DNA of 64,000 nucleotides from Curtobacterium sp. MCBA15_009 (GTDB taxonomy: Bacteria; Actinomycetota; Actinomycetes; Actinomycetales; Microbacteriaceae). The position numbers and the translations under genes were made by a program. The stretch spans positions 351,854-415,853 of the forward strand of contig NZ_MJGO01000039.1 of assembly GCF_001864895.1 (NCBI RefSeq), in the 5' to 3' direction. Below are positions 1-64,000 of this stretch, in pieces (the stretch's first letter is position 1; every line of letters begins with the position of its first letter). The notes below the pieces were generated by a model. That model saw nothing but the letters and a program-made list of their open reading frames with translations, was not told the DNA's origin and searched no databases.

Positions 1-1979
1 GGAGTCGTACCGTCACCAGGGGTCGTACCGTCGCCCGGAGTCGTGCCGGTCCCGGTGCCGGGAGTGGTCCCGGTGCCGGTGCCGTCACCGACGATGCCGA
101 TGCCGTTCCCACCGATGGTGATGGGCAGGTCGATCACCGGGGTGACCTGCGTCCCGGAACCCGTGCCGTCCGACCCAGAGGTCGAACCACCCACGACCGG
201 CGCGGAGCCCGTCGAGGTCGACGAACCGGTACCCGTGCTGGTGCCGTCACCGACGACGCCGATGCCGTTCCCACCGACCGTCACCGGGACCGAGACCACC
301 GGAGTGACCTGCGTCCCCGAAGCCGTGCCGTTTGAACCGGAGGTCGAACCACCCACGACCGGCGCGGAGCCCGTCGAGGTCGACGAACCGGTGCCCGTGC
401 TGGTGCCGTCACCGACGACGCCGATGCCGTTCCCCCCGACCGTCACCGGAAACGAGACCACCGGAGTGACCTGCGTCCCCGAACCCGTGCCGTCCGACCC
501 GGAGGTCGAACCACCCACGACCGGCGCGGAACCCGTCGAACCCGTCGAACCCGACGTGTCCGTACCCGTGCCGGTGCTCGTTCCGTCACCGATCAGACCG
601 ATGCCGTTCCCACCGACCGTCACCGGAACCGAGACCACCGGAGCGACCTGCGTCCCCGAAGCCGTGCCGTCCGACCCAGAGGTCGAACCACCCACGACCG
701 GCGCGGAACCCGTCGAACCCGACGTGCCCGTACCCGTGCCCGTGCTGGTGCCGTCACCGACGACGCCGATGCCGTTCCCACCGACCGTCACCGGGACCGA
801 GACCACCGGAGTGACCTGCGTCCCCGAAGCCGTGCCGTCCGAACCCGAGGTCGAACCACCCACGACCGGCGCGGAACCCGTCGAACCCGACGTACCGGAC
901 GCGGAGCCAGTGCTCGTACCGTCACCGATCAGACCGATGCCGTTCCCACCGACCGTCACCGGAACCGAGACCACCGGAGTGACCTGCGTCCCCGAACCCG
1001 TGCCGTCCGAACCAGAGGTCGAACCACCCACGACCGGCGCGGAACCCGTCGAACCCGACGTACCCGTACCCGTGCCGGTGCTCGTACCGTCACCGATCAG
1101 GCCGATGCCGTTCCCACCGATCGAGACCGGGACCGAGACCGCACCGAGCACCTGGGTGCCCGAGAGCAGTCCGTCCTGACCCGAGGTGCTGGCCGACGCG
1201 GGAGTGCCGGTCGAGGACGAGGAGCCGGTGGGCCGCGCCGAGTCGGTGCTCGTGCCGGCGCCGAGGACGCCGACTCCGTTGCCGGAGACGGTGACCGGGA
1301 CGCTGACGACCGGGGACACCTGCGTCCCCGAGGCCGTGCCGTCCGACCCCGAAGTGCTCGGCGCCGCCGAAGACGACGCCGCCGAGGACGGGGCGGACGA
1401 CGACGTGCCGGCGGGGGTCGACGTCGACGCAGCGTCGCCGCCGACGGCCACGGCATTGCCGGTGGCGGTGACCGGAGCGGTCACGTCACCGGCCACCTGC
1501 GTGCCGGAAGCCGTGCCGTCGGCACCGGACGTCGCCGGTGCCGAGGTCGCTGCTGCCGAGCTCGGTGCTGCCGGAGCCGGTGCAGCGGCGGGTGCTGCGG
1601 TGGAGGCGGCGTCGCCACCGACCGCGACGGCGTTGCCGCCGACGTGCACCGGAGCGGTCACCTGCGGCACGACCTGCGTGCCGGAGGCCGTGCCGTTCGC
1701 ACCCGAGGTCGTCGGAGCCGTGGACGGCACCGCCGCGCTCGAGGGGGACGGCGAGGCAGCGGCCGGGGATGCGGTCGCCGACGACACCGCGTCGCCGAGC
1801 ACCCCGAGTGCGTTGCCGGTGAGGGACACCGGGGCGTCCACGGACGGGACCACCTGGGTGCCCGAGACGGCGCCGTCGGCTCCGGAGGTCGTGGCCGCGT
1901 TCGCCGCAGCCGTCCCTCCGAGTGTGAGGCCGCCGACGCAGAGGGCGAACCAGAGCCCTCGCGAGACGTACTTGTTCAT
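1..1979 (-). CDS. Chaplin-like tandem-repeat secreted surface protein (partial)
   Basis: The reading frame opens at an ATG at 1979 with an AGGGAG ribosome binding site and runs off the left edge, so the C-terminus is missing. Residues 1-29 form a signal peptide (MNKYVSRGLWFALCVGG, then a stretch ending ANAA). The rest is at least 11 repeats of about 53-60 residues. Each has an SGTQV core, a V-PV patch and a GGNGIGVVGDG-type hydrophobic turn, spaced by Ser/Thr/Gly/Pro linkers. This resembles chaplin domains of aerial actinomycetes, but the paired cysteines are absent. The four N-terminal repeats are divergent and the seven distal ones nearly identical. A role as a cell-wall or surface hydrophobin-like protein is inferred. 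The proline-rich plus-strand frame over the same DNA is a shadow. Confidence 0.75.
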   Translation of the reverse strand, partial: MNKYVSRGLWFALCVGGLTLGGTAAANAATTSGADGAVSGTQVVPSVDAPVSLTGNALGVLGDAVSSATASPAAASPSPSSAAVPSTAPTTSGANGTASGTQVVPQVTAPVHVGGNAVAVGGDAASTAAPAAAPAPAAPSSAAATSAPATSGADGTASGTQVAGDVTAPVTATGNAVAVGGDAASTSTPAGTSSSAPSSAASSSAAPSTSGSDGTASGTQVSPVVSVPVTVSGNGVGVLGAGTSTDSARPTGSSSSTGTPASASTSGQDGLLSGTQVLGAVSVPVSIGGNGIGLIGDGTSTGTGTGTSGSTGSAPVVGGSTSGSDGTGSGTQVTPVVSVPVTVGGNGIGLIGDGTSTGSASGTSGSTGSAPVVGGSTSGSDGTASGTQVTPVVSVPVTVGGNGIGVVGDGTSTGTGTGTSGSTGSAPVVGGSTSGSDGTASGTQVAPVVSVPVTVGGNGIGLIGDGTSTGTGTDTSGSTGSTGSAPVVGGSTSGSDGTGSGTQVTPVVSFPVTVGGNGIGVVGDGTSTGTGSSTSTGSAPVVGGSTSGSNGTASGTQVTPVVSVPVTVGGNGIGVVGDGTSTGTGSSTSTGSAPVVGGSTSGSDGTGSGTQVTPVIDLPITIGGNGIGIVGDGTGTGTTPGTGTGTTPGDGTTPGDGTT

Positions 1980-2006
1980 GGTCGTACTCCCTGATCGAGA
2001 TGTCGT

Positions 2007-2026
2007 CCGACCGCGGTCGCGGTCGG
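2007..2026. terminator. Short GC hairpin between the two surface-protein genes
   Basis: CCGACCGC and GCGGTCGG form a perfect 8-bp stem around a GGTC loop. It lies just after the stop of the upstream minus-strand gene and before the chaplin-like gene, so it could end or attenuate transcription between them. No U-tract follows. Confidence 0.4.
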
Positions 2027-2063
2027 GTGTGCGTGCCTGCCGTGGTGGACAGGTGCACCGATC

Positions 2064-3353
2064 TCAGTCAGGGGCGACGTCGTGCTCGCCGACGACCGAT
2101 GCGGGGACCGCGTCGTCGGAGAGCGTGCCGCGAGACCCCGCGGCGAGGGAGAACGAGTCGTCGGTCGAACCGACGGTGCCGACGGCGGTCGCGCCGCCGG
2201 TGGTCGAGGAGGCGCTGCCACCGAGGACACCCGCGACGGGCGCGTCGGACGGGCCGCCGTGGCCGTTCCCGTCGGCGGGCACCCGGAGTGCCGTGCCGCC
2301 GACCGTCGCGTCCGCGACGTCCGCCGTCGCGCCGGGGGTCACCGTCACGCCGGAGATCACCGTCGTCGGCGTGACGGCCGAGTCGGAGATCCGCCCGTGG
2401 GCACCCGCCGGGCCCACCGGCTGCTGCCAGCGCGTCGAACGCGCAGCGGCATCCGGACCGGTCGTCGAGGCGACGGCCGGGCCAGCCGGGGCCGCAGCCG
2501 GCACGACGGAGCCGACCACCGGGGCGGTCGTGCCACCGGGCACGGGCGACGGAGCGCCGAGGACGGGATCCGAGCCTCCTGGCAGGGTCTCGCCGACGGA
2601 CGGGACGACGCCGGTCACCGTGTCGGGGACCGATCCGACGACCGTCCCGACACCCGTCAGGGTGTCGTCCACGAGGTCCGTCACCGGTGCAGTGACGGTC
2701 CCGACCACGTCGTTGCCGACGACGTCGTCGACGGTGCCCACCACGGCGCTCACCGGGCGGCCGTCGGTGACGGCCTGCACGGTGTCGGTGACGGGACGGA
2801 GCGCGCCGGCGACGGTGTCGGTGACCGGCCGGGAGGCACGACTCACCGTGTCGACGACACCCTGCGTCAGGTGCGTGGTCGACCGGGCCGCAGGGGCGGC
2901 AGGGGCGGCGTGCGTCGGTGCCGCGGCCTGGTGGGGCGCGGGAGCCGGAGCGGGGCTCGACGGCGCGGCGGGCGCGGGCTTCGGGGCGACCGCCGCGGGT
3001 GCCGGAGCGGCGGGCGTCGGCTTCGTGGCCACCGGTGCGGGCTTCGTGGCCACCGGAGCGGGCTTCGCGGGAGCCGGAGGTGTCGGGACGACGGCCTTCG
3101 TGACCGGTTCGACGACACCGCCCACTGCGCTGCCGACGCCGTTCGTGACGTCGTCGACGGCCGAACCGAGACCCTCGGTCGCGTGGCCGAGGACGCCCTG
3201 GTGGGCGCTCGTCGTCGGCGGCGCGGACTCGGCCGCAGCCGCGGGGCGCGCCCCGAACAGCAGGGAGAGCAGCACGAGCGCGGCCAGTGTCCCGACGCCC
3301 ACGAGGGCGATCCGGACGGCGGCGAGCCAGGGTGCACGAGTCGTCGTGTCCAT
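2064..3353 (-). CDS. Membrane-anchored Ala/Pro/Val-rich surface protein
   Basis: This 429-residue protein starts at the ATG at 3353, preceded by a strong AGGAGG site; longer in-frame extensions lack such a site. Residues about 10-38 are a hydrophobic helix ending in AAAAE, a signal peptide or membrane anchor. A low-complexity Pro/Ala/Lys stretch follows (KPAPVATKPAPVATKPTP), then several TDTV/VVGTVDDV amphipathic repeats, then a Gly/Ser/Thr-rich tail. No enzyme motif is visible. It lies 84 bp upstream of the chaplin-like gene on the same strand, so both may belong to one cell-surface locus. The function is unknown. Confidence 0.7.
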   Translation of the reverse strand: MDTTTRAPWLAAVRIALVGVGTLAALVLLSLLFGARPAAAAESAPPTTSAHQGVLGHATEGLGSAVDDVTNGVGSAVGGVVEPVTKAVVPTPPAPAKPAPVATKPAPVATKPTPAAPAPAAVAPKPAPAAPSSPAPAPAPHQAAAPTHAAPAAPAARSTTHLTQGVVDTVSRASRPVTDTVAGALRPVTDTVQAVTDGRPVSAVVGTVDDVVGNDVVGTVTAPVTDLVDDTLTGVGTVVGSVPDTVTGVVPSVGETLPGGSDPVLGAPSPVPGGTTAPVVGSVVPAAAPAGPAVASTTGPDAAARSTRWQQPVGPAGAHGRISDSAVTPTTVISGVTVTPGATADVADATVGGTALRVPADGNGHGGPSDAPVAGVLGGSASSTTGGATAVGTVGSTDDSFSLAAGSRGTLSDDAVPASVVGEHDVAPD

Positions 3354-3464
3354 GCGCTCACCTCCTGATCTCGGCTGCGCACGTAGAGTGGTTGACCGGC
3401 AATGTACGCCGCTCTGCGCCGAGACGGAACCCGTTTCGCAAGAAATCTTCAGGAAAGGCCGACC

Positions 3465-3896
3465 GTGGTCTCGATCTTCAACGCTCCGACCCGCAACATG
3501 GACGTCGTCACGCTCCACGAGGTCCTCCGACTGCGGCAGGACGTCTTCGTCGTCGAACAGGAGTGCGCCTACGCCGACGTCGACGGCCGCGACCTGGAAC
3601 CGGGCACGGTGCAGTTCTGGGCCGGCCAGGGCTCGGTCGACGCCACGCTCCGCCTGCTGCGCGAACCCGACGGCACCGAGCGGATCGGGCGCGTCGCGAC
3701 GGCGAAGCACGCCCGCGGCCAGGGCCTCGCCGGGCAGCTCATCGAGGCGGCGATCGCCGAGTCCCGCTCCCCCGTCATCGTGCTCGGCGCGCAGTCACAC
3801 CTCGAGCAGTGGTACGCCCGGTTCGGCTTCGTGCGCTCGGGCGACGAGTACCTGGAGGACCGCATCTCCCACGTCCCGATGACCCGGACGCGCTGA
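3465..3896 (+). CDS. ElaA-type GNAT N-acetyltransferase
   Basis: A 143-residue single-domain protein. The order RQDVFVVEQECAYADVDGRD near the N-terminus, then a Gly-rich acetyl-CoA loop (ARGQGLAGQL) and a C-terminal QWYARFGFV segment, is typical of ElaA. I chose GTG 3465 because AGGAAAGG lies 6 nt upstream; the reading frame extends to 3402 without a ribosome site. It is convergent with the Lrp gene. The substrate is unknown. Confidence 0.82.
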   Translation: MVSIFNAPTRNMDVVTLHEVLRLRQDVFVVEQECAYADVDGRDLEPGTVQFWAGQGSVDATLRLLREPDGTERIGRVATAKHARGQGLAGQLIEAAIAESRSPVIVLGAQSHLEQWYARFGFVRSGDEYLEDRISHVPMTRTR

Positions 3897-3930
3897 CGTC
3901 GGACCGCCCGGCCTGGGCGCAGCGGCCGCC

Positions 3931-4458
3931 TCAGGCGCGCCAGCGGCGGAGCTCGTCGAACGAGCGCCCCTGCCCGGAGCGGTCGGCGACGAGGCGCTCG
4001 AACACGATGTTCGTCTGGGTCGTCGCCACCGACGGGTCGCCGCTGAGCTCGTCGGCGACGAAGTCCCGGAGCTGTTCCGTCGACTCGCAGGCGATGTGCA
4101 CGAGGAAGTCCTTGTCGCCGGCCAGGAACGACACGTCCTGCACGACGGGCACCCGGAGCAGCCGCTTCGCGAAGTCGCGGAGTTCGCGGCGGGCGGCGGC
4201 GTGCACCCGCACGGACACCATCGCCTCGATCGAGAACCCGAGCCGGGCGACGTCGACGTCGGCGCGGTACCCCCGGATCACCCCGGCGTCCTCGAGCGCC
4301 CGGACGCGGGCCAGGCACGTCGACGGTGCGATGCCGACCGCAGCGGCCAGTCGGTTGTTCGGGATCCGAGCGTCGGCCGCGAGCGTCCAGAGGATGCGTT
4401 CGTCGACCTCGTCGAGGCGCGGAGCGGGCTCGGGGCGACGGGCAGCGCGATCGGACAC
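3931..4458 (-). CDS. Lrp/AsnC family transcriptional regulator
   Basis: A 175-residue regulator. The N-terminal winged helix (about residues 15-65) contains LDEVDERILWTLAADARIPN and a recognition helix ending ARVRALEDAGVI. The RAM ligand-binding domain (about 75-155) follows, with the usual GDKDFLVHI strand. Start is GTG 4458. A TAGCGT box ends 6 nt upstream, so the message is probably leaderless. Members respond to amino acids and form octamers; the target here is not evident. The gene is divergent from the holin-like gene. Confidence 0.88.
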   Translation of the reverse strand: MSDRAARRPEPAPRLDEVDERILWTLAADARIPNNRLAAAVGIAPSTCLARVRALEDAGVIRGYRADVDVARLGFSIEAMVSVRVHAAARRELRDFAKRLLRVPVVQDVSFLAGDKDFLVHIACESTEQLRDFVADELSGDPSVATTQTNIVFERLVADRSGQGRSFDELRRWRA

Positions 4459-4625
4459 GACCCGACGCTACCGCGCGGACGCGGCACGGGCGACGGGACC
4501 GACCGCCGCGTCCGCGGCTCGGCAAGCTGGGAGGACACCGAGCACCTGCTCGGGAACGTGACCATCGTGGGTCCTGCTGCGTCGCAGGACCGGACGCGGA
4601 CGACCGCACCCGGACAGGAGACCCC

Positions 4626-5063
4626 GTGAGCACCAGCGACCACGACGACGACCCGACCGCCAAGCCGTCGCTGCGCGAAACCGTCACCGCGGGCCTGGTC
4701 CAGAAGGCACTGGAACCGGTCCTGCGGGCAGTGCGCGACGAGGTGGCCTCGGCACGGCGGGAGATCGGCGAGCGCGTCGACGGGGCGAGGACCGGGCTCG
4801 TGCTGACCGGCATCGCCGTGGGCTCCGCGTTGACGACCCTCGTGCTGCTGGCGGGCCTCGTGGTCGCGCTCCTGGCACTGGTGCTGCCGGTCTGGGCGGC
4901 GACCGCCGTCACGTTCGTCCTGTTCGCGCTCGTCACCACCGTGCTGTTCGCGATCGGCATCCGGGGCATCCGACGAGGTGTGCCGCCGGTGCCGGCGGAC
5001 ACGGTCCGGGCCGCGAAGGACCGGGTGACGCACGCGGCCGACGCTCCGGCTCGACGCGACTGA
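4626..5063 (+). CDS. Holin-X-like two-helix membrane protein
   Basis: This 145-residue protein starts at GTG 4626 with CAGGAG upstream. A soluble N-terminal amphipathic region (residues 15-55, charged with regular Arg/Glu) precedes two adjacent transmembrane helices (about 58-85 and 88-115) and a short basic tail. That layout matches the actinobacterial phage-holin/DUF1469 family, which is chromosomal and not evidence of a prophage. No lysis genes lie nearby. Function unknown. Confidence 0.65.
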   Translation: MSTSDHDDDPTAKPSLRETVTAGLVQKALEPVLRAVRDEVASARREIGERVDGARTGLVLTGIAVGSALTTLVLLAGLVVALLALVLPVWAATAVTFVLFALVTTVLFAIGIRGIRRGVPPVPADTVRAAKDRVTHAADAPARRD

Positions 5064-5074
5064 GCCGTCCGGCG

Positions 5075-5581
5075 CTACATCGCGAGCGTCATGCCCACCA
5101 CGGCGACCGTCATGGCGAAGACCTCGCCGCTGCGGACGGAGCGCCGGTCCGCACGGCCCCACTCGTACCGGAGCAGCCAGCCGCTGAAGGCGCAGTAGCC
5201 GACCACACCGGCCCCGAGCACGGCGGACAGGACCACGGCGTGCCCGCCGTGGTCACCGGCGACACCGACGGCGTGTCCCATCAGCAGCATCCCGGCCATC
5301 ACGACGGACGAGAGCGCACGGTGGACGTCCATCGGCTCCGCCCGACGACCGTCGGCACGGCGGCGACGCATCACGGGCAGCGGTGCGAGCACCAGCAGCA
5401 GCGTCGCTGCGAGCAGGGTCCAGGCGGCGCCGGCGTGCACGACGGGCATGAGCATCGCGACGAGCATCACGGCCGCCGGCACGACGACGGCCGGGCGCGG
5501 ACGGTACCGGTCGCCGACGATGCAGCACACCGACGCGAACTGCGGCACGACGAGCATGGCGTCGGCGACGGTCTCGTGCAC
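5075..5581 (-). CDS. Multi-pass His/Met-rich membrane protein, DUF5134-like
   Basis: A 168-residue integral membrane protein with about five hydrophobic helices separated by short basic loops (RRRRADGRRAEP near the middle). Histidines and methionines cluster at helix ends (MDVHRALS, LLMGHAVGVAGDHGGHAV), the pattern of the small actinobacterial DUF5134 group, which is often guessed to bind copper or heme. The start is GTG 5581. It is convergent with the holin-like gene, 11 bp apart. The family assignment is tentative. Confidence 0.6.
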   Translation of the reverse strand: MHETVADAMLVVPQFASVCCIVGDRYRPRPAVVVPAAVMLVAMLMPVVHAGAAWTLLAATLLLVLAPLPVMRRRRADGRRAEPMDVHRALSSVVMAGMLLMGHAVGVAGDHGGHAVVLSAVLGAGVVGYCAFSGWLLRYEWGRADRRSVRSGEVFAMTVAVVGMTLAM

Positions 5582-5624
5582 GTCCGTGTCCTCGTCCCGG
5601 TGGGTGGTGCGGGGTCGGGGTGGG

Positions 5625-6014
5625 TCAGTCCTCGTCGCGGGCAGCGGCCTTCGCGGCGCGCTCCTGCTTCACCCGGGCGTTCTCGGCGTGCACCGCGGCC
5701 TGCGTGGCACGCTCGCGGACGAGCCACTCGGGCTTCTGCTCGAGCAGCGTCTTGATCTCCGCGGTGGTCAGCGGGTCCTCGATGCCGGCACGGGTGAGCC
5801 CGGAGATGGACACCCCCAGCTTCTGCGCCACGACCGGTCGCGGGTGCGGACCGTCGCGTCGGAGGTCCTCGAGCCACGTCGGGGGTTCGTTCCGGAGCTC
5901 GTCGAAGGCGGTCCGCGTGACGGGAGCGTCCCGGAAGGACTCCGGAGCGGCCGCCAGCAAGATGCCGAGCTTCTTCGCAGCCGTCTCGGGCTTCATGGTC
6001 TGTTCCTGCGCCAT
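5625..6014 (-). CDS. DUF5997 family protein
   Basis: A 129-residue soluble protein. It carries the family hallmarks MKPETAAKKLGILL, then PPTWLEDLRRDGPHPRPVVA, an LGVSISGL helix and PEWLVRERATQA near the C-terminus. Its biochemical role is unknown. Two starts are possible, ATG 6014 and ATG 5996. A TACCCT box ends 7 nt before 6014 (leaderless), so I prefer 6014. It is divergent, across 33 bp, from the LysR-type substrate-binding protein. I recall this pairing from related actinobacteria. Confidence 0.82.
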   Translation of the reverse strand: MAQEQTMKPETAAKKLGILLAAAPESFRDAPVTRTAFDELRNEPPTWLEDLRRDGPHPRPVVAQKLGVSISGLTRAGIEDPLTTAEIKTLLEQKPEWLVRERATQAAVHAENARVKQERAAKAAARDED

Positions 6015-6047
6015 GGGGTCAAGGGTACGGCCCCTATGCTCGTCTGC
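6015..6047. promoter_or_regulatory. Back-to-back leaderless promoters (DUF5997 / LysR-like gene)
   Basis: On the plus strand TATGCT (6035-6040) sits 7 nt before ATG 6048. On the minus strand TACCCT (complement of 6022-6027) sits 7 nt before ATG 6014. Both genes therefore appear to be transcribed from their start codons, and each promoter's -35 region overlaps the other's transcript. The two genes are likely co-controlled. Confidence 0.6.
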
Positions 6048-6833
6048 ATGACCGCGGCACTCACCATCGCCTTCGTGCCGGGGGTCTCCCCCGCCAAGTG
6101 GGCTCGCGTCTGGCGCGAACGATTCCCGACGATCGACCTCGTGCTGCGCCCGATCGGCGCCGGCGACGTGGACGACGCCCTGGCCGGCGAGGTCGACATG
6201 GCCTTCGCCCGCATGCCCGTCTCCCGCCAGCACAACGCGATCCCGCTCTGGACCGAGACGGCCGTCGTCGCGTTGCCGAAGGACTCCCCCCTGGCGGAGC
6301 TCGACGAGGTCGACCTCGGCGCCACCGAGGTGCACGTCGTCGACGCGGGCCCGGTGCCCGCCGACATCGACGGCGCGCTCGACCTGGTCGAGGCGAACGT
6401 CGGCGTGGCGGTGCTCCCGCAGTCGCTGTTCCGGGCAGCGAGCCGCAAGGACCTCGTCGCACGCCCCCTGACCGACGCGCCCGGCACCCGGATCGCCCTG
6501 GTCTGGCGCGACCAGGACGCCACCGAGGTGACCGAGGACTTCATCGGCGTCGTGCGCGGCCGGACGGCGAACAGCTCACGACGGGCACCGGACGCCTCGA
6601 CGGACGCCGGAGCCCCCGGTTCGGGCTCGGCCTCGGCACGCAGTGCGAAGACCGGCTCGGGCAAGGGTGCCGGCGGCAACGCCGGCGCAGGTGCCGGCGG
6701 CAAGGCCAAGGCGAAGTCACCCGGCGGCGGCAAGTCGGGCAGTGGCAAGGGCTCGAACACGGGCAAGGGGCCGGTCCCCGGCCGGGGGCGCATGCGCGGC
6801 AAGCCGAGCCGGGGGTCGAAGGGCAACCGGTGA
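6048..6833 (+). CDS. Stand-alone LysR-type substrate-binding domain with basic disordered tail
   Basis: This 261-residue protein begins directly in the periplasmic-binding fold of LysR effector domains (ALTIAFVPGVSPAKWARVW, GEVDMAFARMP, later LVEANVGVAVLPQSL). It lacks the N-terminal helix-turn-helix. From about residue 175 it carries an 85-residue Gly/Ser/Lys/Ala tail (GKGAGGNAGAGAGGKAKAK) ending in RGRMRGKPSRGSKGNR, likely disordered and nucleic-acid-binding. Start ATG 6048 is supported by TATGCT 7 nt upstream. The stop overlaps the next gene (GTGA), implying translational coupling. Likely a DUF5997 partner; the ligand is unknown. Confidence 0.78.
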   Translation: MTAALTIAFVPGVSPAKWARVWRERFPTIDLVLRPIGAGDVDDALAGEVDMAFARMPVSRQHNAIPLWTETAVVALPKDSPLAELDEVDLGATEVHVVDAGPVPADIDGALDLVEANVGVAVLPQSLFRAASRKDLVARPLTDAPGTRIALVWRDQDATEVTEDFIGVVRGRTANSSRRAPDASTDAGAPGSGSASARSAKTGSGKGAGGNAGAGAGGKAKAKSPGGGKSGSGKGSNTGKGPVPGRGRMRGKPSRGSKGNR

Positions 6834-7309
6834 CGGACACGCGGCTGGTCGCGATGCCGGCGACGCGCCTCCCGGCCTGGCTCGACCGCACCATGGCGGA
6901 GTACGTCGCGTCCCGGATGCAGGCGGGCGAGACCCGCGAGCAGGCCGAGGCGAACGAGCAGCAGTCGCGCGACCGCTGGTTCCCGGGCGGCTCCCCCGCC
7001 GACGGACACCTGGTGTGGGACGTCACCGACCAGGGCGGCACCGTCGTCGGGCACCTCTGGATCGGACCGTTCGCACCGGGCAGCCCGGACTGGTGGGTGT
7101 TCGACGTCGAGATCGCCGCGACGCACCGGCGACTCGGCCATGCCCGCCGCGCTCTCGAGCTCGGACACCGGGCCGCAGCGGAGCACGGCGCGACGAGCAT
7201 CGGCCTCAACGTGTTCGGCTACAACACCGGCGCGGAGGAGCTCTACGCGGCGCTCGGCTACCAGGTGACGTCGGTGCAGATGCGCCGCCCCCTGGGGGAC
7301 GACGACTAG
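6830..7309 (+). CDS. GNAT family N-acetyltransferase
   Basis: A 159-residue protein starting at GTG 6830, overlapping the upstream stop by 4 nt. The GNAT core is visible: VVGHLWIG strand, VEIAATHRRLGHARRALELG acetyl-CoA loop region, then IGLNVFGYNTGAEELYAALG. The loop is RRLGHA rather than the usual QxxGxG. It is coupled to the LysR-like gene and ends 4 bp into the convergent DJ-1 gene. Substrate unknown. Confidence 0.82.
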   Translation: MTDTRLVAMPATRLPAWLDRTMAEYVASRMQAGETREQAEANEQQSRDRWFPGGSPADGHLVWDVTDQGGTVVGHLWIGPFAPGSPDWWVFDVEIAATHRRLGHARRALELGHRAAAEHGATSIGLNVFGYNTGAEELYAALGYQVTSVQMRRPLGDDD

Positions 7310-8109
7310 CGCAGGACCGCGGCGGCAGCCCGCTCCACGCGGTCGCCGCGTGCGTCCTCGGCGGCAGCCCGGGCCCGGGTGACCACGACGGCGTCCGCGC
7401 GCTCGGCCGAGCCGGCGTCGAACGGTGGCTGCGGGTCGTACTCGAGCTGCAGCTGGATCGCTTCCGCCGCCGGACGCCCGGCGAGTTCCGCCGCGAGCCA
7501 CAGCGCCATGTCGATGCCGGCGCTCACCCCGGCCGCCGTGACGACCGAACCGTCGTCGACCACGCGGTCGTCGACCGGCTGCGCACCGAAGGCCTCGAGC
7601 ATCGGCCTCGACGCCCAGTGCGTCGTCGCCCGCTTGCCGGCGAGCAGCCCGGCGGCGCCGAGCACGAACGCCCCCGTGCAGACCGAGGTCACCCAGGTGG
7701 CACGCTCGGCCTCGCGCCGGACGAAGCCGATCACCTGCCGCTCGGCCATCGCGTCGAAGGCGCCCTCGCCGCCCGGCACGACGAGGACGTCCGCCGGGGC
7801 CGCCTCGGCGAACGTCGTGGTCGGCACGAGGGACAGCCCGCAGTCGCTCGGGACCGGGTCGAGCGTCGCGGCGACGTACTCGACGCGAGCACCGGGCACC
7901 CGGGAGAGCACCTGGGCCGGACCGGTCAGGTCGAGCTGCGTCAGGTGCGGGAAGAGCAGGAAGGCGATGCGCACCTCGTCCGGGCCGTGCGCCGGGGCGG
8001 TGCCGTCGGCCGCCGGCTCGGGCGTCGGGACCTCGGCGTCGAGCGGGACCGCCACGGTGTCCGCACGGACGGGGTGGACGGGCCGCACGCGCGGGTTCTC
8101 GGAGCTCAT
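7306..8109 (-). CDS. DJ-1/PfpI family protein, isonitrile-hydratase/GlxA-like
   Basis: A 267-residue protein. After a 45-residue Pro/Ala-rich N-terminus, the DJ-1/PfpI fold runs from about 48 to 235. It has the nucleophile elbow VTSVCTGAFVLGAAGLLAGK with its conserved cysteine, preceded by VVPGGEGAFDAM and followed by TTHW and GVSAGIDMALWLA. No AraC helix-turn-helix follows, so it is an enzyme-type member and not a GlxA regulator. A TAGGGT box ends 6 nt before ATG 8109, so the message is probably leaderless. Confidence 0.82.
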   Translation of the reverse strand: MSSENPRVRPVHPVRADTVAVPLDAEVPTPEPAADGTAPAHGPDEVRIAFLLFPHLTQLDLTGPAQVLSRVPGARVEYVAATLDPVPSDCGLSLVPTTTFAEAAPADVLVVPGGEGAFDAMAERQVIGFVRREAERATWVTSVCTGAFVLGAAGLLAGKRATTHWASRPMLEAFGAQPVDDRVVDDGSVVTAAGVSAGIDMALWLAAELAGRPAAEAIQLQLEYDPQPPFDAGSAERADAVVVTRARAAAEDARGDRVERAAAAVLR

Positions 8110-8141
8110 GCCGCGACCCTAGCCCCGCCGTCGTCCCCGTG

Positions 8142-8202
8142 GCTGCTCCGCGCTGCTCAGCGCTGCTCAACGCGCTGTTCAGCTCGCTGCTCAGCGCTGC
8201 TC
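8142..8202. repeat. Six phased GCTGCTC repeats upstream of the DJ-1 gene
   Basis: GCTG(C/T)TC begins at 8142, 8152, 8162, 8174, 8186 and 8196, a spacing of 10-12 bp or about one helical turn. The last copy contains the stop codon of the Tag-like gene. The array lies just upstream of the inferred DJ-1 promoter box (8116-8121), so it could be a regulator-binding array. Confidence 0.6.
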
Positions 8203-8827
8203 AGCGCCAGACCCCGGACGTCCCGCGTCGGTGGCTGCCGACGAGGTGCGTGTCGACGATGCCGAGGGCCTCCATCAGGGCGTGCATCGTGGTCGGTCCG
8301 ACGAACGCGAAGCCGCGCTTCCGGAGCGTCTTCGACAACGCGACGGACTCGTCCGACGTCGTCGGGACCTCGGCTGCGGTGACGGGCGCGGGGGTGACGG
8401 CCGGCCGGAAGGACCACACGAGGTCGGACAGCCCGCCGTCCGCGCGCAGGGCGACCGTCGCGTTCGCGTTCGTGATCGTCGCGGCGATCTTCGCGCGGTT
8501 CCGCACGATGCCGGCGTCGGCCATCAGCCGTGCGACGTCGTCCTCGCCGAAGGCCGCCACGGTGTCCGGGTCGAAGTCGGCGAACGCGGCACGGAACGCG
8601 GGCCGCTTCGCGAGGATCGTGCGCCACGACAGACCGGACTGGAACGCCTCGAGCGAGAGCCGCTCGAACACCCCGCGCTCGTCGCGGACCGGCATCCCCC
8701 ACTCGGTGTCGTAGTAGTCACGGAGCAAGGCGTCGGACGACGCCCACACCGGACGGGCGAGGCCGTCGGCCCCGACGACGAGGTCCGGGGTCGCCGGTGC
8801 ACGGTCGGGCAGGGGCTCTGGGGTCAT
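8201..8827 (-). CDS. DNA-3-methyladenine glycosylase I-like protein lacking zinc ligands
   Basis: A 208-residue base-excision repair enzyme of the Tag family, which removes 3-methyladenine. The core is clear: YYDTEWGMPVRDERGVFERL, EAFQSGLSWRTILAKRPAF (catalytic Glu region), then KRGFAFVGPTTMHALMEALG and VDTHL. Canonical Tag has a zinc site from an N-terminal Cys and His and a C-terminal His and Cys. Here the N-terminal segment reads RPVWASS and YYD instead of RCPW and YHD, and the C-terminus reads HLVGSH, so most ligands are lost. The promoter is probably leaderless (CAGGAT before 8827). Confidence 0.82.
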   Translation of the reverse strand: MTPEPLPDRAPATPDLVVGADGLARPVWASSDALLRDYYDTEWGMPVRDERGVFERLSLEAFQSGLSWRTILAKRPAFRAAFADFDPDTVAAFGEDDVARLMADAGIVRNRAKIAATITNANATVALRADGGLSDLVWSFRPAVTPAPVTAAEVPTTSDESVALSKTLRKRGFAFVGPTTMHALMEALGIVDTHLVGSHRRGTSGVWR

Positions 8828-8870
8828 GCACCCATCCTGGCGTGGTCAGCCGACACCGCCAGCCCCGCGG

Positions 8871-9287
8871 TCACTGCGCCGGCGGTCCGTCCTGCACGGC
8901 CTGCGGGTCCATCCAGACGTACTCCCAGCGGTGCCCGTCCGGGTCCGTGAAGCTCCGCTGGTACATGAAGCCGAGGTCCATCTCCGGGCGGTCCTCGGTG
9001 CCGCCGGCGGCGACCGCCGCGTCGACGATGCGGTGGACCTCGTCCTTCGAGGCCGCACTCAGCGAGGTGATCACCTCGATCGTGTCGGCGTCGGCGATGG
9101 CCTTGTCGGTGAACTGGGTGAACTTCGCCGCCGTCAGGATCATGACGAAGATCGTGTCGCTCACCACGACGCACGCCGCCGTGTCGTCGCTGAACGCCGG
9201 GTTGATCGAGTAGCCGAGCGCCTCGTGAAACGCCTTCGCGCGCTCCAGGTCGGCGACGGGCAGGTTGATGAAGACCATCGTGTCCAC
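8871..9287 (-). CDS. VOC family (glyoxalase/bleomycin-resistance fold) protein
   Basis: A 138-residue protein with two beta-alpha-beta-beta-beta modules. It begins MDTMVFINLPVADLERAKAF and ends with the DPDGHRWEYVWMDP motif. This subgroup (IFVMILT in the middle) usually lacks a proven activity. GTG 9287 is preceded by AAAGGA. The gene is divergent from the DUF3800-like gene. Substrate unknown. Confidence 0.82.
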   Translation of the reverse strand: MDTMVFINLPVADLERAKAFHEALGYSINPAFSDDTAACVVVSDTIFVMILTAAKFTQFTDKAIADADTIEVITSLSAASKDEVHRIVDAAVAAGGTEDRPEMDLGFMYQRSFTDPDGHRWEYVWMDPQAVQDGPPAQ

Positions 9288-9370
9288 GGGGTCGTCCTTT
9301 CCTCGTGCTCAACCTGGCGCGGCGAGGGGCGGAGCGCAACTGTTCCTCGGCGGTACTGACCGGTACGCAA

Positions 9371-9376
9371 TATACT
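9371..9376 (+). promoter_or_regulatory. TATACT -10 box, leaderless promoter of the DUF3800-like gene
   Basis: TATACT is followed by six bases and then ATG 9383. It is the closest match to TATAAT I found in the window. Two CGGTAC copies (9351-9356 and 9361-9366), 10 bp apart, sit in the spacer/-35 zone and may bind a regulator. Confidence 0.55.
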
Positions 9377-9382
9377 AGGTCG

Positions 9383-9907
9383 ATGGAGACGGCGTACGTG
9401 GACGAGTCGGAGCCGGGCGGCGGCCTCGACCACACCGTGTACGTCCTCGCCGCCGTCATCGTGACGGACGCGAACGCAGACGACGCGAGGGCCGCCGTCA
9501 GGAGGTGCACACCGCCGCGAATGCGGAAGCTGCACTGGTACGAGGGACTGCCCAGCCAACGGCTCTCGTGGCTCGATCTCCTGCTCCATGCCATCGAGGT
9601 GGTCGTCGTCCGCTACGAGGGTGTCGTCGCACGGGCGGAACGGCGTCGCCGGCGCTGCTTGGAACGACTGGTCTGGGAGCTCGAGCAGCGGGGTGTCAGG
9701 ACCATCGTGCTCGAATCGCGCGGTCCGGCGAGGGACCGTGACGACCGTTCGATGTTCACGGCGCTCCGTGATCGCGGTATCGGGAGCCGTCTGCGCTGGA
9801 TGCACGTGCAGCCGTCGGGCGAGCCGCTGCTCGCACTCGCCGATGTCGCGTGCGGCGCACATCGCGACGGCTCGCCACAGATTCCGCCGGCAGTGATCGT
9901 AGGCTGA
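9383..9907 (+). CDS. DUF3800-like (RNase H fold) small protein
   Basis: A 174-residue protein opening METAYVDESEPGGG. The AYVDES strand with acidic residues and a C-terminal LLALADVACGAHRDGS helix match the DUF3800 layout, where these acids form an RNase H-like metal site. A middle KLHWYEGLPSQRLSWLDLL segment is characteristic too. DUF3800 proteins are often mobile and sometimes found with phage or defence genes, but here the gene stands alone. The promoter is leaderless, with an unusually good TATACT box. Gene and flanks are slightly less GC-rich than neighbours. Function unproven. Confidence 0.65.
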   Translation: METAYVDESEPGGGLDHTVYVLAAVIVTDANADDARAAVRRCTPPRMRKLHWYEGLPSQRLSWLDLLLHAIEVVVVRYEGVVARAERRRRRCLERLVWELEQRGVRTIVLESRGPARDRDDRSMFTALRDRGIGSRLRWMHVQPSGEPLLALADVACGAHRDGSPQIPPAVIVG

Positions 9908-10028
9908 CCAGAACGCAAATCCCCGGGCCCGCGCTGGCTGCAGGACATCCGGGGATCACTTCCGGCCGAGAGCACCCGACCGACATTTCAATACTAGGAC
10001 GCCCCGTCAGCGTCGTCAACCAGCCCGA

Positions 10029-10076
10029 GTCGGACGGGAGGCGCGGCGCCGACCGGCACCGCGCCTCCCGTCCGAC
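10029..10076. terminator. Perfect 18-bp hairpin between convergent genes
   Basis: An 18-bp arm (10029-10046, with the GGACGGGAGGC core) pairs perfectly with 10059-10076 across a 12-nt loop. It lies between the DUF3800-like gene and the convergent small membrane gene. It is the cleanest member of the GGGAGGC/GCCTCCC hairpin family in this window. Confidence 0.75.
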
Positions 10077-10092
10077 GGTCAGGACCGTCTGC

Positions 10093-10422
10093 TCAGGCGA
10101 GCTCTCGGCCTTCGCCGGCCGCCTTCTGCTGCGTCTCGGCCTCTGCCTGGCCGATGATGTCCTCCGCCGGGACGGGGTTCAGCCGGTCCCAGAGGAAGAA
10201 CAGCAGCCCGCCGACGAGCATCGACAGCCCGACCCACAGGTTGATGTGGATGCCGCCGGTCTTCTCGGGGTCGCTGTCCCAGTGGACGATGCCGACGACG
10301 GTCACGATGACGCCGTACAGGACGAACAGGCCGCCGAGGATGCGACGCAGGTCGAGTCGGCGGGTGGAACGGACGAGGGCGGCCTTCTGCTCCTCGGTCA
10401 TGGCGGTGGTGGTGTCGCTCAT
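10093..10422 (-). CDS. Small two-helix membrane protein, symporter partner
   Basis: A 109-residue protein with two hydrophobic helices (about 30-48 and 62-80) and a charged C-terminus (AEAETQQKAAGEGREL). It starts at ATG 10422 after GAAGGAGAT. It follows the sodium:solute symporter on the same strand by 30 bp. Small accessory membrane proteins commonly accompany SSS transporters, so it is probably a subunit or chaperone of the transporter; this is inferred from position. Confidence 0.7.
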   Translation of the reverse strand: MSDTTTAMTEEQKAALVRSTRRLDLRRILGGLFVLYGVIVTVVGIVHWDSDPEKTGGIHINLWVGLSMLVGGLLFFLWDRLNPVPAEDIIGQAEAETQQKAAGEGRELA

Positions 10423-10452
10423 GGGAGATCTCCTTCGCGGGTCTTCGCGGGC

Positions 10453-12123
10453 CTAGAGGAACGGGAGGTACAGGACGACGCAGAGCACCAGCGCGACCGT
10501 GCCGAGCAGCGCGGGCGAGCGGTACCAGGCGGTGTCGGTCGCGACGGAGTCGCCGTGCAGGTCGATCTTGCCGATGCCGTAGACCAGGCCGCTGAGCTCC
10601 TTCTCGTCCTTCGGCTTGGTGAGCATCGAGACGACGAAGCCGACGACGAGCACGGTGACGAACGAGATGATCGCGCCGTAGAGGGTCTCGGCGGTCGCGG
10701 TGGCGAACAGGTCCGGGTTCACGAGGTACGCGATCCAGGTGATCGTCGGGGTCACGATGCCGAGGACGTACCCCCAGAGCGCGCCCTGCGTCGTCATGCG
10801 CTTCCAGAGCAGGCCGAGGATGAACACGGCGAACAGCGGGGCGTTGAAGAACGAGAACAGCGTCTGCATGTACGTCATGATGTTCGACGCCTGCGCGGCG
10901 ATGAACGCGGTCGCGATGCCGACCAGGACGCCGACGACGGTCACCCAGCGGCCCGTCTTCAGGTAGTGCACGTCGGGCATGTTCGGCTTGATGTAGCGCT
11001 GCCAGATGTCGTACGTGAAGACCGTGTTGAAGGACGACACGTTCGCCGCCATGCCGGCCATGAAGGACGCGAGCAGGCCGGTGACCGCGACGCCGAGCAC
11101 GCCGGTCGGCAGGTACATCTGGATGAGCTTCGGGATCGCGTCGTTGTAGGTGAGCGAGCCGTCGGCGAACTGGTTGCCGACGACCGCGGCCGCGATGAGA
11201 CCGGGGATCACGACGATGGCCGGGATGAAGAGCTTCGGGATCGCGGCGATGAGCGGGGTGCGACGGGCGGCGGACATGTTCTTCGCCGAGAACGCACGCT
11301 GGACCTCGGTGAAGTTGGTCGTCCAGTAGCCGAAGCCGAGGACGAAGCCCAGGCCGAGGACGATCGCGAGCCAGTTCGCACCGATCGGGTTCGTGACGTC
11401 GCCGAAGCCGGTGCCGGCCCAGGCCTGCAGGTGCTGCACGCCCTGCGTCTCGGTGATCGCCTTCGACAGGCCGTCCCAGCCGCCGACGCGGTGCAGGCCG
11501 ACGATCGTCAGCGGGATGAGGCCCGCGATGATGACGAAGAACTGCATGACCTCGTTGTAGATCGCGCTGGAGAGCCCACCGAGGGTGATGTAGACGAGCA
11601 CGAAGCCGGCGGACACGACGATGGCGAGCCACTCCGGCCAGCCGAGCATCGCCTCGATGACGATGGCCATCGCGTAGAGGTTGATGCCCGCGATGAGCAC
11701 GTTCGACACGGCGAAGGCGATCGAGTTCACCAGGTGCGGGGCCTTGCCGAACCGGCGGAGCATGAACTCCGGCACCGAGCGGACCTTCGAGCCGTAGTAG
11801 AAGGGCATCATCACGAGCCCGAGGAACACCATCGCGGGCACGGCGCCGACCAGGTAGTAGTGCAGGGTCGCCATGCCGATCTGGGCACCGTTGGCCGCCA
11901 TGCCGAGGATCTCGGTGGCGCCGAGGTTCGCGGACACGAACGCCAGGCCCGTGATCCACGCCGGCATCGAACGGCCGGACAGGAAGAAGTCCATGCTCGT
12001 CCGGACCTGTTTCCGGGCGGTGAACCCGATCCCGATGACGACCCCGAAGTACACGATGATCATCAGGTAGTCGACCCAGCCCAAGTCGAGCCGGATCCCT
12101 TCGTTCGCTGCAGCGAGAACCAT
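10453..12123 (-). CDS. Sodium:solute symporter (SSS family)
   Basis: A 556-residue protein with about 13-14 predicted transmembrane helices. SSS hallmarks include the early FGVVIGIGFTARKQVRTSMD and FFLSGRSMPAWITGLAFVSA region, then ANLGATEILGMAANGAQ and GFGYWTTNFTEVQRAFSAKN. Family members drive uptake of sugars, amino acids or organic acids with sodium. The similarity pattern is closest to SGLT/galactose-type members, but the substrate cannot be read. It is first in an operon with the small membrane protein. The divergent region to aroQ holds two palindromes. Confidence 0.88.
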   Translation of the reverse strand: MVLAAANEGIRLDLGWVDYLMIIVYFGVVIGIGFTARKQVRTSMDFFLSGRSMPAWITGLAFVSANLGATEILGMAANGAQIGMATLHYYLVGAVPAMVFLGLVMMPFYYGSKVRSVPEFMLRRFGKAPHLVNSIAFAVSNVLIAGINLYAMAIVIEAMLGWPEWLAIVVSAGFVLVYITLGGLSSAIYNEVMQFFVIIAGLIPLTIVGLHRVGGWDGLSKAITETQGVQHLQAWAGTGFGDVTNPIGANWLAIVLGLGFVLGFGYWTTNFTEVQRAFSAKNMSAARRTPLIAAIPKLFIPAIVVIPGLIAAAVVGNQFADGSLTYNDAIPKLIQMYLPTGVLGVAVTGLLASFMAGMAANVSSFNTVFTYDIWQRYIKPNMPDVHYLKTGRWVTVVGVLVGIATAFIAAQASNIMTYMQTLFSFFNAPLFAVFILGLLWKRMTTQGALWGYVLGIVTPTITWIAYLVNPDLFATATAETLYGAIISFVTVLVVGFVVSMLTKPKDEKELSGLVYGIGKIDLHGDSVATDTAWYRSPALLGTVALVLCVVLYLPFL

Positions 12124-12144
12124 TCAACATCTCCACGTCAGTGT

Positions 12145-12206
12145 GTTGCAGTCGGCAACTCAGCCGACCCGGACGGGAACGTTACACCGAATTGTGACCG
12201 TTCACA
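12145..12206. promoter_or_regulatory. Two palindromes in the symporter/aroQ divergent region
   Basis: GTTGC-AGTCG-GCAAC (12145-12159) lies about 20 bp upstream of the symporter start. TGTGA-CCGT-TCACA (12193-12206) resembles a Crp/GlxR half-site pair, but its spacer is 4 bp instead of the usual 6. TAACGT on the minus strand between them is a possible -10 for the symporter. Regulation by a sugar or cAMP-type regulator is a guess. Confidence 0.45.
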
Positions 12207-12262
12207 TCGCCGCCCCGGCGGCGGTCGGGTCCGGCGCTGCCCGCCCTCGGTAGGCTCGCGAC

Positions 12263-12706
12263 ATGACCGAGCAGTCGCGCATCCTCGTCCTCAACGGCCC
12301 CAACCTGGACATCCTCGGCCGGCGCGACCCCGAGCAGTACGGCACCGTGACGCTCGCCGAGATCGAGGCGATCGTGCACACCGAGGCCGCCGTCCACTCG
12401 CTCGAGGCCGACTTCCGGCAGAGCAACCGCGAGGGCGAACTCGTCGAGTGGCTGCACGAGGCGCTCGACGACTTCGTCGGCGTCGTCATCAACCCCGCCG
12501 CCTACGCGCACACCTCGGTCGCGCTGCACGACGCCGTCGAGGCACTCACGGTCCCGGTCGTCGAGGTGCACCTGTCCAACACGTGGAAGCGCGAGCCCTT
12601 CCGCCACGTCGACCACGTCGCGACCGCCGCAACGGCGGTCATCGCCGGCGCGGGCGCCGACGGCTACCGCCTGGCGGTCGCGCACCTGGCGTCGCTGCTC
12701 GACTGA
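12263..12706 (+). CDS. aroQ: Type II 3-dehydroquinate dehydratase
   Basis: A 147-residue enzyme of the shikimate pathway. It dehydrates 3-dehydroquinate to 3-dehydroshikimate as a dodecamer in the cytosol. Motifs: ILVLNGPNLDILGRRDPEQY with the catalytic Arg and Tyr, DFRQSNREGELVEWLHEA, VINPAAYAHTSVALHDA, and VEVHLSNTWKREPFRHV. Length fits the family. TAGGCT (12251-12256) ends 6 nt before the ATG, so the transcript is probably leaderless. The gene is followed by the tandem non-coding repeat, not by other aro genes. Confidence 0.93.
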   Translation: MTEQSRILVLNGPNLDILGRRDPEQYGTVTLAEIEAIVHTEAAVHSLEADFRQSNREGELVEWLHEALDDFVGVVINPAAYAHTSVALHDAVEALTVPVVEVHLSNTWKREPFRHVDHVATAATAVIAGAGADGYRLAVAHLASLLD

Positions 12707-12767
12707 CGCCAGGGCCTGGGTCCGGGTCCGGCGCTCGCTCCCGGCTCACGCCTCTCGGCCACGAGGC

Positions 12768-12809
12768 GGACGGGAGGCACGGGGTCAGCCCGCCCCGGGG
12801 CTCCCGTCC
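12768..12809. terminator. GGGAGGC-family hairpin downstream of aroQ
   Basis: GGACGGGAG and CTCCCGTCC form a 9-bp stem, extended after an internal mismatch by GGGG/CCCC. It lies 62 bp after the aroQ stop inside the first repeat unit. Probable transcription end for aroQ. Confidence 0.55.
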
Positions 12810-12990
12810 GGCGCCCCGCGCGTCCACCGCGCGCAGGTTCCGTCCCATCACACGCGACATGGGAAGCACTTCCGCGCGTAGGGAGCCGGAAGAACCGGCC
12901 CCCTACGCGCGGAAGGACTGCCCTCGCGCGGAACGACCTCCTACGCGCGGAACAACACCCCGGCACCCGCCTCCTCCGCCACGAGGCGGA

Positions 12991-13026
12991 CGGGAGGCCC
13001 GGCGCCAGCCCGCCCCGGGCCTCCCG
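12991..13026. terminator. GGGAGGC-family hairpin in second repeat unit
   Basis: GGGAGGCCCGG pairs perfectly with CCGGGCCTCCC, with one extra outer C-G pair and a 12-nt loop. It occupies the position in repeat unit 2 that 12768-12809 has in unit 1. Confidence 0.55.
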
Positions 13027-13214
13027 CCCGGCGCACCGCGCCCCGCGCATCCACCGCGCGCACCTTCCGTCCCATCACACGCGACATGGGAAGCACTTCC
13101 GCGCGTAGGGAGCCGGAAGAACCAGCCCCCTACGCGCGGAAAGACTCACCACGCGCGGAACGACCTCCTACGCGCGGAACAGCACCCGGCACCCGGAACC
13201 CGGCACCCGGGGCG

Positions 13215-13811
13215 TCAGAAGTCGGCGGGGCGGCGGACCTCGGTGAGTCCGGCGGTGGCGAAGCCTCCGCGGATGAGGGGGACGGCGCGGCGGACGGCCT
13301 GGTCGATGCGGAGCTCGAGGTCGATGCTGCCGATGTCGTAGCCGCCGTCGCGCTTCGTGAAGTCCCGCTCGTTGCCGAACACGCCGAGCGGCAGGGTCGT
13401 GGACTGGAAGAAGCCGAACAGCGGGCGCATCTGGTGCTCGACGAGCAGGGCGTGCCGGTCGCTGCCGCCGGTGGCGGTCAGGAGCACCGGGGTGTCGACG
13501 AGGTCGTACTGGCCGATCCAGTCGAAGAAGAGCTTGAAGGCGCCGGAGTACGCGGCCCGGAAGGCCGGGCTGCCGACGACGAGGACGTCCGCGGCCTCGA
13601 CGGTCTCGAGCGCCCGTCGGGTGCGGTCCGACATCGCCTCGCGGGACGACGCCGCTCCGAGGTCGGCCAGCAACGGGCCGATCTCGATCGTCTCCGTCCG
13701 GGCACCCTCGATGTCCTGGGCCAGTCGCGCCACCGTCGCGCCGACCAGGGTGGACGTCCGCGAGGGGTCCGACGGGCTGCCGCTGACGCCGACCACCAGT
13801 TCTCCGCTCAT
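13215..13811 (-). CDS. NAD(P)H-dependent FMN reductase family protein, MsuE/SsuE-like
   Basis: A 198-residue flavodoxin-like protein. The N-terminal VVGVSGSPSDPSRTSTLVGA is the FMN phosphate loop, and VLVVGSPAFRAAYSGAFKLF is the second flavin-contact loop typical of NADPH-dependent FMN reductases such as SsuE/MsuE, which feed two-component sulfonate monooxygenases. I used ATG 13811; an in-frame GTG lies 15 nt upstream. Two luciferase-type monooxygenases occur elsewhere in the window (39.6 and 56.5 kb), but none is adjacent. The 3' end abuts the repeat. Confidence 0.85.
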   Translation of the reverse strand: MSGELVVGVSGSPSDPSRTSTLVGATVARLAQDIEGARTETIEIGPLLADLGAASSREAMSDRTRRALETVEAADVLVVGSPAFRAAYSGAFKLFFDWIGQYDLVDTPVLLTATGGSDRHALLVEHQMRPLFGFFQSTTLPLGVFGNERDFTKRDGGYDIGSIDLELRIDQAVRRAVPLIRGGFATAGLTEVRRPADF

Positions 13812-13899
13812 GCACACGATGCTCACACGTCGGCCGCCGCCGGGGCCGGGTTGTGACGACTTGTGTCGGGTGCCAGCGTCGCCGGGTACCGTCCGGGCG

Positions 13900-14367
13900 A
13901 TGCAGACCTTCCTGCCGTACGCCGACTTCCGGGCCTCGGCCGAGTCCCTCGACGACAAGCGGCTGGGCAAGCAGCGCGTGGAGACACTGCAGGTGATGCG
14001 GGCGTTGACGCTCCCCGACTACGGCTGGCAGCACCACCCGGTCACGGCGATGTGGCGCGGGTACCGCCCGGCGCTCATGGCCTACCAGGAGGCGACGTGC
14101 CGCGTCTGGCTGGAACGCGGTCACGCGGACACCTGCCTCGAGAAGACCCTGGCCGACCTCGCGCTGGTCCCCGAGGACCTGGAGACCTACGAGCACGGCG
14201 ACGTGCCGATCCCGCCGTGGAACCGCGACGAGGCCCTGCACCGCTCGCACCGGTCGAAGCTCGTGCAGAAGGCGCCGGAGCACTACCGCGAGCTGTTCCC
14301 CGACGTGCCCGACGACCTCGAGTACCTCTGGCCCGGGGTGCCGGAGGCCGCCGTCCGCCCGAGCTGA
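13900..14367 (+). CDS. MSMEG_6728 family protein (pyrimidine-dimer-glycosylase-like family)
   Basis: A 155-residue protein with a strongly conserved N-terminus (MQTFLPYADFRASAESLDDK, then RLGKQRVETLQVMRAL) and YGWQHHPVTAMWRGY, as in actinobacterial MSMEG_6728 proteins. These are related to Pyr_excise-type endonucleases, but activity has not been shown to my knowledge. A conserved PPWNRDEALHRSHRSKLV segment follows. TACCGT ends 7 nt before ATG 13900 (leaderless). It is divergent from the FMN reductase. Confidence 0.82.
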   Translation: MQTFLPYADFRASAESLDDKRLGKQRVETLQVMRALTLPDYGWQHHPVTAMWRGYRPALMAYQEATCRVWLERGHADTCLEKTLADLALVPEDLETYEHGDVPIPPWNRDEALHRSHRSKLVQKAPEHYRELFPDVPDDLEYLWPGVPEAAVRPS

Positions 14368-14376
14368 GGCACCCGC

Positions 14377-14667
14377 TCAGGCGACCGGCGTCCAGCGCCC
14401 GCCGTCGCGCCGGGTGACGACGTCGGACCGGACCTCGACGACGTCGCGGAGTCCCGTCACCGCGGCGTCGCGGATCCCGGCGGCGGTCACGTCGTCCGGC
14501 GCCTCGAAGCGCACCACGGCGCACGGGACCCCGCGCAGCAGGCGGACGTCCTGCGCCTCGACGACGGTCTGCTCGGCGACGAGCCGAGCCGCGGCGGGCA
14601 GGACCGCGTCCGGAGCGGTGCCGGGGGCCAGGGCGCCGACGGCCAGGGTCACGCGGTACGAGGGCAT
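14377..14667 (-). CDS. Small conserved hypothetical protein
   Basis: A 96-residue soluble protein. It opens MPSYRVTLAVGALAPG and has alternating strands and helices (VEAQDVRLLRGVPCAVVRFE, then AAVTGLRDVVEVRSDVVTRR), suggesting a small alpha/beta ferredoxin-like fold. No catalytic motif is apparent. TAGCGT ends 6 nt before the ATG, so it is likely leaderless and real. It is convergent with the MSMEG_6728 gene. Its upstream region has four GACGTC palindromes. I do not recognise the family. Confidence 0.65.
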   Translation of the reverse strand: MPSYRVTLAVGALAPGTAPDAVLPAAARLVAEQTVVEAQDVRLLRGVPCAVVRFEAPDDVTAAGIRDAAVTGLRDVVEVRSDVVTRRDGGRWTPVA

Positions 14668-14726
14668 GCGCCGACGCTAGCGCGCAGCGGCGACACCGCC
14701 GACCCGCCGTGGGCTGCAGGGGATCC

Positions 14727-14840
14727 GACGTCCGATCGGGGGTGGGACGTCGTGACCCACGGCGGGTCGTGGTGTGCGGCGGGACACGACGACAGGGGAC
14801 GTCGCGCCCCGCGCCGGGCGCCGATCAGGGGTTCGACGTC
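14727..14840. promoter_or_regulatory. Cluster of four GACGTC palindromes
   Basis: GACGTC occurs at 14727, 14746, 14798 and 14835, upstream of the small conserved gene at 14377-14667 and within the 219-bp gap to the next gene. In sequence of this composition the hexamer would be expected only about once per few kilobases. It may be a multi-site operator. No gene is convincing in this gap. Confidence 0.4.
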
Positions 14841-14886
14841 CGGTCTGGGCCACCACACGGGTCGGGTGCCCGGGTGGTGGTGGACC

Positions 14887-15174
14887 TCAGGGGTGTCCGG
14901 TGTCCTCTCGGTACCGGTCCGTCTCGGTCGGCGCGGGCATCGACCGTCGGGTGGCGGACCCGACCCGTCGCTCCACGGCGGGTCGCACCGTGGGGAGCAG
15001 GGCGCTCCCGGCGGTGGCGAGGGCGCCGACGAGGGCGATGAGTCCGAGCGGCGCGCTGCCGAGGTCGTGCTGCGCGCCCAGGACGAGCGCGACGACCGTC
15101 GCCGGCGCGGGGAGGAGCTGCACCGCGCGGAAGCGGTCCTCCTGCCGGGTGCCGGTGGTCGTCGTGTTCGTCAT
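14887..15174 (-). CDS. Small two-helix membrane protein
   Basis: A 95-residue protein from ATG 15174, with AAGGTGGG positioned as ribosome site. The N-terminus is polar (MTNTTTTGTRQEDR). Two hydrophobic segments (about 18-34 and 43-63) are separated by a short loop, and the C-terminus is charged. It lies 79 bp downstream of the NAD operon on the same strand, possibly as its last member. No family recognised. Confidence 0.55.
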   Translation of the reverse strand: MTNTTTTGTRQEDRFRAVQLLPAPATVVALVLGAQHDLGSAPLGLIALVGALATAGSALLPTVRPAVERRVGSATRRSMPAPTETDRYREDTGHP

Positions 15175-15253
15175 GTTCCCACCTTGACGCACTTCTCGTG
15201 TCCGCAGAAGGGGGGACACGTACCCAGAGATGGAGTAGAACGTCTAGTACACG

Positions 15254-16399
15254 TCAGGCGAGGCTGCGGACCGCCGCCACGGCGTCGGCCACCGCGCCGA
15301 CGACGAGCGGCACGTCGGCCGCCATGAGTGTCTCGTCGAAGGTCAGTCGGAGGGCCGTGCGGGCGACGTCCTCCGGGATGCCGAGGGCGGTGAGCACGTG
15401 CGAGGCCTCGGTGCTCCCGGCCGCGCAGGCGCTCCCCGACGACGACACGACGTCGCGCTGCTCGAGTTCGAGCAGGACCGTCTCGCCGTTGACGCCGGGG
15501 AAGCAGAACGACGCGTGCCCCGGCAGCCGGTGCGTACGCGACCCGGTGACGAAGGCCCCGGGGACCGCGGCGAGCACGCCGTCGAGCACGGCGTCGCGGG
15601 CGCTCGTGGCCGCGACGGAGGCAGCACCGGCAGCGCCACCGGAGGACCTCAGCCCGAGTGCCGTCGCCACCGCCACCGCGCCGGCGACGTCCTCGGTGCC
15701 CGACCGCCGTCCGCGTTCCTGTCCCCCGCCGTGCAGCAGCGGTTCGAGCGGGACGCCGGACCGCACGGCGAGCACGCCGGTGCCCTTCGGCGCGCCGAGC
15801 TTGTGGCCGGAGAGCGACACCGCGTCGACCCCCAGCGCGTCGGGCCCGACCGGCAGCCACGGAGCGGACTGCACGGCGTCGGTGTGGAAGCGCGCCCCGA
15901 CCCCGTGGGCGACCGCGGCGAGCGCCGGGACGTCCTGCACGGTGCCGATCTCGTTGTCGGCGTGCGCGATCGAGACGAGCGTGGTGTCCGGCCGGAGCGC
16001 GGCGCGCAGGACCTGCGGGTCGACCCGGCCGTCCGACCCGACCGGCAGCACCGTGACCTGGAAGCCGTGGAACCGCGCGAGGTAGGCGCAGCTCTCCAGC
16101 ACGGCCTCGTGCTCGATCGCGCTCGTGACGACGTGCCGGCCGCGGGGTGCGGCGAGGGCGATCCCCTTGACGGCGGTGTTCGCCCCCTCGGTGCCGCCGG
16201 TGGTGAAGACGACCTCGGCCGGTCGGCAGCCGAGCACCCGGGCGACCGTCGCCCGGGCGTCCGCGAGCCCCCGGGCAGCCTGGTCCCCGACGCCGTGGGT
16301 GGAGGACGGGTTGCCGAACGCCCCGGTCAGCCAGGGCCACATCGCCTCGAGCACCTCGCGGCGGACCGGTGTCGTGGCGGCGCGGTCCAGGTAGAACAC
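15254..16399 (-). CDS. Cysteine desulfurase (NadS-type, NAD-operon)
   Basis: A 381-residue class V aminotransferase-fold PLP enzyme, IscS/NifS-like. Visible: VFYLDRAATTPVRREVLEAM, the TTGGTEGAN cofactor loop, SLSGHKLGAPKGTG with the PLP lysine, and SSSGSACAAGS with the catalytic cysteine. Start GTG 16399 lies 2 bp after the nadC stop. As the last member of nrtR-nadABC it most likely supplies sulfur for the 4Fe-4S cluster of NadA, a role known for NadS proteins. The longer upstream reading frame lies over nadC and is a shadow. Confidence 0.88.
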   Translation of the reverse strand: MFYLDRAATTPVRREVLEAMWPWLTGAFGNPSSTHGVGDQAARGLADARATVARVLGCRPAEVVFTTGGTEGANTAVKGIALAAPRGRHVVTSAIEHEAVLESCAYLARFHGFQVTVLPVGSDGRVDPQVLRAALRPDTTLVSIAHADNEIGTVQDVPALAAVAHGVGARFHTDAVQSAPWLPVGPDALGVDAVSLSGHKLGAPKGTGVLAVRSGVPLEPLLHGGGQERGRRSGTEDVAGAVAVATALGLRSSGGAAGAASVAATSARDAVLDGVLAAVPGAFVTGSRTHRLPGHASFCFPGVNGETVLLELEQRDVVSSSGSACAAGSTEASHVLTALGIPEDVARTALRLTFDETLMAADVPLVVGAVADAVAAVRSLA

Positions 16400-16401
16400 G
16401 G

Positions 16402-17286
16402 TCAGTCCCGCACCGGCGCCGCGACGTCGATGTCGAGACCGAGGTCGAGTGCGCGGGCGGAGTGGGTGAGCGCCCCGACGGAGACGACGTCGACCCCGGT
16501 GGCGGCGATGGCCGCGACGGTGTCGAGGGAGACCCCGCCGGACGCCTCGACGAGCGCCCGACCGGCGACGATGTCGACCCCGGCCACGAGCTCGTCGGGC
16601 GTGAAGTTGTCGAGCATGATCGTGTCGACCCCGGCAGCCACGACGGGTTCGACCTGGTCGAGGCGGTCCACCTCGACCTCGACGTGCACCGTGTGTCCGA
16701 GCCGCTCGCGGGCCTGCCGGAGGGCGTCGCCGATCTCGGTGCCCCCGGCGAGCAGCACCGCGAGGTGGTTGTCCTTGGCGAGCACGGCGTCGGACAGCGA
16801 GGTGCGGTGGTTGTGGCCACCGCCGCACCGGACGGCGTACCGCTCGAGCGCGCGGAGTCCGGGCGTCGTCTTCCGGGTGTCGACGATCCGCGCGGACGTG
16901 CCGGTCGTGGCGGCGACGTACGCGGCGGTGGTCGTCGCGATCCCGGACATCCGCTGCACGAGGTTGAGGGCGACCCGTTCGGCGCGGAGCACGGCGCGCG
17001 CCGGACCGGTCACGGTCGCGAGGACGTCTCCCGCGACGAAGGCGCTGCCGTCGGCGACGTGCACGACGGCGTCGATCGAGGGGTCGACCGCGTGCATGAC
17101 GGCGACGAAGACCCCGCCGCCGCTCAGGACGCCGGGCTCGCGGGCGCCGAGGGTCGCGGTCGCGGTCGCCTCGGCGGGGATGAGCGTCTCGCTCGTGACG
17201 TCGCCCCAGGGCGCGTCCTCCTCGAGCGCGGTCTCGATCACGCGGCGCAGGGCGTGCGGCGGGACGGTGCCGGGGTCGGTGGTCAT
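16402..17286 (-). CDS. nadC: Nicotinate-nucleotide pyrophosphorylase (quinolinate phosphoribosyltransferase)
   Basis: A 294-residue enzyme converting quinolinate and PRPP to nicotinate mononucleotide with CO2 release. Motifs: EDAPWGDVTSETLIP at the N-terminus, VALNLVQRMSGIAT, DTRKTTPGLRALERYAVRCG with the substrate-binding Arg/Lys, GGGHNHRTSLSDAVLAKDNH, and DTIMLDNFTPDEL. ATG 17286 overlaps the nadB stop by 4 nt, so the genes are translationally coupled. Confidence 0.94.
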   Translation of the reverse strand: MTTDPGTVPPHALRRVIETALEEDAPWGDVTSETLIPAEATATATLGAREPGVLSGGGVFVAVMHAVDPSIDAVVHVADGSAFVAGDVLATVTGPARAVLRAERVALNLVQRMSGIATTTAAYVAATTGTSARIVDTRKTTPGLRALERYAVRCGGGHNHRTSLSDAVLAKDNHLAVLLAGGTEIGDALRQARERLGHTVHVEVEVDRLDQVEPVVAAGVDTIMLDNFTPDELVAGVDIVAGRALVEASGGVSLDTVAAIAATGVDVVSVGALTHSARALDLGLDIDVAAPVRD

Positions 17287-18974
17287 GCGGGTACCTCCTG
17301 CTGGGCGGGGACGGAGACGGGGACGGCCTCTGCGACCCAGGCGTACGAGGCCGGGGCGGTCGGGTCGGTGTCGGGGTGGTCGGTGCGGGCGTGTGCGCCG
17401 CGGGACTCGGTGCGGGTCTCGGCGGCGCGGGCGACGAGTCGGGCGAGGTCGAGCAGCGCGCGGTCCTCGTGCTCACGCACGCCGCCGCCGGTCGCCGCGG
17501 TGAGCGCGTCGAGGTCGCGTCGCGCGCTCGCCAACCCGGCGGCGTCGCGGAGCAGGCCGACCCGGTCCGTCATGACGGACTGCACCGCCTGTCGGAGGTC
17601 GGCGGTCCCGTCACGGTGATCCGGGCCTCCCGTGCGGTCCGGACCGGACCCACGTTCGCCGGCTCCGGCGCGCTGCGGAGCGGTGTGACGGCCGAGCAGG
17701 TGGGGAGCGGCGCGACCCGCGTCGGCCGCTCGGGGCACGGTGGTGACGTGGAGACCGGCGTCGCCGCGCAGGCGGAGCAGGCCGGGTCGCGGCGCGGCGA
17801 CCGCGTCCGCCGCGCGGACCGCGAAGACGAGTCCTTCGAGCAGGGAGTTCGAGGCGAGTCGGTTCGCGCCGTGCACGCCGGTGCAGGCCGCCTCGCCGAC
17901 CGCGAGCAGTCCGGGCAGGCTCGTCCGGCCCTCGGCGTCGGTGGCGATGCCGCCCATCGCGTAGTGGGCCGCCGGGGACACCGGCACGCCCTGTCGGGTC
18001 CAGTCGAAGCCGGCCGCACGGGTGGCCCGGGTCAGCCCGGGGAAGCGTCCGGTCAGGAAGTCGGCGCCCAGCGCGGTGGCGTCGAGGAGCACGGGTGCGC
18101 CGCCCTGGTCGCGCACCGCGGCGGCGATCCCCCGGGCGACGACGTCGCGCGGGGCGAGTTCGGCGTCCGGGTGCACGTCGGTCATGAAGCGGTGGCCGGA
18201 GGCGTCGCGGAGCACGGCACCCTCGCCGCGGACGGCCTCGGACACCAACCCGCCACCCGGCACGGCGAGTCGCGTCGGGTGGAACTGCACGAACTCGAGG
18301 TCGGCGACGACGGCGCCCGCCCGCCAGGCCGCGGCGACGCCGTCCCCCGTCGCGACGAGCGGGTTCGTCGTCTCGCGGTACAGGTGTCCCGCTCCCCCGG
18401 AGGCGATGACGACGGCGTCGGCGTCGATCCGCCGGGGCTCGCCGAGCAGGTCGAGGACGTCGACGCCGACCACCGCCCCGTCGCGGACGACGAGGTCGGT
18501 CAGGCTCGTGCGTTCGAGGATCGTCACGTGTCGGCGGTGCAGCGCGTCGATCAGGGTCCGTTCGACGGCGGCGCCCGTCGCGTCGCCGTCGGCGTGCAGC
18601 ACCCGCCAGCGACCGTGCGCTGCCTCGCGACCGCGGGCGAGGTCGTCGCCGTACCGGTCGAGGGTCGCCGGGTCCGACGAGCGGTCGAAGGGCACCCCGA
18701 GGGCGAGCAGGTCACGGACCCGGGCCGGGCCGTCGGTGCAGAGGACCGCGACGGCGCGGGCGTCGGCGCTCCCGGCCGCCGCGACGTGCGTGTCGGCCTG
18801 GTGCAGCGCCGACGTGTCGTCGGCGCCGAGCGCGACCGCGATGCCGCCCTGGGCGTACGCGGTGGCCCCGTCGGCGAGCGCCCCCTTCGTCACGAGCGTG
18901 ACGTCGTGGGCGGTGCTCGCGCGGATCGCGGCGGTCAGACCGGCGATGCCGGACCCGACGACGACGACGTGCAC
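17283..18974 (-). CDS. nadB: L-aspartate oxidase
   Basis: A 563-residue flavoprotein oxidising L-aspartate to iminoaspartate, the first step of de novo NAD synthesis. It starts at GTG 18974 with a purine-rich GCGGGGGA site. FAD-binding VVVVGSGIAGLTAAIRA opens the protein. TAYAQGGIAVAL, FVQFHPTRLAVPGGG, HYAMGGIATDAEGRTSLPGL and CTGVHGANRLASNSLLEGL follow. The C-terminal helical domain contains a long Arg/Gly/Ala-rich insert (about residues 420-460) that may be lineage-specific. It follows nadA by 17 bp. Confidence 0.93.
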   Translation of the reverse strand: MHVVVVGSGIAGLTAAIRASTAHDVTLVTKGALADGATAYAQGGIAVALGADDTSALHQADTHVAAAGSADARAVAVLCTDGPARVRDLLALGVPFDRSSDPATLDRYGDDLARGREAAHGRWRVLHADGDATGAAVERTLIDALHRRHVTILERTSLTDLVVRDGAVVGVDVLDLLGEPRRIDADAVVIASGGAGHLYRETTNPLVATGDGVAAAWRAGAVVADLEFVQFHPTRLAVPGGGLVSEAVRGEGAVLRDASGHRFMTDVHPDAELAPRDVVARGIAAAVRDQGGAPVLLDATALGADFLTGRFPGLTRATRAAGFDWTRQGVPVSPAAHYAMGGIATDAEGRTSLPGLLAVGEAACTGVHGANRLASNSLLEGLVFAVRAADAVAAPRPGLLRLRGDAGLHVTTVPRAADAGRAAPHLLGRHTAPQRAGAGERGSGPDRTGGPDHRDGTADLRQAVQSVMTDRVGLLRDAAGLASARRDLDALTAATGGGVREHEDRALLDLARLVARAAETRTESRGAHARTDHPDTDPTAPASYAWVAEAVPVSVPAQQEVPA

Positions 18975-18991
18975 GGCCGGTCCCCCGCCCG

Positions 18992-20263
18992 TCAGACCCG
19001 CGGCTTCGCCGCGAGCATGCGCTCGAGCGCCACCCGGGCGTCGGCCTGCACGTCGGCGGGGACGACGATCTCGTTGAGGACCTCGCCGCGGACGAGTGCC
19101 TCGAGCACCCAGGCGAGGTAGCCCGGGTGGATCCGGTACATCGTCGAGCAGGGGCAGACGACCGGGTCGAGGCAGAAGATCGTGTGCTGCGGGTACTCGG
19201 CGGCGAGCCGGTTGACCATGTTGATCTCGGTGCCGATCGCGAACGTGGTCGGCTCGGTGGCCGCGGCGACGGTCTTCCGGATGAGGTCGGTGCTGCCGGC
19301 GTGGTCCGCGGCGTCGACGACCGCCATCGGGCACTCCGGGTGCACGATGACCTGCACGCCGGGGTGCTCGCGGCGGGCCTGGTCGATCTGGTCGACCGTG
19401 AACCGGCGGTGCACCGAGCAGAAGCCGTGCCAGAGGATGACCTCGGCCTCGAGCAGGTCCCGCGCGGTGTTGCCGCCGCCCGGCAGCCGCGGGTTCCACA
19501 TCGGCATGCGGTCGGTGCTGATGCCCATGGCCTTGGCGGTGTTGCGGCCGAGGTGCTGGTCGGGGAAGAACAGGACGCGCTGCCCGCGCTCGAAGGCCCA
19601 CTCGAGCACCGTCGCGGCGTTCGACGAGGTGCACACGATGCCGCCGTTGCGCCCGCAGAAGGCCTTGAGGTCGGCGGCGGAGTTCATGTAGGTGACCGGG
19701 ATCACCGGCACGCGGCCGTCGGCGTCGGGCTCGGTGCCGTAGACCGCGGTCAGCTCGGCCCACGCGGCCTCGACGCTGTCGATGTCGGCCATGTCGGCCA
19801 TCGAGCACCCGGCGGCGAGGTTCGGCAGGATGACCCGCTGGTCGTCCCGCGCCAGGATGTCGGCGGTCTCGGCCATGAAGTGCACGCCGCAGAACACGAT
19901 GGCCTCGGCGTCGGGCTTCGTCAGCGCCGCGTTCGCGAGCTGGAACGAGTCGCCGAGGAAGTCCGCGTGCCGGACGACCTCGTCGCGCTGGTAGAAGTGC
20001 CCGAGGACGACGACCCGGTCGCCGAGCGCGGCCTTCGCCCGCTCGATGCGCTCGTGCAGCTCGTCCGTCGGAGCCGTCTTGTACTCGTCGGGCAGGACAC
20101 CCTGGCGCGGGGCGCTCGTGGGGATGACGTCGGACATCGACGAGCCCGGGCCGTACCCGGGTCGGGCGTCGAAGTCCCAGGTCGGCAGGGCGAGGTCGGG
20201 CGTGCAGGTGCTGCCGCCGGCCTGGCCGTTGGAGATGCGTTCGATGGTCGTGGCGATGGACAC
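18992..20263 (-). CDS. nadA: Quinolinate synthase A
   Basis: A 423-residue 4Fe-4S enzyme condensing iminoaspartate with dihydroxyacetone phosphate to quinolinate. The three cluster cysteines are visible in IVFCGVHFMAETADIL, CGRNGGIVCTSSNA and LDPVVCPCSTMYRIHP. VVVLGHFYQRDEVVRHADFL and ILPNLAAGCSMADMAD are also present. GTG 20263 gives the longest plausible start; the first 45 residues are variable and MSDVIP further in is an alternative. It lies 11 bp after nrtR. Confidence 0.93.
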   Translation of the reverse strand: MSIATTIERISNGQAGGSTCTPDLALPTWDFDARPGYGPGSSMSDVIPTSAPRQGVLPDEYKTAPTDELHERIERAKAALGDRVVVLGHFYQRDEVVRHADFLGDSFQLANAALTKPDAEAIVFCGVHFMAETADILARDDQRVILPNLAAGCSMADMADIDSVEAAWAELTAVYGTEPDADGRVPVIPVTYMNSAADLKAFCGRNGGIVCTSSNAATVLEWAFERGQRVLFFPDQHLGRNTAKAMGISTDRMPMWNPRLPGGGNTARDLLEAEVILWHGFCSVHRRFTVDQIDQARREHPGVQVIVHPECPMAVVDAADHAGSTDLIRKTVAAATEPTTFAIGTEINMVNRLAAEYPQHTIFCLDPVVCPCSTMYRIHPGYLAWVLEALVRGEVLNEIVVPADVQADARVALERMLAAKPRV

Positions 20264-20274
20264 GGGAGGGTTTC

Positions 20275-20979
20275 CTATCGGTTCCGCTGCTGCTGATCGG
20301 CCCCGGTCTGCAGCGGGCCGTTGTCCGCGTAGGCCAGGTCGGGGTTCGAGCGGTACAGCCGGGCCGGACGGTGCCGGTCCCCGCTCGTGGTCTCGTCGGT
20401 CGGCAGGACCGCGTCGGTCTTCTCCACCTGTCGACGGAAGTTCGCGGGGTCGAGCGCTCGGCCGAGCACCGCCTCGTACACGCCGCGGAGCTCGGCGAGG
20501 GTGAACCGGTCGCCGAGGAACGCCTGCGCGATCCGCGAGTAGGACATCTTGTTGCGCAGCCGCCACAGGGCGTACTCGACGATGCGGTCGTGGTCGAACG
20601 CGAGCGGCGGGTGCTCGTCGGCCAGGAACCACCGGACGTTCCAGTCGTCGGGCACCGAGTTCGCCTCGTCCGGGTGCACGAGGGCCCAGTACACGATCGA
20701 CACGACCCGCGACGGGGAGCGGTCGACGTCGCCGAACGCGTAGAGCTGCTCGAGGTAGCGGGGCTGCACGTTCGTCGTCTCGCGGAGGCGGGCGGCAGCG
20801 GAGTCCTCGAGCCCCTCGTCCGGCTGCACCCACCCGCCGGGCAGTGCCCACGACCCCTCGTACGGCTCGGCCACCCGGCGCACGAGCGGCATCCACAGTG
20901 CCGGAGCGCCGGTGTCCGGGTGCGGCCGCAGCGCGACGATCACGGTCGAGACCGCGACGCGGATGCCTGCCTGCTCCAT
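20275..20979 (-). CDS. nrtR: NrtR-type Nudix transcriptional regulator of NAD synthesis
   Basis: A 234-residue protein. The N-terminal Nudix-fold domain (about 5-140) has WALPGGWVQPDEGLEDSAAA, but the catalytic REXXEE is degenerate (RLRETTNV), as in regulatory NrtR proteins that bind ADP-ribose without cleaving it. The C-terminal winged helix (about 145-205) includes LRNKMSYSRIAQAFLGD and FTLAELRGVYEAVLG. Start ATG 20979 is preceded by TAAGGT 5 nt upstream. It leads the nadABC operon and is probably autoregulated. Confidence 0.88.
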   Translation of the reverse strand: MEQAGIRVAVSTVIVALRPHPDTGAPALWMPLVRRVAEPYEGSWALPGGWVQPDEGLEDSAAARLRETTNVQPRYLEQLYAFGDVDRSPSRVVSIVYWALVHPDEANSVPDDWNVRWFLADEHPPLAFDHDRIVEYALWRLRNKMSYSRIAQAFLGDRFTLAELRGVYEAVLGRALDPANFRRQVEKTDAVLPTDETTSGDRHRPARLYRSNPDLAYADNGPLQTGADQQQRNR

Positions 20980-20983
20980 CGGA

Positions 20984-21030
20984 CACCTTATGGTCAGTTT
21001 GACCCGAACTGTTCGGGTAGGTGTGACACT
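20984..21030. promoter_or_regulatory. nrtR-nad promoter with nested palindromes
   Basis: GGTCA-GTT-TGACC (20992-21004) and CCCGAAC-T-GTTCGGG (21003-21017) are perfect inverted repeats that overlap. A GTGTGACAC element follows. TAAGGT on the minus strand (complement of 20984-20989) is a likely -10 ending 5 nt before ATG 20979. The palindromes cover its -35 zone and are the best NrtR operator candidates. Confidence 0.6.
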
Positions 21031-21111
21031 ATCACTCGCCGTCACGAACCGGAAACACATCGTCACCGGGACGAAAACTCCGGGGGTCCGCGCCCGCCTA
21101 CGGTGAGCGAC

Positions 21112-21393
21112 ATGGCAACGGTGACGAGGATGCACGCGGTCGTGTCGGGGACGGTCCAGGGGGTCGGCTTCCGGTGGTGGACCGCACGGAAGGCGGACGC
21201 GCTCGAGCTCGTCGGCTACGCACGGAACCTGTGGGACGGCACCGTCGAGGTCGAGGCCGAGGGGCCGTCGCCCGCCGTCGAGGCGCTCATGGGCTGGTTG
21301 CGGACCGGACCGCCGTCGGCGACGGTGACCGCCGTCGAACTCCGGCCGGTCGTGCCGCACGGCGACGCCGACGGGTTCGCGATCCTGCACTGA
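21112..21393 (+). CDS. Acylphosphatase
   Basis: A 93-residue enzyme hydrolysing carboxyl-phosphate bonds. The catalytic arginine lies in GTVQGVGFRWWT and the catalytic asparagine in GYARNLWDGTVEVEAEG, as in the AcyP fold. ATG 21112 is chosen because TACGGT ends 7 nt upstream (leaderless); a GTG at 21103 is in frame. It is divergent from nrtR. Confidence 0.92.
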   Translation: MATVTRMHAVVSGTVQGVGFRWWTARKADALELVGYARNLWDGTVEVEAEGPSPAVEALMGWLRTGPPSATVTAVELRPVVPHGDADGFAILH

Positions 21394-21540
21394 GCGGACG
21401 GCGTCCGGCCCGGTCGGGTCGGGACGGCTCGGGCAGCGTCGGCACGGAAGCGGAATAATCGAATCCACTCAGGCGGTTGCCCTGTCTGCGCGGTCCGCGC
21501 CCCCTCGTCCCACCCCTCGCGATCCACCAGGAGCCCCCGC

Positions 21541-23022
21541 ATGACCCAGGCCGTCGATTCCGCCCCGCGCACGGGGAGCGTCTCGCCGCCGTCCGCTGCC
21601 GAGACCCGTCTGGTGATCGGGCTGCTGCTCGTCTCCGCGTTCGTGGTCATCCTCAACGAGACGATCATGGGCGTGGCGCTGCCGCGGCTCATGGACGACC
21701 TGCAGATCAGCGCGGCGACGGGCCAGTGGCTCACCACCGGCTTCCTGCTCACCATGGCGGTCGTCATCCCGATCACCGGGTTCCTGCTGCAGCGCTTCGA
21801 CACCCGCCCGGTCTTCCTCGCGGCGATGGGCCTGTTCTCCGCCGGCACCCTCATCGCGCTGCTGGCCCCGGGCTTCTCCGTGCTGCTCGTCGGGCGCATC
21901 GTGCAGGCGAGCGGGACGGCGATCATGATGCCGCTGCTCATGACGACGGTGCTGACGCTCGTCGACCCGGCGCGTCGCGGCCGCATCATGGGCAACATCT
22001 CGATCGTCATCTCGGTGGCCCCGGCCATCGGCCCGACGATCTCCGGCCTCATCCTCAACGCGTTCTCGTGGCGCTGGCTGTTCGGCTTCGTGCTCCCCAT
22101 CGCGCTCGCGGCCCTCGTGCTCGGTGCGTTCAAGGTGCAGAACGTCTCGACGCCGCGCAAGGCCCCGCTCGACGTCCTGTCCGTCGTGCTGTCGGCCTTC
22201 GCGTTCGGCGGCATCGTCTACGGCCTGTCGAGCATCGGCGAGTCGGGTTCGACCGGCCTCGCCGTGCCGATCGGCGCGCTCGTCGTCGGCGTGGCGGCCC
22301 TCGTGGTGTTCGTCGTCCGACAGACGCGCCTGCAGCGCACGGACAGCGCCCTGCTCGACCTGCGCACGTTCCGCACCCGCGGCTTCACGGTGCCGATCGT
22401 CGCGATGGCGCTGAGCTTCATGGCCATGTTCGGCACGCTCATCCTGCTGCCGATCTACCTGGAACGCGTCCTCGGTCTCGAGGTCCTCAACGTCGGCCTC
22501 CTGCTGCTCCCCGGCGGGCTGCTCATGGGCCTGCTCTCCCCCGTCGTCGGTCGCGTCTACGACCGGTACGGCCCGCGCGTCATGCTCGTCCCGGGCTCGG
22601 TCATCGTCAGCGCCGTGCTCTGGGCACTCGCGACGGTCGGCACCGACACGAGCGTCTGGTTCGTCCTCGGCGCCCACGTCGTGCTGAGCATCGGCCTGGC
22701 CCTGACCTTCACGCCGCTGTTCACCGCGGCGCTCGGCGGCCTGCCGCCGAAGCTGTACTCCCACGGCAGCGCCGTGCTCGGCACCGCCCAGCAGCTCGCC
22801 GGCGCGGCCGGGACCGCACTGTTCGTCACGCTGCTCACGATCGGTGCCGCCACGGCGGCGACGGGCGCCGGTGCCGACGCCGTGGCCAGCGCGACCGCCT
22901 CGGGCGTGCGGACGGCGTTCCTGGTCGGCGCGTTCATCTCGCTCGCCGGGATCGTGGCGTCGCTGTTCGTCCGGCGTCCGGAGGTCCCCGAGGGCGCACC
23001 GACGCCCCCGCCCGCGCACTGA
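21541..23022 (+). CDS. MFS exporter, DHA2 family (14 helices)
   Basis: A 493-residue membrane protein with about 14 hydrophobic helices. DHA2 motifs: VVILNETIMGVALPRLMDDL in helix 1, QWLTTGFLLTMAVVIPITGF in helix 2 (motif D1), RIVQASGTAIMMPLLM, and the motif C glycine/proline pattern SVAPAIGPTISGLIL. These are proton antiporters for drugs or other small molecules. CAGGAG lies 8 nt before ATG 21541. No adjacent regulator, so the substrate is unknown. Confidence 0.9.
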   Translation: MTQAVDSAPRTGSVSPPSAAETRLVIGLLLVSAFVVILNETIMGVALPRLMDDLQISAATGQWLTTGFLLTMAVVIPITGFLLQRFDTRPVFLAAMGLFSAGTLIALLAPGFSVLLVGRIVQASGTAIMMPLLMTTVLTLVDPARRGRIMGNISIVISVAPAIGPTISGLILNAFSWRWLFGFVLPIALAALVLGAFKVQNVSTPRKAPLDVLSVVLSAFAFGGIVYGLSSIGESGSTGLAVPIGALVVGVAALVVFVVRQTRLQRTDSALLDLRTFRTRGFTVPIVAMALSFMAMFGTLILLPIYLERVLGLEVLNVGLLLLPGGLLMGLLSPVVGRVYDRYGPRVMLVPGSVIVSAVLWALATVGTDTSVWFVLGAHVVLSIGLALTFTPLFTAALGGLPPKLYSHGSAVLGTAQQLAGAAGTALFVTLLTIGAATAATGAGADAVASATASGVRTAFLVGAFISLAGIVASLFVRRPEVPEGAPTPPPAH

Positions 23023-23054
23023 CGCCCACTGCCCCGCGTGGCATGGTGGGCCCC

Positions 23055-24302
23055 ATGCGGTCGACGTCGAGCGAACTGAACTGGTCCGGCACGGTCACCT
23101 ACGGGGCCGAACGAGTGCTGCGACCGCGCTCCGTCGACGAGGCCGCCGAGATCGTCGCCGCGAACCGCCGCGTGCACGGCCTCGGCACGCGGCACTCGTT
23201 CAACGACGTCGCGGACGCACCCGGCGTGCTGCTCGACCTGACCGGGATCCCGACGGACCTCGTCGTCGATCCGGACGCACGGACCGCCACCGTCGGCGCC
23301 GGCACCCGGTACGGGACGGTCGCTCCGGACCTCGACCGCACCGGGTTCGCCCTGCACAACATGGGCTCACTGCCGCACATCTCGATCGGCGGCGCCACGG
23401 CCACCGGCACCCACGGGTCCGGGACGGCCCTCGGATCGCTGACGACGGCCGTCCGTGCGCTCGAGCTGCTCGGTCCGGACGGCACCCCGCGCACCGTCAG
23501 CCGCGGCGACCCCGGGTTCGACGGCGCGGTCCTGCACCTCGGGTTGACCGGCATCGTCACCCGGGTGACGCTCGACGTCGAACCGTCCTGGCGGATGCGA
23601 CAGGACACCTACGGCCCGCTCCCCTGGCGGACCTTCCTGGACCACGTCGCCGAGGTCCACGCGGCCGGTACCTCGGTCTGCGCGTACACGGTGTTCGGCG
23701 ACGAGGTGCGCGAGGTCCTGGTGAAGACCCGGGTGCCGGCGGACGGCAACGACGTCACGGTCCCCGACGAGCTGTTCGGCGCACCGCGGCTGCCCGGCTC
23801 CCCCGGCGACGGCCACCACACCGCCCGCGACGGGTCCGTCGGACCGTGGTGGGACCGCCTGCCGCACTTCCCGATCGAGTCGGTACCGAGCCACGGCTCC
23901 GAGGTGCAGAGCGAGCACTTCGTCCCGCTCCGGCACGCCGCCGCCGCGCTCGACGCAGTCCGCGGTCTCGCCGACCGGATCCAGCCGCACCTGCACGTCT
24001 GCGAACTGCGGACGACGGCCGCCGACGACCTGTGGCTCAGCCCGACCCAGGGCGAGGACGTCCTGTGCATCGCGTTCACCTGGCAGAAGCACCCGGACGA
24101 GGTCGCGGCGCTGCTGCCCGACCTCGAGGCGCGGCTCGCGCCGTTCGACGGCCGGCCGCACTGGGGCAAGATGAGCTCGCTCGACCGCGACGCGGTCGCC
24201 GCGCTGTACCCACGACTGCCGGACTTCCGCGACCTCGTCGCGCGCGCCGACCCGGACCGGACGTTCGCATCCGCGTTCGGCGAGCGGGTGCTCGGGACCT
24301 GA
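23055..24302 (+). CDS. FAD-dependent alditol/sugar oxidase (AldO/xylitol-oxidase-like)
   Basis: A 415-residue VAO-fold flavoprotein. The N-terminal FAD domain has GLGTRHSFNDVADAPG and SIGGATATGTHGSGTALGSL, where the TGTHGSG segment contains the flavin-linking His position of alditol oxidases. The C-terminal domain ends in RPHWGKMSSL, with the family HWGK motif. Such enzymes oxidise xylitol, sorbitol or related polyols at C1 with O2, giving H2O2. ATG 23055 follows the MFS gene by 32 bp; CATGGT 7 nt upstream could be a leaderless -10. The true substrate is not known. Confidence 0.86.
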   Translation: MRSTSSELNWSGTVTYGAERVLRPRSVDEAAEIVAANRRVHGLGTRHSFNDVADAPGVLLDLTGIPTDLVVDPDARTATVGAGTRYGTVAPDLDRTGFALHNMGSLPHISIGGATATGTHGSGTALGSLTTAVRALELLGPDGTPRTVSRGDPGFDGAVLHLGLTGIVTRVTLDVEPSWRMRQDTYGPLPWRTFLDHVAEVHAAGTSVCAYTVFGDEVREVLVKTRVPADGNDVTVPDELFGAPRLPGSPGDGHHTARDGSVGPWWDRLPHFPIESVPSHGSEVQSEHFVPLRHAAAALDAVRGLADRIQPHLHVCELRTTAADDLWLSPTQGEDVLCIAFTWQKHPDEVAALLPDLEARLAPFDGRPHWGKMSSLDRDAVAALYPRLPDFRDLVARADPDRTFASAFGERVLGT

Positions 24303-24303
24303 A

Positions 24304-24385
24304 CCGGGCCTCCCGGCCGCGCAGCCTGCTGGCCTGCTGGCCTGCGGAACGCAGGTTCCGCGTCGGAGCCGTCCAGGAGGCCCGG
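24304..24385. terminator. Long-loop CCGGGCCTCC/GGAGGCCCGG hairpin
   Basis: CCGGGCCTCC (24304-24313) pairs with GGAGGCCCGG (24376-24385). Inside the loop GCGGAAC-GCAG-GTTCCGC forms its own 7-bp hairpin (24344-24361). It starts 2 bp after the oxidase stop and lies before the convergent 2H gene. Probable bidirectional terminator. Confidence 0.55.
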
Positions 24386-24404
24386 TGCCGGCCCGCCAGG
24401 CCGG

Positions 24405-24899
24405 TCACCGCAGGCGGGTGACCACCTTCGCGTCCCCGTCCCAGTGGCGGAGACCGCCCACCGTGAGCACCTCGGGCAGGGGTGCGTCGGCCGTGAGGAC
24501 CCGGAGCGCCGCGGGCAGGTCGACGTCGCGGATGCGACGGGCGAGGGTGACGTGCGGCGCCCAGCGGCCGGGCAGCGACGAGTCGGTCGATCCCGGAGCG
24601 GCGGCGTCGACCGCGCGGTGGAAGCGTGCGAGCGGCCCGTCGACGACCACACCGAGCCCGAGCACGTGCCGCCCGGGCCCTGCGGGGAAGAGCAGGACGC
24701 CGGCGACGCGCAGGGCCCCGGGCACCGGGGCGTCGAGGTCCGTCGGGACGGGCAGGGCCTCGCCCGCCACGAGGGTGACGTGCGGGTCGTTCGTGCCCGA
24801 GTGACCGAGGCTCGGCAGCTCCGCGGCGACCAGGGTCTGCCAGAGCGCCCGGACCGCTGCGTCCGAGGGACCGTCGAGGACGAGTTCGATGCTGCGCAC
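24405..24899 (-). CDS. 2H phosphoesterase / 2'-5' RNA ligase-like protein
   Basis: A 164-residue protein with the two HxTx motifs that define the 2H superfamily: PHVTLVAGEALPVP near residue 39 and PHVTLARRIRD near residue 115. Members include LigT/ThpR RNA cyclic phosphodiesterases. Start GTG 24899 is preceded by CAGACT 7 nt upstream. It is divergent from metQ. The substrate is unknown. Confidence 0.82.
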   Translation of the reverse strand: MRSIELVLDGPSDAAVRALWQTLVAAELPSLGHSGTNDPHVTLVAGEALPVPTDLDAPVPGALRVAGVLLFPAGPGRHVLGLGVVVDGPLARFHRAVDAAAPGSTDSSLPGRWAPHVTLARRIRDVDLPAALRVLTADAPLPEVLTVGGLRHWDGDAKVVTRLR

Positions 24900-25038
24900 C
24901 CGACCGAGTCTGCCCGGGCCGGCTGCGTGTAACACGGCGGAACGCAAGTCGCACCGCGCCCGTGGTCCGGCCACACTCGACTGCACGCCGCGGACCACCG
25001 CGGTGTCCCCGCAGCATCCCCCCACGAGGAGCACCAGC

Positions 25039-25992
25039 ATGTCCGCAGCACCCGTCCTGCCCGAGAAGCCGAAGGGCAAGCGCCCGATCGGCTGGATCGT
25101 CGCCGCAGCGGTCGTCGTCGTCGCGATCGTCGTCGCCGTCGTGGTCGCCGCCGTCCGTTCCGGGGGCGACGAGGGTGGCGCTGCTGCCGGCGACGCCGCC
25201 CCGAAGACCGTCACGATCGGTGTCGCGGACAAGTCGCTGTCCTACTGGAGCACGTACACGAAGCTCGCGAAGGAGAAGCTCAACGTCACCGTCAAGCTGA
25301 CGAACTTCGCGGACTACTCGCTGCCGAACCCCGCGCTGAAGGACGGCCAGGTCGACCTCAACCAGTTCCAGCACATCCAGTACCTGGCGGACTACAACGT
25401 CACCTCGGACGACGACCTGCAGCCGATCGGCTCGACCGCCGTCTACCCGCTGCCCCTGTACTCGACGAAGTACGACGAGCCCTCGGACCTGCCCGCGAAC
25501 GCGAAGGTCGCGATCCCGAACGACTCGATCAACCAGGCCCGCGCGCTGCTCATCCTGCAGGCAGCGGACCTCGTCACGCTGAAGGACGGCGGCTCGGCGT
25601 TCTCGACCACCTCGGACATCGAGACGAAGAAGGTCGACATCCAGCCGCTCGAGGCCTCGCAGACCGCGAACGCGCTGCAGCAGGGCTCCGTCGCCGCCGC
25701 CGTCGTGAACAACAACTTCGCGACCGCAGCAGGCCTGCCGATCTCGGACGCGATCTACCAGGACGACCCCTCGAGCGCGAGCGCCGCCCCGTACGTGAAC
25801 GTCTTCGCCGCCCGCGACGAGGACAAGGACAACAAGACCTACCTCGACCTGGCGGAGCTGTTCCAGGACGACGCCGTGCAGGAGGCCTTCGCGAAGGACC
25901 TGCCCGAGGCCGTCTCCCGCGACGAGAGCGCTTCGGAGCTGCAGGCCGAGCTCGCGAAGGTCGAGCAGGACGCGAAGGCGGCCAAGCAGTAG
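25039..25992 (+). CDS. metQ: Methionine-type ABC transporter substrate-binding protein
   Basis: A 317-residue NlpA/MetQ family protein. The domain begins about residue 57 (KTVTIGVADKSLSYWSTYTK) and has KDGQVDLNQFQHIQYLADYN and AKVAIPNDSINQARALLILQ, the ligand-contact regions. There is no lipobox cysteine. A hydrophobic helix (residues 18-43) after a basic start suggests a membrane-anchored form. CGAGGAG precedes ATG 25039. It is the first gene of metQNI; substrates are probably methionine or related amino acids. No S-box was seen upstream. Confidence 0.85.
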   Translation: MSAAPVLPEKPKGKRPIGWIVAAAVVVVAIVVAVVVAAVRSGGDEGGAAAGDAAPKTVTIGVADKSLSYWSTYTKLAKEKLNVTVKLTNFADYSLPNPALKDGQVDLNQFQHIQYLADYNVTSDDDLQPIGSTAVYPLPLYSTKYDEPSDLPANAKVAIPNDSINQARALLILQAADLVTLKDGGSAFSTTSDIETKKVDIQPLEASQTANALQQGSVAAAVVNNNFATAAGLPISDAIYQDDPSSASAAPYVNVFAARDEDKDNKTYLDLAELFQDDAVQEAFAKDLPEAVSRDESASELQAELAKVEQDAKAAKQ

Positions 25993-27032
25993 TGCCGGTC
26001 CTCGTCGAACTCCGCGGCGTCTCGAAGCACTACCGCCGCGCCGACACCGGCGAGACCGTGGTGGCCGTCGAGGACGTCTCCCTGGACGTGCACCAAGGAG
26101 AGGTCCTCGGCGTCATCGGGTACTCCGGCGCCGGCAAGTCCACCCTCGTCCGGCTGGTGAACGCCCTCGAGCTCCCCAGCTCCGGAACGGTCACCGTGGC
26201 GGGCAGGGAACTCACCGCCATCCCCGAGCGGGACCGCCGTCTGGCACGTCGCAACATCGGGATGATCTTCCAGCAGTTCAACCTGTTCCGGTCCCGCACC
26301 ATCGCCGGCAACGTCGCGTACCCGCTCAAGGTCGCCGGTGTCCCGAAGGCCGAGCGCGACCGACGCGTCGCCGAACTGCTCGACTTCGTCGGGCTCCTCG
26401 ACCGCGCCCACGCCTACCCGGAGCAGCTCTCCGGCGGGCAGAAGCAGCGCGTCGGCATCGCCCGGGCACTCGCGGCCTCGCCGGACCTGCTGCTCGCCGA
26501 CGAGGCGACGAGCGCCCTCGACCCGGACACCACCTCCGAGGTGCTCGGGCTGCTCCGCCGCGTGAACCAGGAGCTCGGCGTCACCATCATCGTCATCACC
26601 CACGAGATGGACGCCGTCCGGCAGATCGCCGACCGGGTCGTCGTGATGGAACGGGGACGCGTCGTCGAGATCGGGGACGTCTACGACGTCTTCTCGGCGC
26701 CGCAGACGCCGGCGGCGCAGCGGTTCGTCCGCACCGCGTTGCACGACCGGCCCTCCACCGACACGCTGACCCGCCTGCACGAACGCCACCCGGGCCGCCT
26801 GGTGACGGTGCAGATCACCGACGAGGCCGGACTGCAGAACCGCATCGACCGCGTCTTCCGGTCCGCCGGGGTCAGCGCCGAGCTCGTCTACGGCGGGGTC
26901 GGCGAGATCCGCGAGCGCCGGATCGGTTCGCTCACGTACGAGCTGACGGCCGACGAGCCGGCGGCCGTCGACCGGGCCGTCGCCGCCCTGCGCGCCGACG
27001 GGGTCACGACCGACGAGGAGGCAGCCGCGTGA
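25992..27032 (+). CDS. metN: Methionine-type ABC transporter ATP-binding protein
   Basis: A 346-residue ATPase. Walker A is GYSGAGKST (about residue 39), the signature is LSGGQKQRVGIARAL, Walker B is LLLADEATSALD and the switch His lies in VITHEMDAVRQIADR. A C-terminal NIL domain (about 265-340), the allosteric methionine-sensing module of MetN, is present. GTG 25992 overlaps the metQ stop. Confidence 0.92.
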   Translation: MPVLVELRGVSKHYRRADTGETVVAVEDVSLDVHQGEVLGVIGYSGAGKSTLVRLVNALELPSSGTVTVAGRELTAIPERDRRLARRNIGMIFQQFNLFRSRTIAGNVAYPLKVAGVPKAERDRRVAELLDFVGLLDRAHAYPEQLSGGQKQRVGIARALAASPDLLLADEATSALDPDTTSEVLGLLRRVNQELGVTIIVITHEMDAVRQIADRVVVMERGRVVEIGDVYDVFSAPQTPAAQRFVRTALHDRPSTDTLTRLHERHPGRLVTVQITDEAGLQNRIDRVFRSAGVSAELVYGGVGEIRERRIGSLTYELTADEPAAVDRAVAALRADGVTTDEEAAA

Positions 27033-27700
27033 ACGACTCGTTCCAGAGCGTGATCGACACGTTCGACGTCTTCCTGGCGGCGACGCGCGACACCATCGTG
27101 ATGTCGCTCGTGTCGCTCGTCATCGCCGGCGTCATCGGCCTCGCCCTCGGGCTGCTGCTCTACGCGACCCGGCCGGGCAACCTGCTCGGCAACCGCACCG
27201 CGTACACCGTCATCAACGTCGTCGTGAACCTGGTCCGGCCGATCCCGTTCGTGATCTTCCTCGCCGCGATCGCCCCGCTGTCGCGCGTCGTGGTGCAGAC
27301 CACGATCGGCGTGCCCGCGGTGACGTTCGCGATCTCGCTGGCCGCGGCCTTCGCGGTGTCCCGAATCGTCGAGCAGAACCTGCTCGCGGTGGACCCCGGC
27401 GTCGTCGAGGCGGCTCGGGCATCGGGCGCGCACCCGGTGTCGATCCTGTTGACGGTGCTCATCCCCGAGGGCCTCGGCCCGCTCATCCTCGGCTACACGT
27501 TCATCTACATCGGCATCGTCGACATGACGGCGCAGGGTGCGTTGGTCGGCGGCGGCGGGCTCGGCGAGTACGCGATCACCTACGGCTCGCAGCGCTACGA
27601 CTGGTGGATCGTCTACGTCTCGGTCGCGGCGATCGTCGTCATCGTGCAGCTCGGCCAGTTCGTCGGCAACCGTCTGGCCCGCGCGACCTTGCGGCGCTGA
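27029..27700 (+). CDS. metI: Methionine-type ABC transporter permease
   Basis: A 223-residue permease with five predicted helices. The EAA loop is visible in VVEAARASGAHPVSILLTVLIPEG. Family features RPIPFVIFLAAIAPLSRVV and GGGGLGEYAITYGSQRYDWW are present. GTG 27029 overlaps metN by 4 nt. With MetN and MetQ it forms a complete importer. Confidence 0.93.
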   Translation: MNDSFQSVIDTFDVFLAATRDTIVMSLVSLVIAGVIGLALGLLLYATRPGNLLGNRTAYTVINVVVNLVRPIPFVIFLAAIAPLSRVVVQTTIGVPAVTFAISLAAAFAVSRIVEQNLLAVDPGVVEAARASGAHPVSILLTVLIPEGLGPLILGYTFIYIGIVDMTAQGALVGGGGLGEYAITYGSQRYDWWIVYVSVAAIVVIVQLGQFVGNRLARATLRR

Positions 27701-27732
27701 CGCGGGCGCGCGGGTTCTGCGGGCGACCGCCT

Positions 27733-27773
27733 GGAGGCCCGGTGCCGGTCCACGGGACCGACACCGGGCCTCC
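27733..27773. terminator. 19-bp GGAGGCCCGGTG hairpin after metI
   Basis: The arms (27733-27751 and 27755-27773) pair over 19 bp with a single mismatch and a 3-nt loop. It begins 33 bp after the metI stop and is the probable end of the metQNI transcript. The remaining gap to 27965 shows nothing else I can support. Confidence 0.7.
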
Positions 27774-27965
27774 GGCGCGTCGCCGCCCCGACGGACGCGC
27801 CCAGAGTCGTCCGCCGAGCGGTCACGACTCCCCGCTCAGCTCCGCCGAGGTCGCACCGACCGTTGCCCGACGGCCGCGCGACCGACGGTTCCCGACCACT
27901 CGACGCCGCGCACGCGGCACGTCGTGCGACCTCGGTGCCGACCAGCCAGCGGCCGACGACCCAGG

Positions 27966-28742
27966 TCAGGCGGCCGGGGACTCGATCGTGGCGACGGTGC
28001 CGGTCTCGCCGGGGTGCTCGTAGTGCGCGCGGACCAGGATCGGACGGTGGTCCGAGATGCCGGCGGGCAGGGTCTCGACCCCTGCGATGTGCAGGCCGAC
28101 GCTCGTCGCGAAGTCGAAGTGGCCGGTGAACTTGCGGTAGCGCAGGTAGGTCGGCTGGTCGGAGAGGGACAGCGCGAAGCCGTGCTGCTCGATCTTGCGG
28201 CGCAGGTTCGTCTGGAACCACGGGTAGTTGAAGTCGCCGACCATGACCGCGGGGACGTCCTTCGCCAGCTCGCGGAGGAACTGGTGCGCCGCCTCGATCT
28301 GCTTGCGGCGCAGGGAGTTCGTCGCGGTCAGCGGTGAGGCGTGGAACGACGCGACGACGACCTCGGCGTCGGCCTCGGTGTCGCGCAGGTGCATCGCGAT
28401 GAGCCGCTCGTGCGCAGGGGCGAGCACGCGGTCGTGCAGGGACTTCTGCAGCGAGTGGATGCTGAAGTCCTGCACCTCGAAGCGGTCGTCGCGCTTGTAG
28501 ATGGCCAGGCCGAGGCGGTTCGTCCGGGTGGACGCAGCGAGCGACAGGCCGCCGATGGACGGGGCCAGGTCGTTGCTGTCGCACTCCTGGACGCACAGGA
28601 CGTCGGCCTCGGAGGACTCGGCCAACGCGGCGAGCTCGCTGTTCGCGGTGTGCTCGCGCAGGTTGTAGCTGACGACACGGAGGGACGTCGGCTGCACGGG
28701 CTCGTCGGTTGCCGTCGTGCTCTGCTGATCTGGCGCGGCCAT
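27966..28742 (-). CDS. Endonuclease/exonuclease/phosphatase family protein
   Basis: A 258-residue EEP-fold metal-dependent phosphoesterase. Motifs: RVVSYNLREH with the first Asn, VLCVQECDSND with the metal-binding Glu, VVASFHASPL, AVMVGDFNYPW (GDFN) and the C-terminal GISDHRPILV catalytic His pair. The substrate may be nucleic acid or a phospholipid; no signal peptide is seen. AGGAAGG precedes ATG 28742. An ACAGT/ACTGT palindrome (28805-28821) lies upstream. Confidence 0.87.
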   Translation of the reverse strand: MAAPDQQSTTATDEPVQPTSLRVVSYNLREHTANSELAALAESSEADVLCVQECDSNDLAPSIGGLSLAASTRTNRLGLAIYKRDDRFEVQDFSIHSLQKSLHDRVLAPAHERLIAMHLRDTEADAEVVVASFHASPLTATNSLRRKQIEAAHQFLRELAKDVPAVMVGDFNYPWFQTNLRRKIEQHGFALSLSDQPTYLRYRKFTGHFDFATSVGLHIAGVETLPAGISDHRPILVRAHYEHPGETGTVATIESPAA

Positions 28743-28875
28743 GCTGCCTTCCTGTCCGGGTGGTCCGGTCACCCTGCCGCGGCAACCGTACTCGGGGTCC
28801 ACAAACAGTTGCTGAGACTGTAACGCCTGCCGGCGTCCCTCGGAGCGCCCGCGTCGGAAACGGACACCGGCCGGT

Positions 28876-30288
28876 TCAGGCCCGGACGCGGCGCGCCGGG
28901 CGGACGGTCTCCCCCGCTGTACGACTCATCAGGACCCCCTCGACGCACGCGACGGCGAGGAGCACGGCGATCACCCAGAAGGCGACGGCGTAGGGGCCGT
29001 CACCGCCGAGTCCGCCGGCGGCCCGGATGACGACGGCGGCGACCGCGACGCCGAAGCCGGCGGCGGTCTGCTGCAGCGTCGAGGACAGCGTGTTGGCGGG
29101 GGTCATGTCGGCCTGCTCGACGTCGGCGAAGGCGATGGTGTTGTACGCGGTGAACCCGACCGAGCGTGCGGCGCCGCTCACCACGAGCAGCACGGCGAGC
29201 AGCCAGAACGGGGTGTCCTCGGTCATGAACGCCATCGCGACGACGGTGAGGGCCGCGACGGCCGACGACACGATGATCACCGGCCGGTAGCCGAACCAGC
29301 GCAGGAACGGGGTGGTCATCGGCTTGACGCCGAGGTTGCCGACGAAGACCCAGAGCACCGCCGACCCGGCGAGCACGGCGCTCCACCCCCAGGCGTCCTG
29401 GAACAGCAGGGGCAGCACGAACGGCACCGCCGAGACGGCCAGGCGGAACAGGCTGCCGCCGGCGTGCGACACCCGGAAGGTCTCGAGTCGGAAGGCGTCG
29501 AGCCCCATGATCGGGTGCGGCGCCCGACGGAAGTGGCGGATCGCGAACCAGGTGCACACGGCGCCGACGATCCCGGACACCACGACGGCGGCGACCGGGA
29601 TCGTGTCGAGGGCGAGCAGCGACGCCATCACCACGAGCGAGCCGAGCCCGAAGCAGGCGAGCAGGGACCCGAACCAGTCGAACGGCACCCGCTGCGCCGC
29701 GCGCTCCTGCGGCACGAGCACGAGCGCCGCGACGAACGCGACGACGCCGAGCGGGATGTTGACGAGGAAGATCCAGTGCCACGACAGGGTGTCGACGAGC
29801 ACGCCGCCGACGAACGGGGCGATGATCGGCGCGGCGAGGGCCGGCCAGGTGAGGATCGCGATCGCCGTGACGAGCTGCTCGCGTCCGGCGCTGCGGAGCA
29901 CCACGAGCCGACCGACGGGCACCATGAGCGCTCCGCCGAGCCCCTGCAGGATCCGCCACAGGGTCAGGTCGACGAGTCCGGTCGACATCGCGCACAGTGC
30001 CGAGGCGACGGTGAACAGGGCGATCGCGCCGGCGAACACCGTGCGGGACCCGACGCGGTCGGTCAGCCAACCGGAGACGGGGATGAACACCGCGAGCGTG
30101 ACGAGGTACGCGGTGATCGCGACGCCGACCGCCGCGGAGTCGACCCCGAGGTCGCGTCCCATCGCCGGGGCGGCGGTCGCGAGGATCGTGCCGTCGAGGA
30201 GCTCCATGAAGAAGGTCCCCGCGACGAGCACGGCGACCGCCGTGCTGCCGGCCCGTCGCCGGCTGGGCGTCGATGTCGTCGTCGTCAT
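28876..30288 (-). CDS. MFS exporter, DHA2 family
   Basis: A 470-residue transporter with 13-14 hydrophobic helices. GTFFMELLDGTILATAAPAM in helix 1, VAITAYLVTLAVFIPVSGWL in helix 2, TDRVGSRTVF (motif A) and GRLVVLRSAGREQLV are visible, as in EmrB-like drug exporters. I start at ATG 30288; the frame extends further upstream without support. It is divergent from the D-serine-dehydratase-like gene across 180 bp. Substrate unknown. Confidence 0.88.
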   Translation of the reverse strand: MTTTTSTPSRRRAGSTAVAVLVAGTFFMELLDGTILATAAPAMGRDLGVDSAAVGVAITAYLVTLAVFIPVSGWLTDRVGSRTVFAGAIALFTVASALCAMSTGLVDLTLWRILQGLGGALMVPVGRLVVLRSAGREQLVTAIAILTWPALAAPIIAPFVGGVLVDTLSWHWIFLVNIPLGVVAFVAALVLVPQERAAQRVPFDWFGSLLACFGLGSLVVMASLLALDTIPVAAVVVSGIVGAVCTWFAIRHFRRAPHPIMGLDAFRLETFRVSHAGGSLFRLAVSAVPFVLPLLFQDAWGWSAVLAGSAVLWVFVGNLGVKPMTTPFLRWFGYRPVIIVSSAVAALTVVAMAFMTEDTPFWLLAVLLVVSGAARSVGFTAYNTIAFADVEQADMTPANTLSSTLQQTAAGFGVAVAAVVIRAAGGLGGDGPYAVAFWVIAVLLAVACVEGVLMSRTAGETVRPARRVRA

Positions 30289-30467
30289 GTCACAGGCGAT
30301 CGTATGCCCGCCCCGGAGCACCCCGGCCGCCCTGCGTTCTGCGTTGCAGAATGGTCGGGGTGTGGGCGTTGTCGGCGGCACGGGGACCCGGCGAGGCTGG
30401 CACGACCAGCACCCGCTGGCACGCCGCACCAGCACGACCAGCACCCGCACCAGCACGAGGAGGCCCG

Positions 30468-31604
30468 ATGACGAAGCACGTGCTCGACGACGTCCTGCTG
30501 CCCGCGATGACGCTCCGCGAGTCGGCGCTCGCCGCGAACGCCGCCGTGATGCAGGCGTACGTCGACCGCCACCGCCTGCGCTTCGCCCCGCACATGAAGA
30601 CGCACATGGCCCCGGCCCTCGCCCGACGGCAGATCGACCTCGGCGCGTGGGGCGTCACCGTCGCCTCCGTGCAGCAGGCGCTCGTCGCGTGGCGCCACGG
30701 CATCCACCGGGTGTTCATCGCGAACGAGGTCCTCGACCCGGCCGGCCTCGCCTGGATCGCCGGCCGGCGCGCCGAGGACCCGGAGGCCGACGTGCTCTTC
30801 CAGGTCGACTCCGCGGCCGGGGTCGCAGCGGCGGCCGAGCACGGCGCGCTCCCCGTGCTCGTCGAGATCGGGTTCCCCGGGGGCCGCACGGGCGTGCGCT
30901 CCCCCGAGGCCGGTGTCGCCCTGGCCCGCACCGCGCGTGACGCGGGCCTCGACGTCCGCGGCGTCACCGGCTACGAGGGCGGCCTGCCCGGTCCCGACGA
31001 GGCCCGCGAGTACGTCCGCGGCGTGCTCGGCGCGACCGAGGCGGTCCGCTCGCTCGTCACGGCTCCCCGCACCCTGCTCGGCATGGGCGGCAGCGCCTGG
31101 TTCGACGCCGTCGTCGACGCGGTCGCCGACCGCCCCGACGACGTCGACGTGCTGCTGCGGTCCGGCGCCTCGCTCACCCACGACGACGGCTTCTACGCCG
31201 AGCGCACGCCCTTCGGACGGCACCCGGAGGAAGGCCGGCTCGAGTCCGCGATCCGGGTCTGGGGCCGGGTCACCTCGACCCCCGAGGCCGGCCTGGCCAT
31301 CGTGGCCGTCGGCAAGCGGGACATCAGCTTCGACGAGGGGCTGCCGGTCGTGCGCGAGCTCCGGCCGGGAGGCACGGCGCACGCCCGCCCCGTCGCCCCC
31401 GCCCCCGGGTCGGTCACCGTCGCCCGCCTCGACGACCAGCACTGCTACCTGCGGCTGACGGACGCGGCGCCGGCGATCACGCCGGGTGACGTGGTCGTCC
31501 TCGGCATCTCCCACCCCTGCACGGTGTTCGACAAGTGGCGACGGGTGCTCGTCCTCGCCGACGACGACACGGTGACGGACACCATCGAGACGGAGTTCCG
31601 GTGA
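30468..31604 (+). CDS. Alanine racemase-fold PLP ammonia-lyase (D-serine dehydratase/D-threonine aldolase-like)
   Basis: A 378-residue fold-type III PLP enzyme. The PLP lysine lies in RFAPHMKTHMAPALARRQ. GVTVASVQQALVA and LVEIGFPGGRTGVR follow in the barrel. The C-terminal metal-binding pair HxC appears in VLGISHPCTVFDKWRR, with a partner His in DDQHCYL, as in zinc-dependent D-serine dehydratases. GAGGAG precedes ATG 30468. It is first in a coupled operon with an IclR regulator, kinase, aldolase and amidohydrolase. I infer that it deaminates a D-hydroxy-amino acid such as D-glucosaminate; D-serine or D-threonine is the alternative. Confidence 0.85.
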   Translation: MTKHVLDDVLLPAMTLRESALAANAAVMQAYVDRHRLRFAPHMKTHMAPALARRQIDLGAWGVTVASVQQALVAWRHGIHRVFIANEVLDPAGLAWIAGRRAEDPEADVLFQVDSAAGVAAAAEHGALPVLVEIGFPGGRTGVRSPEAGVALARTARDAGLDVRGVTGYEGGLPGPDEAREYVRGVLGATEAVRSLVTAPRTLLGMGGSAWFDAVVDAVADRPDDVDVLLRSGASLTHDDGFYAERTPFGRHPEEGRLESAIRVWGRVTSTPEAGLAIVAVGKRDISFDEGLPVVRELRPGGTAHARPVAPAPGSVTVARLDDQHCYLRLTDAAPAITPGDVVVLGISHPCTVFDKWRRVLVLADDDTVTDTIETEFR

Positions 31605-32422
31605 CGACGACGCCCGACGTCCCCGTGCGCAACGCCGCACTGTCGCTCCGGCGCGGGCTGCGCCTGCTCGACTGCATCGCCGACCGCACCCGGAACGGCG
31701 AGGTCTCGGTCAGCCTCGGCGCCCTCGCGGACGAACTCGGCACGTCGAAGTCGACCGTGCTCCGCCTGACCGCGCCGATGGTCGAGACCGACCTGCTCCG
31801 ACGCACCGCCGACACCGGGTTCACGCTCGGGCTCGGCGCGCTGCTGCTCGGCCAGAGCTACCTCGAGGGCATCGACCTCCGGGCGGCCGCCGCGCCGTTC
31901 CTCCGCCGCACCGCGGAGCAGACGGGCCTGACGTGCCACCTGGTCGTCCCGGACGGCACCGACATCGTGTACGTCGACAAGGTCGAGACCCGCGGGACCG
32001 TGCGGATGGGGTCCCGGATCGGCAACCGCCTGCCGATGCGCAACACCGCCTCCGGCAAGGCGATCGTGGCCTTCGGTGAGCCGGACCTGCTCGCCCGGGT
32101 GCTCGCCGAACCCGCTCGGGCGATGACCGACCACACGATCACCGACGACGAGCGCTGGCGGCACGAGGTCGAGCGGACCCACGGCCGCGGCTACGGCGTC
32201 GACGACCGCGAGAACGAACCGGACATCCGGTGCGTCGCGGCGCCCGTCCTCGACCACGCGAACCAGGTGGTCGGCGCGATGAGCATCTCGGGGCTGGCGT
32301 CCCGCTTCCCCGCCGCCGCGGTGCGCGAGCTCGGGGCGGGCGTGGTGCGCACGGCGCACGAGATCTCCGTCGCCCTCGGTTCGTCCTCGGCGCAGCTCGC
32401 CCTGACGAGGTCCGTACGGTGA
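31601..32422 (+). CDS. IclR family transcriptional regulator
   Basis: A 273-residue regulator starting at GTG 31601, overlapping the upstream stop by 4 nt. The N-terminal winged helix (about 15-75) contains LGALADELGTSKSTVLRL. The effector domain (about 90-255) has TGLTCHLVVPDGTDIVYVDK and GSRIGNRLPMRNTASGKAIV, plus the usual CVAAPVLDH and AMSISGLASRF. It probably senses the pathway intermediate and controls the cassette it sits in. Embedding a regulator as second gene suggests autoregulation. Confidence 0.9.
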   Translation: MTTTPDVPVRNAALSLRRGLRLLDCIADRTRNGEVSVSLGALADELGTSKSTVLRLTAPMVETDLLRRTADTGFTLGLGALLLGQSYLEGIDLRAAAAPFLRRTAEQTGLTCHLVVPDGTDIVYVDKVETRGTVRMGSRIGNRLPMRNTASGKAIVAFGEPDLLARVLAEPARAMTDHTITDDERWRHEVERTHGRGYGVDDRENEPDIRCVAAPVLDHANQVVGAMSISGLASRFPAAAVRELGAGVVRTAHEISVALGSSSAQLALTRSVR

Positions 32423-33396
32423 CCGGCCGCGTCGTCACCGTCGGCGAGACCATGCTGCTGTTGAGCGGGCAGGCCGTCGGCGCCGTGCCCGACCTCGACG
32501 CGATGCGGATCGACACGGGCGGTGCCGAGAGCAACGTCGCGATCGGGCTCGTCCGCGCCGGCGTCCCGACGACCTGGGTCGGCCGCGTCGGCACCGACCC
32601 CGCGGGCGACCGCGTCCTCGCCGACGTGCGCGGCGCCGGGGTCGACGTCGTCGCCGTCCCGGACCCGGAGCACTCGACCGGGCTCATGATGAAGGAACGG
32701 CTCACCGACGGTCGGACGCGGGTGACGTACCACCGCCGTGGCTCGGCGGGCTCGGCACTCGTCCCGACGGACGTGCCCGCGAGCATCGTCGAGCAGGCTG
32801 CGCTCGTGCACCTGACCGGCATCACGGTGGCCCTGTCGGACACGGCGCGGGCGACCGTCGACGCGGTGCTCGACCGCGCCGCTGCCGCCGGCGTCCCGGT
32901 GTCGTTCGACGTCAACCACCGCCCGAAGCTCATCGACCCGGAACGGGCCCGTGCCAGCTACCGACACGTCGTCGCCCGCTCGGCCGTGGTGTTCGCCGGC
33001 GACGACGAGGCCCGGCTGGTCCTCGGCCGCGACGAGCGCCCGGACGACGAAGAAGCCCTCGCGCACGACCTCGCCGCACTCGCCGACGGCACGGCCGTCG
33101 TGAAGCTCGGCTCCCGCGGCGCGGTCGCCTCGGTCGACGGCGTCCTGCACCGGCGGGCCGCGACACCCGTCCGCGTCGTCGACCCCGTCGGCGCCGGCGA
33201 CGCGTTCGTGGCCGGCTGGCTCGCCGCGGTGCTCACCGGCACGGACGCCACCACCGCGCTCGACCGTGCGGCCGACGCCGGTGCGCTCGCCTGCAGCGTG
33301 GCGAGCGACTGGGGCCGACCGGACCCCGACGCCCTGGTCTCCGTCGAGGACGCCCCCGACACCGACCACACCGTGCACGACCGGGTGGACCGCTGA
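32419..33396 (+). CDS. PfkB family sugar kinase, 2-keto-3-deoxygluconate-kinase-like
   Basis: A 325-residue ribokinase-fold enzyme. GTG 32419 overlaps the IclR stop. TGGAESNVAIGLVRAG near residue 34 is the sugar-binding signature, SFDVNHRPKLIDP is typical of KDG kinases, and VDPVGAGDAFVAGWLAAVL carries the anion hole and catalytic Asp. Followed directly by a KDPG aldolase, it most plausibly phosphorylates 2-keto-3-deoxygluconate with ATP. Substrate specificity is inferred from context. Confidence 0.86.
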   Translation: MTGRVVTVGETMLLLSGQAVGAVPDLDAMRIDTGGAESNVAIGLVRAGVPTTWVGRVGTDPAGDRVLADVRGAGVDVVAVPDPEHSTGLMMKERLTDGRTRVTYHRRGSAGSALVPTDVPASIVEQAALVHLTGITVALSDTARATVDAVLDRAAAAGVPVSFDVNHRPKLIDPERARASYRHVVARSAVVFAGDDEARLVLGRDERPDDEEALAHDLAALADGTAVVKLGSRGAVASVDGVLHRRAATPVRVVDPVGAGDAFVAGWLAAVLTGTDATTALDRAADAGALACSVASDWGRPDPDALVSVEDAPDTDHTVHDRVDR

Positions 33397-33425
33397 TGGT
33401 CCCGCCCACGAACCGAGAGGCCCCC

Positions 33426-34076
33426 GTGACCGACACGACGCCCGCCGCAGCACCGCCCCGCCACCGCCACGAGGCCGGCCCCGCGATCGCGATCCTCCGC
33501 GGCGGGACGGGCGAGCACCTGGAGGACGTCATCGGCGTGCTCGTCGAGTCCGGGGTCCGCGCGATCGAGATCACCACGAACACCCCGCGCTGGCGCGAGG
33601 GCATCGCCTGGGCCACCGAGCAGTACGGCCGGTCGGCGGCGATCGGGGTCGGGACCGTCCTCGAGCCACGACAGCTCGACGAGGCAGCAGCGGCCGGGGC
33701 GTCCTTCGCGGTCAGCCCGCACACCGACCCCGCGATCGGGCACCGGGCCCACGAACGCGGTCTCGGCTGGTACCCCGGTGCCGCCACGCCGACCGAGATC
33801 GTCACGGCCTGGCAGCACGGCGCCCGCGCGGTGAAGGTGTTCCCGGCTGCGCAGCTCGGCGGGCCGGGGTTCCTCAAGCAGGTGCTCGCCCCGCTCGACT
33901 TCGTCGACGTCATCCCCACCGGCGGCATCGGGGTGGACGACGCCGCCGACTACCTGGCAGCGGGGGCCGTGGCGGTCGGTCTCGGCTCACCGCTCGTCGG
34001 CGACGCCCTGCGCGACGGCGACCTCGACGCCCTCCGCGCCCGGGCCGGACGACTCGTCGCGGCGCTGCGCCGATGA
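33426..34076 (+). CDS. KDPG/KHG-type aldolase
   Basis: A 216-residue class I aldolase cleaving 2-keto-3-deoxy-6-phosphogluconate to pyruvate and glyceraldehyde 3-phosphate. IEITTNTPRW carries the catalytic Glu, GVGTVLEPRQLDEA and FAVSPHTDP line the pocket, and AVKVFPAAQLGG holds the Schiff-base lysine. VIPTGGIGVDDAADYLAAGA completes the barrel. I chose GTG 33426 (GAGAGG upstream); ATG 33396, overlapping the kinase stop, is the other candidate. It is translationally linked to the amidohydrolase (ATGA). Confidence 0.88.
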   Translation: MTDTTPAAAPPRHRHEAGPAIAILRGGTGEHLEDVIGVLVESGVRAIEITTNTPRWREGIAWATEQYGRSAAIGVGTVLEPRQLDEAAAAGASFAVSPHTDPAIGHRAHERGLGWYPGAATPTEIVTAWQHGARAVKVFPAAQLGGPGFLKQVLAPLDFVDVIPTGGIGVDDAADYLAAGAVAVGLGSPLVGDALRDGDLDALRARAGRLVAALRR

Positions 34077-35653
34077 CGGCGACCGCGGCACCGGTGCACC
34101 TGGCCGGCGGCTCCGTCGTCGGCGACGACGGCGCGTTCCGTCGGGCGGACGTCCTCGTCGTCGACGGTGCGGTCGCCGCCGTCGGCACACGGCTGGACGT
34201 CCCCGAGCACGCCGAGGTCGTCGACTGCACGGGCCGCGTGGTCATGCCGGGCTTCATCGACGCCCACTCGCACGCGGGGTCGCTCGTGTTCGACGACGGG
34301 GTCCAGCTCGCGCTCCTCCGCCAGGGCGTGACGACGATCATCACCGGCCAGGACGGCGTCGGACCGGCACCGGGCGACGGGTCGTACGCCGCCCGGTACT
34401 TCGCGGCGATCGACGGGCCGCACCCGACGTACCGCGGCGACGGCGTGGCCGGGCTGCTGGCCACCTACGACGGCACCACCGCGCTGAACGTGGCGACCCT
34501 CGTCCCCGCGGGCACCGTGCGGCACGAGGTGATGGGCGACCAGCAGGGACCGGCCGACCGCAGACAGCTCGACGCGATGCGCGCCCTCGTGCGACAGGGC
34601 ACGGCCGACGGCGCCGTCGGTCTCGCCACCGGTCTCGACTACGTGCCCGGGCTCTTCGCCGGCACCGACGAGATCGCCGAGCTCGCCGCCGAGGCGGCAC
34701 CGGCCGGGGTCCCCTACGTCACCCACATGCGCGGCGGGTACGAGACGAACGCGGCAGCGGGCATCGACGAAATCGTCGCCATCGCCGGCACGGCGGGCGG
34801 CAGTGCTCACATCTCGCACCTGCACGCGCCGGTGGAGCTCGCGCTCGCCGAACTCGACCGCGCCGCCGACCGGGGCGTCGCGCTGTCCTTCGACGCCTAC
34901 CCGTACTCACGCGGCTGCACGATCCTGTCGATGCTGCTCCTGCCCGCCGAACTCGCCCGCCCCGGCACCGACGACCTGGCCCGGGCGCTCGACACCGCCG
35001 GGGGTCGCGAGCAGATCCGGGCCGCGGTGCTCGACCGGGTGCTCGGTCGAGCGGACCTCGGCACCGGGTGGGCGGACCAGATCACGCTCTCCCACGTGCC
35101 GGCCGCCGAGTTCCACGTGCTGCAGGGACGGACCCTCGCCGAGGCCGCCGACGCCACCGGGACCGACCCGGTCGACCTCGCGCTCGACGTCCTGGTCGAC
35201 TCCGACCTGCAGGTCACGGTCGTCATGCGCGTGCCGCGTCCCCGCACCCCCGCGCAGCTCGCGGGACTCTTCCGCCACGACGGCCACACCGGCGGGTCGG
35301 ACGGCATCTTCGTCGGCACGCACCCGCACCCGCGGGCGTACGGCACGTTCGCGCGCTACCTCGGCGAGTACGCCCGCGCCGGCCTGCTGTCCTGGGCCGC
35401 GGCGCAGCAACACCTTTCCACCCGGTCGGTGGAGCGATTCGGGCTCGGTCGCCGGGGCGTCGTCGCACCGGGGTGGACGGCCGACCTCGTCGTCGTCGAC
35501 CCCGAGCGCGTCGCGGCACGGTCGACCTACGCCGAGCCGATGCGCCTGGCCGAGGGCATCGACGACGTCCTGGTGGCGGGCGTCCCGGTCCTGCGCGACG
35601 GCACCCTGACACACGCGACGCCCGGAGCCGGTCTCCGCCGGACGAGCACCTGA
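34073..35653 (+). CDS. D-aminoacylase / N-acyl-D-amino-acid deacylase-type amidohydrolase
   Basis: A 526-residue amidohydrolase. Metal ligands: GFIDAHSHAG (HxH), GVPYVTHMRGG, AHISHLHAP and GGSDGIFVGTHPHPRAYGTF with the catalytic Asp. The motif that carries the metal-bridging Cys in characterised D-aminoacylases (GNCG) reads GQDG here. The enzyme probably removes an N-acyl group from a D-amino acid or amino-sugar acid, generating the substrate of the PLP enzyme. ATG 34073 overlaps the aldolase stop by 4 nt. It is last in the operon. Confidence 0.86.
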   Translation: MTATAAPVHLAGGSVVGDDGAFRRADVLVVDGAVAAVGTRLDVPEHAEVVDCTGRVVMPGFIDAHSHAGSLVFDDGVQLALLRQGVTTIITGQDGVGPAPGDGSYAARYFAAIDGPHPTYRGDGVAGLLATYDGTTALNVATLVPAGTVRHEVMGDQQGPADRRQLDAMRALVRQGTADGAVGLATGLDYVPGLFAGTDEIAELAAEAAPAGVPYVTHMRGGYETNAAAGIDEIVAIAGTAGGSAHISHLHAPVELALAELDRAADRGVALSFDAYPYSRGCTILSMLLLPAELARPGTDDLARALDTAGGREQIRAAVLDRVLGRADLGTGWADQITLSHVPAAEFHVLQGRTLAEAADATGTDPVDLALDVLVDSDLQVTVVMRVPRPRTPAQLAGLFRHDGHTGGSDGIFVGTHPHPRAYGTFARYLGEYARAGLLSWAAAQQHLSTRSVERFGLGRRGVVAPGWTADLVVVDPERVAARSTYAEPMRLAEGIDDVLVAGVPVLRDGTLTHATPGAGLRRTST

Positions 35654-35658
35654 CGACC

Positions 35659-35720
35659 CGCGCCCCCGTACGGTCGTCGCGTCCCGACTTCTCGGGGCAC
35701 GACGTCCGCACGGGGGCGCG
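35659..35720. terminator. Bidirectional 11-bp hairpin between amidohydrolase and ridA
   Basis: CGCGCCCCCGT (35659-35669) pairs perfectly with ACGGGGGCGCG (35710-35720). The 40-nt loop has its own CCCGA/TCGGG stem. It starts 5 bp after the amidohydrolase stop and serves both convergent transcripts. Confidence 0.6.
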
Positions 35721-35773
35721 CTCGTGCGGGCTCCCGCGGGTAAGCGTTCCGAGCGGACGCGCCGGGTGCGGAT

Positions 35774-36160
35774 CTACTCAGCCGAGGGCAGCACCGCGAC
35801 GACGTCGATCTCGACCAGGATGTTCGCCAGGTGCGACTGCACGGTGGTCCGGACGGGGTAGGGCTGCGAGAAGTGCTTGGCGTACTCCTCGTTGAAGGCC
35901 GGGAAGTCGCGGTCGGAGTGCTCGAGGTGCACGGTCGCTTTCACGACGTCGTCGAGGGTGGCACCGTGCTCCGCCAGCACCGCGGCCACGTTCGCGAGCA
36001 CCTGCGCGGTCTGGCCGGCGACGTCGTCCGCGATCGCGCCGGTCGACGGGTCCTGCGGGCCGAAGCCGGCGGTGTAGATGAAGCCGTTGGCGACGATGCC
36101 CTGGCTGTAGGGGCCGGCGGGCTTCGGGGCGTTGTCGGTCACGATGGCGGTCTTCGGCAC
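35774..36160 (-). CDS. ridA: RidA family 2-iminoacid deaminase
   Basis: A 128-residue YjgF/YER057c/UK114 protein that hydrolyses reactive enamines or imines released by PLP enzymes. NAPKPAGPYSQGIVANGFIYTA at the N-terminus, GQTAQVLANVAAVLAEHGAT and YPVRTTVQSHL with the catalytic-region Arg are present. GTG 36160 follows GAGGAG. It is convergent with the cassette whose first enzyme would release an enamine, so a functional link is likely. A second -10-like TAGCCT lies about 35 bp upstream. Confidence 0.9.
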   Translation of the reverse strand: MPKTAIVTDNAPKPAGPYSQGIVANGFIYTAGFGPQDPSTGAIADDVAGQTAQVLANVAAVLAEHGATLDDVVKATVHLEHSDRDFPAFNEEYAKHFSQPYPVRTTVQSHLANILVEIDVVAVLPSAE

Positions 36161-36260
36161 GGTGGCTCCTCGTCAGTCGGTGGATGAGGACTCCAGGCTA
36201 GGCGGGCCGCTCGCTCCGGAGCCGACCACGGGACGGACGCGTTCCGACATGCAGAACGCT

Positions 36261-36277
36261 GGACGGGCCTCCCGTCC
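36261..36277. terminator. Short GGACGGG-CCT-CCCGTCC hairpin
   Basis: A perfect 7-bp stem with a 3-nt loop lies between the divergent ridA and mannosyltransferase genes. It carries the family GGGCCTCCC core, but its position between two 5' ends argues against a terminator role. Confidence 0.35.
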
Positions 36278-36376
36278 GACGCCCGCACACCCGCGCGTTC
36301 CGTGAGGACCACGCGGGTCGACCGGCTAGCCTGTCCCGGTGCCGACCCCGATGCCCGCCCGCCGAGGAGCCCGCGC

Positions 36377-37615
36377 GTGAGCCGCCTGGACGGCGACGCC
36401 GTCGCCGTCGCGCCCGGACGGCGTCGAGTGCTCGACACCGTGGCGTCGTTGCCGGCGTGGGCCGCGGTCCTGCTCGTGTGGACCGGCGGTCGTCTGCTCT
36501 CGACGCTCTGGTTGGCGCTCGCGTACCCACTGATCGGTCGCGCGCTGCCGGAGAACGCGATCTGGGGCAACGGCCACGGGTTCGGGGCGTTCCTCTCGGC
36601 GTGGGACGGGCAGTACTACGAGCAGATCTCGCTGCACGGCTACCCCGCCGTGCTGCCGGTCGACGCCGCCGGGAACGTCGCACAGAACGCCTGGGCGTTC
36701 CTGCCGGCGTTCCCGTTCACGATCCGGATGCTGACGGCCTCGACCGGGGTGCCGTTCACCATCGGTGCGCCGCTCGTCGCGCTGGTCGCCGGGCTGGTCG
36801 CCGCGTTCCTGCTGCACCGGTTGGTCCGCGACCGGGCCGGTCACGCCGCCGCCATGTGGGCCGTCTTCTTCTTCACCTGCGGGCCGCTGTCGTTCCTGCT
36901 GCAGGTGGGCTACGCGGAGAGCATGTTCCTCGCGCTGTCGTTCGGGGCGCTGCTCGCCCTCGAACGCCGCCGGTACGGGTTGCTCACGCTGCTCGGGGTC
37001 GTCGCGGCCTTCACGCGGCCCGGGGCCCTCGCCATCCCGCTCGTCCTCGGGGTCGTGGCGCTGATCCGTTGGGTCCGTGCTCGGCGGTCGGACGGACGGC
37101 TCCTCGACACCTTCCCGCTGCGCGAGCAGGTCCGGGTGGTCGCCGCGGGCCTCGCGATGGGTGCTGCGGGGCTGGCCTGGCCGGTCATCGCGTCGCACGT
37201 GACCGGGATGCCGAACGCCTACCTCGAGACCGAGATGTCGTGGTGGGTGAACTTCATCGGACGCGTGGACTTCGTGCCGATGACGCCGTGGTTCCTCATC
37301 GCGTCGCGGTGGCTCGGCGTCGGGGGCGTGCTCATCGTCCTGTTCCTGCTCGTCGGCTACCCGGTGTGGCTGCTCCGCCGGTCGACGCTGCGCCTCGGCC
37401 AGACGACCGTGCTGTACTCGGCGGCCTACGCGCTCTACGTGTTCGCGGTCTCGCTGCCGATGGCCTCGACGCCCCGCCTGCTCATGCCGCTGGCGCCGCT
37501 GTTCGGTTCACCGGAGCTGGTCGCACGGCCCTGGATGCGCCGGACCCTCGTCACCGCCGCGCTGGCCGGGCAGCCCGTGCTCGTCGCAGTGCTCTGGCTG
37601 CTCGGCCCGCCGTAG
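36377..37615 (+). CDS. Polytopic membrane glycosyltransferase, PIG-V-like mannosyltransferase
   Basis: A 412-residue membrane protein with about nine helices. The first extracytoplasmic loop has SAWDGQYYEQISLHGYP, the acidic active-site motif of PIG-V/GT-C mannosyltransferases. WAFLPAFPFTIRML, QVGYAESMFLALSFGALLAL and FTRPGALAIPLVLG further match actinobacterial PIG-V relatives, which use polyprenyl-phosphate mannose. GTG 36377 follows GAGGAG at 7 nt. No neighbouring glycosylation genes, so acceptor unknown. Confidence 0.78.
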   Translation: MSRLDGDAVAVAPGRRRVLDTVASLPAWAAVLLVWTGGRLLSTLWLALAYPLIGRALPENAIWGNGHGFGAFLSAWDGQYYEQISLHGYPAVLPVDAAGNVAQNAWAFLPAFPFTIRMLTASTGVPFTIGAPLVALVAGLVAAFLLHRLVRDRAGHAAAMWAVFFFTCGPLSFLLQVGYAESMFLALSFGALLALERRRYGLLTLLGVVAAFTRPGALAIPLVLGVVALIRWVRARRSDGRLLDTFPLREQVRVVAAGLAMGAAGLAWPVIASHVTGMPNAYLETEMSWWVNFIGRVDFVPMTPWFLIASRWLGVGGVLIVLFLLVGYPVWLLRRSTLRLGQTTVLYSAAYALYVFAVSLPMASTPRLLMPLAPLFGSPELVARPWMRRTLVTAALAGQPVLVAVLWLLGPP

Positions 37616-37640
37616 GCAGCGGTTGCACCGTCCGGGCAGG

Positions 37641-37698
37641 GGTGGCCCCGTGCGGACAGGGATGGCCCGTGCGGACGCGGGGGTGGCCCCGTGCGGAC
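37641..37698. repeat. Three copies of a GTGGCCCCGTGCGGAC repeat
   Basis: GTGCGGAC begins at 37650, 37669 and 37691, each preceded by (G)TGGCCC(C). It lies between the mannosyltransferase stop and the long hairpin at 37696. Confidence 0.5.
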
Positions 37699-37749
37699 GC
37701 AGAACGACGAGATCGCTGTCGCACGACGTCGATCTCGTCGTCCTGCGTC
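37696..37749. terminator. 20-bp near-perfect hairpin between convergent genes
   Basis: A 20-nt arm at 37696-37715 pairs with 37730-37749 with one mismatch and a 14-nt loop. ACGACGAGATCG/CGATCTCGTCGT is the perfect 12-bp inner part. It is a strong bidirectional terminator candidate for the mannosyltransferase and the PPOX-fold gene. Confidence 0.7.
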
Positions 37750-37788
37750 TGGCCGGCCGGGCAGTGCTCCGCGGTCGGCGCTCCGCGG

Positions 37789-38280
37789 TCAGAGCTCGAC
37801 GGTGCCGTGGTCGCCGGTGTCCGGCTGGCTCTGCTTGCCGATCGCGGCCTTGAACATCTGCACGAGGCTGCCGACCGGACCGGTGTCCTGCGTCCAGTAC
37901 TCGACCGAGACGCCCTCGACGGTGAGGAGTCGGATCGACGGGTCCTGCCGCCCCTCGGGGAACCACGCCTCGGCGAACGGGGACCACAGCTCGTCGACGA
38001 CCGAGTCGTCCTGTGTGACCGTGGCGGTGCCGGCGATCGACAGGTAGCCGCCCTGCGACTCGATGGCGACGTTGACGTGCGGGTTGCGGGCGATGTCCTC
38101 GACCTTCTCGCTGCCGTCCTGCACCAGGAACCGCAGCGTCCCGTGGAAGGTCTTGTCCTGCACGGCGAGCGGACGGGCGTGCAGGTGCCCGTCCTCGCTC
38201 ACGGTGGTGAGCAGTGCGGTGTGGGCCCCGTGGACGATGTCCGAGATGGCGGCGCGCTGGTCGGTCTGCGTGTCGGTCAT
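37789..38280 (-). CDS. Pyridoxamine 5'-phosphate oxidase-fold (general stress 26-like) protein
   Basis: A 163-residue split-barrel flavin-binding protein. HTALLTTVSEDGHLHARPLA is the typical FMN-contact N-terminal strand pair, NPHVNVAIESQGGYLSIAGT the core, and VDELWSPFAEAWFPEG the general-stress-protein-26 hallmark. AAAGGAG precedes ATG 38280. It may reduce or bind a flavin or F420-type cofactor; activity is unknown. The tandem repeat array at 38.4 kb lies upstream. Confidence 0.85.
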   Translation of the reverse strand: MTDTQTDQRAAISDIVHGAHTALLTTVSEDGHLHARPLAVQDKTFHGTLRFLVQDGSEKVEDIARNPHVNVAIESQGGYLSIAGTATVTQDDSVVDELWSPFAEAWFPEGRQDPSIRLLTVEGVSVEYWTQDTGPVGSLVQMFKAAIGKQSQPDTGDHGTVEL

Positions 38281-38417
38281 GATGCTCCTTTGCGTCGTGC
38301 GCCCCGCCGTGCCCGAGGGCTGACGGAGCCGAACCGTTGCGTCCAGTGTGCCCCTCCGAGGGCGGGTGTGTCTGGGGCGGGGGTGTGTGGCGGGGCGGTG
38401 GGCGGCGCGGGGGCGCT

Positions 38418-38869
38418 TTCGCGCGTGGGGAGTCGAATCGCGCGTAGGAGGCCCGGACGAACGACCTCCTACGCGCGGATCTGCTTCCCACACCACGCGC
38501 GATGAGACAGAACACCCGCGGGCACCACGCCGTGGCCGGAGCGCACGCCCGGGGACCACGGTCAGCCGCGCCCGGCCGGCGCGGGCGGTGGGCAGTTCCG
38601 CGCGTGGGAAGACGAACCGCGCGTAGGAGGCCTGAACGAACGACCTCCTACGCGCGAAAGCGCTTCCCACACCACACGCGATGGGACAGAACGACCGCGG
38701 GCACGACCTCGTGGCGGAGCGAACGCCCGGACACTACGGTCAGCCGTGCCCGGCCGGCGCCGTCGGCGGAAGTCCCGCGCGTAGGAAGACGAATCGCGCG
38801 TGGGAAGCCCGAACGAACGACCTCCTACGCGCGGATCTGCTTCCCACACCACACGCGATGGGACGGAAC
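38418..38869 (-). repeat. Three tandem copies of the CGCGCGTAGGAGG element
   Basis: Cores lie at 38418-38513, 38596-38692 and 38773-38869, with unit spacing of 177-179 bp including a conserved GC-rich spacer (CGGTCAGCC). Copies 1 and 2 hold a perfect 13-bp inverted repeat (CGCGCGTAGGAGG ... CCTCCTACGCGCG); in copy 3 the left arm has drifted. Orientation is opposite to the 12.8 and 63.3 kb copies. The whole 38281-38912 gap has no credible gene. It lies at the 3' end of the 38913-39536 gene and upstream of the PPOX-fold gene. Confidence 0.8.
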
Positions 38870-38912
38870 GCACCCCAGGCGACAGGCCGCAGAACCCGCA
38901 CCGCCCCGAGGG

Positions 38913-39536
38913 TCAGGCCGGCTCGCGGATCGTGGTCTCGACGTCGACCACCTGCGGGATCCTCGGCATCGAGGCGAAGCCGAACGCGACGGGCGGGTTG
39001 AGCGGGGCGAGTGACCCGAGCGGCTCCCCCGCCCAGGTGCCGCGGACGCCGGTGACGTCGTGCGCCCCGGTCACGCCGTAGTACTCGCGACGGCCGTTGC
39101 CCGCCGAGCCGGCCGTACCGGACCCGGGGGCGACGAGCCGGGCGACGGGGTCGATCGCGGCGAGCCACCGGGGGTCGCGGGCGATGGGCTTCGGGACGAT
39201 GCGGAGCAGACGCCCGAGCGGGGAGATCGCTCCGACGTCGATCGACGCCTCGAGGGCTCCGGCCGACAGTTCCAGCCCGCGGGCGGTGCGGCGGGTGCGG
39301 ACGTCGACCACCGAGACGGTGTCGAAGCGGTAGGTGCCGGAGACGTAGGCGGCGACGATCTCGTCCGGGGCCAGGAGCACGCTGGTGCCGTCCGGCAGTT
39401 CGAGGAACACGTCGGTGAATGCGCCGAACGGCGACCGCTCCCACATCCCCACGACGATGCGCACGCCGGACGTCGTGCCGACGCCCATGATGCGTCCTCG
39501 GAACCGGCGTTCTGGTGCGGTGGAGCGTGGCGACAT
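38913..39536 (-). CDS. Conserved hypothetical protein
   Basis: A 207-residue soluble protein. The first part reads like a small beta-barrel (VRIVVGMWERSPFGAFTDVF, then DGTSVLLAPDEIVAAYVSGT and DTVSVVDVRTRRTARGLEL). A central segment LLRIVPKPIARDPRWLAAID and a C-terminal EYYGVTGAHDVTGVRGTW follow. I do not recognise the family. ATG 39536 is favoured because TACGGT ends 7 nt upstream; ATG 39488 is an alternative. Its 3' end abuts the three-copy repeat. Confidence 0.7.
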   Translation of the reverse strand: MSPRSTAPERRFRGRIMGVGTTSGVRIVVGMWERSPFGAFTDVFLELPDGTSVLLAPDEIVAAYVSGTYRFDTVSVVDVRTRRTARGLELSAGALEASIDVGAISPLGRLLRIVPKPIARDPRWLAAIDPVARLVAPGSGTAGSAGNGRREYYGVTGAHDVTGVRGTWAGEPLGSLAPLNPPVAFGFASMPRIPQVVDVETTIREPA

Positions 39537-39640
39537 GCCCTGGACCGTACCCGCGGCGCCCGTGAGCGGCGTCGCGGACGCGCCCCGGGCCTCCCGGCCG
39601 TCCCGCGACGCTGGCTGCGCCCCGGAAGAAGCGCCAGACG

Positions 39641-40750
39641 TCAGGCGACCGGGACGGCCTCGGCCAGCAGCTCGCGCACCCGCGGGGCGACCCGCGTGCC
39701 GTAGAGCTCGATGGAGCGCATCATGTCGTCGTGCGGCAGGCGGCCCGTCGCGTAGCGCATGTCGAACCGGGAGACCCCGAGGATGCGCATGTTGCGGGCG
39801 ATCTTGCGCGCCACGGTCTCCGGCGACCCGACGTACAGCGAGCCGCCGGCCGACAGGCCTGCGCGGTAGCCGGCGACGTCGAGGGGCGGCCAGCCGCGCT
39901 CCCGGCCGAGCTGGTCGGTGACGGCCTTGTGGTAGGGCCAGTAGCGCTCCGCGGCTTCCTCGTCGGTCTCGGCGATGAAGCCCGGCGAGTGCATCGCGAT
40001 GGGCTGCTGCGGCAGCTCGAGCTGGGCGAGCGCCTGGCGGTAGAGCCGCGAGAACGGGGCGAACTGGGCGGGCTGCCCGCCGATGATCGCGAGGAACAGG
40101 GGCATGCCGTACGAGGCCGCGCGGATGACGGACTGGGGCGAGCCGCCGACGCCGATCCAGGTCGGGATCGGGCCGTGCTCGAGCTTCGGGAAGACGTCCT
40201 GCTCGACAAGCGGTGCGCGCTTGGTGCCGGACCAGGTGACCTTGTCGCCGCCGCGCAGGGCGGCCCAGAGCTGGACCTTCTCCTCGAACAGGACCTCGTA
40301 GTCGGACAGCTCGTAGCCGAAGAGCGGGAACGACTCGGTGAAGGAGCCGCGGCCGAGGATGACCTCGGCGCGTCCGTCCGAGATCGCGTCGACGGTGGCG
40401 AAGCGCTCGTAGACGCGGACCGGGTCGTCCGACGAGAGCACGGTGACGGCGCTGCCCATCCGGATGCGGGACGTCGACGCGGCGATCGCGGCGAGGACGA
40501 CCTCGGGCGCGCTGACGATGAAGTCCGCGCGGTGGTGCTCGCCGACGCCGATGAAGTCGATGCCGATCTGGTCGGCGAGGACCGCCTGCTCGACGACGTC
40601 GCGGATGCTCTGCGCGTCGGACTTGACCGAGCCGTCGGGCAGTTCGGTGACGTCGCCGAAGGTGTCGAGGCCGAGCTGCACGGGGCCGACCCGGTCGGGT
40701 GCGGGCGGCGGGACGTCCGAGGGACGGTCGGTGCCGAATGCGTTGCTCAT
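39641..40750 (-). CDS. Luciferase-like (LLM class) flavin-dependent oxidoreductase
   Basis: A 369-residue TIM-barrel flavoenzyme. LADQIGIDFIGVGEHHRADF with the conserved His pair, STSRIRMGSAVTVLSSDDPV, RAEVILGRGSFTESFPLFGY and PIPTWIGVGGSPQSV are LLM hallmarks. It needs reduced FMN from a separate reductase. GGAGG lies 6 nt before ATG 40750, and TAGTTT on the minus strand is a possible -10. The substrate is unknown; the divergent SDR may act in the same process. Confidence 0.88.
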   Translation of the reverse strand: MSNAFGTDRPSDVPPPAPDRVGPVQLGLDTFGDVTELPDGSVKSDAQSIRDVVEQAVLADQIGIDFIGVGEHHRADFIVSAPEVVLAAIAASTSRIRMGSAVTVLSSDDPVRVYERFATVDAISDGRAEVILGRGSFTESFPLFGYELSDYEVLFEEKVQLWAALRGGDKVTWSGTKRAPLVEQDVFPKLEHGPIPTWIGVGGSPQSVIRAASYGMPLFLAIIGGQPAQFAPFSRLYRQALAQLELPQQPIAMHSPGFIAETDEEAAERYWPYHKAVTDQLGRERGWPPLDVAGYRAGLSAGGSLYVGSPETVARKIARNMRILGVSRFDMRYATGRLPHDDMMRSIELYGTRVAPRVRELLAEAVPVA

Positions 40751-40784
40751 GCGAGCCTCCAGTTCGATGCGTTTGCATAAAACT

Positions 40785-40847
40785 ACCACGAGGGCAGCAC
40801 GAACCACCACGGGGGCAGCACGAACCACCACGAGGACGGCACGAGCC
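40785..40847. repeat. Three 21-bp tandem repeats upstream of the SDR gene
   Basis: ACCACGAGGGCAGCACGAAC-type units begin at 40785, 40806 and 40827; the third has drifted. Two GCCAGCC copies follow. The array fills the divergent spacer just upstream of the SDR -10 box TACGGT (40870-40875). At 21 bp the units are two helical turns apart, as expected for a protein-binding array. Confidence 0.6.
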
Positions 40848-40882
40848 GCCAGCCGCCAGCCGCCCCGAGTACGGTCACGGGC

Positions 40883-41788
40883 ATGCCGAGACTCCCCGAC
40901 CAGACCGGACGCCGCATCGTCGTCACGGGCGCCAACAGCGGCACCGGCAAGGAGGCCGCACTGCGCCTCGCCGAGGCCGGCGCGAGCGTCGTGCTCGGCG
41001 TCCGCACCGTCGCGAAGGGCGAGACCGCCGCCGCCGAGATCCGTGCGGCGCACCCCACCGCCGACGTCGAGGTGCGCGAGCTCGACCTGGCCGACCTGGC
41101 GAGCGTGCGGACCTTCGCCGAGCGCATCGTCGGCGAGGACCGCCCCGTCGACGTGCTCGTCAACAACGCGGGCGTGATGGCTCCCCCGAAGCGGTTCGAG
41201 ACGGTCGACGGCTTCGAGCTGCAGTTCGGCACGAACTTCCTCGGCCCGTTCGCGCTGACGAACCTGCTGCTGCCCTCGCTCCTGCGTGCCGAGGCACCCC
41301 GGGTCACGACGATGTCGAGCCTGGCCGCGATGGGTGGCCGCATCCGCTTCCGCGACCTGCAGTGGGAGCGCGGCTACAACGGCTGGCGCGCCTACGGGCA
41401 GTCGAAGCTCGCCGACCTGCTCCTCGCGCTGCACCTGCACCGCCTGACGGTCGAGGCCGACGTCCCGCTCGTGAGCACCGCCGCGCACCCCGGCATCACC
41501 CGCACGAACCTCATGACGGCCGGCCGGTCGCTCGGGCGCTCCGGTCCGGCACGCGCGAACCGGCCGATGCCCTTCGCGCAGGACGTCGAGCAGGGCACCG
41601 AGCCGCTGCTCTACGCCGCCGTCGGTCCGAACGCGGTGGGCGGCGCCTACTACGGCCCGTCGGGCGCGTTCGGCATGACCGGTCCGACCACGTCCGCGTC
41701 GATCCCGGGCTCGGCGCGCAGCGCCGACCTGGCGCGCTCGCTCTGGGCGGTCGCCGAGGACCTCACCGGGACGCGTCCGCCGCTTTGA
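40883..41788 (+). CDS. Short-chain dehydrogenase/reductase
   Basis: A 301-residue Rossmann-fold oxidoreductase. The cofactor loop is VVTGANSGTGKEAALRLAEA, NNAGVMAPP and the SSLAAMGG serine precede the catalytic AYGQSKLADLL (YxxxK). Gly/Arg after the first strand suggests NADP(H). It is similar to retinol-dehydrogenase-like SDRs common in actinobacteria. TACGGT ends 7 nt before ATG 40883 (leaderless). Substrate unknown. Confidence 0.9.
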   Translation: MPRLPDQTGRRIVVTGANSGTGKEAALRLAEAGASVVLGVRTVAKGETAAAEIRAAHPTADVEVRELDLADLASVRTFAERIVGEDRPVDVLVNNAGVMAPPKRFETVDGFELQFGTNFLGPFALTNLLLPSLLRAEAPRVTTMSSLAAMGGRIRFRDLQWERGYNGWRAYGQSKLADLLLALHLHRLTVEADVPLVSTAAHPGITRTNLMTAGRSLGRSGPARANRPMPFAQDVEQGTEPLLYAAVGPNAVGGAYYGPSGAFGMTGPTTSASIPGSARSADLARSLWAVAEDLTGTRPPL

Positions 41789-41848
41789 CCCGGGTGGGTG
41801 GCGGCGGTCGGCCGGGAGGCCCGTGCCCCGCCCGCCCCGCCGGTCGCC

Positions 41849-42661
41849 TCAGGCGCGGTGCAGCTCCACCGCCGTGTCCAGCCGGCCGGGTTCGACCAGT
41901 CGTGCGTGCTGCAGGACGGTCCGGTCCGGACCGATCGCCGCGGCGACGACCGAGAGCGTCGTCATGTGACCCTCGGCCTCGTGCACGTCGCGCAGGATCG
42001 CGTCCGGGTGGTCGACCGGCAGCGCTGCCGAGTCGGCGAGCACCCCGAACCAGCCGCTCCACCCGTCGCCGGGGTCGGTGTCGGTGTCGCTGTCGGCGCC
42101 GCCGCGTCCGAGCGCGCGGAGCTCGTCAGCGGGTCCGACCTCGGGTGGCCCCGTCGGGGCGTCGACGGCCCGGAAGGCCTCGAGCCAGCGGCCGATGCGC
42201 GGCGCCCCGGGGTCGTCGGCCTCGCCGTGGGTGACCATGTGCACGCCGGGACCGAGGTCGGTGGTGCGGACCGCGGTGCCGTCCCAGGTCAGGACCGTCG
42301 CACCCTCGGCCGTCGCCCGCACCAGGTTGAAGGCCCGGGTGGTCGGCAGCGTGCCGTCGTGCCCGGGGAGCAGACCGTCCGCGACGGCGTCGACCGGCAC
42401 CACGCCCCGGGTCGTCCACGTCCCGTCGTCGCTCGGGACGGGTTCGGAGCGGTTGAGCACGACCGCGAGACCGGCCCGGTCCGAGGCCGCGAGCCACGCG
42501 CCACCGGCGGAACGGTCGCGGACACCGCGGACGTCCGGGTCGCGGTCGGGCCACCACGCGGCGGGCGGGTCCCACGGGCGCTCCGGTGACTCGTCGCGCA
42601 GGGCGAGCACGGTGACGGGCCACGGGGACCCGGGCTCGACGCGGACGACGACGGTGCACAT
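41849..42661 (-). CDS. NRDE family protein (TANGO2-like, N-terminal nucleophile fold)
   Basis: A 270-residue protein beginning MCTVVVRVEPGSPWPVTVLA, with Cys2 as the conserved nucleophile position. VLALRDESPERPWDPPAAWW is the NRDE motif variant (RDE), followed by GGAWLAASDRAGLAVVLNRS. Function is not firmly established; eukaryotic TANGO2 is linked to lipid and heme handling. Longer upstream starts exist, but Cys2 fixes the start at ATG 42661. It is divergent from coaBC. Confidence 0.83.
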   Translation of the reverse strand: MCTVVVRVEPGSPWPVTVLALRDESPERPWDPPAAWWPDRDPDVRGVRDRSAGGAWLAASDRAGLAVVLNRSEPVPSDDGTWTTRGVVPVDAVADGLLPGHDGTLPTTRAFNLVRATAEGATVLTWDGTAVRTTDLGPGVHMVTHGEADDPGAPRIGRWLEAFRAVDAPTGPPEVGPADELRALGRGGADSDTDTDPGDGWSGWFGVLADSAALPVDHPDAILRDVHEAEGHMTTLSVVAAAIGPDRTVLQHARLVEPGRLDTAVELHRA

Positions 42662-42698
42662 GGCGACGATCCTCGCACGCGCCGGTAGCGTGATCGAC

Positions 42699-43988
42699 GT
42701 GAACGCAGCAGCAGAGCGCGCCCTGACCGTCATCGTGGGGATCACCGGGGGGATCGCCGCCTACAAGGCCGTCGGCGTCGTCCGCGACCTCGTGAAGCGC
42801 GGCCACGAGGTGCACGTCGTCCCGACCGAGGGCGCCCTCCGCTTCGTCGGGCTGCCGACGCTCGAGGCCCTGAGCCGGAACCCCGTCACCACGAGCGTCT
42901 GGGACGACGTCGCCGAGGTCCGCCACGTGGCCCTCGGCCGTCGTGCGGACCTCGTCGTGGTGGCGCCCGCCACCGCCGACTCCCTGGCGCGGATGGCCGC
43001 CGGCCTGGCGAACGACCTGCTCGGCACGACCCTGCTCGCCACCGACGCCCCGGTCGTCGTCGCACCCGCGATGCACCCGCAGATGTGGGAGCACCCGGCG
43101 ACCCGTGCGAACGTCGCCACGCTCCGCGCGCGCGGCGTCCACCTCGTCGGTCCCGTGGTGGGTGCGCTGACCGGCGACGACGCCGGCATCGGGCGGATGG
43201 CGGAGCCCGAGGACATCGTCACCGCCGCGCTCGCGGTGCTGGACGAGCCGACCACGCCGGGTCGGCGCACCGGCGACGACCGGCTCCCGACGTCCGGCGG
43301 TGCCCGCGGCGAGCAGGGCGACCTGGACGGCGTCCGCGTCGTCGTCAGTGCCGGCGGGACGCGCGAGCCCTTCGACCCGGTCCGCTTCGTCGGCAACCGC
43401 TCGAGCGGACGGCAGGGCCTGGCGATCGCGGCGGCGGCCGCGGCCCGCGGCGCAGAGGTCATGCTCGTGTCGGCGAACATCGAGGCGGGGCTCCTGCAGG
43501 GGCTCGACGCGACCGTCGTGCCGGTCGGGTCCGCGCTCGAACTCGCCGACGCCGTGCACACCGCCGCCGCCGAGGCCGACGTCGTGGTGATGACCGCGGC
43601 GGTGGCCGACTACCGACCGGCCGAGGTGCTCGAGGAGAAGCTCAAGAAGGACGCCCAGGGCGAGCGGATGTCGCTCGAGCTCGTGCGGAACCCCGACGTC
43701 CTCGCCGACCTCGTCGCCGCGCGGCGCGCCGGACAGGTCGTCGTCGGCTTCGCCGCCGAGACCGAACCGGACCGTGCCGCGCGCATCGAGCTCGGTCGCG
43801 CCAAGATCGCCCGCAAGCCAGCCGACCTGCTCGTCGTGAACCACGTCGGCTGGTCGGCCGGCTTCGAACGCGAGGAGAACGCGATCGAGGTGCTCGTGCC
43901 CGGCGGCGAGGTCGTCCGCGAGACCGCGGGCACGAAGGCCGAGGTCGCGACGGCGGTCCTGGACCTCGTCGCGACGGCGCTCGTCTGA
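42699..43988 (+). CDS. coaBC: Bifunctional phosphopantothenoylcysteine decarboxylase/phosphopantothenate-cysteine ligase
   Basis: A 429-residue coenzyme A biosynthesis enzyme. The N-terminal CoaC flavoprotein domain has VGITGGIAAYKAVGVVRDLV and VVAPAMHPQMWEHPATRAN, where the family PXMNXXMW motif carries His in place of Asn. The C-terminal CoaB domain has VVVSAGGTREPFDPVRFVGN, RSSGRQG, MTAAVADYRP, EKLKK and VGFAAET. A variable linker (about 170-205) separates the domains. GTG 42699 is favoured by TAGCGT ending 7 nt upstream (leaderless). Confidence 0.93.
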   Translation: MNAAAERALTVIVGITGGIAAYKAVGVVRDLVKRGHEVHVVPTEGALRFVGLPTLEALSRNPVTTSVWDDVAEVRHVALGRRADLVVVAPATADSLARMAAGLANDLLGTTLLATDAPVVVAPAMHPQMWEHPATRANVATLRARGVHLVGPVVGALTGDDAGIGRMAEPEDIVTAALAVLDEPTTPGRRTGDDRLPTSGGARGEQGDLDGVRVVVSAGGTREPFDPVRFVGNRSSGRQGLAIAAAAAARGAEVMLVSANIEAGLLQGLDATVVPVGSALELADAVHTAAAEADVVVMTAAVADYRPAEVLEEKLKKDAQGERMSLELVRNPDVLADLVAARRAGQVVVGFAAETEPDRAARIELGRAKIARKPADLLVVNHVGWSAGFEREENAIEVLVPGGEVVRETAGTKAEVATAVLDLVATALV

Positions 43989-44028
43989 CCTCCGGGCGCT
44001 CCCGAGGCGCGACGGGCACGATGGGGAC

Positions 44029-44427
44029 ATGCGACGACGCGATCGGATCCGACGTGCCACCCGGACCGCCACCGTGCTCGCGGTGCTGCTCGGCGGCGCC
44101 GGGGCCACCCACTTCCTGCGGCCGCGCGGCTACGACCGGATCGTGCCGGACGCACTCCCGCCGCGCCTGACGACCGTGGCGTCCGGAGTCGCGGAGCTCG
44201 GCATCGCGGCGGGGCTCGCGTTCCCGGCCACCCGACGGGCGTCGGGGTGGGCGGCCGCGGCGCTGTTCGCCGCGGTGTTCCCCGCGAACGTCAAGATGGC
44301 GGCCGACGTGCTCGACCACCCCCGGTCGAGCCGGACGATGCGGATCGTCTCGGTGCTCCGTCTCCCCCTGCAGGCACCCCTCGTGCTCTGGGCCGTGCGC
44401 GTGGGCCGACACGCGCCGAAGCGGTGA
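44029..44427 (+). CDS. DoxX-like membrane protein
   Basis: A 132-residue protein with four hydrophobic helices. HFLRPRGYDRIVPDALPPRL after helix 1 and SGVAELGIAAGLAFPATRRA in helix 2 match the DoxX/DUF4267-like group, followed by VFPANVKMAADVLD. Many members are linked to respiration or redox stress, but function is unclear. GTGA overlap couples it to the next gene. Confidence 0.8.
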   Translation: MRRRDRIRRATRTATVLAVLLGGAGATHFLRPRGYDRIVPDALPPRLTTVASGVAELGIAAGLAFPATRRASGWAAAALFAAVFPANVKMAADVLDHPRSSRTMRIVSVLRLPLQAPLVLWAVRVGRHAPKR

Positions 44428-45215
44428 CCGACCGGGCGCGCGAGCGCGCCGCCGGGCCGCTGCTGCACCGCCCGGTCACCGTGCACGCCTGGCAGGACAT
44501 CGTCTTCGCGCACTGGCGCGGCGACCCCGGGGCGCTCGCACGACTCGTCCCCCGCGGCACCCGGCCCGACGTCGTGGACGGCAGCGCCTGGGTGGGGCTC
44601 TCGGCCTACGTGTTCGACGAGACACGCGTGCCGCCGTTCCCGTCGGCGGGCCGGCTCGGCCGGATGACCGAGGTGACGCTCGAGGTGCTGACGGTCGACG
44701 ACCAGGGACGGCACGGTGTGACCTACCGGACCGTCGACACGGCGAACGTCCCGGCGATCGTCGCCGCGCACGCGCTCCTCGGCGTGCCGTACACCTTCGC
44801 ACGCGCCGGGTCGCGACGGCGCGGGGACACCGTCGCACACCGCTCCGTCCGGCACAGCGGTCGCGTCCGGTCCCCACTGCGGTGGGCACGCTCGCTGCGC
44901 CGGGACCGACCCACGGGGGTCCCCCGACACCGAGGGGCCGCCTCGGTGCGGGTGCAGGCCGGGGACGTCGTCGACACGCCCCTCGCCGCCGAGCTCACGA
45001 CCCGCGCCGGCATCCACGCCCGCTACCTGACGCAGACCCTCTTCTGGCAACGCCAGCACGCGCCGCTCACCGTCCGGTCCGCACGGCTCGACCAGCTCGA
45101 GGGCGACCTGCCCGCGGCGGTCGGCCTGCCCGGGCTGTTCGACCGCGAACCGGACTCGCTGCTCGTGGTCGACGGCACGACCGTCCGGTACGGCTGGGGC
45201 GGGGTGGTCCGGTGA
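44424..45215 (+). CDS. DUF2071 (YqjF-like) family protein
   Basis: A 263-residue cytosolic protein. It begins with the family pattern ...MHRP-type segment (LLHRPVTVHAWQDIVFAHWR), then ALARLVPRGTRPDVVDGSAW and LSAYVFDETRVPPFPSAG, and a late beta-strand region with YLTQTLFWQRQHAP. Function unknown. It is the middle gene of a three-gene coupled set (GTGA overlaps on both sides) with the DoxX-like and DUF1810 genes. Confidence 0.8.
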   Translation: MTDRARERAAGPLLHRPVTVHAWQDIVFAHWRGDPGALARLVPRGTRPDVVDGSAWVGLSAYVFDETRVPPFPSAGRLGRMTEVTLEVLTVDDQGRHGVTYRTVDTANVPAIVAAHALLGVPYTFARAGSRRRGDTVAHRSVRHSGRVRSPLRWARSLRRDRPTGVPRHRGAASVRVQAGDVVDTPLAAELTTRAGIHARYLTQTLFWQRQHAPLTVRSARLDQLEGDLPAAVGLPGLFDREPDSLLVVDGTTVRYGWGGVVR

Positions 45216-45658
45216 CCGGGCGACGTGCGGACGACGACCCGTTCGACCTCGACCGCTTCGTCCGGGCGCAGGACGGGGTGCACGGGTCGGCGGTGGACGA
45301 GCTGCGGCGCGGTCGGAAGACCTCGCACTGGATGTGGTTCGTGTTCCCGCAGCTCGCGGGGCTCGGCCGGAGCGCGACCGCTCTGCGGTACGGGATCTCC
45401 GGGCCCGACGAGGCGCGGGCGTACCTCGCCCACCCCGTGCTCGGCGTCCGGCTGTGCGAGGCCGCCGGGGTCGCGGCCGCGGCACCCGCGCGGACCGTCG
45501 AGGAACTGCTCGGCGCGACCGACGCGCTGAAGCTCCGGTCGTCGGCCACGCTGTTCGCCCGGGTCGCCGACGAGCCGTCGCCGTTCCGAGCGGTGCTCGA
45601 CCGCTGGTACGACGGCGACGAGGACCCGGCCACCCTCCGGCTGCTCGGGGACCGCTGA
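45212..45658 (+). CDS. DUF1810 family protein
   Basis: A 148-residue soluble protein. DPFDLDRFVRAQDGVHGSAV, ELRRGRKTSHWMWFVFPQLA and GLGRSATALRYGISGPDEAR are the conserved DUF1810 segments. Role unknown. It starts at GTG 45212 overlapping the DUF2071 stop. Confidence 0.87.
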   Translation: MTGRRADDDPFDLDRFVRAQDGVHGSAVDELRRGRKTSHWMWFVFPQLAGLGRSATALRYGISGPDEARAYLAHPVLGVRLCEAAGVAAAAPARTVEELLGATDALKLRSSATLFARVADEPSPFRAVLDRWYDGDEDPATLRLLGDR

Positions 45659-45698
45659 CACCACCCCGCGGCACCGGAGTGCCGAGCGCAACACCGGT

Positions 45699-45713
45699 CG
45701 TATATCAGGTACG
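45699..45713. promoter_or_regulatory. TATATC -10 box with CGTA/TACG repeat upstream of gntR
   Basis: TATATC (45701-45706) is a likely -10. It lies inside a CGTA-N7-TACG inverted repeat (45699-45713). A GntR-type autoregulatory site here is possible. The gntR start with its own ribosome site is 79 bp further on. Confidence 0.4.
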
Positions 45714-45791
45714 GTGATGCCGGACGGCGCAGTGCTGCGCCATCCGATCCCGAACCGACGCCCCCGGCGCCACGACCACGAAGGAACCCGC

Positions 45792-46442
45792 ATGCCGGTC
45801 CCCAGCAGCGCCCCGACCGAACACCAGCTGCTCCGCGACACCGTCCGCCACAAGATCCACGACGCGATCATGGACGGCACGCTGGTCCCCGGCGAGCGGC
45901 TCAACGACGACGAGCTCATCGCCTGGCTCGGCGTCTCCCGCACGCCCATCCGCGAGGCCCTCAGCCAGCTCGCCCGCGCCGGCCTGATCGAGATGGCGCC
46001 GAACCGCTACACGCGTGTCACGACCCCGAAGCCCGACGAGGTCGTCGAGGCCATCCAGACCCTCGGCGTGCTGTTCGGCGGCGTCGTCCGCCTGGCCGTG
46101 CCGCGCCTGGGCGCCGGCGCGCGGAAGAAGATCCTCGCGCAGCTCGACAAGACCGTCGCCGACTTCCGGGCGCACGACGTCGGTGCCGTCAACCACGACG
46201 CCCTCGACGTGTTCGCGCTGTACGTCGCCGAGTGCGGCAACGCGAACCTGCAGCGGGTCTGCCGCGACACCATGGACGGCCTGGCCTTCCGCCTGCGGCT
46301 GCCGAACCTCGACGAGCTCGTCGACTGGGACCAGATGACCGAGGACTTCCTGCGCCTGCGAGCCGCCACCGAGTCCGGGGACAACGTCGCCGCCGAGATG
46401 GCGACCGAGGCGATCCACCTGCTCCCCGGCGAGAAGCGCTGA
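45792..46442 (+). CDS. GntR family transcriptional regulator (FadR/FCD-like)
   Basis: A 216-residue regulator. The N-terminal winged helix (about 10-75) has HKIHDAIMDGTLVPGERLND and ELIAWLGVSRTPIREALSQL. The C-terminal helical ligand domain (about 85-205) is of FadR type but lacks an obvious set of metal-binding His. GAAGGA precedes ATG 45792; a GTG/ATG at 45714-45717 could extend the protein by 26 residues. No adjacent metabolic gene reveals the effector. Confidence 0.88.
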   Translation: MPVPSSAPTEHQLLRDTVRHKIHDAIMDGTLVPGERLNDDELIAWLGVSRTPIREALSQLARAGLIEMAPNRYTRVTTPKPDEVVEAIQTLGVLFGGVVRLAVPRLGAGARKKILAQLDKTVADFRAHDVGAVNHDALDVFALYVAECGNANLQRVCRDTMDGLAFRLRLPNLDELVDWDQMTEDFLRLRAATESGDNVAAEMATEAIHLLPGEKR

Positions 46443-46447
46443 GTCTG

Positions 46448-46465
46448 CCTGTACCCTCGTACAGG
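46448..46465. promoter_or_regulatory. CCTGTAC-CCTC-GTACAGG palindrome
   Basis: A perfect 7-bp inverted repeat with a 4-nt centre lies 6 bp after the gntR stop. It could be an operator or the first half of a double terminator with the hairpin at 46470. Confidence 0.5.
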
Positions 46466-46469
46466 AACC

Positions 46470-46495
46470 GCCCGTCCTGCCGTCGCAGGACGGGC
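46470..46495. terminator. 11-bp GCCCGTCCTGC hairpin after gntR
   Basis: GCCCGTCCTGC and GCAGGACGGGC pair perfectly around a CGTC tetraloop. It follows the gntR stop by 28 bp and is a convincing intrinsic-type stem, without a clear U-tract. Confidence 0.65.
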
Positions 46496-46618
46496 AGCGG
46501 GCGCACCACGGGCCTCCCGGTCGACACGTCCGGACCGTCGCGCAGCCGCTCACAGAGTCCGGGTCCGGCCAGCCGGTAGCATCGGCCGGACCACCCGATC
46601 GCCCACCCGGAGCACCAC

Positions 46619-47074
46619 ATGAGTCCCCGATCGACGGACCGAACCGCAGTCGCCGCACGTCTGGCCCAGGCGGTCGGCAAGATCAACCGGCGAGCCCGGT
46701 CCGACTCGGCCTCGCTCGGCTACGGACTCGTGTCCGCCCTGGCGACGATCCAGAGCGACGGACCCCTGCGCCCCGGCGACCTGTCGCGGATCGAGGTGGT
46801 CACGAAGCCGACGATGACGCGCATCCTGACCGAGCTCGAACAGCGCGGGTTCATCGAGCGCGAGGCCGATCCCACGGACGGCCGCGCCTTCATGGTGACC
46901 GCGACCCCCGAGGGCATCGCGGCGGTCGAACGCGCACGCTCCGACCGCACCGGGATCGTCGCGGAGCTCATCGCGGAGCTCGACGAATCGGACGTCTCGG
47001 CCATCGCCGGAGCGCTCGACGCTCTCGAGCGGGTCGCGCAGGGCGACGGCGTCCAGGAACCTCACACGTCCTGA
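46619..47074 (+). CDS. MarR family transcriptional regulator
   Basis: A 151-residue regulator. Helix-turn-helix in DLSRIEVVTKPTMTRILTEL, then the wing EQRGFIEREADPTDGRAFMV. TAGCAT about 40 bp upstream is a likely -10. The neighbours do not suggest a target; the inducer is unknown. Confidence 0.88.
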   Translation: MSPRSTDRTAVAARLAQAVGKINRRARSDSASLGYGLVSALATIQSDGPLRPGDLSRIEVVTKPTMTRILTELEQRGFIEREADPTDGRAFMVTATPEGIAAVERARSDRTGIVAELIAELDESDVSAIAGALDALERVAQGDGVQEPHTS

Positions 47075-47085
47075 CTGCTGATCGG

Positions 47086-47106
47086 CCGTTACCGAACCGT
47101 TACCGA
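47086..47106. promoter_or_regulatory. Direct repeat CCGTTACCGA x2 (MtrA-like box)
   Basis: CCGTTACCGA occurs at 47086-47095 and 47097-47106, one helical turn apart. Read on the other strand it is GGTAACGG repeated with an 11-bp period, similar to the GTAAC direct repeats bound by MtrA upstream of cell-wall hydrolase genes. The next gene encodes a secreted wall hydrolase-like protein. Motif assignment is from memory. Confidence 0.45.
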
Positions 47107-47353
47107 CGGGTGGACGGACGGTTCTGCCAGCGACCCTGGACGCGCTGTCCAGCCCGACGCGTCATGGTGTCGGCTCCGCCCACCGGCTGCCTCCCCCACG
47201 GCCGCCCGGGCGGACGGACGGGCCCCACACCACCGTCCGGTCCTCCCCGGCTGGCGGACCTCCCCACGACGACCGTGCCGAGCGCGGCGTCGACGTGTGC
47301 CCCCGCAGGGCGCGCGAGGAGTCCGCCGACGAGCCGCCCGACCACCGGAACCG

Positions 47354-48235
47354 ATGTCAGGACACACCCCCGAACCCACCCCGACCACCGCCTCGACTCG
47401 ACGCGAGGCGCTGAACACCCCCGCCCGACGGGCTCGCCGGGCACTCCGCCACCGTGCGACCCTCGTCGCCGGTGGTGCCGCGGTCCTCGCGATCGCCGGC
47501 GGCGCCCTCACCGTGGGCACACAGCCCGCGATCGGCGAGGCGCTCGGACTGCCGAGCGGCTCCGCCAGCGCCTCGGCCGCGGCGACGCCCCGACCCGCCC
47601 TGAGCGGCACCGCCCTCGACCGTGCGCAGGCCGCCGCGACGATCTCCACCGCGCGGACCGTCATGCGGACCGCGAACGACAAGACGGACACGAGCGCGCT
47701 CGCCCGCCGCGTCGACGCCCTGAGCGACTACCGGCAGCTGTCCGGCGCCGCGCTGACGACCCGGATCTCGTCGACCGTCGCCTCCACCGCCCACGTCGAG
47801 CAGGCGAGCGCGACGCAGGACCGACGGGACGTCGACGCGAAGGCCGCCGCGGCGGCGAAGGCCACCGCCCGTGCGCGTGCCGCCGCCGAGGCCGCCGAGC
47901 GGGCACGCGCCCTGGCCGCCGGCAACACGGTCGCGGGTGCGAAGGCGACCGCGACCTCGCTCGCGTCGTCCGGGTACGGCTGGGGCGCGGACCAGTTCCA
48001 GTGCCTCGACAACCTGTGGACCAAGGAGTCCGGCTGGGACTACCGGGCCGTCAACCCGAACGGCGGCGCGACCGGCATCCCGCAGGCGCTCCCCGGCTCG
48101 AAGATGGCGACGATCGCTCCGGACTGGCAGACGAACGCGACCACCCAGATCACCTGGGGGCTGCGCTACATCAGCGAGGCGTACGGCACGCCGTGCGCCG
48201 CGTGGGCGCACTCGCAGGCGAGCAACTTCTACTGA
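47354..48235 (+). CDS. Secreted transglycosylase/lysozyme-fold protein
   Basis: A 293-residue protein. A basic N-terminus is followed by a membrane or signal helix (about 34-58, LVAGGAAVLAIAGGALTVGT). An Ala-rich helical, probably coiled-coil region (about 90-200) precedes a C-terminal lytic-transglycosylase-like domain (about 210-293) with QCLDNLWTKESGWDYRAVNP (catalytic Glu in KESGW) and TGIPQALPGSKMA. It resembles Microbacteriaceae aggregation-promoting/transglycosylase proteins and likely cleaves peptidoglycan. ATG 47354 is chosen over a longer frame from 47297. The 279-bp upstream gap holds the MtrA-like repeat. Confidence 0.83.
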   Translation: MSGHTPEPTPTTASTRREALNTPARRARRALRHRATLVAGGAAVLAIAGGALTVGTQPAIGEALGLPSGSASASAAATPRPALSGTALDRAQAAATISTARTVMRTANDKTDTSALARRVDALSDYRQLSGAALTTRISSTVASTAHVEQASATQDRRDVDAKAAAAAKATARARAAAEAAERARALAAGNTVAGAKATATSLASSGYGWGADQFQCLDNLWTKESGWDYRAVNPNGGATGIPQALPGSKMATIAPDWQTNATTQITWGLRYISEAYGTPCAAWAHSQASNFY

Positions 48236-48246
48236 GCCGACCCCGG

Positions 48247-48295
48247 GGTGCGCGGTGACCGCGTGCCGGACCGACGCCGCGGCGCACCGCGCACC
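48247..48295. terminator. GGTGCGCGGT/ACCGCGCACC hairpin
   Basis: A perfect 10-bp stem begins 11 bp after the transglycosylase stop, with a 29-nt structured loop. It separates this gene from the convergent Asp23 operon. Confidence 0.55.
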
Positions 48296-48325
48296 ACGGG
48301 CCTCCCGGCCGCCAGCCCGCCGGGG

Positions 48326-48634
48326 TCACCCCACCCGCGCGACGCGCACGTCGACGCGGGACAGCGGCAGCCCGTGCTCGGCGGCCGCGTCGAGGACGAC
48401 GTCGTGGACGTCGCACGCGACGTCGGGTGCCGGCCGGACGCCGTCGGTCCCGATGACGACCCGGAGGACGTCGCCGTCGACGACGACGCGGGCGGGCGCA
48501 CTGCTCGTCGACAGCCCGCGGACGGCCTGGACGGCGCTCGCGACCGTGGGTCGGGCGCGGTAGAGCTCGGCGACGCCGGGGACACCGGTGATCGCGCGTT
48601 CGAGGGCGGCGAGGACGTCGTCGGTGGTGCTCAT
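48326..48634 (-). CDS. Asp23/Gls24-like short protein
   Basis: A 102-residue protein. The strand-helix pattern SAPARVVVDGDVLRVVIGTD and LSRVDVRVARVG resembles one half of the Asp23/Gls24 envelope-stress fold. ATG 48634 overlaps the previous stop by 4 nt. It is last in the sigma-Asp23-Asp23 operon. Role unknown. Confidence 0.65.
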   Translation of the reverse strand: MSTTDDVLAALERAITGVPGVAELYRARPTVASAVQAVRGLSTSSAPARVVVDGDVLRVVIGTDGVRPAPDVACDVHDVVLDAAAEHGLPLSRVDVRVARVG

Positions 48635-49329
48635 CGGGTCCCCTCCGTGTCGGTGGTGTCGGTGTCGTCGGTGGTGCCGGCCGCGGCGGCGGTCTCCGGC
48701 CCGGCCGCGGTGGGCGTTTCCGGCTCGGCCGCGGTGGGCGTCTCCGGCAGCAGGTCGCGGACCACGACGTCGACGCCCTCGACGACCAGGTCGGTCTGCT
48801 CGGACACGGCCCGGGCGACCGCGCCGCGGACGAGGTCGGCGGTCGACGGGATCGCCGCGCCGGGCACGATCGCGAGTTCGACGACGACCCGCACCGGCGA
48901 CCCGAGCACCGTCACGTCGCCGTCCAGGTGGCAGCGGGCGATGAGCACACCGGGGACGCCGTCGCCGGTGCGACGGATGAGCGACCGGATCGCGCCCTCG
49001 GTCATCACCGGCTGCTCGGACGCCGACCGGGGGCGGAGCGGCACGTCGCGGCCGGAGCGGCTCTCGATCGAGATGTTCGCGAGCACGTTGCCGATCCACG
49101 ACTCGTCGGCCGGGGCCTCGACGAGTGCCGCGGCCTCGAGCGAACCGTGCGACGCCTGCCGGACCCGCAGGATCGCCGCGAGGGCGTTCTGACAGGCCGC
49201 GGAGTCGTCGATGCTCGGGTCGGCCGGGCGCATGCCGGCGTCCAGGTAGTCGGCGAGCTCGTCGATCGTGTGACCGTCGAGGTCGTCGGGCTCGAGCGCG
49301 TCGAGCCGGGTTCCGTCGGGGGCGGTCAT
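48631..49329 (-). CDS. Asp23/Gls24 family envelope stress response protein
   Basis: A 232-residue protein. The N-terminal helical segment (GHTIDELADYLDAGMRPADP, then AACQNALAAILRVRQ) is characteristic of actinobacterial Asp23 proteins encoded beside ECF sigma factors. The Asp23 domain (about 105-195) contains GVPGVLIARCHLDGDVTVLG and SEQTDLVVEGVDVVVRDLL. The C-terminal 35 residues are Thr/Glu/Ala repeats (PETPTAAEPETPTAAGPET). GGAGG precedes ATG 49329, which overlaps the sigma stop. It may act with or on the sigma factor. Confidence 0.75.
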   Translation of the reverse strand: MTAPDGTRLDALEPDDLDGHTIDELADYLDAGMRPADPSIDDSAACQNALAAILRVRQASHGSLEAAALVEAPADESWIGNVLANISIESRSGRDVPLRPRSASEQPVMTEGAIRSLIRRTGDGVPGVLIARCHLDGDVTVLGSPVRVVVELAIVPGAAIPSTADLVRGAVARAVSEQTDLVVEGVDVVVRDLLPETPTAAEPETPTAAGPETAAAAGTTDDTDTTDTEGTR

Positions 49330-49880
49330 CGCCAGGCCTCCATGAGTCGGATCATGTTCTTCCTCGCTCGGGACAGGAGCCCGCGGACCGTCGAGGGCGG
49401 CAGGTCGAGTTCGGCGGCGATCTCCTCGTACCGGTACTCGAGCACCTCCTTCATGATCCAGCACCGTCGTTGTGCGTCGGGGAGCTCGGCGAGCGCGCGC
49501 TCCACCGCTTCTTCTCGGGACCGGGCCTCGGCGACGCGTTCCGGGGCGTCGTCGGAGGGTGCTGCCACCTCGAGTTCGGTGACGTCGTCGTGGTCGCGTC
49601 GGGCACGGATGCGGTCGAGGCACTTCCGGCTCAGGATCCGCATGAGCCACGACTTCACGCGGGCCTGCTCGACCAGCCCGTCCAGGCGGTCCCACGCGGT
49701 GATGAAGGTCTCCTGCACGACGTCGTCGAGTTCGTCCGTCGAGCCGAGGGTGCGACGGGCGTAGGCGCGGAGCAGTGGGGTGTAGCGACGGATGAGGACC
49801 TCGAAGGCCCGGACGTCGCCGTCGGACGAACGGCCGGCGAGGACCGCGTCGTCGAGCTCGTCGAGGGGCTGGTGGTGCAC
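49326..49880 (-). CDS. ECF-type RNA polymerase sigma factor
   Basis: A 184-residue sigma factor. Region 2 (about 25-90) has FEVLIRRYTPLLRAYARRTL, ELDDVVQETFITAWDRLDGL and VKSWLMRILSRKCLDRIR. Region 4 (about 120-175) has ALAELPDAQRRCWIMKEVLE and YEEIAAELDLPPSTVRGLLS. There is no anti-sigma of the zinc type next to it; the Asp23 partners occupy that position. GTG 49880 follows AAGGAAG. A 62-codon frame ends 9 bp upstream. Confidence 0.9.
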   Translation of the reverse strand: MHHQPLDELDDAVLAGRSSDGDVRAFEVLIRRYTPLLRAYARRTLGSTDELDDVVQETFITAWDRLDGLVEQARVKSWLMRILSRKCLDRIRARRDHDDVTELEVAAPSDDAPERVAEARSREEAVERALAELPDAQRRCWIMKEVLEYRYEEIAAELDLPPSTVRGLLSRARKNMIRLMEAWR

Positions 49881-49889
49881 GACTTCCTT

Positions 49890-50078
49890 CTACTGGTGGT
49901 GGATGGGGTTCAGCTGGGCACGGCCGTGCGAGCGCGGTCGGCCGGACGCACCGGCGTGCGCGACCCGGAACGGACCGACCGGCCGGACCGTGAGCGCGTG
50001 CACCCGTGCCTGCGCCAGCAGGTGCGCGGGCGCCGCACGGCCGTGCGACGTCGTCCGGACGGTGTCGGGTTCGAGCAT
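49890..50078 (-). CDS. Possible 62-residue small protein upstream of the sigma gene
   Basis: ATG 50078 is preceded by AGGAG at a good distance (6 nt). The frame ends 9 bp before the sigma start. The product is basic and His/Arg/Ala-rich (MLEPDTVRTTSHGRAAPAHL) without a known domain. It could be a leader peptide coupling sigma translation, or a chance frame in GC-rich DNA. Confidence 0.4.
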   Translation of the reverse strand: MLEPDTVRTTSHGRAAPAHLLAQARVHALTVRPVGPFRVAHAGASGRPRSHGRAQLNPIHHQ

Positions 50079-50196
50079 GGTGACTCCTGTGTCGGACCAG
50101 CGGGTCTGGATCCTCACCGGTGGGACGCACCGACGAGCCGTTTCGTCACACCCCGCTCGGCTTCCGTCGCAGCGGTCGGTGCGCGAGAGTGGAACC

Positions 50197-50865
50197 ATGT
50201 CGCTCGTCACCGCCGTCTGCCGCGTCGACCGCCTGCTCCCGGACTCGGGGACGATCGGGGTCACCGCCATCGACAAGCGCCCGGTCACCGGGGGCGTGCG
50301 GGTCCGGCCCCTCGGCCTGTACGCGGACGTCCAGGCGGACCGGAAGCACCACGGCGGCGAGGACCAGGCCGTCTACGCCTACGCCGACGAGGACGCCGCG
50401 TACTTCGCCGATGCGCTCGACCGCGAGGTCGCGCCCGGGCTGTTCGGCGAGAACCTGCGCACGAGCGGGGTCGACGTGACGGGAGCCGTGACCGGCGAAC
50501 GCTGGCGTGTCGGCGAGACCCTCGAGCTCGAGGTGACGATCCCCCGGATCCCGTGCGGCACGTTCGCGCGGCGGATGCGCGAGGACAAGTGGGTCCGGCG
50601 CTTCACGGACGAGGGGCGTCCGGGTGCCTACCTGCGGGTCGTGCGCTCCGGCACCGTCACCGCGGGCGACCCCGTGGTCGTGACCCACCGGCCCGCGCAC
50701 GGCGTGACGATCGGCGAGATCTTCGCGGGGCTCACGCCGGAGCGCGCCCGCGCTGTGCTGGAGTCGGGCGAGCGGCTCGCGCCGAAGGTGGTCCGGGACG
50801 TCTCGAAGGCGCTGGGCCGGTCGGGCGCCCGGTCCGGCGCGCGGTCGGGGGCGACCGCTCCGTGA
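50197..50865 (+). CDS. MOSC domain protein (YiiM-like)
   Basis: A 222-residue protein with a MOSC beta-barrel: KRPVTGGVRVRPLGLYADVQ, HHGGEDQAVYAYADEDAAYF, LFGENLRTSGVDVTGAVTGE, and PRIPCGTFARRM containing the conserved Cys that binds molybdenum cofactor or a sulfur carrier. YiiM-like members reduce N-hydroxylated compounds. The C-terminus is a short repetitive Arg/Ser/Gly tail. Divergent from the sigma operon. Confidence 0.86.
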   Translation: MSLVTAVCRVDRLLPDSGTIGVTAIDKRPVTGGVRVRPLGLYADVQADRKHHGGEDQAVYAYADEDAAYFADALDREVAPGLFGENLRTSGVDVTGAVTGERWRVGETLELEVTIPRIPCGTFARRMREDKWVRRFTDEGRPGAYLRVVRSGTVTAGDPVVVTHRPAHGVTIGEIFAGLTPERARAVLESGERLAPKVVRDVSKALGRSGARSGARSGATAP

Positions 50866-50908
50866 ACCGGGCCGGTCGGGTGCGCGGCGACGCACCGGCC
50901 GACGCCGC

Positions 50909-51295
50909 TCAGTGAGCGCTGCCGTCGCGGCGGGCCGGGTCGAGCGGACGCTTCGCACGCGGCAGGCCGGCCACCACGAGGTCGTAGGCGTTCGCCACGA
51001 GGTCCTCGACCAGGGTCTCGTCGACGCCGTCCCCCGGAGCGATCGTGATCCAGTGCCGCTTGTTCATGTGCCACCCCGGCCAGATCTCGTCGTGGTCGCG
51101 GACCAGTGCGGCACCGTGCGGCGGCGCGCACTTGAGGTTCACGATCGGGACCCCGCGCAGGGCGGTGGCCATGAGGAACATCTTGTCGACGACCTTGAAC
51201 ACCAGGGCGCCCTCGCCGAAGGGCTCGGTCTCGCGCACCGCGGGCAACCCGGCCGCCGTGCGGATCGCGACCTCGTGCAGCTGCTCGCCGTCCAT
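50909..51295 (-). CDS. MmcQ/YjbR family protein
   Basis: A 128-residue protein. TEPFGEGALVFKVVDKMFLM, VNLKCAPPHGAALVRDHDEI and WPGWHMNKRHWITIA are YjbR hallmarks, a fold related to DNA-binding CyaY-like domains with unclear function. ATG 51295; an in-frame GTG lies upstream. It is convergent with the MOSC gene. Confidence 0.86.
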   Translation of the reverse strand: MDGEQLHEVAIRTAAGLPAVRETEPFGEGALVFKVVDKMFLMATALRGVPIVNLKCAPPHGAALVRDHDEIWPGWHMNKRHWITIAPGDGVDETLVEDLVANAYDLVVAGLPRAKRPLDPARRDGSAH

Positions 51296-51436
51296 CTCCC
51301 CAGGATGCCGCACCGATCCCGCACGATCCCCGTTCGGGGGTAGGTCGTGAGGGACGGTCAGGTCGTAGGATCGCCTCGCCGCGCACCCGACGCGGCCGTC
51401 GCCCGCGACGACCACGAACCGTTCCAGGGGGAACCC

Positions 51437-51736
51437 GTGCGCATCATCCGAACCCTCGGCGTCGCCGCCGCCACCGCCGTCCTCGCGACCACCGTCGTCG
51501 TCGGGGGCGCCACCAGCGCGCAGGCCGCGCCGAAGAGCTACGCGAACTGCACCGCCGTGCACAAGGTGTACTCCGGTGGCATCGCGAAGAAGTCCGTCAC
51601 GAAGAACAAGGTCGTCTCCGGCGGCAAGACCACCTACCGTGCGCTCAAGGGCACCGTGAAGAAGGACGACGCGCTCTACCGCGCGAACACGAAGCTCGAC
51701 CGCGACAAGGACGGCATCGCCTGCGAGAAGAGCTGA
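51437..51736 (+). CDS. Secreted Excalibur calcium-binding domain protein
   Basis: A 99-residue protein. Residues 1-30 are a signal peptide ending AQAA. The mature part has YANCTAVHKVYSGGI and the C-terminal DRDKDGIACEKS, the Excalibur DxDxDGxxCE loop with its disulfide Cys. Extracellular; role unknown. GGGGGAA precedes GTG 51437; TAGGAT (51366-51371) is a likely -10. Confidence 0.88.
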   Translation: MRIIRTLGVAAATAVLATTVVVGGATSAQAAPKSYANCTAVHKVYSGGIAKKSVTKNKVVSGGKTTYRALKGTVKKDDALYRANTKLDRDKDGIACEKS

Positions 51737-51755
51737 GCCGGCGCGTGCCGACGTC

Positions 51756-52337
51756 CTAGAGCGTCGGCACGCCCTCGTGGCCGGAGCGCGGCCGAGCGGT
51801 GCCCGCGACACCGGTCACGACCGAGCCGGCGGGGACGTCCTTCGTGACGACCGTGCCGGCACCGACAACTGAGTCGGACCCGACCGTGATGCCGCCGATC
51901 AGCGAGCACCCCGCGCCGAGGACCACCCGGTCCCCCACCACCGGGTGCCGCCGGGCCCGCGGGCTGTCCCCGCCCCGGCCCCCGAGCGTGACCCCGTGGA
52001 ACACGAGCACGTCCTCGCCGATCACCGCGGTCTCGCCGATCACGACACCCATGCCGTGGTCGATGAAGAAGCGGCGCCCGATCCGGGCCCCGGGGTGGAT
52101 CTCGATGCCCGTCAGCGAGCGGGCGAGCTGGCCGAGCACCCGCGCGGCGAACCGCGAGCCGGGCAGGCCCTGCGCCGTCCAGAGCCGGTGCGTCAGCCGG
52201 TACACCCAGATCGCGTGCAGCCCGGAGTAGACGATCGCGTTCTCCAGGTCCCCCCGCGCGGCGGGGTCACCGCGGCGTGCCGCGGCCAGGTCCTCCCGGA
52301 TGGTCCGCAGCACGCCTGGTCGACCAGGACGACTCAC
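51756..52337 (-). CDS. cysE: Serine O-acetyltransferase
   Basis: A 193-residue enzyme forming O-acetylserine. An N-terminal helix pair ([20 protein letters not shown]) precedes a left-handed beta-helix of hexapeptide repeats: [20 protein letters not shown] with the catalytic His/Asp, [20 protein letters not shown], and [19 protein letters not shown] 52337 overlaps the cysK stop (GTGA), so both cysteine synthesis enzymes are coupled. Short SAT of the EpsC type. Confidence 0.92.
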
Positions 52338-53272
52338 GCAGTGAGCCCCTCGAAGAGCACCGTCGACAGGTAGCGCTCGCCCGTGTCGCAGACGATGGCG
52401 ACGATGCGCTTGCCGGCGTTCTCGGGCCGAGCCGCGATCTCGAGTGCGGCGTGCACGATCGCGCCGGACGAGATGCCGGACAAGATGCCCTCCTGCGTCG
52501 CGAGTGCCCGTGCCACCCGCAGGGCGTCGTCGAGCTCGACGTCGAAGACCTCGTCGATGACGCTGCGGTCGAGGACCTCCGGCACGAAGTTGGCGCCGAT
52601 GCCCTGGATCTTGTGCGGGCCGGCCTTGCCCTCGGAGAGCAGGGGCGAGTCCTTCGGCTCCACGGCGACGATCTGCACGCCGGGAACGCGTTCCTTGAGG
52701 ACCTGGCCGACACCGGTGATCGTGCCGCCGGTCCCGACACCCGCGACGAACACGTCGACGTGCTCCTCGGTGTCGCGCAGGATCTCCTCGGCGGTGGTCT
52801 TCCGGTGGATCGCGGCGTTCGCAGCGGTCTCGAACTGGTGGGCGAGGACCGCGCCGGGGGTGTCCGCGACGATCGCCTCGGCCCGGGCGACGGCGCCCTT
52901 CATGCCCTCGGGGCCGGGGGTCAGCACGATCTCGGCGCCGTAGGCGCGCATGACGGCACGACGCTCGACGCTCATCGTCTCCGGCATCGTGATGACGACC
53001 CGGTAGCCGCGGGCGGCGCCGACCAGGGCGAGCGCGATGCCGGTGTTGCCGGACGACCCCTCGACGATGGTCCCGCCGGGCTGCAGCGCCCCAGCGGCCT
53101 CGGCGGCGTCGACGATCGCGACGCCGAGGCGGTCCTTGACGCTCGCGCCGGGGTTGTAGAACTCGAGCTTCGCGAGGACCTCGGCACCGCCGGGCTTCGG
53201 CAGCCGGTTGAGGCGGACCAGCGGGGTGTTGCCGAACGCCTGCGAGATGTTGTCGTGGATGGTGCCGTTCAT
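52334..53272 (-). CDS. cysK: Cysteine synthase (O-acetylserine sulfhydrylase)
   Basis: A 312-residue PLP enzyme making cysteine from O-acetylserine and sulfide. [20 protein letters not shown], the PLP lysine in [40 protein letters not shown] and [17 protein letters not shown] are present; the late [16 protein letters not shown] matches. ATG 53272 has AGAGG upstream. TAGGAT on the minus strand (complement of 53334-53339) gives a leader of about 55 nt containing a hairpin. Confidence 0.94.
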
Positions 53273-53297
53273 CTGGTCCGTCCTCTGCAGCTCAGGT

Positions 53298-53323
53298 CGC
53301 GCCGCCGTCTTCCCGGCGGCGCG
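53298..53323 (-). promoter_or_regulatory. Hairpin in the cysK leader
   Basis: CGCGCCGCCG and CGGCGGCGCG form a perfect 10-bp stem around a 6-nt loop. It lies between the -10 (53334-53339) and the cysK start. It could control cysK by attenuation or binding of a regulator. No known riboswitch pattern fits. Confidence 0.45.
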
Positions 53324-53486
53324 GTGTCGCCCGATCCTAGCGACCGCAGCCCTGCTCGACCCGTTCGTGACGGGAGCCGCACGCCGGGCACGACCCGCGC
53401 CTCCGGGCCGTCGCCGTCCGGGCCGACGAGGCGAGGCGTGGCGTGGCGTGTGCAGCGCACGGACGGCGTCCGCGCGCCCCTCCGCG

Positions 53487-54524
53487 TCAGCGCACGGACG
53501 CCGTCCGTGCGAACCGCTCGTCCGTCGCCTCGAGGACACGCAGCACGTTGCCCCCGGCGAGCGCCCGCAGGTCCTGCTCGCCCCAGCCGCGCCGCTGCAG
53601 TTCCGCCGCGAGCACCGGGTAGCGGGACACGTCCCGCAGGTCCGGTGGGAGCACCGGCGTGCCGTCGTAGTCACCACCGAGGCCGACGTGCCGGACCCCG
53701 GCGACGTCGCGGGCGTGCTCGACGTGGTCGGCGACGTCGGACACGGTGACCAGGGGCGGCTCGCCGACCTGACCGGCTTCCTCCCAGTCCGCCCAGGCCC
53801 GCGACACGAACTTCGGCACGAAGGTGATCATGACCACGCCGCCGTTGTCCGCCAGGCGGGCGAGCACGTCGTCGGGGACGTTGCGGGGGTGGTCGTCCAC
53901 GTGGACCGTGGACGAGTGGCTGAAGACGACGGGCTGGGTCGCGACGTCGAGGGTGTCCCGCATCGTCGACGGGGCGGTGTGCGACAGGTCGACGAGCATG
54001 CCGAGGCGCTCCATCTCGGCCACGACCTGCCGGCCCCGGTCCGTGAGACCGCCGTGCGCCCGCGCGCCGGTCGCCGAGTCCGCCCAGGGGGTGTCGTCGT
54101 TGTGCGTCAGCGTCATGTACCGGACGCCGAGGCGTGCGAAGGCCCGCAGCACCGCCAGGTCGTCGCCGATGGAGTGTCCGCCCTCGGCGCCGAGCAGCGA
54201 CGCGATGCGACCGGAGTCGATCGCGGCACGGACCTCGGCCGCGGTGCGGGCCAGGGCGAGCGTGTCCGGGTACCGCTCGACGATGCGGTGCGCGAGGTCG
54301 ATCTGCTGCAGCGTCGTCCGGACGGGGTCGGCGTCGTCGGCGGGCACGAACACCGACCAGAACTGGCCGACGACCCCGCCGGCCCGGAGCTTCGGCAGGT
54401 CGGTGTGCAGGCTGTCCTGCTCCGAGTCGATGCCCTCCACGCCGGAGTCGTGCGTCTCGCGACGCTCCCAGGGCAGGTCGTTGTGGCCGTCGATGACCGG
54501 GAACGGGAGCGTGTCGAACGTCAT
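53487..54524 (-). CDS. Membrane-dipeptidase (peptidase M19) family protein
   Basis: A 345-residue zinc dipeptidase. [20 protein letters not shown] carries the first metal-binding Hx[21 protein letters not shown] the bridging Glu, [54 protein letters not shown], and [10 protein letters not shown]. The enzyme hydrolyses dipeptides, including L-D types. No signal peptide is seen. TAGCGT ends 7 nt before ATG 54524 (leaderless). The last codons form a CGCACGGAC/GTCCGTGCG hairpin (53491-53511), so termination may begin inside the gene. Confidence 0.9.
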
Positions 54525-54560
54525 GCCTGCGACGCTACCGCCCGTCGCTACGATCGTCGG

Positions 54561-54602
54561 GTGGCCTCCGCGAACACGCCGACGGACCGGACGGTCCGGT
54601 GA
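54561..54602 (+). CDS. Possible 13-codon leaderless upstream ORF
   Basis: TACGAT (54549-54554) ends 6 nt before GTG 54561. The frame MASANTPTDRTVR stops at TGA 54600-54602, overlapping the GTG of the SRPBCC gene (GTGA). The arrangement suggests translation of the mini-ORF feeds ribosomes to the next start. Short, so uncertain. Confidence 0.35.
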   Translation: MASANTPTDRTVR

Positions 54603-55057
54603 CCGTTTCCTTCCGGCTCGAGACCGAGCTCGCCTGCTCCCCCGAGCGCGCCTTCGCGCTCTCGCTCGACATCGGCGCGCACGAGCGCTCGATGGCCGCG
54701 AGCGGCGAACGCGCCGTCGCCGGCACCACGTCCGGCACGATCGGCCTGGGCGAGACCGTCACCTGGCGGGCGCGCCACTTCGGGGTCGTCTGGCGGATGA
54801 CGAGTCGGATCACCGCCCTGGAGGCACCGCACCGGTTCGTCGACGAACAGGTGCGTGGACCGTTCGCCCGGTTCCACCACGAGCACCGCTTCGAGCCGTC
54901 GGCCGGCGGCACGCGCATGGTCGACACGATCACGTTCCGCGCACCGCTCGGCCCGCTGGGTCGTCTGGCCGAGGTGCTCGCGCTGGCCCGGTACATGCCG
55001 CGGCTCATCGCCGACCGCAACGCGTCGCTCGCGGCCGAGCTCGACGCCGCGCGCTGA
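54599..55057 (+). CDS. SRPBCC (START-like ligand-binding) family protein
   Basis: A 152-residue protein of the polyketide-cyclase/START fold. SFRLETELACSPERAFALSL (first strand and helix), GLGETVTWRARHFGVVWRMT, FHHEHRFEPSAGGTRMVDTI and a final long helix ARYMPRLIADRNASLAAELD are visible. It binds a hydrophobic ligand or acts as a cyclase-like protein; specifics unknown. The GTG start overlaps the mini-ORF stop. Confidence 0.82.
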   Translation: MTVSFRLETELACSPERAFALSLDIGAHERSMAASGERAVAGTTSGTIGLGETVTWRARHFGVVWRMTSRITALEAPHRFVDEQVRGPFARFHHEHRFEPSAGGTRMVDTITFRAPLGPLGRLAEVLALARYMPRLIADRNASLAAELDAAR

Positions 55058-55092
55058 CCCGGCGTCCACACCTGCCCGGAGCCGCCCGTACC

Positions 55093-55151
55093 CTTCGTGA
55101 GCAGGAAGGGTCGAGTGCCGGGTGGCGACCCGACCGTTCCTGCTCACGAAG
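55093..55151. terminator. 15-bp CTTCGTGAGCAGGAA inverted repeat
   Basis: CTTCGTGAGCAGGAA (55093-55107) pairs perfectly with TTCCTGCTCACGAAG (55137-55151). Inside the loop GGGTCG pairs with CGACCC. It begins 36 bp after the SRPBCC stop. Probable terminator; unusually low GC for this genome's stems. Confidence 0.6.
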
Positions 55152-55265
55152 CGCGCGGCCCGAACGACCGCTCCGAGCGACTCGGCTGAGCGACGCCGAG
55201 CGCTGCTCGTGGACGTACCGCACAGCACCTGGAACCTGCACAGCCATGTGCACGATGATGAGCAC

Positions 55266-56021
55266 ATGCACGAGACCATCCGCTACGTCGCGATCGGCGA
55301 CAGCTTCTCGGAGGGCATCGGCGACGCCGGTCCCGCTCCGCTCCCCGGCTGGACCGGCCGACTCGCGAGCGCGATGGCGGCTGCGTCGGACGCCGACGTC
55401 TCCTACGCCAACCTCGCGGTGCGCGGACGGCTGCTCGCCGGGGTCCTCGACGGGCAGCTCGACGCAGCGCTCGACCTCGACCCGGCGCCGACGCTCATCA
55501 CGTTCTGCGCCGGCGGGAACGACCTGCTCCGCCCCCGCTTCGACGTCGACGCCCTCATCGGCCGGGTCGAGTCCGCCGTCGACCGGGTCGAGGCGCGCGG
55601 CGCGCGGATGGCACTGCTCAGCCCGGCCGACCCCAGCGCGCGGCTGCCCCTCGGATCGCTCATCAACCGTCGCGGTGACGCCTGGGCCGGAGCGCTCGGC
55701 GAGCTGGCCCGCCGTCGCGGCCTGCCGTTCGTCGACGTCTCCCGCGACCCCCACCTGCGCCGCGCGGAGTTCTGGTCCGAGGACCGCCTGCACATGAACG
55801 CGACCGGGCACCAGCGCGTCGCCGACCTGGCGCTGCACGCCGTCCTGGACGGCCCCGCGGCGGCCGACCCCGCGTCCGTGCACGCCGGCCGCACCGGCTT
55901 CCGGGCCGAGGCCCGCTACTACCGCGAGTACGTCCTGCCGTGGGTCGGGCGGCGGGTCACCCGGCGCTCGTCCGGCGACGGCCGGTCGGCGACCTACCCG
56001 ACGTGGACGCCGGTCGCGTAG
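55266..56021 (+). CDS. SGNH/GDSL family hydrolase
   Basis: A 251-residue esterase-fold protein. RYVAIGDSFSEGIGDAGPAP holds the catalytic Ser (block I), NLAVRGRLLAG the Gly/Asn block, ITFCAGGNDLLRP block III (GxND), and WSEDRLHMNATGHQRVADLA the catalytic Asp-His pair. No signal peptide is seen. ATG 55266 is chosen; GTG 55248 is also in frame. The substrate is likely an ester. Confidence 0.88.
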   Translation: MHETIRYVAIGDSFSEGIGDAGPAPLPGWTGRLASAMAAASDADVSYANLAVRGRLLAGVLDGQLDAALDLDPAPTLITFCAGGNDLLRPRFDVDALIGRVESAVDRVEARGARMALLSPADPSARLPLGSLINRRGDAWAGALGELARRRGLPFVDVSRDPHLRRAEFWSEDRLHMNATGHQRVADLALHAVLDGPAAADPASVHAGRTGFRAEARYYREYVLPWVGRRVTRRSSGDGRSATYPTWTPVA

Positions 56022-56497
56022 ACCCGCGTCGTCCCGCCGGTCAGGGCGTGGGCGAACTCGTCGCCGGTCGGTGCGAAGCCGCCCGCCTCGTACAGCCGCA
56101 CCGCGCGGTCGTTGTCTCCGAGCACGTGCAGCACCACGCGCGGGTGCCCCGCGGCGCGGGCGTCGTGCACGGCCTCGGCGAGCAGGGAGCGCCCGACCCC
56201 GCGGGCCTGCACGCCCGGGCGCACCGCGAGCAACGACAGGTAGGCGGCGTCCGACGGGTCCGTCGACCGACCGGTCCCCGGCGCCGTGACCAGGACGAAG
56301 CCGTCGATCGCGCCGTCGGCGCCGGGGACCACGAGCCAGGCGACGTGCTCCGCGGCGAACTTCTGCCGTGCGCGCTCCCGGACGGCCGGGTCCTCGGCGA
56401 CGCCGTCACGCTCGGCGACGGCTGCCGCCCAGAGGTCGATGCAGGTGTCGGTCTCGTCCCCGGTCGCAGGACGCACGACCACGGACGACTCGATCAC
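55994..56497 (-). CDS. GNAT family N-acetyltransferase
   Basis: A 167-residue acetyltransferase. AYLSLLAVRPGVQARGVGRS contains the acetyl-CoA loop (QARGVG), followed by RVVLHVLGDNDRAVRLYEAG and GFAPTGDEF. TAGGCT ends 6 nt before GTG 56497 (leaderless). The 3' end overlaps the SGNH gene by 28 bp on the opposite strand. Substrate unknown. Confidence 0.86.
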   Translation of the reverse strand: MIESSVVVRPATGDETDTCIDLWAAAVAERDGVAEDPAVRERARQKFAAEHVAWLVVPGADGAIDGFVLVTAPGTGRSTDPSDAAYLSLLAVRPGVQARGVGRSLLAEAVHDARAAGHPRVVLHVLGDNDRAVRLYEAGGFAPTGDEFAHALTGGTTRVYATGVHVG

Positions 56498-56501
56498 CCG
56501 T

Positions 56502-57905
56502 TCAGCCTACGGCGGTGCGGCTCGCAATCCTGAACGACGCCCCACGGTGCTCGTCGGGCAGCCGGTCCCCGCGGCCGTGCAGCTTCTGCCGGAGCGACCC
56601 CTGCTCGTACTCCTCCGGGTACGCCCCACGAGCCCGGAGCTCCGGGATGACGAACTCGATGACGTCCTCCCACGTCCCGGGCGTCACCGCGTAGGCGAGG
56701 TTGAACCCGTCGACGTCGGTCAGCTCCTGGATCTCCTGCAGCCGGTCGGCGATGGTCGCTCCCCCGCCGACCGCCACCGGTCCGAGCCCGCCGATCGCGG
56801 TGTGCCGGGCGAGGTCGCGGATCGTCCACGAGGACCCGTCCTCGCCGGTGGCCGCCGCGATGTTCGCCGCGGCCGACTGGATCGCGTTCGACTCGACGTC
56901 CCCGAGGGGCTCGTCGAGGTCCCACTGCGACAGGTCGACGCCCATCCACCCCGAGTTGAGCACCAGGGCGCCGAGCTCCGAGGCGTACGACAGGTAGTCC
57001 TCGTACTTCGCCTGGGCGAGCTGGTCGGTGGCGTCCGTGATCACGGTGAGCAGCGTGTAGACGCGGGCGGCGTACCGGTCGCGACCAGCTGCCTCCAGGG
57101 CGTCCCGGACCTTCGTGACGGTCGACGCGAGCTGCTCGACGGTCGGTGCGCCCACGAAGACCGCCTCCGCGTTCTCCGCGGCGAAGCGGATGCCGCGCGG
57201 CGACGCGCCCGCCTGGTAGATGACGGGCGTGCGCTGCACCGACGGCTCGGACAGGTGGATCCCGGGGACGTCGAAGTGCGTGCCGTGGTGCTCGATCGGG
57301 TGCACCTTCGCGGGGTCCGTGAAGACGCCGGACTCGCGGTCCGCGACGACGGCGTCGTCCTCCCACGAGCCCTCCCACAGCTTGTAGAGGACCTCGAGGT
57401 ACTCGTCGGCGACGTCGTAGCGGTCGTCGTGCGACAGCTGGTCGGCCTGCCCCATGTTCCGCGCCGCGCTCGGCAGGTACCCGGTGACGACGTTCCAGCC
57501 GACGCGGCCCTTCGTCAGGTGGTCGAGCGTCGACATGCGTCGGGCGAACGGGTACGGGTGCTCGTACGCGGTGCCGGCCGTGATGCCGAAGCCCAGGTGC
57601 TCGGTCACCGACGCCATCGCCGACACGAGCAGGACCGGGTCGTTCACGGGCACCTGCGACCCGGTGCGGAGCGCGGCCTCGTTCGACCCGCCGTACACGT
57701 CGTAGGTGCCCAGGACGTCGGCGATGAAGATGCCGTCGAACGCGCCGCGCTCGAGCGTCTTCGCCAGGTCCGTCCAGTAGCTCAGGTCGCGGTAGTCCCG
57801 CGACCGGTCGCGCGGGTGCCGCCACAGTCCGGAGGACTGGTGCGCGACGCAGTTCATGTCGAACGCGTTGAAGCGGATCTGCCGGTGTTCGCTGCTGCTG
57901 CTCAC
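56502..57905 (-). CDS. FMN-dependent monooxygenase, NtaA/SnaA/DmoA family
   Basis: A 467-residue luciferase-fold monooxygenase. RFNAFDMNCVAHQSSGLWRH, LERGAFDGIFIADVLGTYDV, VSAMASVTEHLGFGITAGTA, STLDHLTKGRVGWNVVTGYL and YQAGASPRGIRFAAENAEAV are family signatures. Members degrade chelators, dimethyl sulfide or other sulfur or nitrogen compounds and need an FMN reductase. GTG 57905 is favoured by TAGCGT 8 nt upstream; GTG 57929 is also possible. The exact substrate is unknown. Confidence 0.86.
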   Translation of the reverse strand: MSSSSEHRQIRFNAFDMNCVAHQSSGLWRHPRDRSRDYRDLSYWTDLAKTLERGAFDGIFIADVLGTYDVYGGSNEAALRTGSQVPVNDPVLLVSAMASVTEHLGFGITAGTAYEHPYPFARRMSTLDHLTKGRVGWNVVTGYLPSAARNMGQADQLSHDDRYDVADEYLEVLYKLWEGSWEDDAVVADRESGVFTDPAKVHPIEHHGTHFDVPGIHLSEPSVQRTPVIYQAGASPRGIRFAAENAEAVFVGAPTVEQLASTVTKVRDALEAAGRDRYAARVYTLLTVITDATDQLAQAKYEDYLSYASELGALVLNSGWMGVDLSQWDLDEPLGDVESNAIQSAAANIAAATGEDGSSWTIRDLARHTAIGGLGPVAVGGGATIADRLQEIQELTDVDGFNLAYAVTPGTWEDVIEFVIPELRARGAYPEEYEQGSLRQKLHGRGDRLPDEHRGASFRIASRTAVG

Positions 57906-57998
57906 GGGTCGAGACGCTACGTCCGCCACCTGCGACCGTCACGGATCGTGACGAAGCGTGACGACGGAGGGTGCGCGGGTGCACGGCGACCGCCGGAC

Positions 57999-58040
57999 GG
58001 ACGGGAGGCACGGTGCGGGCCCGCCACGGGCCTCCCGTCC
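57999..58040. terminator. 11-bp GGACGGGAGGC/GCCTCCCGTCC hairpin
   Basis: A perfect member of the dispersed hairpin family. It sits in the 375-bp gap between the FMN monooxygenase 5' end and the VOC gene's 3' end (57906-58280). Apart from this stem I see only low-complexity GC-rich sequence there and no credible gene. Confidence 0.6.
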
Positions 58041-58280
58041 GGTACCCGCTCGCGCCCGCCGTCCGGGCGGCGCCCGTCGGGTGCCACCTCTGCCGACCCG
58101 GCCGGGCGGGCGCTGTGGGCGCGGCGGGCGCGGCGGGCGCCTCCGCCGGGCCGCCGCGCGGGTGCCTGCGCGTGGCCGCCGGCGCGGGTGTGCGCGGCGC
58201 ACGACCGGGGTGTTCCGGAACCGCGCGATCGCACGGCGCGAAGGCACTCCGATCGTGGGACGGGGGATCGGCCCCGCGGC

Positions 58281-58649
58281 TCAGGCGCGGTCGTGCAGCG
58301 TGACGTGGTAGCCGTCGGGGTCGGCGAACGTGAAGGTCCGGCCGAAGGGACCGTCGATCGGCGCGGAGACGATGCGGTGACCGTCGGCGACGAGGGTGTC
58401 GTGGATCGCCTGCACGTCGGTCGCGTGCAACCAGATCGCCGCGCCGACGCCCGGCTGGGGGACGGCGTCGAGGTCGGTGCCGGGCACGAGGTCACGCAGG
58501 GCGAACGCGATCGGCGTCGTCTCGAAGACGACGGCGTGCGGCGGGCCGGCCTGCGAGCGGACGAGGCCGAGGTACTGCTCGTAGAACGCCTGCGACGCGG
58601 CGAGGTCGCGGGTCTGCAGCGAGATGAAGTCGGGGCCGGTGACGGGCAT
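58281..58649 (-). CDS. VOC family protein (glyoxalase-like)
   Basis: A 122-residue protein with paired beta-alpha-beta modules. FISLQTRDLAASQAFYEQYL at the start, AIWLHATDVQAIHDTLVADG in the middle and RTFTFADPDGYHVTLHDRA at the C-terminus. AAGGAG precedes ATG 58649. It is divergent from a MarR regulator with two palindromes between, so MarR probably controls it. Likely handles an electrophile or antibiotic. Confidence 0.87.
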   Translation of the reverse strand: MPVTGPDFISLQTRDLAASQAFYEQYLGLVRSQAGPPHAVVFETTPIAFALRDLVPGTDLDAVPQPGVGAAIWLHATDVQAIHDTLVADGHRIVSAPIDGPFGRTFTFADPDGYHVTLHDRA

Positions 58650-58668
58650 GGGGTGCTCCTTCGTTGAC

Positions 58669-58712
58669 GTCAGTCTTCTGACACACAGGAGCGTATGTCA
58701 GACTACTGACAT
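58669..58712. promoter_or_regulatory. Two MarR operators between VOC and marR
   Basis: GTCAG-TCTT-CTGAC (58669-58682) and ATGTCAG-ACTA-CTGACAT (58695-58712) are perfect inverted repeats sharing the GTCAG half-site. The second covers the marR start codon. Binding would repress both divergent genes. Confidence 0.75.
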
Positions 58713-59193
58713 GAGTCAAGACGCCGACGGCATCGACCTCGAGACCTCGATCGGGTACCTCCTCAAGGAGGCCGCGAGCGCCCTCCGCGCGTCGATGGAG
58801 GCCGTGCTGCGGCCGCTCGGCATGACGATCACGCACTACTCGTGCCTCGAGCTGCTCGCGCAACGGCCCGGGCTGTCGAACTCCGAGCTGGCGCGCGGCA
58901 CCTTCGTCACCCGGCAGTCCATGAACGTGCTGCTGCAGGCCCTCGAACGCGACGGCTCCGTCACGCGGGCGTCCGAGCCGTCGGTCGGCAAGGCGCTGCC
59001 CACCGAGCTGACGGCGAGCGGGCGGCGCAGCCTGGCGCAGGCGAGCGCAGCCGTCCGCGAGGTCGAGCAGCGGATGCTCCAGGGCCTCACCGAGGACCAG
59101 CGCGCCGACGCCCGCCGGGTGCTGCGGGCGATGGTCGGGTCGCTGCGCGGCGGCACCGCACCGAGCGCGGCCGAGCCGGGTCAGCCCTCGTAG
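58711..59193 (+). CDS. MarR family transcriptional regulator
   Basis: A 160-residue regulator. ITHYSCLELLAQRPGLSNSE, ELARGTFVTRQSMNVLLQAL (recognition helix) and ERDGSVTRASEPSVGKALPT (wing) are visible. Start ATG 58711 lies within the proximal palindrome, so autoregulation is expected. The divergent VOC gene is the likely target. Confidence 0.9.
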   Translation: MSQDADGIDLETSIGYLLKEAASALRASMEAVLRPLGMTITHYSCLELLAQRPGLSNSELARGTFVTRQSMNVLLQALERDGSVTRASEPSVGKALPTELTASGRRSLAQASAAVREVEQRMLQGLTEDQRADARRVLRAMVGSLRGGTAPSAAEPGQPS

Positions 59194-59750
59194 CGCACGG
59201 CTGCGCGGTCCCGGGGCGCGTACCGCTCCGCGAAGTCGCGCTCGTTCGGGACCCACACGTCCCGCCACAGGGCCTCGTGCCGGCGGCCGAGTGCCCGGTC
59301 GCGGGCGAGACCCCGGCGGACCGCGGTGTCGAGGTCGACGTCGCACCAGACCGTCACGTCCAGGTGCGGGAGGGCCTCGGGGTGGAACAGCCCGATGAGG
59401 TCGACGACGAGCACCTCGGCCCGCGGCAGCGGCTCCGCCGGACCGAGCGCGCGCACCGACCAGTCGAAGCGCCGGAACGTGCTCGCCCGTCCGGCTCGGT
59501 GCGGCGCGAGCACCGAGGACACCAGTCGCTGCCGGTCGACGCCGTCCCAGTCGGTCGATCGTCGGTGGGACCGCTCCGGGTCGAGGAAGTCGTCGCCCCG
59601 GATCCGGACCGCCCCGGGGAGCACCTGCTCGAGCCGGCGGGCGAGCGTGGACTTGCCGGATCCGCAGTACCCGGAGACACCGACCACGAGCGGGTGCTGC
59701 GCCGACGCGACACGGGACCGCAGCAGGTCGGTGACGCCGTCGTGGTCCAT
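59181..59750 (-). CDS. P-loop nucleoside/uridine kinase-like protein
   Basis: A 189-residue P-loop protein. Walker A VGVSGYCGSGKSTLARRLEQ, DDFLDPERSHRRSTDWDGVD (substrate region as in uridine kinases), then EVLVVDLIGLFHPEALPHLD (Walker B) and RDRALGRRHEALWRDVW. Substrate could be a nucleoside or other small molecule. TACGCT ends 6 nt before ATG 59750 (leaderless). It overlaps the marR end by 13 bp on the opposite strand. Confidence 0.82.
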   Translation of the reverse strand: MDHDGVTDLLRSRVASAQHPLVVGVSGYCGSGKSTLARRLEQVLPGAVRIRGDDFLDPERSHRRSTDWDGVDRQRLVSSVLAPHRAGRASTFRRFDWSVRALGPAEPLPRAEVLVVDLIGLFHPEALPHLDVTVWCDVDLDTAVRRGLARDRALGRRHEALWRDVWVPNERDFAERYAPRDRAAVRYEG

Positions 59751-59803
59751 CGGGCAAGCGTACGAGGTCGGCGACGCGGCCCCGGTCTCCGTAGGCTGGG
59801 CGG

Positions 59804-60259
59804 GTGGACGTCGTACTGCGCGCGAGCACCCCGGACGACCTCGAGTGGCTCGTCGAGCTCCGGGCCGTGGTGCTCCGCGACGACCTGACCCGGCTCGGGG
59901 TGTTCGACGAGACGCGCGTCCGGCAGCGCCTGCGCGACGCCTTCGAGCCGCGGCTGACCCGGATCGTCGTGGTCGACGGGCACGACGCGGGATCGGTCAC
60001 CGTGCGGGTCGAGGGCGACACGCGGTGGCTCGAGCACTTCTACCTCGCGCCGGACGTCCAGGGCCGCGGGGTCGGGTCGTCGGTGCTCCGGGCGGTCCTC
60101 GACGAACCGCACGCCGGGCCGACCCGGCTCAACGTGCTGACCGGCAGCCCTGCCCGACGCCTGTACGAGCGGCACGGGTTCGCGCCCGACAGCGACGACG
60201 GCGTCGACGTCTTCATGACCCTGCGCGGTGCCGGTCGAGCAGCGTCCGGAGCACGCTGA
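59804..60259 (+). CDS. GNAT family N-acetyltransferase
   Basis: A 151-residue acetyltransferase. HFYLAPDVQGRGVGSSVLRA has the full QGRGVG acetyl-CoA loop, then RLNVLTGSPARRLYERHGFA. TAGGCT lies 6 nt before GTG 59804 (leaderless). It converges on the TetR gene and overlaps it by 47 bp. Substrate unknown. Confidence 0.88.
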   Translation: MDVVLRASTPDDLEWLVELRAVVLRDDLTRLGVFDETRVRQRLRDAFEPRLTRIVVVDGHDAGSVTVRVEGDTRWLEHFYLAPDVQGRGVGSSVLRAVLDEPHAGPTRLNVLTGSPARRLYERHGFAPDSDDGVDVFMTLRGAGRAASGAR

Positions 60260-60788
60260 GCTGCTCGTCGACGACGTCGGCCATGCGGCGCCCGCCCTGG
60301 CCGGTGAGCCAGGACTCGAGCGCCAGGTGGAACAGCATCACCGCCGTCTCGGCGACCACGGCCGCCTCGGTCGGGTCGACGCCCCGGTCGACGAACCCCT
60401 CGCGCACCGCGTCCGTCAGGTCGGCGCGCTTCCGAGCGTCACGTTCCCGCAGGGACGGCTCGGACAGCACCACCCGCCGCACCGCACCGACCTCGTCGTG
60501 CCGACCCTCGAACCGCTCGTCGGCGACCCGGCGCAGGCCGCGCACGACGATGTCGAGCGGGTCGAGCCCGGCCGGGGCCGCCTCGATGGCGTCGCGGGCG
60601 AGCACCGGGATCTCGTCGCCGGCGAAGACCACCTCGCGCTTGTCGGCGAAGTACCGGAAGAAGGTGCGTGTGGTCAGCCCGGCCCGCGCGGTGATCTGCG
60701 GCACCGTCGTCGCCTGGTAGCCCTGCTCGGTGAAGAGCTCGAACGCCGCCCGCTCGAGGCGCCCGCGGGCATCCGGAGTCCAACGCAT
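60213..60788 (-). CDS. TetR family transcriptional regulator
   Basis: A 191-residue repressor. The N-terminal helix-turn-helix (about 12-55) has AAFELFTEQGYQATTVPQIT and ARAGLTTRTFFRYFADKREV. The C-terminal domain is helical and variable. TACTGT ends 6 nt before ATG 60788, so the message is likely leaderless. Two palindromic operators separate it from the divergent oxidoreductase, the probable target. Confidence 0.9.
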   Translation of the reverse strand: MRWTPDARGRLERAAFELFTEQGYQATTVPQITARAGLTTRTFFRYFADKREVVFAGDEIPVLARDAIEAAPAGLDPLDIVVRGLRRVADERFEGRHDEVGAVRRVVLSEPSLRERDARKRADLTDAVREGFVDRGVDPTEAAVVAETAVMLFHLALESWLTGQGGRRMADVVDEQLSVLRTLLDRHRAGS

Positions 60789-60802
60789 GGGTCCACAGTA
60801 GT

Positions 60803-60851
60803 GATGACACGTCGTGTCGTGGTTGAATGGGCGATGACACGTCGTGTCATC
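60803..60851. promoter_or_regulatory. Two TetR operators, GATGACACG-T-CGTGTCATC type
   Basis: GATGACACG-T-CGTGTCATC (60833-60851) is a perfect 9-bp inverted repeat. A second copy (60803-60821) has two mismatches in its right arm. They are exactly 30 bp apart, three helical turns, as expected for cooperative dimers. Confidence 0.8.
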
Positions 60852-60880
60852 ACTCGCAGCGAGCAAGGGAACCGGACACC

Positions 60881-61933
60881 ATGGCACCATCGGGCAACGC
60901 AGCACTCTGGACCTCGTCGAGCGGTCGGTTCACCGTCGGCCCCGCACCGGTCCCCCAGCCCGGCCCCGGCGAACTCGTCGTCCGCGCCGAGGCCGTCGCC
61001 GTCAACCCGGTCGACGCCGTCAGCGGGCTCCTCCGCCACGTGGTGTACCCGAAGCTGCGGTACCGGACGGTGATCGGGTCGGACGTCGCGGGCACGGTCC
61101 TCGCCGTGGGGCCGGGCGTCGAGCGCTTCCAGGCGGGCGACCGGGTCCTCGGGTACGCGGCCGGGCAGGAGCAGCACCGGAACAGCGCCGCCGAAGGCGC
61201 GTTCCAGCACCAGGTCCTGCTGCTCGAACGACTGACGACCCCGGTGCCGCAGGACCTCGCGACCGAGCAGGCGGCGGTCCTCCCGCTCGCGGTGTCCACC
61301 GCAGCCGCGGGACTGTTCGAGCCGGACCAGCTCGGCCTGCCGCTCCCGACGGCCGATCCGGTCGACCGCGGCCAGGTCGTCCTGGTGTGGGGAGCGTCGA
61401 CGAGCGTCGGCGCCAACGCCGTCCAGCTCGCCCGGGCCGCCGGGTACGCGGTGATCGGCACCGCCTCGCCGCGGAACCACGCGTTCGTCCGGTCGCTCGG
61501 CGCCGAGGCCGTGTTCGACTACCGCGACGACGGCGCCGCCCGCCGCATCGTCGAGGCCCTCGCCGACCGGCAGCTCGCCGGCACCCTCGCCTTCGGCCAG
61601 GGATCGCTGACCCGCACGCTCCCGATCGTCCGGGCCGCCACCGGCTCCGGCCGACTCGCCTCGGCGTACCCGACGCCGGCGACGACGATCCGTGCACGGC
61701 TCGAGCGTCGACACGGGGTGCACGTCACCGCGATCTGGGGCGGCCGCCCGACCGAGTCCGAGGTCGGCCCCGCGATCTACCGCGACTTCCTGCCCGAGGC
61801 CCTGCGGAGCGGCGGCTACCAGGCGACCCCGACCGCCTCGGTCGTGGGGACGGGGCTGTCGGCGATCCCGGACGCCCTCGCCGAGCTCCGCGCCGGTGTC
61901 TCCGCTCGGAAGCTCGTCGTCACGCTCCCCTGA
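60881..61933 (+). CDS. Zinc-less medium-chain dehydrogenase / quinone oxidoreductase-like
   Basis: A 350-residue MDR-superfamily enzyme. GELVVRAEAVAVNPVDAVSG, IGSDVAGTVLAVGPGVERFQ and GDRVLGYAAG form the GroES-like domain. VVLVWGASTSVGANAVQLAR is the NADP-binding loop. No zinc-ligand Cys/His cluster is seen. ATG 60881 lies 30 bp after the proximal TetR operator, so expression is inducible by an unknown electrophile or quinone. Confidence 0.87.
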   Translation: MAPSGNAALWTSSSGRFTVGPAPVPQPGPGELVVRAEAVAVNPVDAVSGLLRHVVYPKLRYRTVIGSDVAGTVLAVGPGVERFQAGDRVLGYAAGQEQHRNSAAEGAFQHQVLLLERLTTPVPQDLATEQAAVLPLAVSTAAAGLFEPDQLGLPLPTADPVDRGQVVLVWGASTSVGANAVQLARAAGYAVIGTASPRNHAFVRSLGAEAVFDYRDDGAARRIVEALADRQLAGTLAFGQGSLTRTLPIVRAATGSGRLASAYPTPATTIRARLERRHGVHVTAIWGGRPTESEVGPAIYRDFLPEALRSGGYQATPTASVVGTGLSAIPDALAELRAGVSARKLVVTLP

Positions 61934-61951
61934 CCCGGTACCGTCGACGAG

Positions 61952-62764
61952 GTGACCGATGACGACGACACCTTCACCGTGACGATGTCGGGCGGCGCCA
62001 CGGCTCGTGGCGACCTGCCGGACCCGAGCGCGATGTCGGTGCACCTCGACCCGCGGCTCGTCGGCGACACCGTCCGCGGCAAGGAGATGTTCGCGGGGGC
62101 GGTCGAGCAGCAGCACGCGGCGATGTCCGCCTACGCGGCCGCACTCGATGCCGCCGACGGGGACGTGACCGCTCCGGCGGTGCAGGACGCCGCGACCGCG
62201 CTGCACGAGGCGTTGCAGTTCCTGCCGATCGCGCACACCGTGTACGCGGGCGTCGGCTTCCCCTCGGCGCGTTCGGACGGTGCGGCTCGGCGCACGGCGC
62301 CAGCGGCCCCGGCTCCGGCACGCGGCGAGCGCGGCCTCGGCGTGCACCCCGACGTGCTCACCGCGATCAGCGGGGACACCAGCCAACGCTGGGGGCTCGC
62401 CGGAGAAGAGGACCTCCCGCTCGCCGTCGAGATCGTGCTCGCGACCGACCCGGACCCGCAGGTCCGGTCCGCGTTCCTGTCCGGCTTGACCCGGTCGCGC
62501 AGCGTCGTCCTGCTCATGGAGGCGCGGGAGACCGATCCCGACGTCCTCTCGCAGCTCGCGGAACAGGGCTACGCGAGCCCGGAGCGGAAGTACCCGCTCC
62601 GGCTCGCGTACCTCGTGCACCGTGAGCTCGACGGCCTGTACGAGCTGCTCGGGTTCGACGACGCCACCGTGGCACGCGCGAAGGCCCGGTGGTTGCGAGC
62701 GCAGGAACACGACGAGCACGTCACGGTCGGCGACGCGCTCCGTGAGATCGGCGCGATCAGCTGA
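61952..62764 (+). CDS. Conserved hypothetical protein with HEAT-like region
   Basis: A 270-residue protein. An acidic start is followed by a helical central region, an Ala/Pro/Arg linker (about 110-130), and a stretch HPDVLTAISGDTSQRWGLAG plus ATDPDPQVRSAFLSGL that resembles the leucine-rich variant/HEAT repeats of actinobacteria. No catalytic motif. TACCGT ends 7 nt before GTG 61952 (leaderless). The 3' end overlaps the convergent GNAT by 8 bp. Confidence 0.65.
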   Translation: MTDDDDTFTVTMSGGATARGDLPDPSAMSVHLDPRLVGDTVRGKEMFAGAVEQQHAAMSAYAAALDAADGDVTAPAVQDAATALHEALQFLPIAHTVYAGVGFPSARSDGAARRTAPAAPAPARGERGLGVHPDVLTAISGDTSQRWGLAGEEDLPLAVEIVLATDPDPQVRSAFLSGLTRSRSVVLLMEARETDPDVLSQLAEQGYASPERKYPLRLAYLVHRELDGLYELLGFDDATVARAKARWLRAQEHDEHVTVGDALREIGAIS

Positions 62765-63260
62765 GCAGCTCGACCCCCATCTGCACCCGGCGTCCCAGCC
62801 GGTCGAGACCGAGGCGGGCCTCGACGTCCACGAGCGCCCGGTCGGCGTCCGTCGACGGCTCCTGTTCGACGAACCCGGCGGACGCGTAGAACGGCGCGTT
62901 CCACGGGACGTCGGCGAAGGTCCGCAGGGTCATCGTCCGGTACCCCTCCGCGCGGGCACGCTCCTTCGCCGCCTCGACGAGCGCCCGGCCGTGCCCGCGC
63001 CGACCGTGCGCAGGGAGCACCGAGAGCTGTTCCAGGTGTGCCCACCCGGCCGTCGTGAGCACGTGGGCGAAGCCGACGACTCGTCCGTCGACCTCGGCGA
63101 CCAGGACGAACCCCGGCTGCGCGGCACGCTCGACGCCGGAGGGCGCCGGGTCCCAGCGCTCGGGGTGCAGCAGGTCGACGAGCGCGCTGTCCGCTTCGTC
63201 CTCGATCGCGGCGAGGCCCTCGAGGTCCTCGGGGACGGCGGCACGCACGCGATCGGTCAC
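62757..63260 (-). CDS. GNAT family N-acetyltransferase
   Basis: A 167-residue acetyltransferase. VVGFAHVLTTAGWAHLEQLS, VLPAHGRRGHGRALVEAAKE (RRGHG loop) and RTMTLRTFADVPWNAPFYAS are visible. TACGCT lies 6 nt before GTG 63260 (leaderless). The substrate is unknown. Confidence 0.86.
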   Translation of the reverse strand: MTDRVRAAVPEDLEGLAAIEDEADSALVDLLHPERWDPAPSGVERAAQPGFVLVAEVDGRVVGFAHVLTTAGWAHLEQLSVLPAHGRRGHGRALVEAAKERARAEGYRTMTLRTFADVPWNAPFYASAGFVEQEPSTDADRALVDVEARLGLDRLGRRVQMGVELLS

Positions 63261-63283
63261 GGGGCAAGCGTACGAGCCCGACG

Positions 63284-63443
63284 TTCCTTCCCATGGCGCG
63301 TGACGTGGGAAGCAGATCCGCGCGTGGGAGGCCGGTTCGCCAGCCCTCCTACGCGCGGAACAGCTCCCCATGCGCGGAACGACCCCCGACGCGCGAAACA
63401 GCACCCGGCACCCGGCACCCGGCACCCGGCACCCGGCACCCGG
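63284..63443 (+). repeat. Single copy of the CGCGCGTAGGAGG element with GCACCCG tract
   Basis: It has the family order: CCCAT-GCGCGTGACGTGGGAAGC, then CGCGCGTGGGAGG ... CCTCCTACGCGCG, then shorter GCGCGGAAC copies. Six GCACCCG heptamers (63401-63442) complete it. It lies between two minus-strand GNAT genes and has the same orientation as the 12.8 kb copies. Confidence 0.75.
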
Positions 63444-63463
63444 TGCGGCGGCGGGCGGCGGCG

Positions 63464-63931
63464 TCAGAGCGCGCGGGTGTACCAGCGGTCGGAGTACGGG
63501 TCCTCGGTGAAGGGCGCGACCTGCTCGAAGCCGAGCCGTTCGTAGAGCGCGCAGGCCTCGGCGAGCTCGGCACGGGTGTCCAGGCGCAGCGTCGTGGTCC
63601 CGCGCGCCCGGCAGAGCTCCTCGACGTGGCGCAGCAGCGCCGAGCCGACGCCGCGACCGCGGTGCTCCGGCAGGGTGAACACCTTCGTCAGCTCACCGGT
63701 GTCGCCGAGGAAGCGCACCCCGGCGCACGCCACCACCGCTCCCCCGTCGACGGCGACGACGAACACCCCGGTTTCGCCCTGCAGGTCGTCGGAGGGCTCG
63801 TCGAGCAGCGCCTGCTCGACCTCGGCCGGCGTCGCCGCCCGCCCGTACCACCGCGACGCGACCTCGGTCAGGTACGCCCGCACGATCGACCGGGCCCGGG
63901 CCGCGCCGGGGTGCTCCGTCTCGATGATCAC
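63464..63931 (-). CDS. GNAT family N-acetyltransferase
   Basis: A 155-residue acetyltransferase with GELTKVFTLPEHRGRGVGSA (RGRGVG loop), TTTLRLDTRAELAEACALYE and RLGFEQVAPFTEDPYSDRWY; the ending is typical of small acetyltransferases near resistance loci. GTG 63931 start. The repeat element lies at its 3' end. The last 69 bp of the window after this gene show nothing recognisable. Confidence 0.87.
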   Translation of the reverse strand: MIIETEHPGAARARSIVRAYLTEVASRWYGRAATPAEVEQALLDEPSDDLQGETGVFVVAVDGGAVVACAGVRFLGDTGELTKVFTLPEHRGRGVGSALLRHVEELCRARGTTTLRLDTRAELAEACALYERLGFEQVAPFTEDPYSDRWYTRAL

Positions 63932-64000
63932 CGCGGTCCCCGGTCCCGCACCCGACCCGGACGTTCCGCGGACCGGTCGGCCCCCGGCTGCGGACGGGAG

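Follow-up and report, generated by a model that had tools for sequence, protein, structure and literature searches.

An intergenic repeat family of Curtobacterium with half-sites on a 19-bp lattice and genome-specific dialects

Genomes of Curtobacterium carry a dispersed repeat element that is placed at gene 3' ends, is built on a fixed lattice and is spelled in different dialects, and at sites shared between genomes different spellings are found in a shared orientation. We lean towards reading it as a non-autonomous, REP-like intergenic repeat family of this genus, whose copies would be spread and homogenised by an unlinked protein that reads the half-site. An earlier note had reported three tandem copies of an inverted repeat in a 64-kb stretch of DNA (the window, the whole stretch that was analysed). 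The 19-bp lattice, a conserved end called H2 and the genome-specific dialects go beyond that description.

With up to two mismatches allowed, the 13-mer occurred 19 times in the window (8 of these exact) versus 9.8 ± 3.3 times in shuffled sequence, and none of 100 shuffles reached 19. A covariance model (R1) was built from 53 elements. Because these training elements belong to dialect A (see below) and were chosen by an exact arm pattern, the invariance of the arms in alignment A1 is due to selection. On the best strand R1 recovered six elements in the window, the number given in the earlier note: two at 12.84-13.18 kb, three in tandem at 38.42-38.87 kb and one at 63.28-63.40 kb. The note had placed the same core at 12.8-13.2 and 63.3 kb; the family is indeed present there, as complete elements that extend beyond the shared core. 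Rfam gave no match in the window at gathering score.

Element 1 (12837..12949, plus strand; R1 score 91.1 bits) consists of H2 at 12837-12872, the core palindrome at 12873-12911 and array units at 12918-12930 and 12937-12949. Element 2 (13064..13176, plus strand; 94.2 bits; H2 13064-13099, core 13100-13138, units 13145-13157 and 13164-13176) is a tandem copy of element 1 with a period of 227 bp. The minus strand carries elements 3 (38420..38513; 91.1 bits; H2 38478-38513, core 38439-38477, array unit 38420-38432), 4 (38599..38692; 93.1 bits; H2 38657-38692, core 38618-38656, array unit 38599-38611) and 5 (38776..38869; 87.5 bits; H2 38834-38869, core 38795-38833, array unit 38776-38788). Element 6 (63283..63395, plus strand; 92.7 bits) has H2 at 63283-63318, its core at 63319-63357 and units at 63364-63376 and 63383-63395. 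The spans of the R1 model itself are 12837-12930, 13064-13157, 38420-38513, 38599-38692 and 38776-38869 (these three on the minus strand), and 63283-63376. Directly behind element 6, CACCCGG units form a short repeat (63404-63444).

The tandem triple at 38.4-38.9 kb was borne out, with starts 179 and 177 bp apart. Over 135 nt the second unit is 83% and the third 72% identical to the first, and units 1 and 2 also have a further 55 nt of repeated flank in common. The perfect 13-bp arms reported earlier hold for units 1 and 2; the left arm of unit 3, CGCGCGTGGGAAG, has two mismatches. A plasmid or phage origin was rejected, as the array had no match in either collection at E 1e-5.

Many genomic copies had been predicted, with a single recent segmental duplication as the alternative. 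The CGCGCGTRGGRRG pattern gave 58+58 matches (116) in the 3.65-Mb genome and its reversed-pattern control gave none, in agreement with the prediction. Since palindromes match on both strands, the number of R1 matches is not the number of elements; the genome holds about 60 or more. We analysed 60 of these own elements, at 67 bits or above and from 38 sources, and dropped weaker ones. They fall into 40 clusters (26 singles, 8 pairs and 6 triples), and the family is therefore not the product of one recent segmental duplication. All members share one orientation in 13 of the 14 multi-element clusters. In genome G041, 24 matches among those listed showed no clear departure from a uniform chromosomal spread (KS p 0.09; weak).

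The order of parts is H2, a 39-bp core palindrome and usually two more 13-bp half-sites at 19-bp steps, and the element is sometimes tandemly repeated. H2 has the consensus GTTCCnTCCCATCGCRCGYGnnnTGGGAAGCnGAAT and contains a short CCCA/TGGG hairpin. The core follows a 13-13-13 plan, constant over the genus, of a left half-site (CGCGCGTAGGAGG in A), a 13-bp spacer with a GGAA.TTCC dyad and an inverted right half-site. Right-hand units were scored against the A motif (at least 9/13) in 58 own elements, two of the 60 having been set aside because their left arm does not start with CG; the core unit matched in 100%, the +1 unit in 83%, the +2 unit in 79% and the +3 unit in 16%, versus a background of 0.4%. 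Two extra units are the mode (38/60 own elements and 26/64 others), so that the element is of defined size, about 115 bp, rather than an open-ended satellite. Single-strand folds of all six window copies were better than those of shuffled sequences (z -3.9 to -7.4), with 0/200 shuffles folding as well for five copies and 1/200 for one. In some window copies the second half of H2 pairs with the +1 unit to form one long interrupted hairpin.

Size and ends bear on a first alternative. MITEs are short, non-autonomous-looking and dispersed elements of defined size, and the Curtobacterium element shares its shortness, dispersal and defined size (two extra units being modal) with them. It starts with GTTCC and ends in a GGAAC-like sequence; if GTTCC...GGAAC were short terminal repeats, an unlinked transposase with a strict site and orientation preference could have moved the copies, which are present at some syntenic loci and absent from others. 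However, neither a target duplication nor an autonomous parent was seen, and the GGAAC end doubles as an ordinary unit spacer. The pair at C37 also speaks against this explanation, which we regard as unlikely, in that it flanks ordinary-looking ORFs; a composite transposon was rejected for these two inverted copies as well. The genome-wide transposase search covered PF01797.

Gene context was scored for 124 elements, the 60 own ones (at least 67 bits) and 64 others (at least 77 bits), with genes called by our own, unvalidated codon-model gene finder. After removal of 22 elements at locus edges and the two that overlapped a called gene (2/124), 100 were scoreable: 54 lay in convergent, 45 in co-directional and 1 in divergent gaps. 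Control gaps of more than 150 bp, taken from the window together with 40 stretches of relatives (n=254), were convergent in 52, co-directional in 138 and divergent in 64 cases. The divergent deficit (1/100 elements vs 64/254 control gaps, Fisher 1e-9) held for the named genomes alone (0/47, Fisher 8e-6). The element sits behind gene 3' ends. In co-directional gaps H2 pointed toward the upstream gene 23 times and toward the downstream gene 22 times, so gene direction does not dictate orientation there. Copy counts, model matches and gene context together support the earlier description of the element as REP/BIME-like, non-autonomous-looking, dispersed and intergenic.

At 12.8 kb the two elements have on one side the 3' end of a gene at 12263..12706 (plus strand; gene finder and ORF list), whose translation is presumably that of a type II 3-dehydroquinate dehydratase (aroQ), and on the other a convergent gene at 13215..13970 (minus strand; ORF, gene-finder start 13826), which we take to be an NADPH-dependent FMN reductase. 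The 38.4-kb triple is upstream of a gene at 37789..38280 (minus strand; ORF and gene-finder start), presumably encoding a pyridoxamine-phosphate-oxidase-like protein, and a gene at 38913..39488 (minus strand; gene finder) has its 3' end toward the triple; each of these two stretches matches 30 of 30 genus genomes. A terminator-like T-hairpin (inverted repeat I6, GGACGGGAGGC...GCTCCCGTCC; no strand assigned) lies at 12767..12810, and a second one (inverted repeat I5, likewise unstranded), at 12987..13030, was duplicated along with element 2. Within 160 bp a T-hairpin was found on the H2 side of 44/124 elements and on the array side of 11/124, against a background of 3%. It is a separate feature and also occurs at several orthologous sites that lack the element. 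A hairpin of this terminator-like kind, GGACGGGAGGC...GCCTCCCGTCC (or the GGACTGGAGGC form), is dispersed behind genes in many genus genomes.

The genus-wide scaffold is filled with half-sites of several dialects: A (CGCGCGTAGGAGG), B (CGGGCGTRCCNGG) and others. The best match per genome kept the scaffold and had different half-sites in most genus genomes. B is spelled CGGGCGTACCTGG or CGGGCGTACCGGG, and other half-sites are CGCGCGTACCGGG in G009, CGGGCGTAGCTGG in G004 and CGGGCGGAGCTGG in G043; the best match in G021 is doubtful. Among the core palindromes listed, all were B in G005 (24/24), G016 (16/16) and G052 (21/21), as counted with a pattern that also admits A and has a control of at most one per genome. 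The four listed cores of G017 are mixed, one element in G072 has its core and array spelled differently, and the copies of G023, a 73%-complete bin, are heterogeneous and weakly paired and include CGCTCGTRGG forms. On a 30-genome tree A, B and absence of the element are scattered; the tree is drawn from 6,635 columns of one 8-kb region, with some weak nodes and two genomes of less than 3 kb.

Changes in the two arms go together. The core helix has double-sided changes at 18 of 23 pairs in alignment A3, which holds 39 elements, mostly A and B, from 57 candidate loci and favours well-paired cores, as 18 weak or ambiguous loci were left out; 12 of the 15 G023 loci were dropped. Covariation was 0.280 versus 0.124 in shuffles (0/500), which preserve column make-up and not relatedness, in rows pre-filtered for pairing, and it was 0.09 or less when the partner was slid by one column. 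Further pair types showed no excess in A3 (33 vs 32.1 shuffled), and the 4-bp H2 stem had no double-sided change. In A genomes the array units, which are unpaired in the core, conform to the A motif (counted), and in B genomes they follow the core spelling (by eye). They keep the motif without a pairing partner; the motif itself is therefore kept, not the stem alone, and from this we infer a sequence-specific factor.

The same data bear on an RNA 3'-end hairpin, in which the core would act in the transcript as a terminator or stabiliser between converging genes and the arms would covary to maintain an RNA stem. Placement at 3' ends, the stable folds of all six window elements, the pair covariation in the core and the preponderance of G-U over A-C cells (119 vs 87) on the H2-to-array strand are consistent with such a role. 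We nevertheless judge it decidedly unlikely: the G-U excess stems from three arm positions with both transcription directions pooled, the array units keep the motif though unpaired, and many sites possess a T-hairpin of their own (the 44/124 on the H2 side). An intrinsic terminator is a G+C hairpin followed by a T-run, and in none of the six window copies is the core followed by such a run.

It is also conceivable that no dedicated factor is involved, and that the copies are homogenised by replication slippage, by template switching at hairpins and by ordinary gene conversion, their placement reflecting no more than tolerance of gene ends. Clusters of two or three are common (14/40, 13 in one orientation), the flank was duplicated too in both window clusters, and such processes could make the arms and array units inside one element alike. 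We give this account a small though real chance. It covers likeness within an element but not one dialect across 16-24 loci per genome, and leaves unexplained why the 13-13-13 geometry is constant throughout the genus.

Orthologous loci provide the comparison between dialects. In ten orthologous groups with different spellings, the elements of 27/27 cross pairs, oriented by their flanks, shared both gap and orientation, with A/B labels assigned by nearest motif and with L124, L134, L136, L259 and L268 oriented by eye. Orientation was likewise identical in all of the same-dialect pairs listed, some of which are the same genome twice. In the 20 bp outside H2, orthologous loci agreed with one another better than other loci did (8.9 vs 7.0 of 20; 2/5000 permutations), and the junction is therefore shared. 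H2 likeness did not differ significantly between orthologous cross-dialect pairs and other loci (21.6 vs 21.1 of 36; 805/5000 permutations). H2 is thus not locus-specific, and its strict persistence is confined to single pairs (30/36 at G018/G005 and CP121450/G002, with arms that differ at 4-5 of 13). It follows that rewriting, if such it was, reaches beyond the half-sites, and copies may have been inserted anew at an identical site and in an unchanged orientation instead of being rewritten in place. At the orthologous loci compared, where empty sites have diverged too far to reveal a duplication, no insertion was caught that had a clean empty site or a target duplication.

Both multi-copy loci of the window were followed in relatives. 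Among eleven genomes at the 12.8-kb locus, G000 and G041 have A, G001, G006 and G012 have B, and six are without the element. At the 38.4-kb locus in 20 relatives, G041 has A and G016 has B; the others are without the element, several with unrelated repeats. In G002, G003, G008, G011, G012, G018 and G022 (loci L163, L165-L168, L172 and L174) this gap holds a palindromic family of another kind (CGACACTCCACGAGTCGATCGAC...GTCGGAACATGCACACGCACC with its variants), and another tandem repeat, GAGGCTCGGCTGGGCGGACACTCTGCGGCATCCGG..., is found there in L173 (G007, without an R1 match). Repeats of several kinds in the 38.4-kb gap suggest a general repeat hot spot. Three genomes have a dispersed palindrome, CCGACRTCGAACC-13-GGTTCGAYGTCGG, with partial tandem copies (G015 at 3194, G016 at 9349, G017 at 1294 and 30920; positions within joined 80-kb stretches).

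In the reading that we prefer, the 13-bp half-site would be the recognition sequence of a putative unlinked, genome-encoded DNA-binding or DNA-processing protein. This protein, or copy-to-copy recombination promoted by it, would spread and homogenise the element. Drift in its specificity could cause the half-sites of a genome to be rewritten together, with no change of insertion site or orientation, yielding genome-specific dialects. Divergent promoter regions would be free of copies either because these are selected against there or because the element preferentially targets gene ends. A stronger form of the proposal, which we consider possible but doubtful, is a self-homogenising recognition-site system, with a fast-evolving non-Y1 protein rewriting or re-seeding dozens of intergenic half-site arrays genome-wide. 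If this were true, related species would come to use different dialects at shared loci without a change of orientation. Loci at which the spelling differs also offer a natural record of set-wise rewriting or re-seeding of a dispersed sequence in a bacterial genome. Dialects also make the mechanism searchable, a candidate being a protein whose variants track dialect independently of the species tree.

REP-like repeats are explained largely via RAYT (Y1) transposases, and the earlier note had pointed to a REP-associated tyrosine transposase as partner. That expectation failed: Y1_Tnp (PF01797) was found in none of the 30 genus genomes searched and in 5 of 14 control genomes. A RAYT/Y1 transposase is excluded as driver in the genomes searched, and the family is therefore not a RAYT-dependent REP. 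Copying by reverse transcriptase is unlikely, as RVT_1 is absent from G000 and present in 6/7 genomes that R1 does not match; overall, 16/30 genus genomes have a reverse transcriptase domain. Neighbouring genes were represented by 147 of 164 candidate proteins (17 were left out by size limits), and no mobile-element family was among the 25 commonest of their 211 Pfam families. Y1, reverse transcriptase and Competence domains in the 30 genomes and the commonest neighbour families thus yielded no trans factor. An actinobacterial genus that carries a structured REP-like family and has no detected Y1 transposase calls for a second mechanism.

The family is centred on one genus. The covariance-model search of genome and relatives that had been advised gave, besides the own elements, R1 matches in 23/30 genus genomes; matches per genome are not element counts, and, with no more than 141 candidates scored in each genome, per-genome totals are lower bounds. 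G000 had the most, at least 139 matches on both strands. A broader pattern matched in 40/60 genomes, with a control of at most one per genome. A scan of 84,980 species with the A pattern, which represents the A dialect, may omit records close to the window; it gave 74 stretches: 72 are titled Curtobacterium or Microbacteriaceae PS02333 and one uncultured Curtobacterium. The remaining stretch, L061, was discarded as a stray, with no H2, no units and no scaffold by eye. With R2 under stricter filters, six of 120 family genomes matched, namely the own genome, two more Curtobacterium and, weakly, three of other genera; the kinship of 94 non-matching genomes is not given. The matches in G174 and G146 look like unrelated palindromes. 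A long palindrome (CCGGCGTGTCTGGCGTGCGCGGCCGGAATTCC...) lies near an apparent tRNA gene in L286 (G174).

G103, the single genome sampled from another genus, has a tandem pair GTGTGAGGACG-8-GTGTGAGGACG with 20+20 matches, arranged left-left-right-right in 6/6 places examined (L303-L308). The motif-to-motif step is 19 bp and stays so across the dyad, a place at which the step in the Curtobacterium core is 26 bp. The two repeats share a 19-bp lattice and are unrelated in sequence, and the likeness may reflect common descent, common mechanism or chance. The presence of a 19-bp lattice of half-sites in another genus would, if true, make the system a wider Microbacteriaceae class.

Going by titles and the beginnings of abstracts, we recognised no description of the element for Curtobacterium or Microbacteriaceae in the literature, which agrees with the earlier impression that it is undescribed. 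The available part of a paper on tagged palindromes (PMC3733652) has no occurrence of Actinobacteria, Clavibacter, Curtobacterium or Microbacterium.

Among known systems, the DNA uptake sequences (DUS) of Neisseriaceae are, according to the portion of PMC3630211 at hand, a short motif with species dialects, often in inverted pairs at gene ends and tied to terminators. The Curtobacterium element resembles them in its short half-site motif, its inverted pairs at gene ends and its dialects, and the half-site might thus mark the cell's own DNA for natural transformation. A Competence (ComEC-type) domain is present in 28/30 genus genomes, the two misses being fragmentary genomes with the element; it is also present in 7/7 genomes without the element, and is therefore not discriminating. 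DUS have very high copy number, in the thousands, and occur also inside genes, whereas the element has 116 motif matches and near-restriction to gaps (the two gene overlaps among 124). It further differs in its 19-bp lattice and H2, and its dialects are scattered off the phylogeny, but those of Neisseriaceae follow it. An uptake role is accordingly very improbable.

BIMEs, or tandem REP arrays of E. coli, are palindromes behind genes in alternating orientation. The Curtobacterium half-sites differ in being arranged about a single dyad on a lattice with a fixed period of 19 bp, and no Y1 transposase was found. The likeness to REPs and REPINs consists in high-copy extragenic palindromes, tens to hundreds per genome, and in inverted doublets; as far as the accessible text of PMC3116915 goes, REPs also form tandem clusters of element plus flank. 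The Curtobacterium element differs from them in being a larger composite (H2, core and one-sided 19-bp array), in the lack of a Y1 transposase in 30/30 genus genomes searched, and in gaps that hold different spellings in the same orientation. In place of the GTAG-type tag at the foot of a REP hairpin, GTAG is found inside the stem in A and GTAC in B (by eye). REP classes differ between related strains, with an 'orthoswitch' of REP class at orthologous RAYT genes, according to the part of PMC3686654 available to us. On that partial source, the orthoswitch is the nearest parallel to the Curtobacterium dialects, and the dialects of DUS are another.
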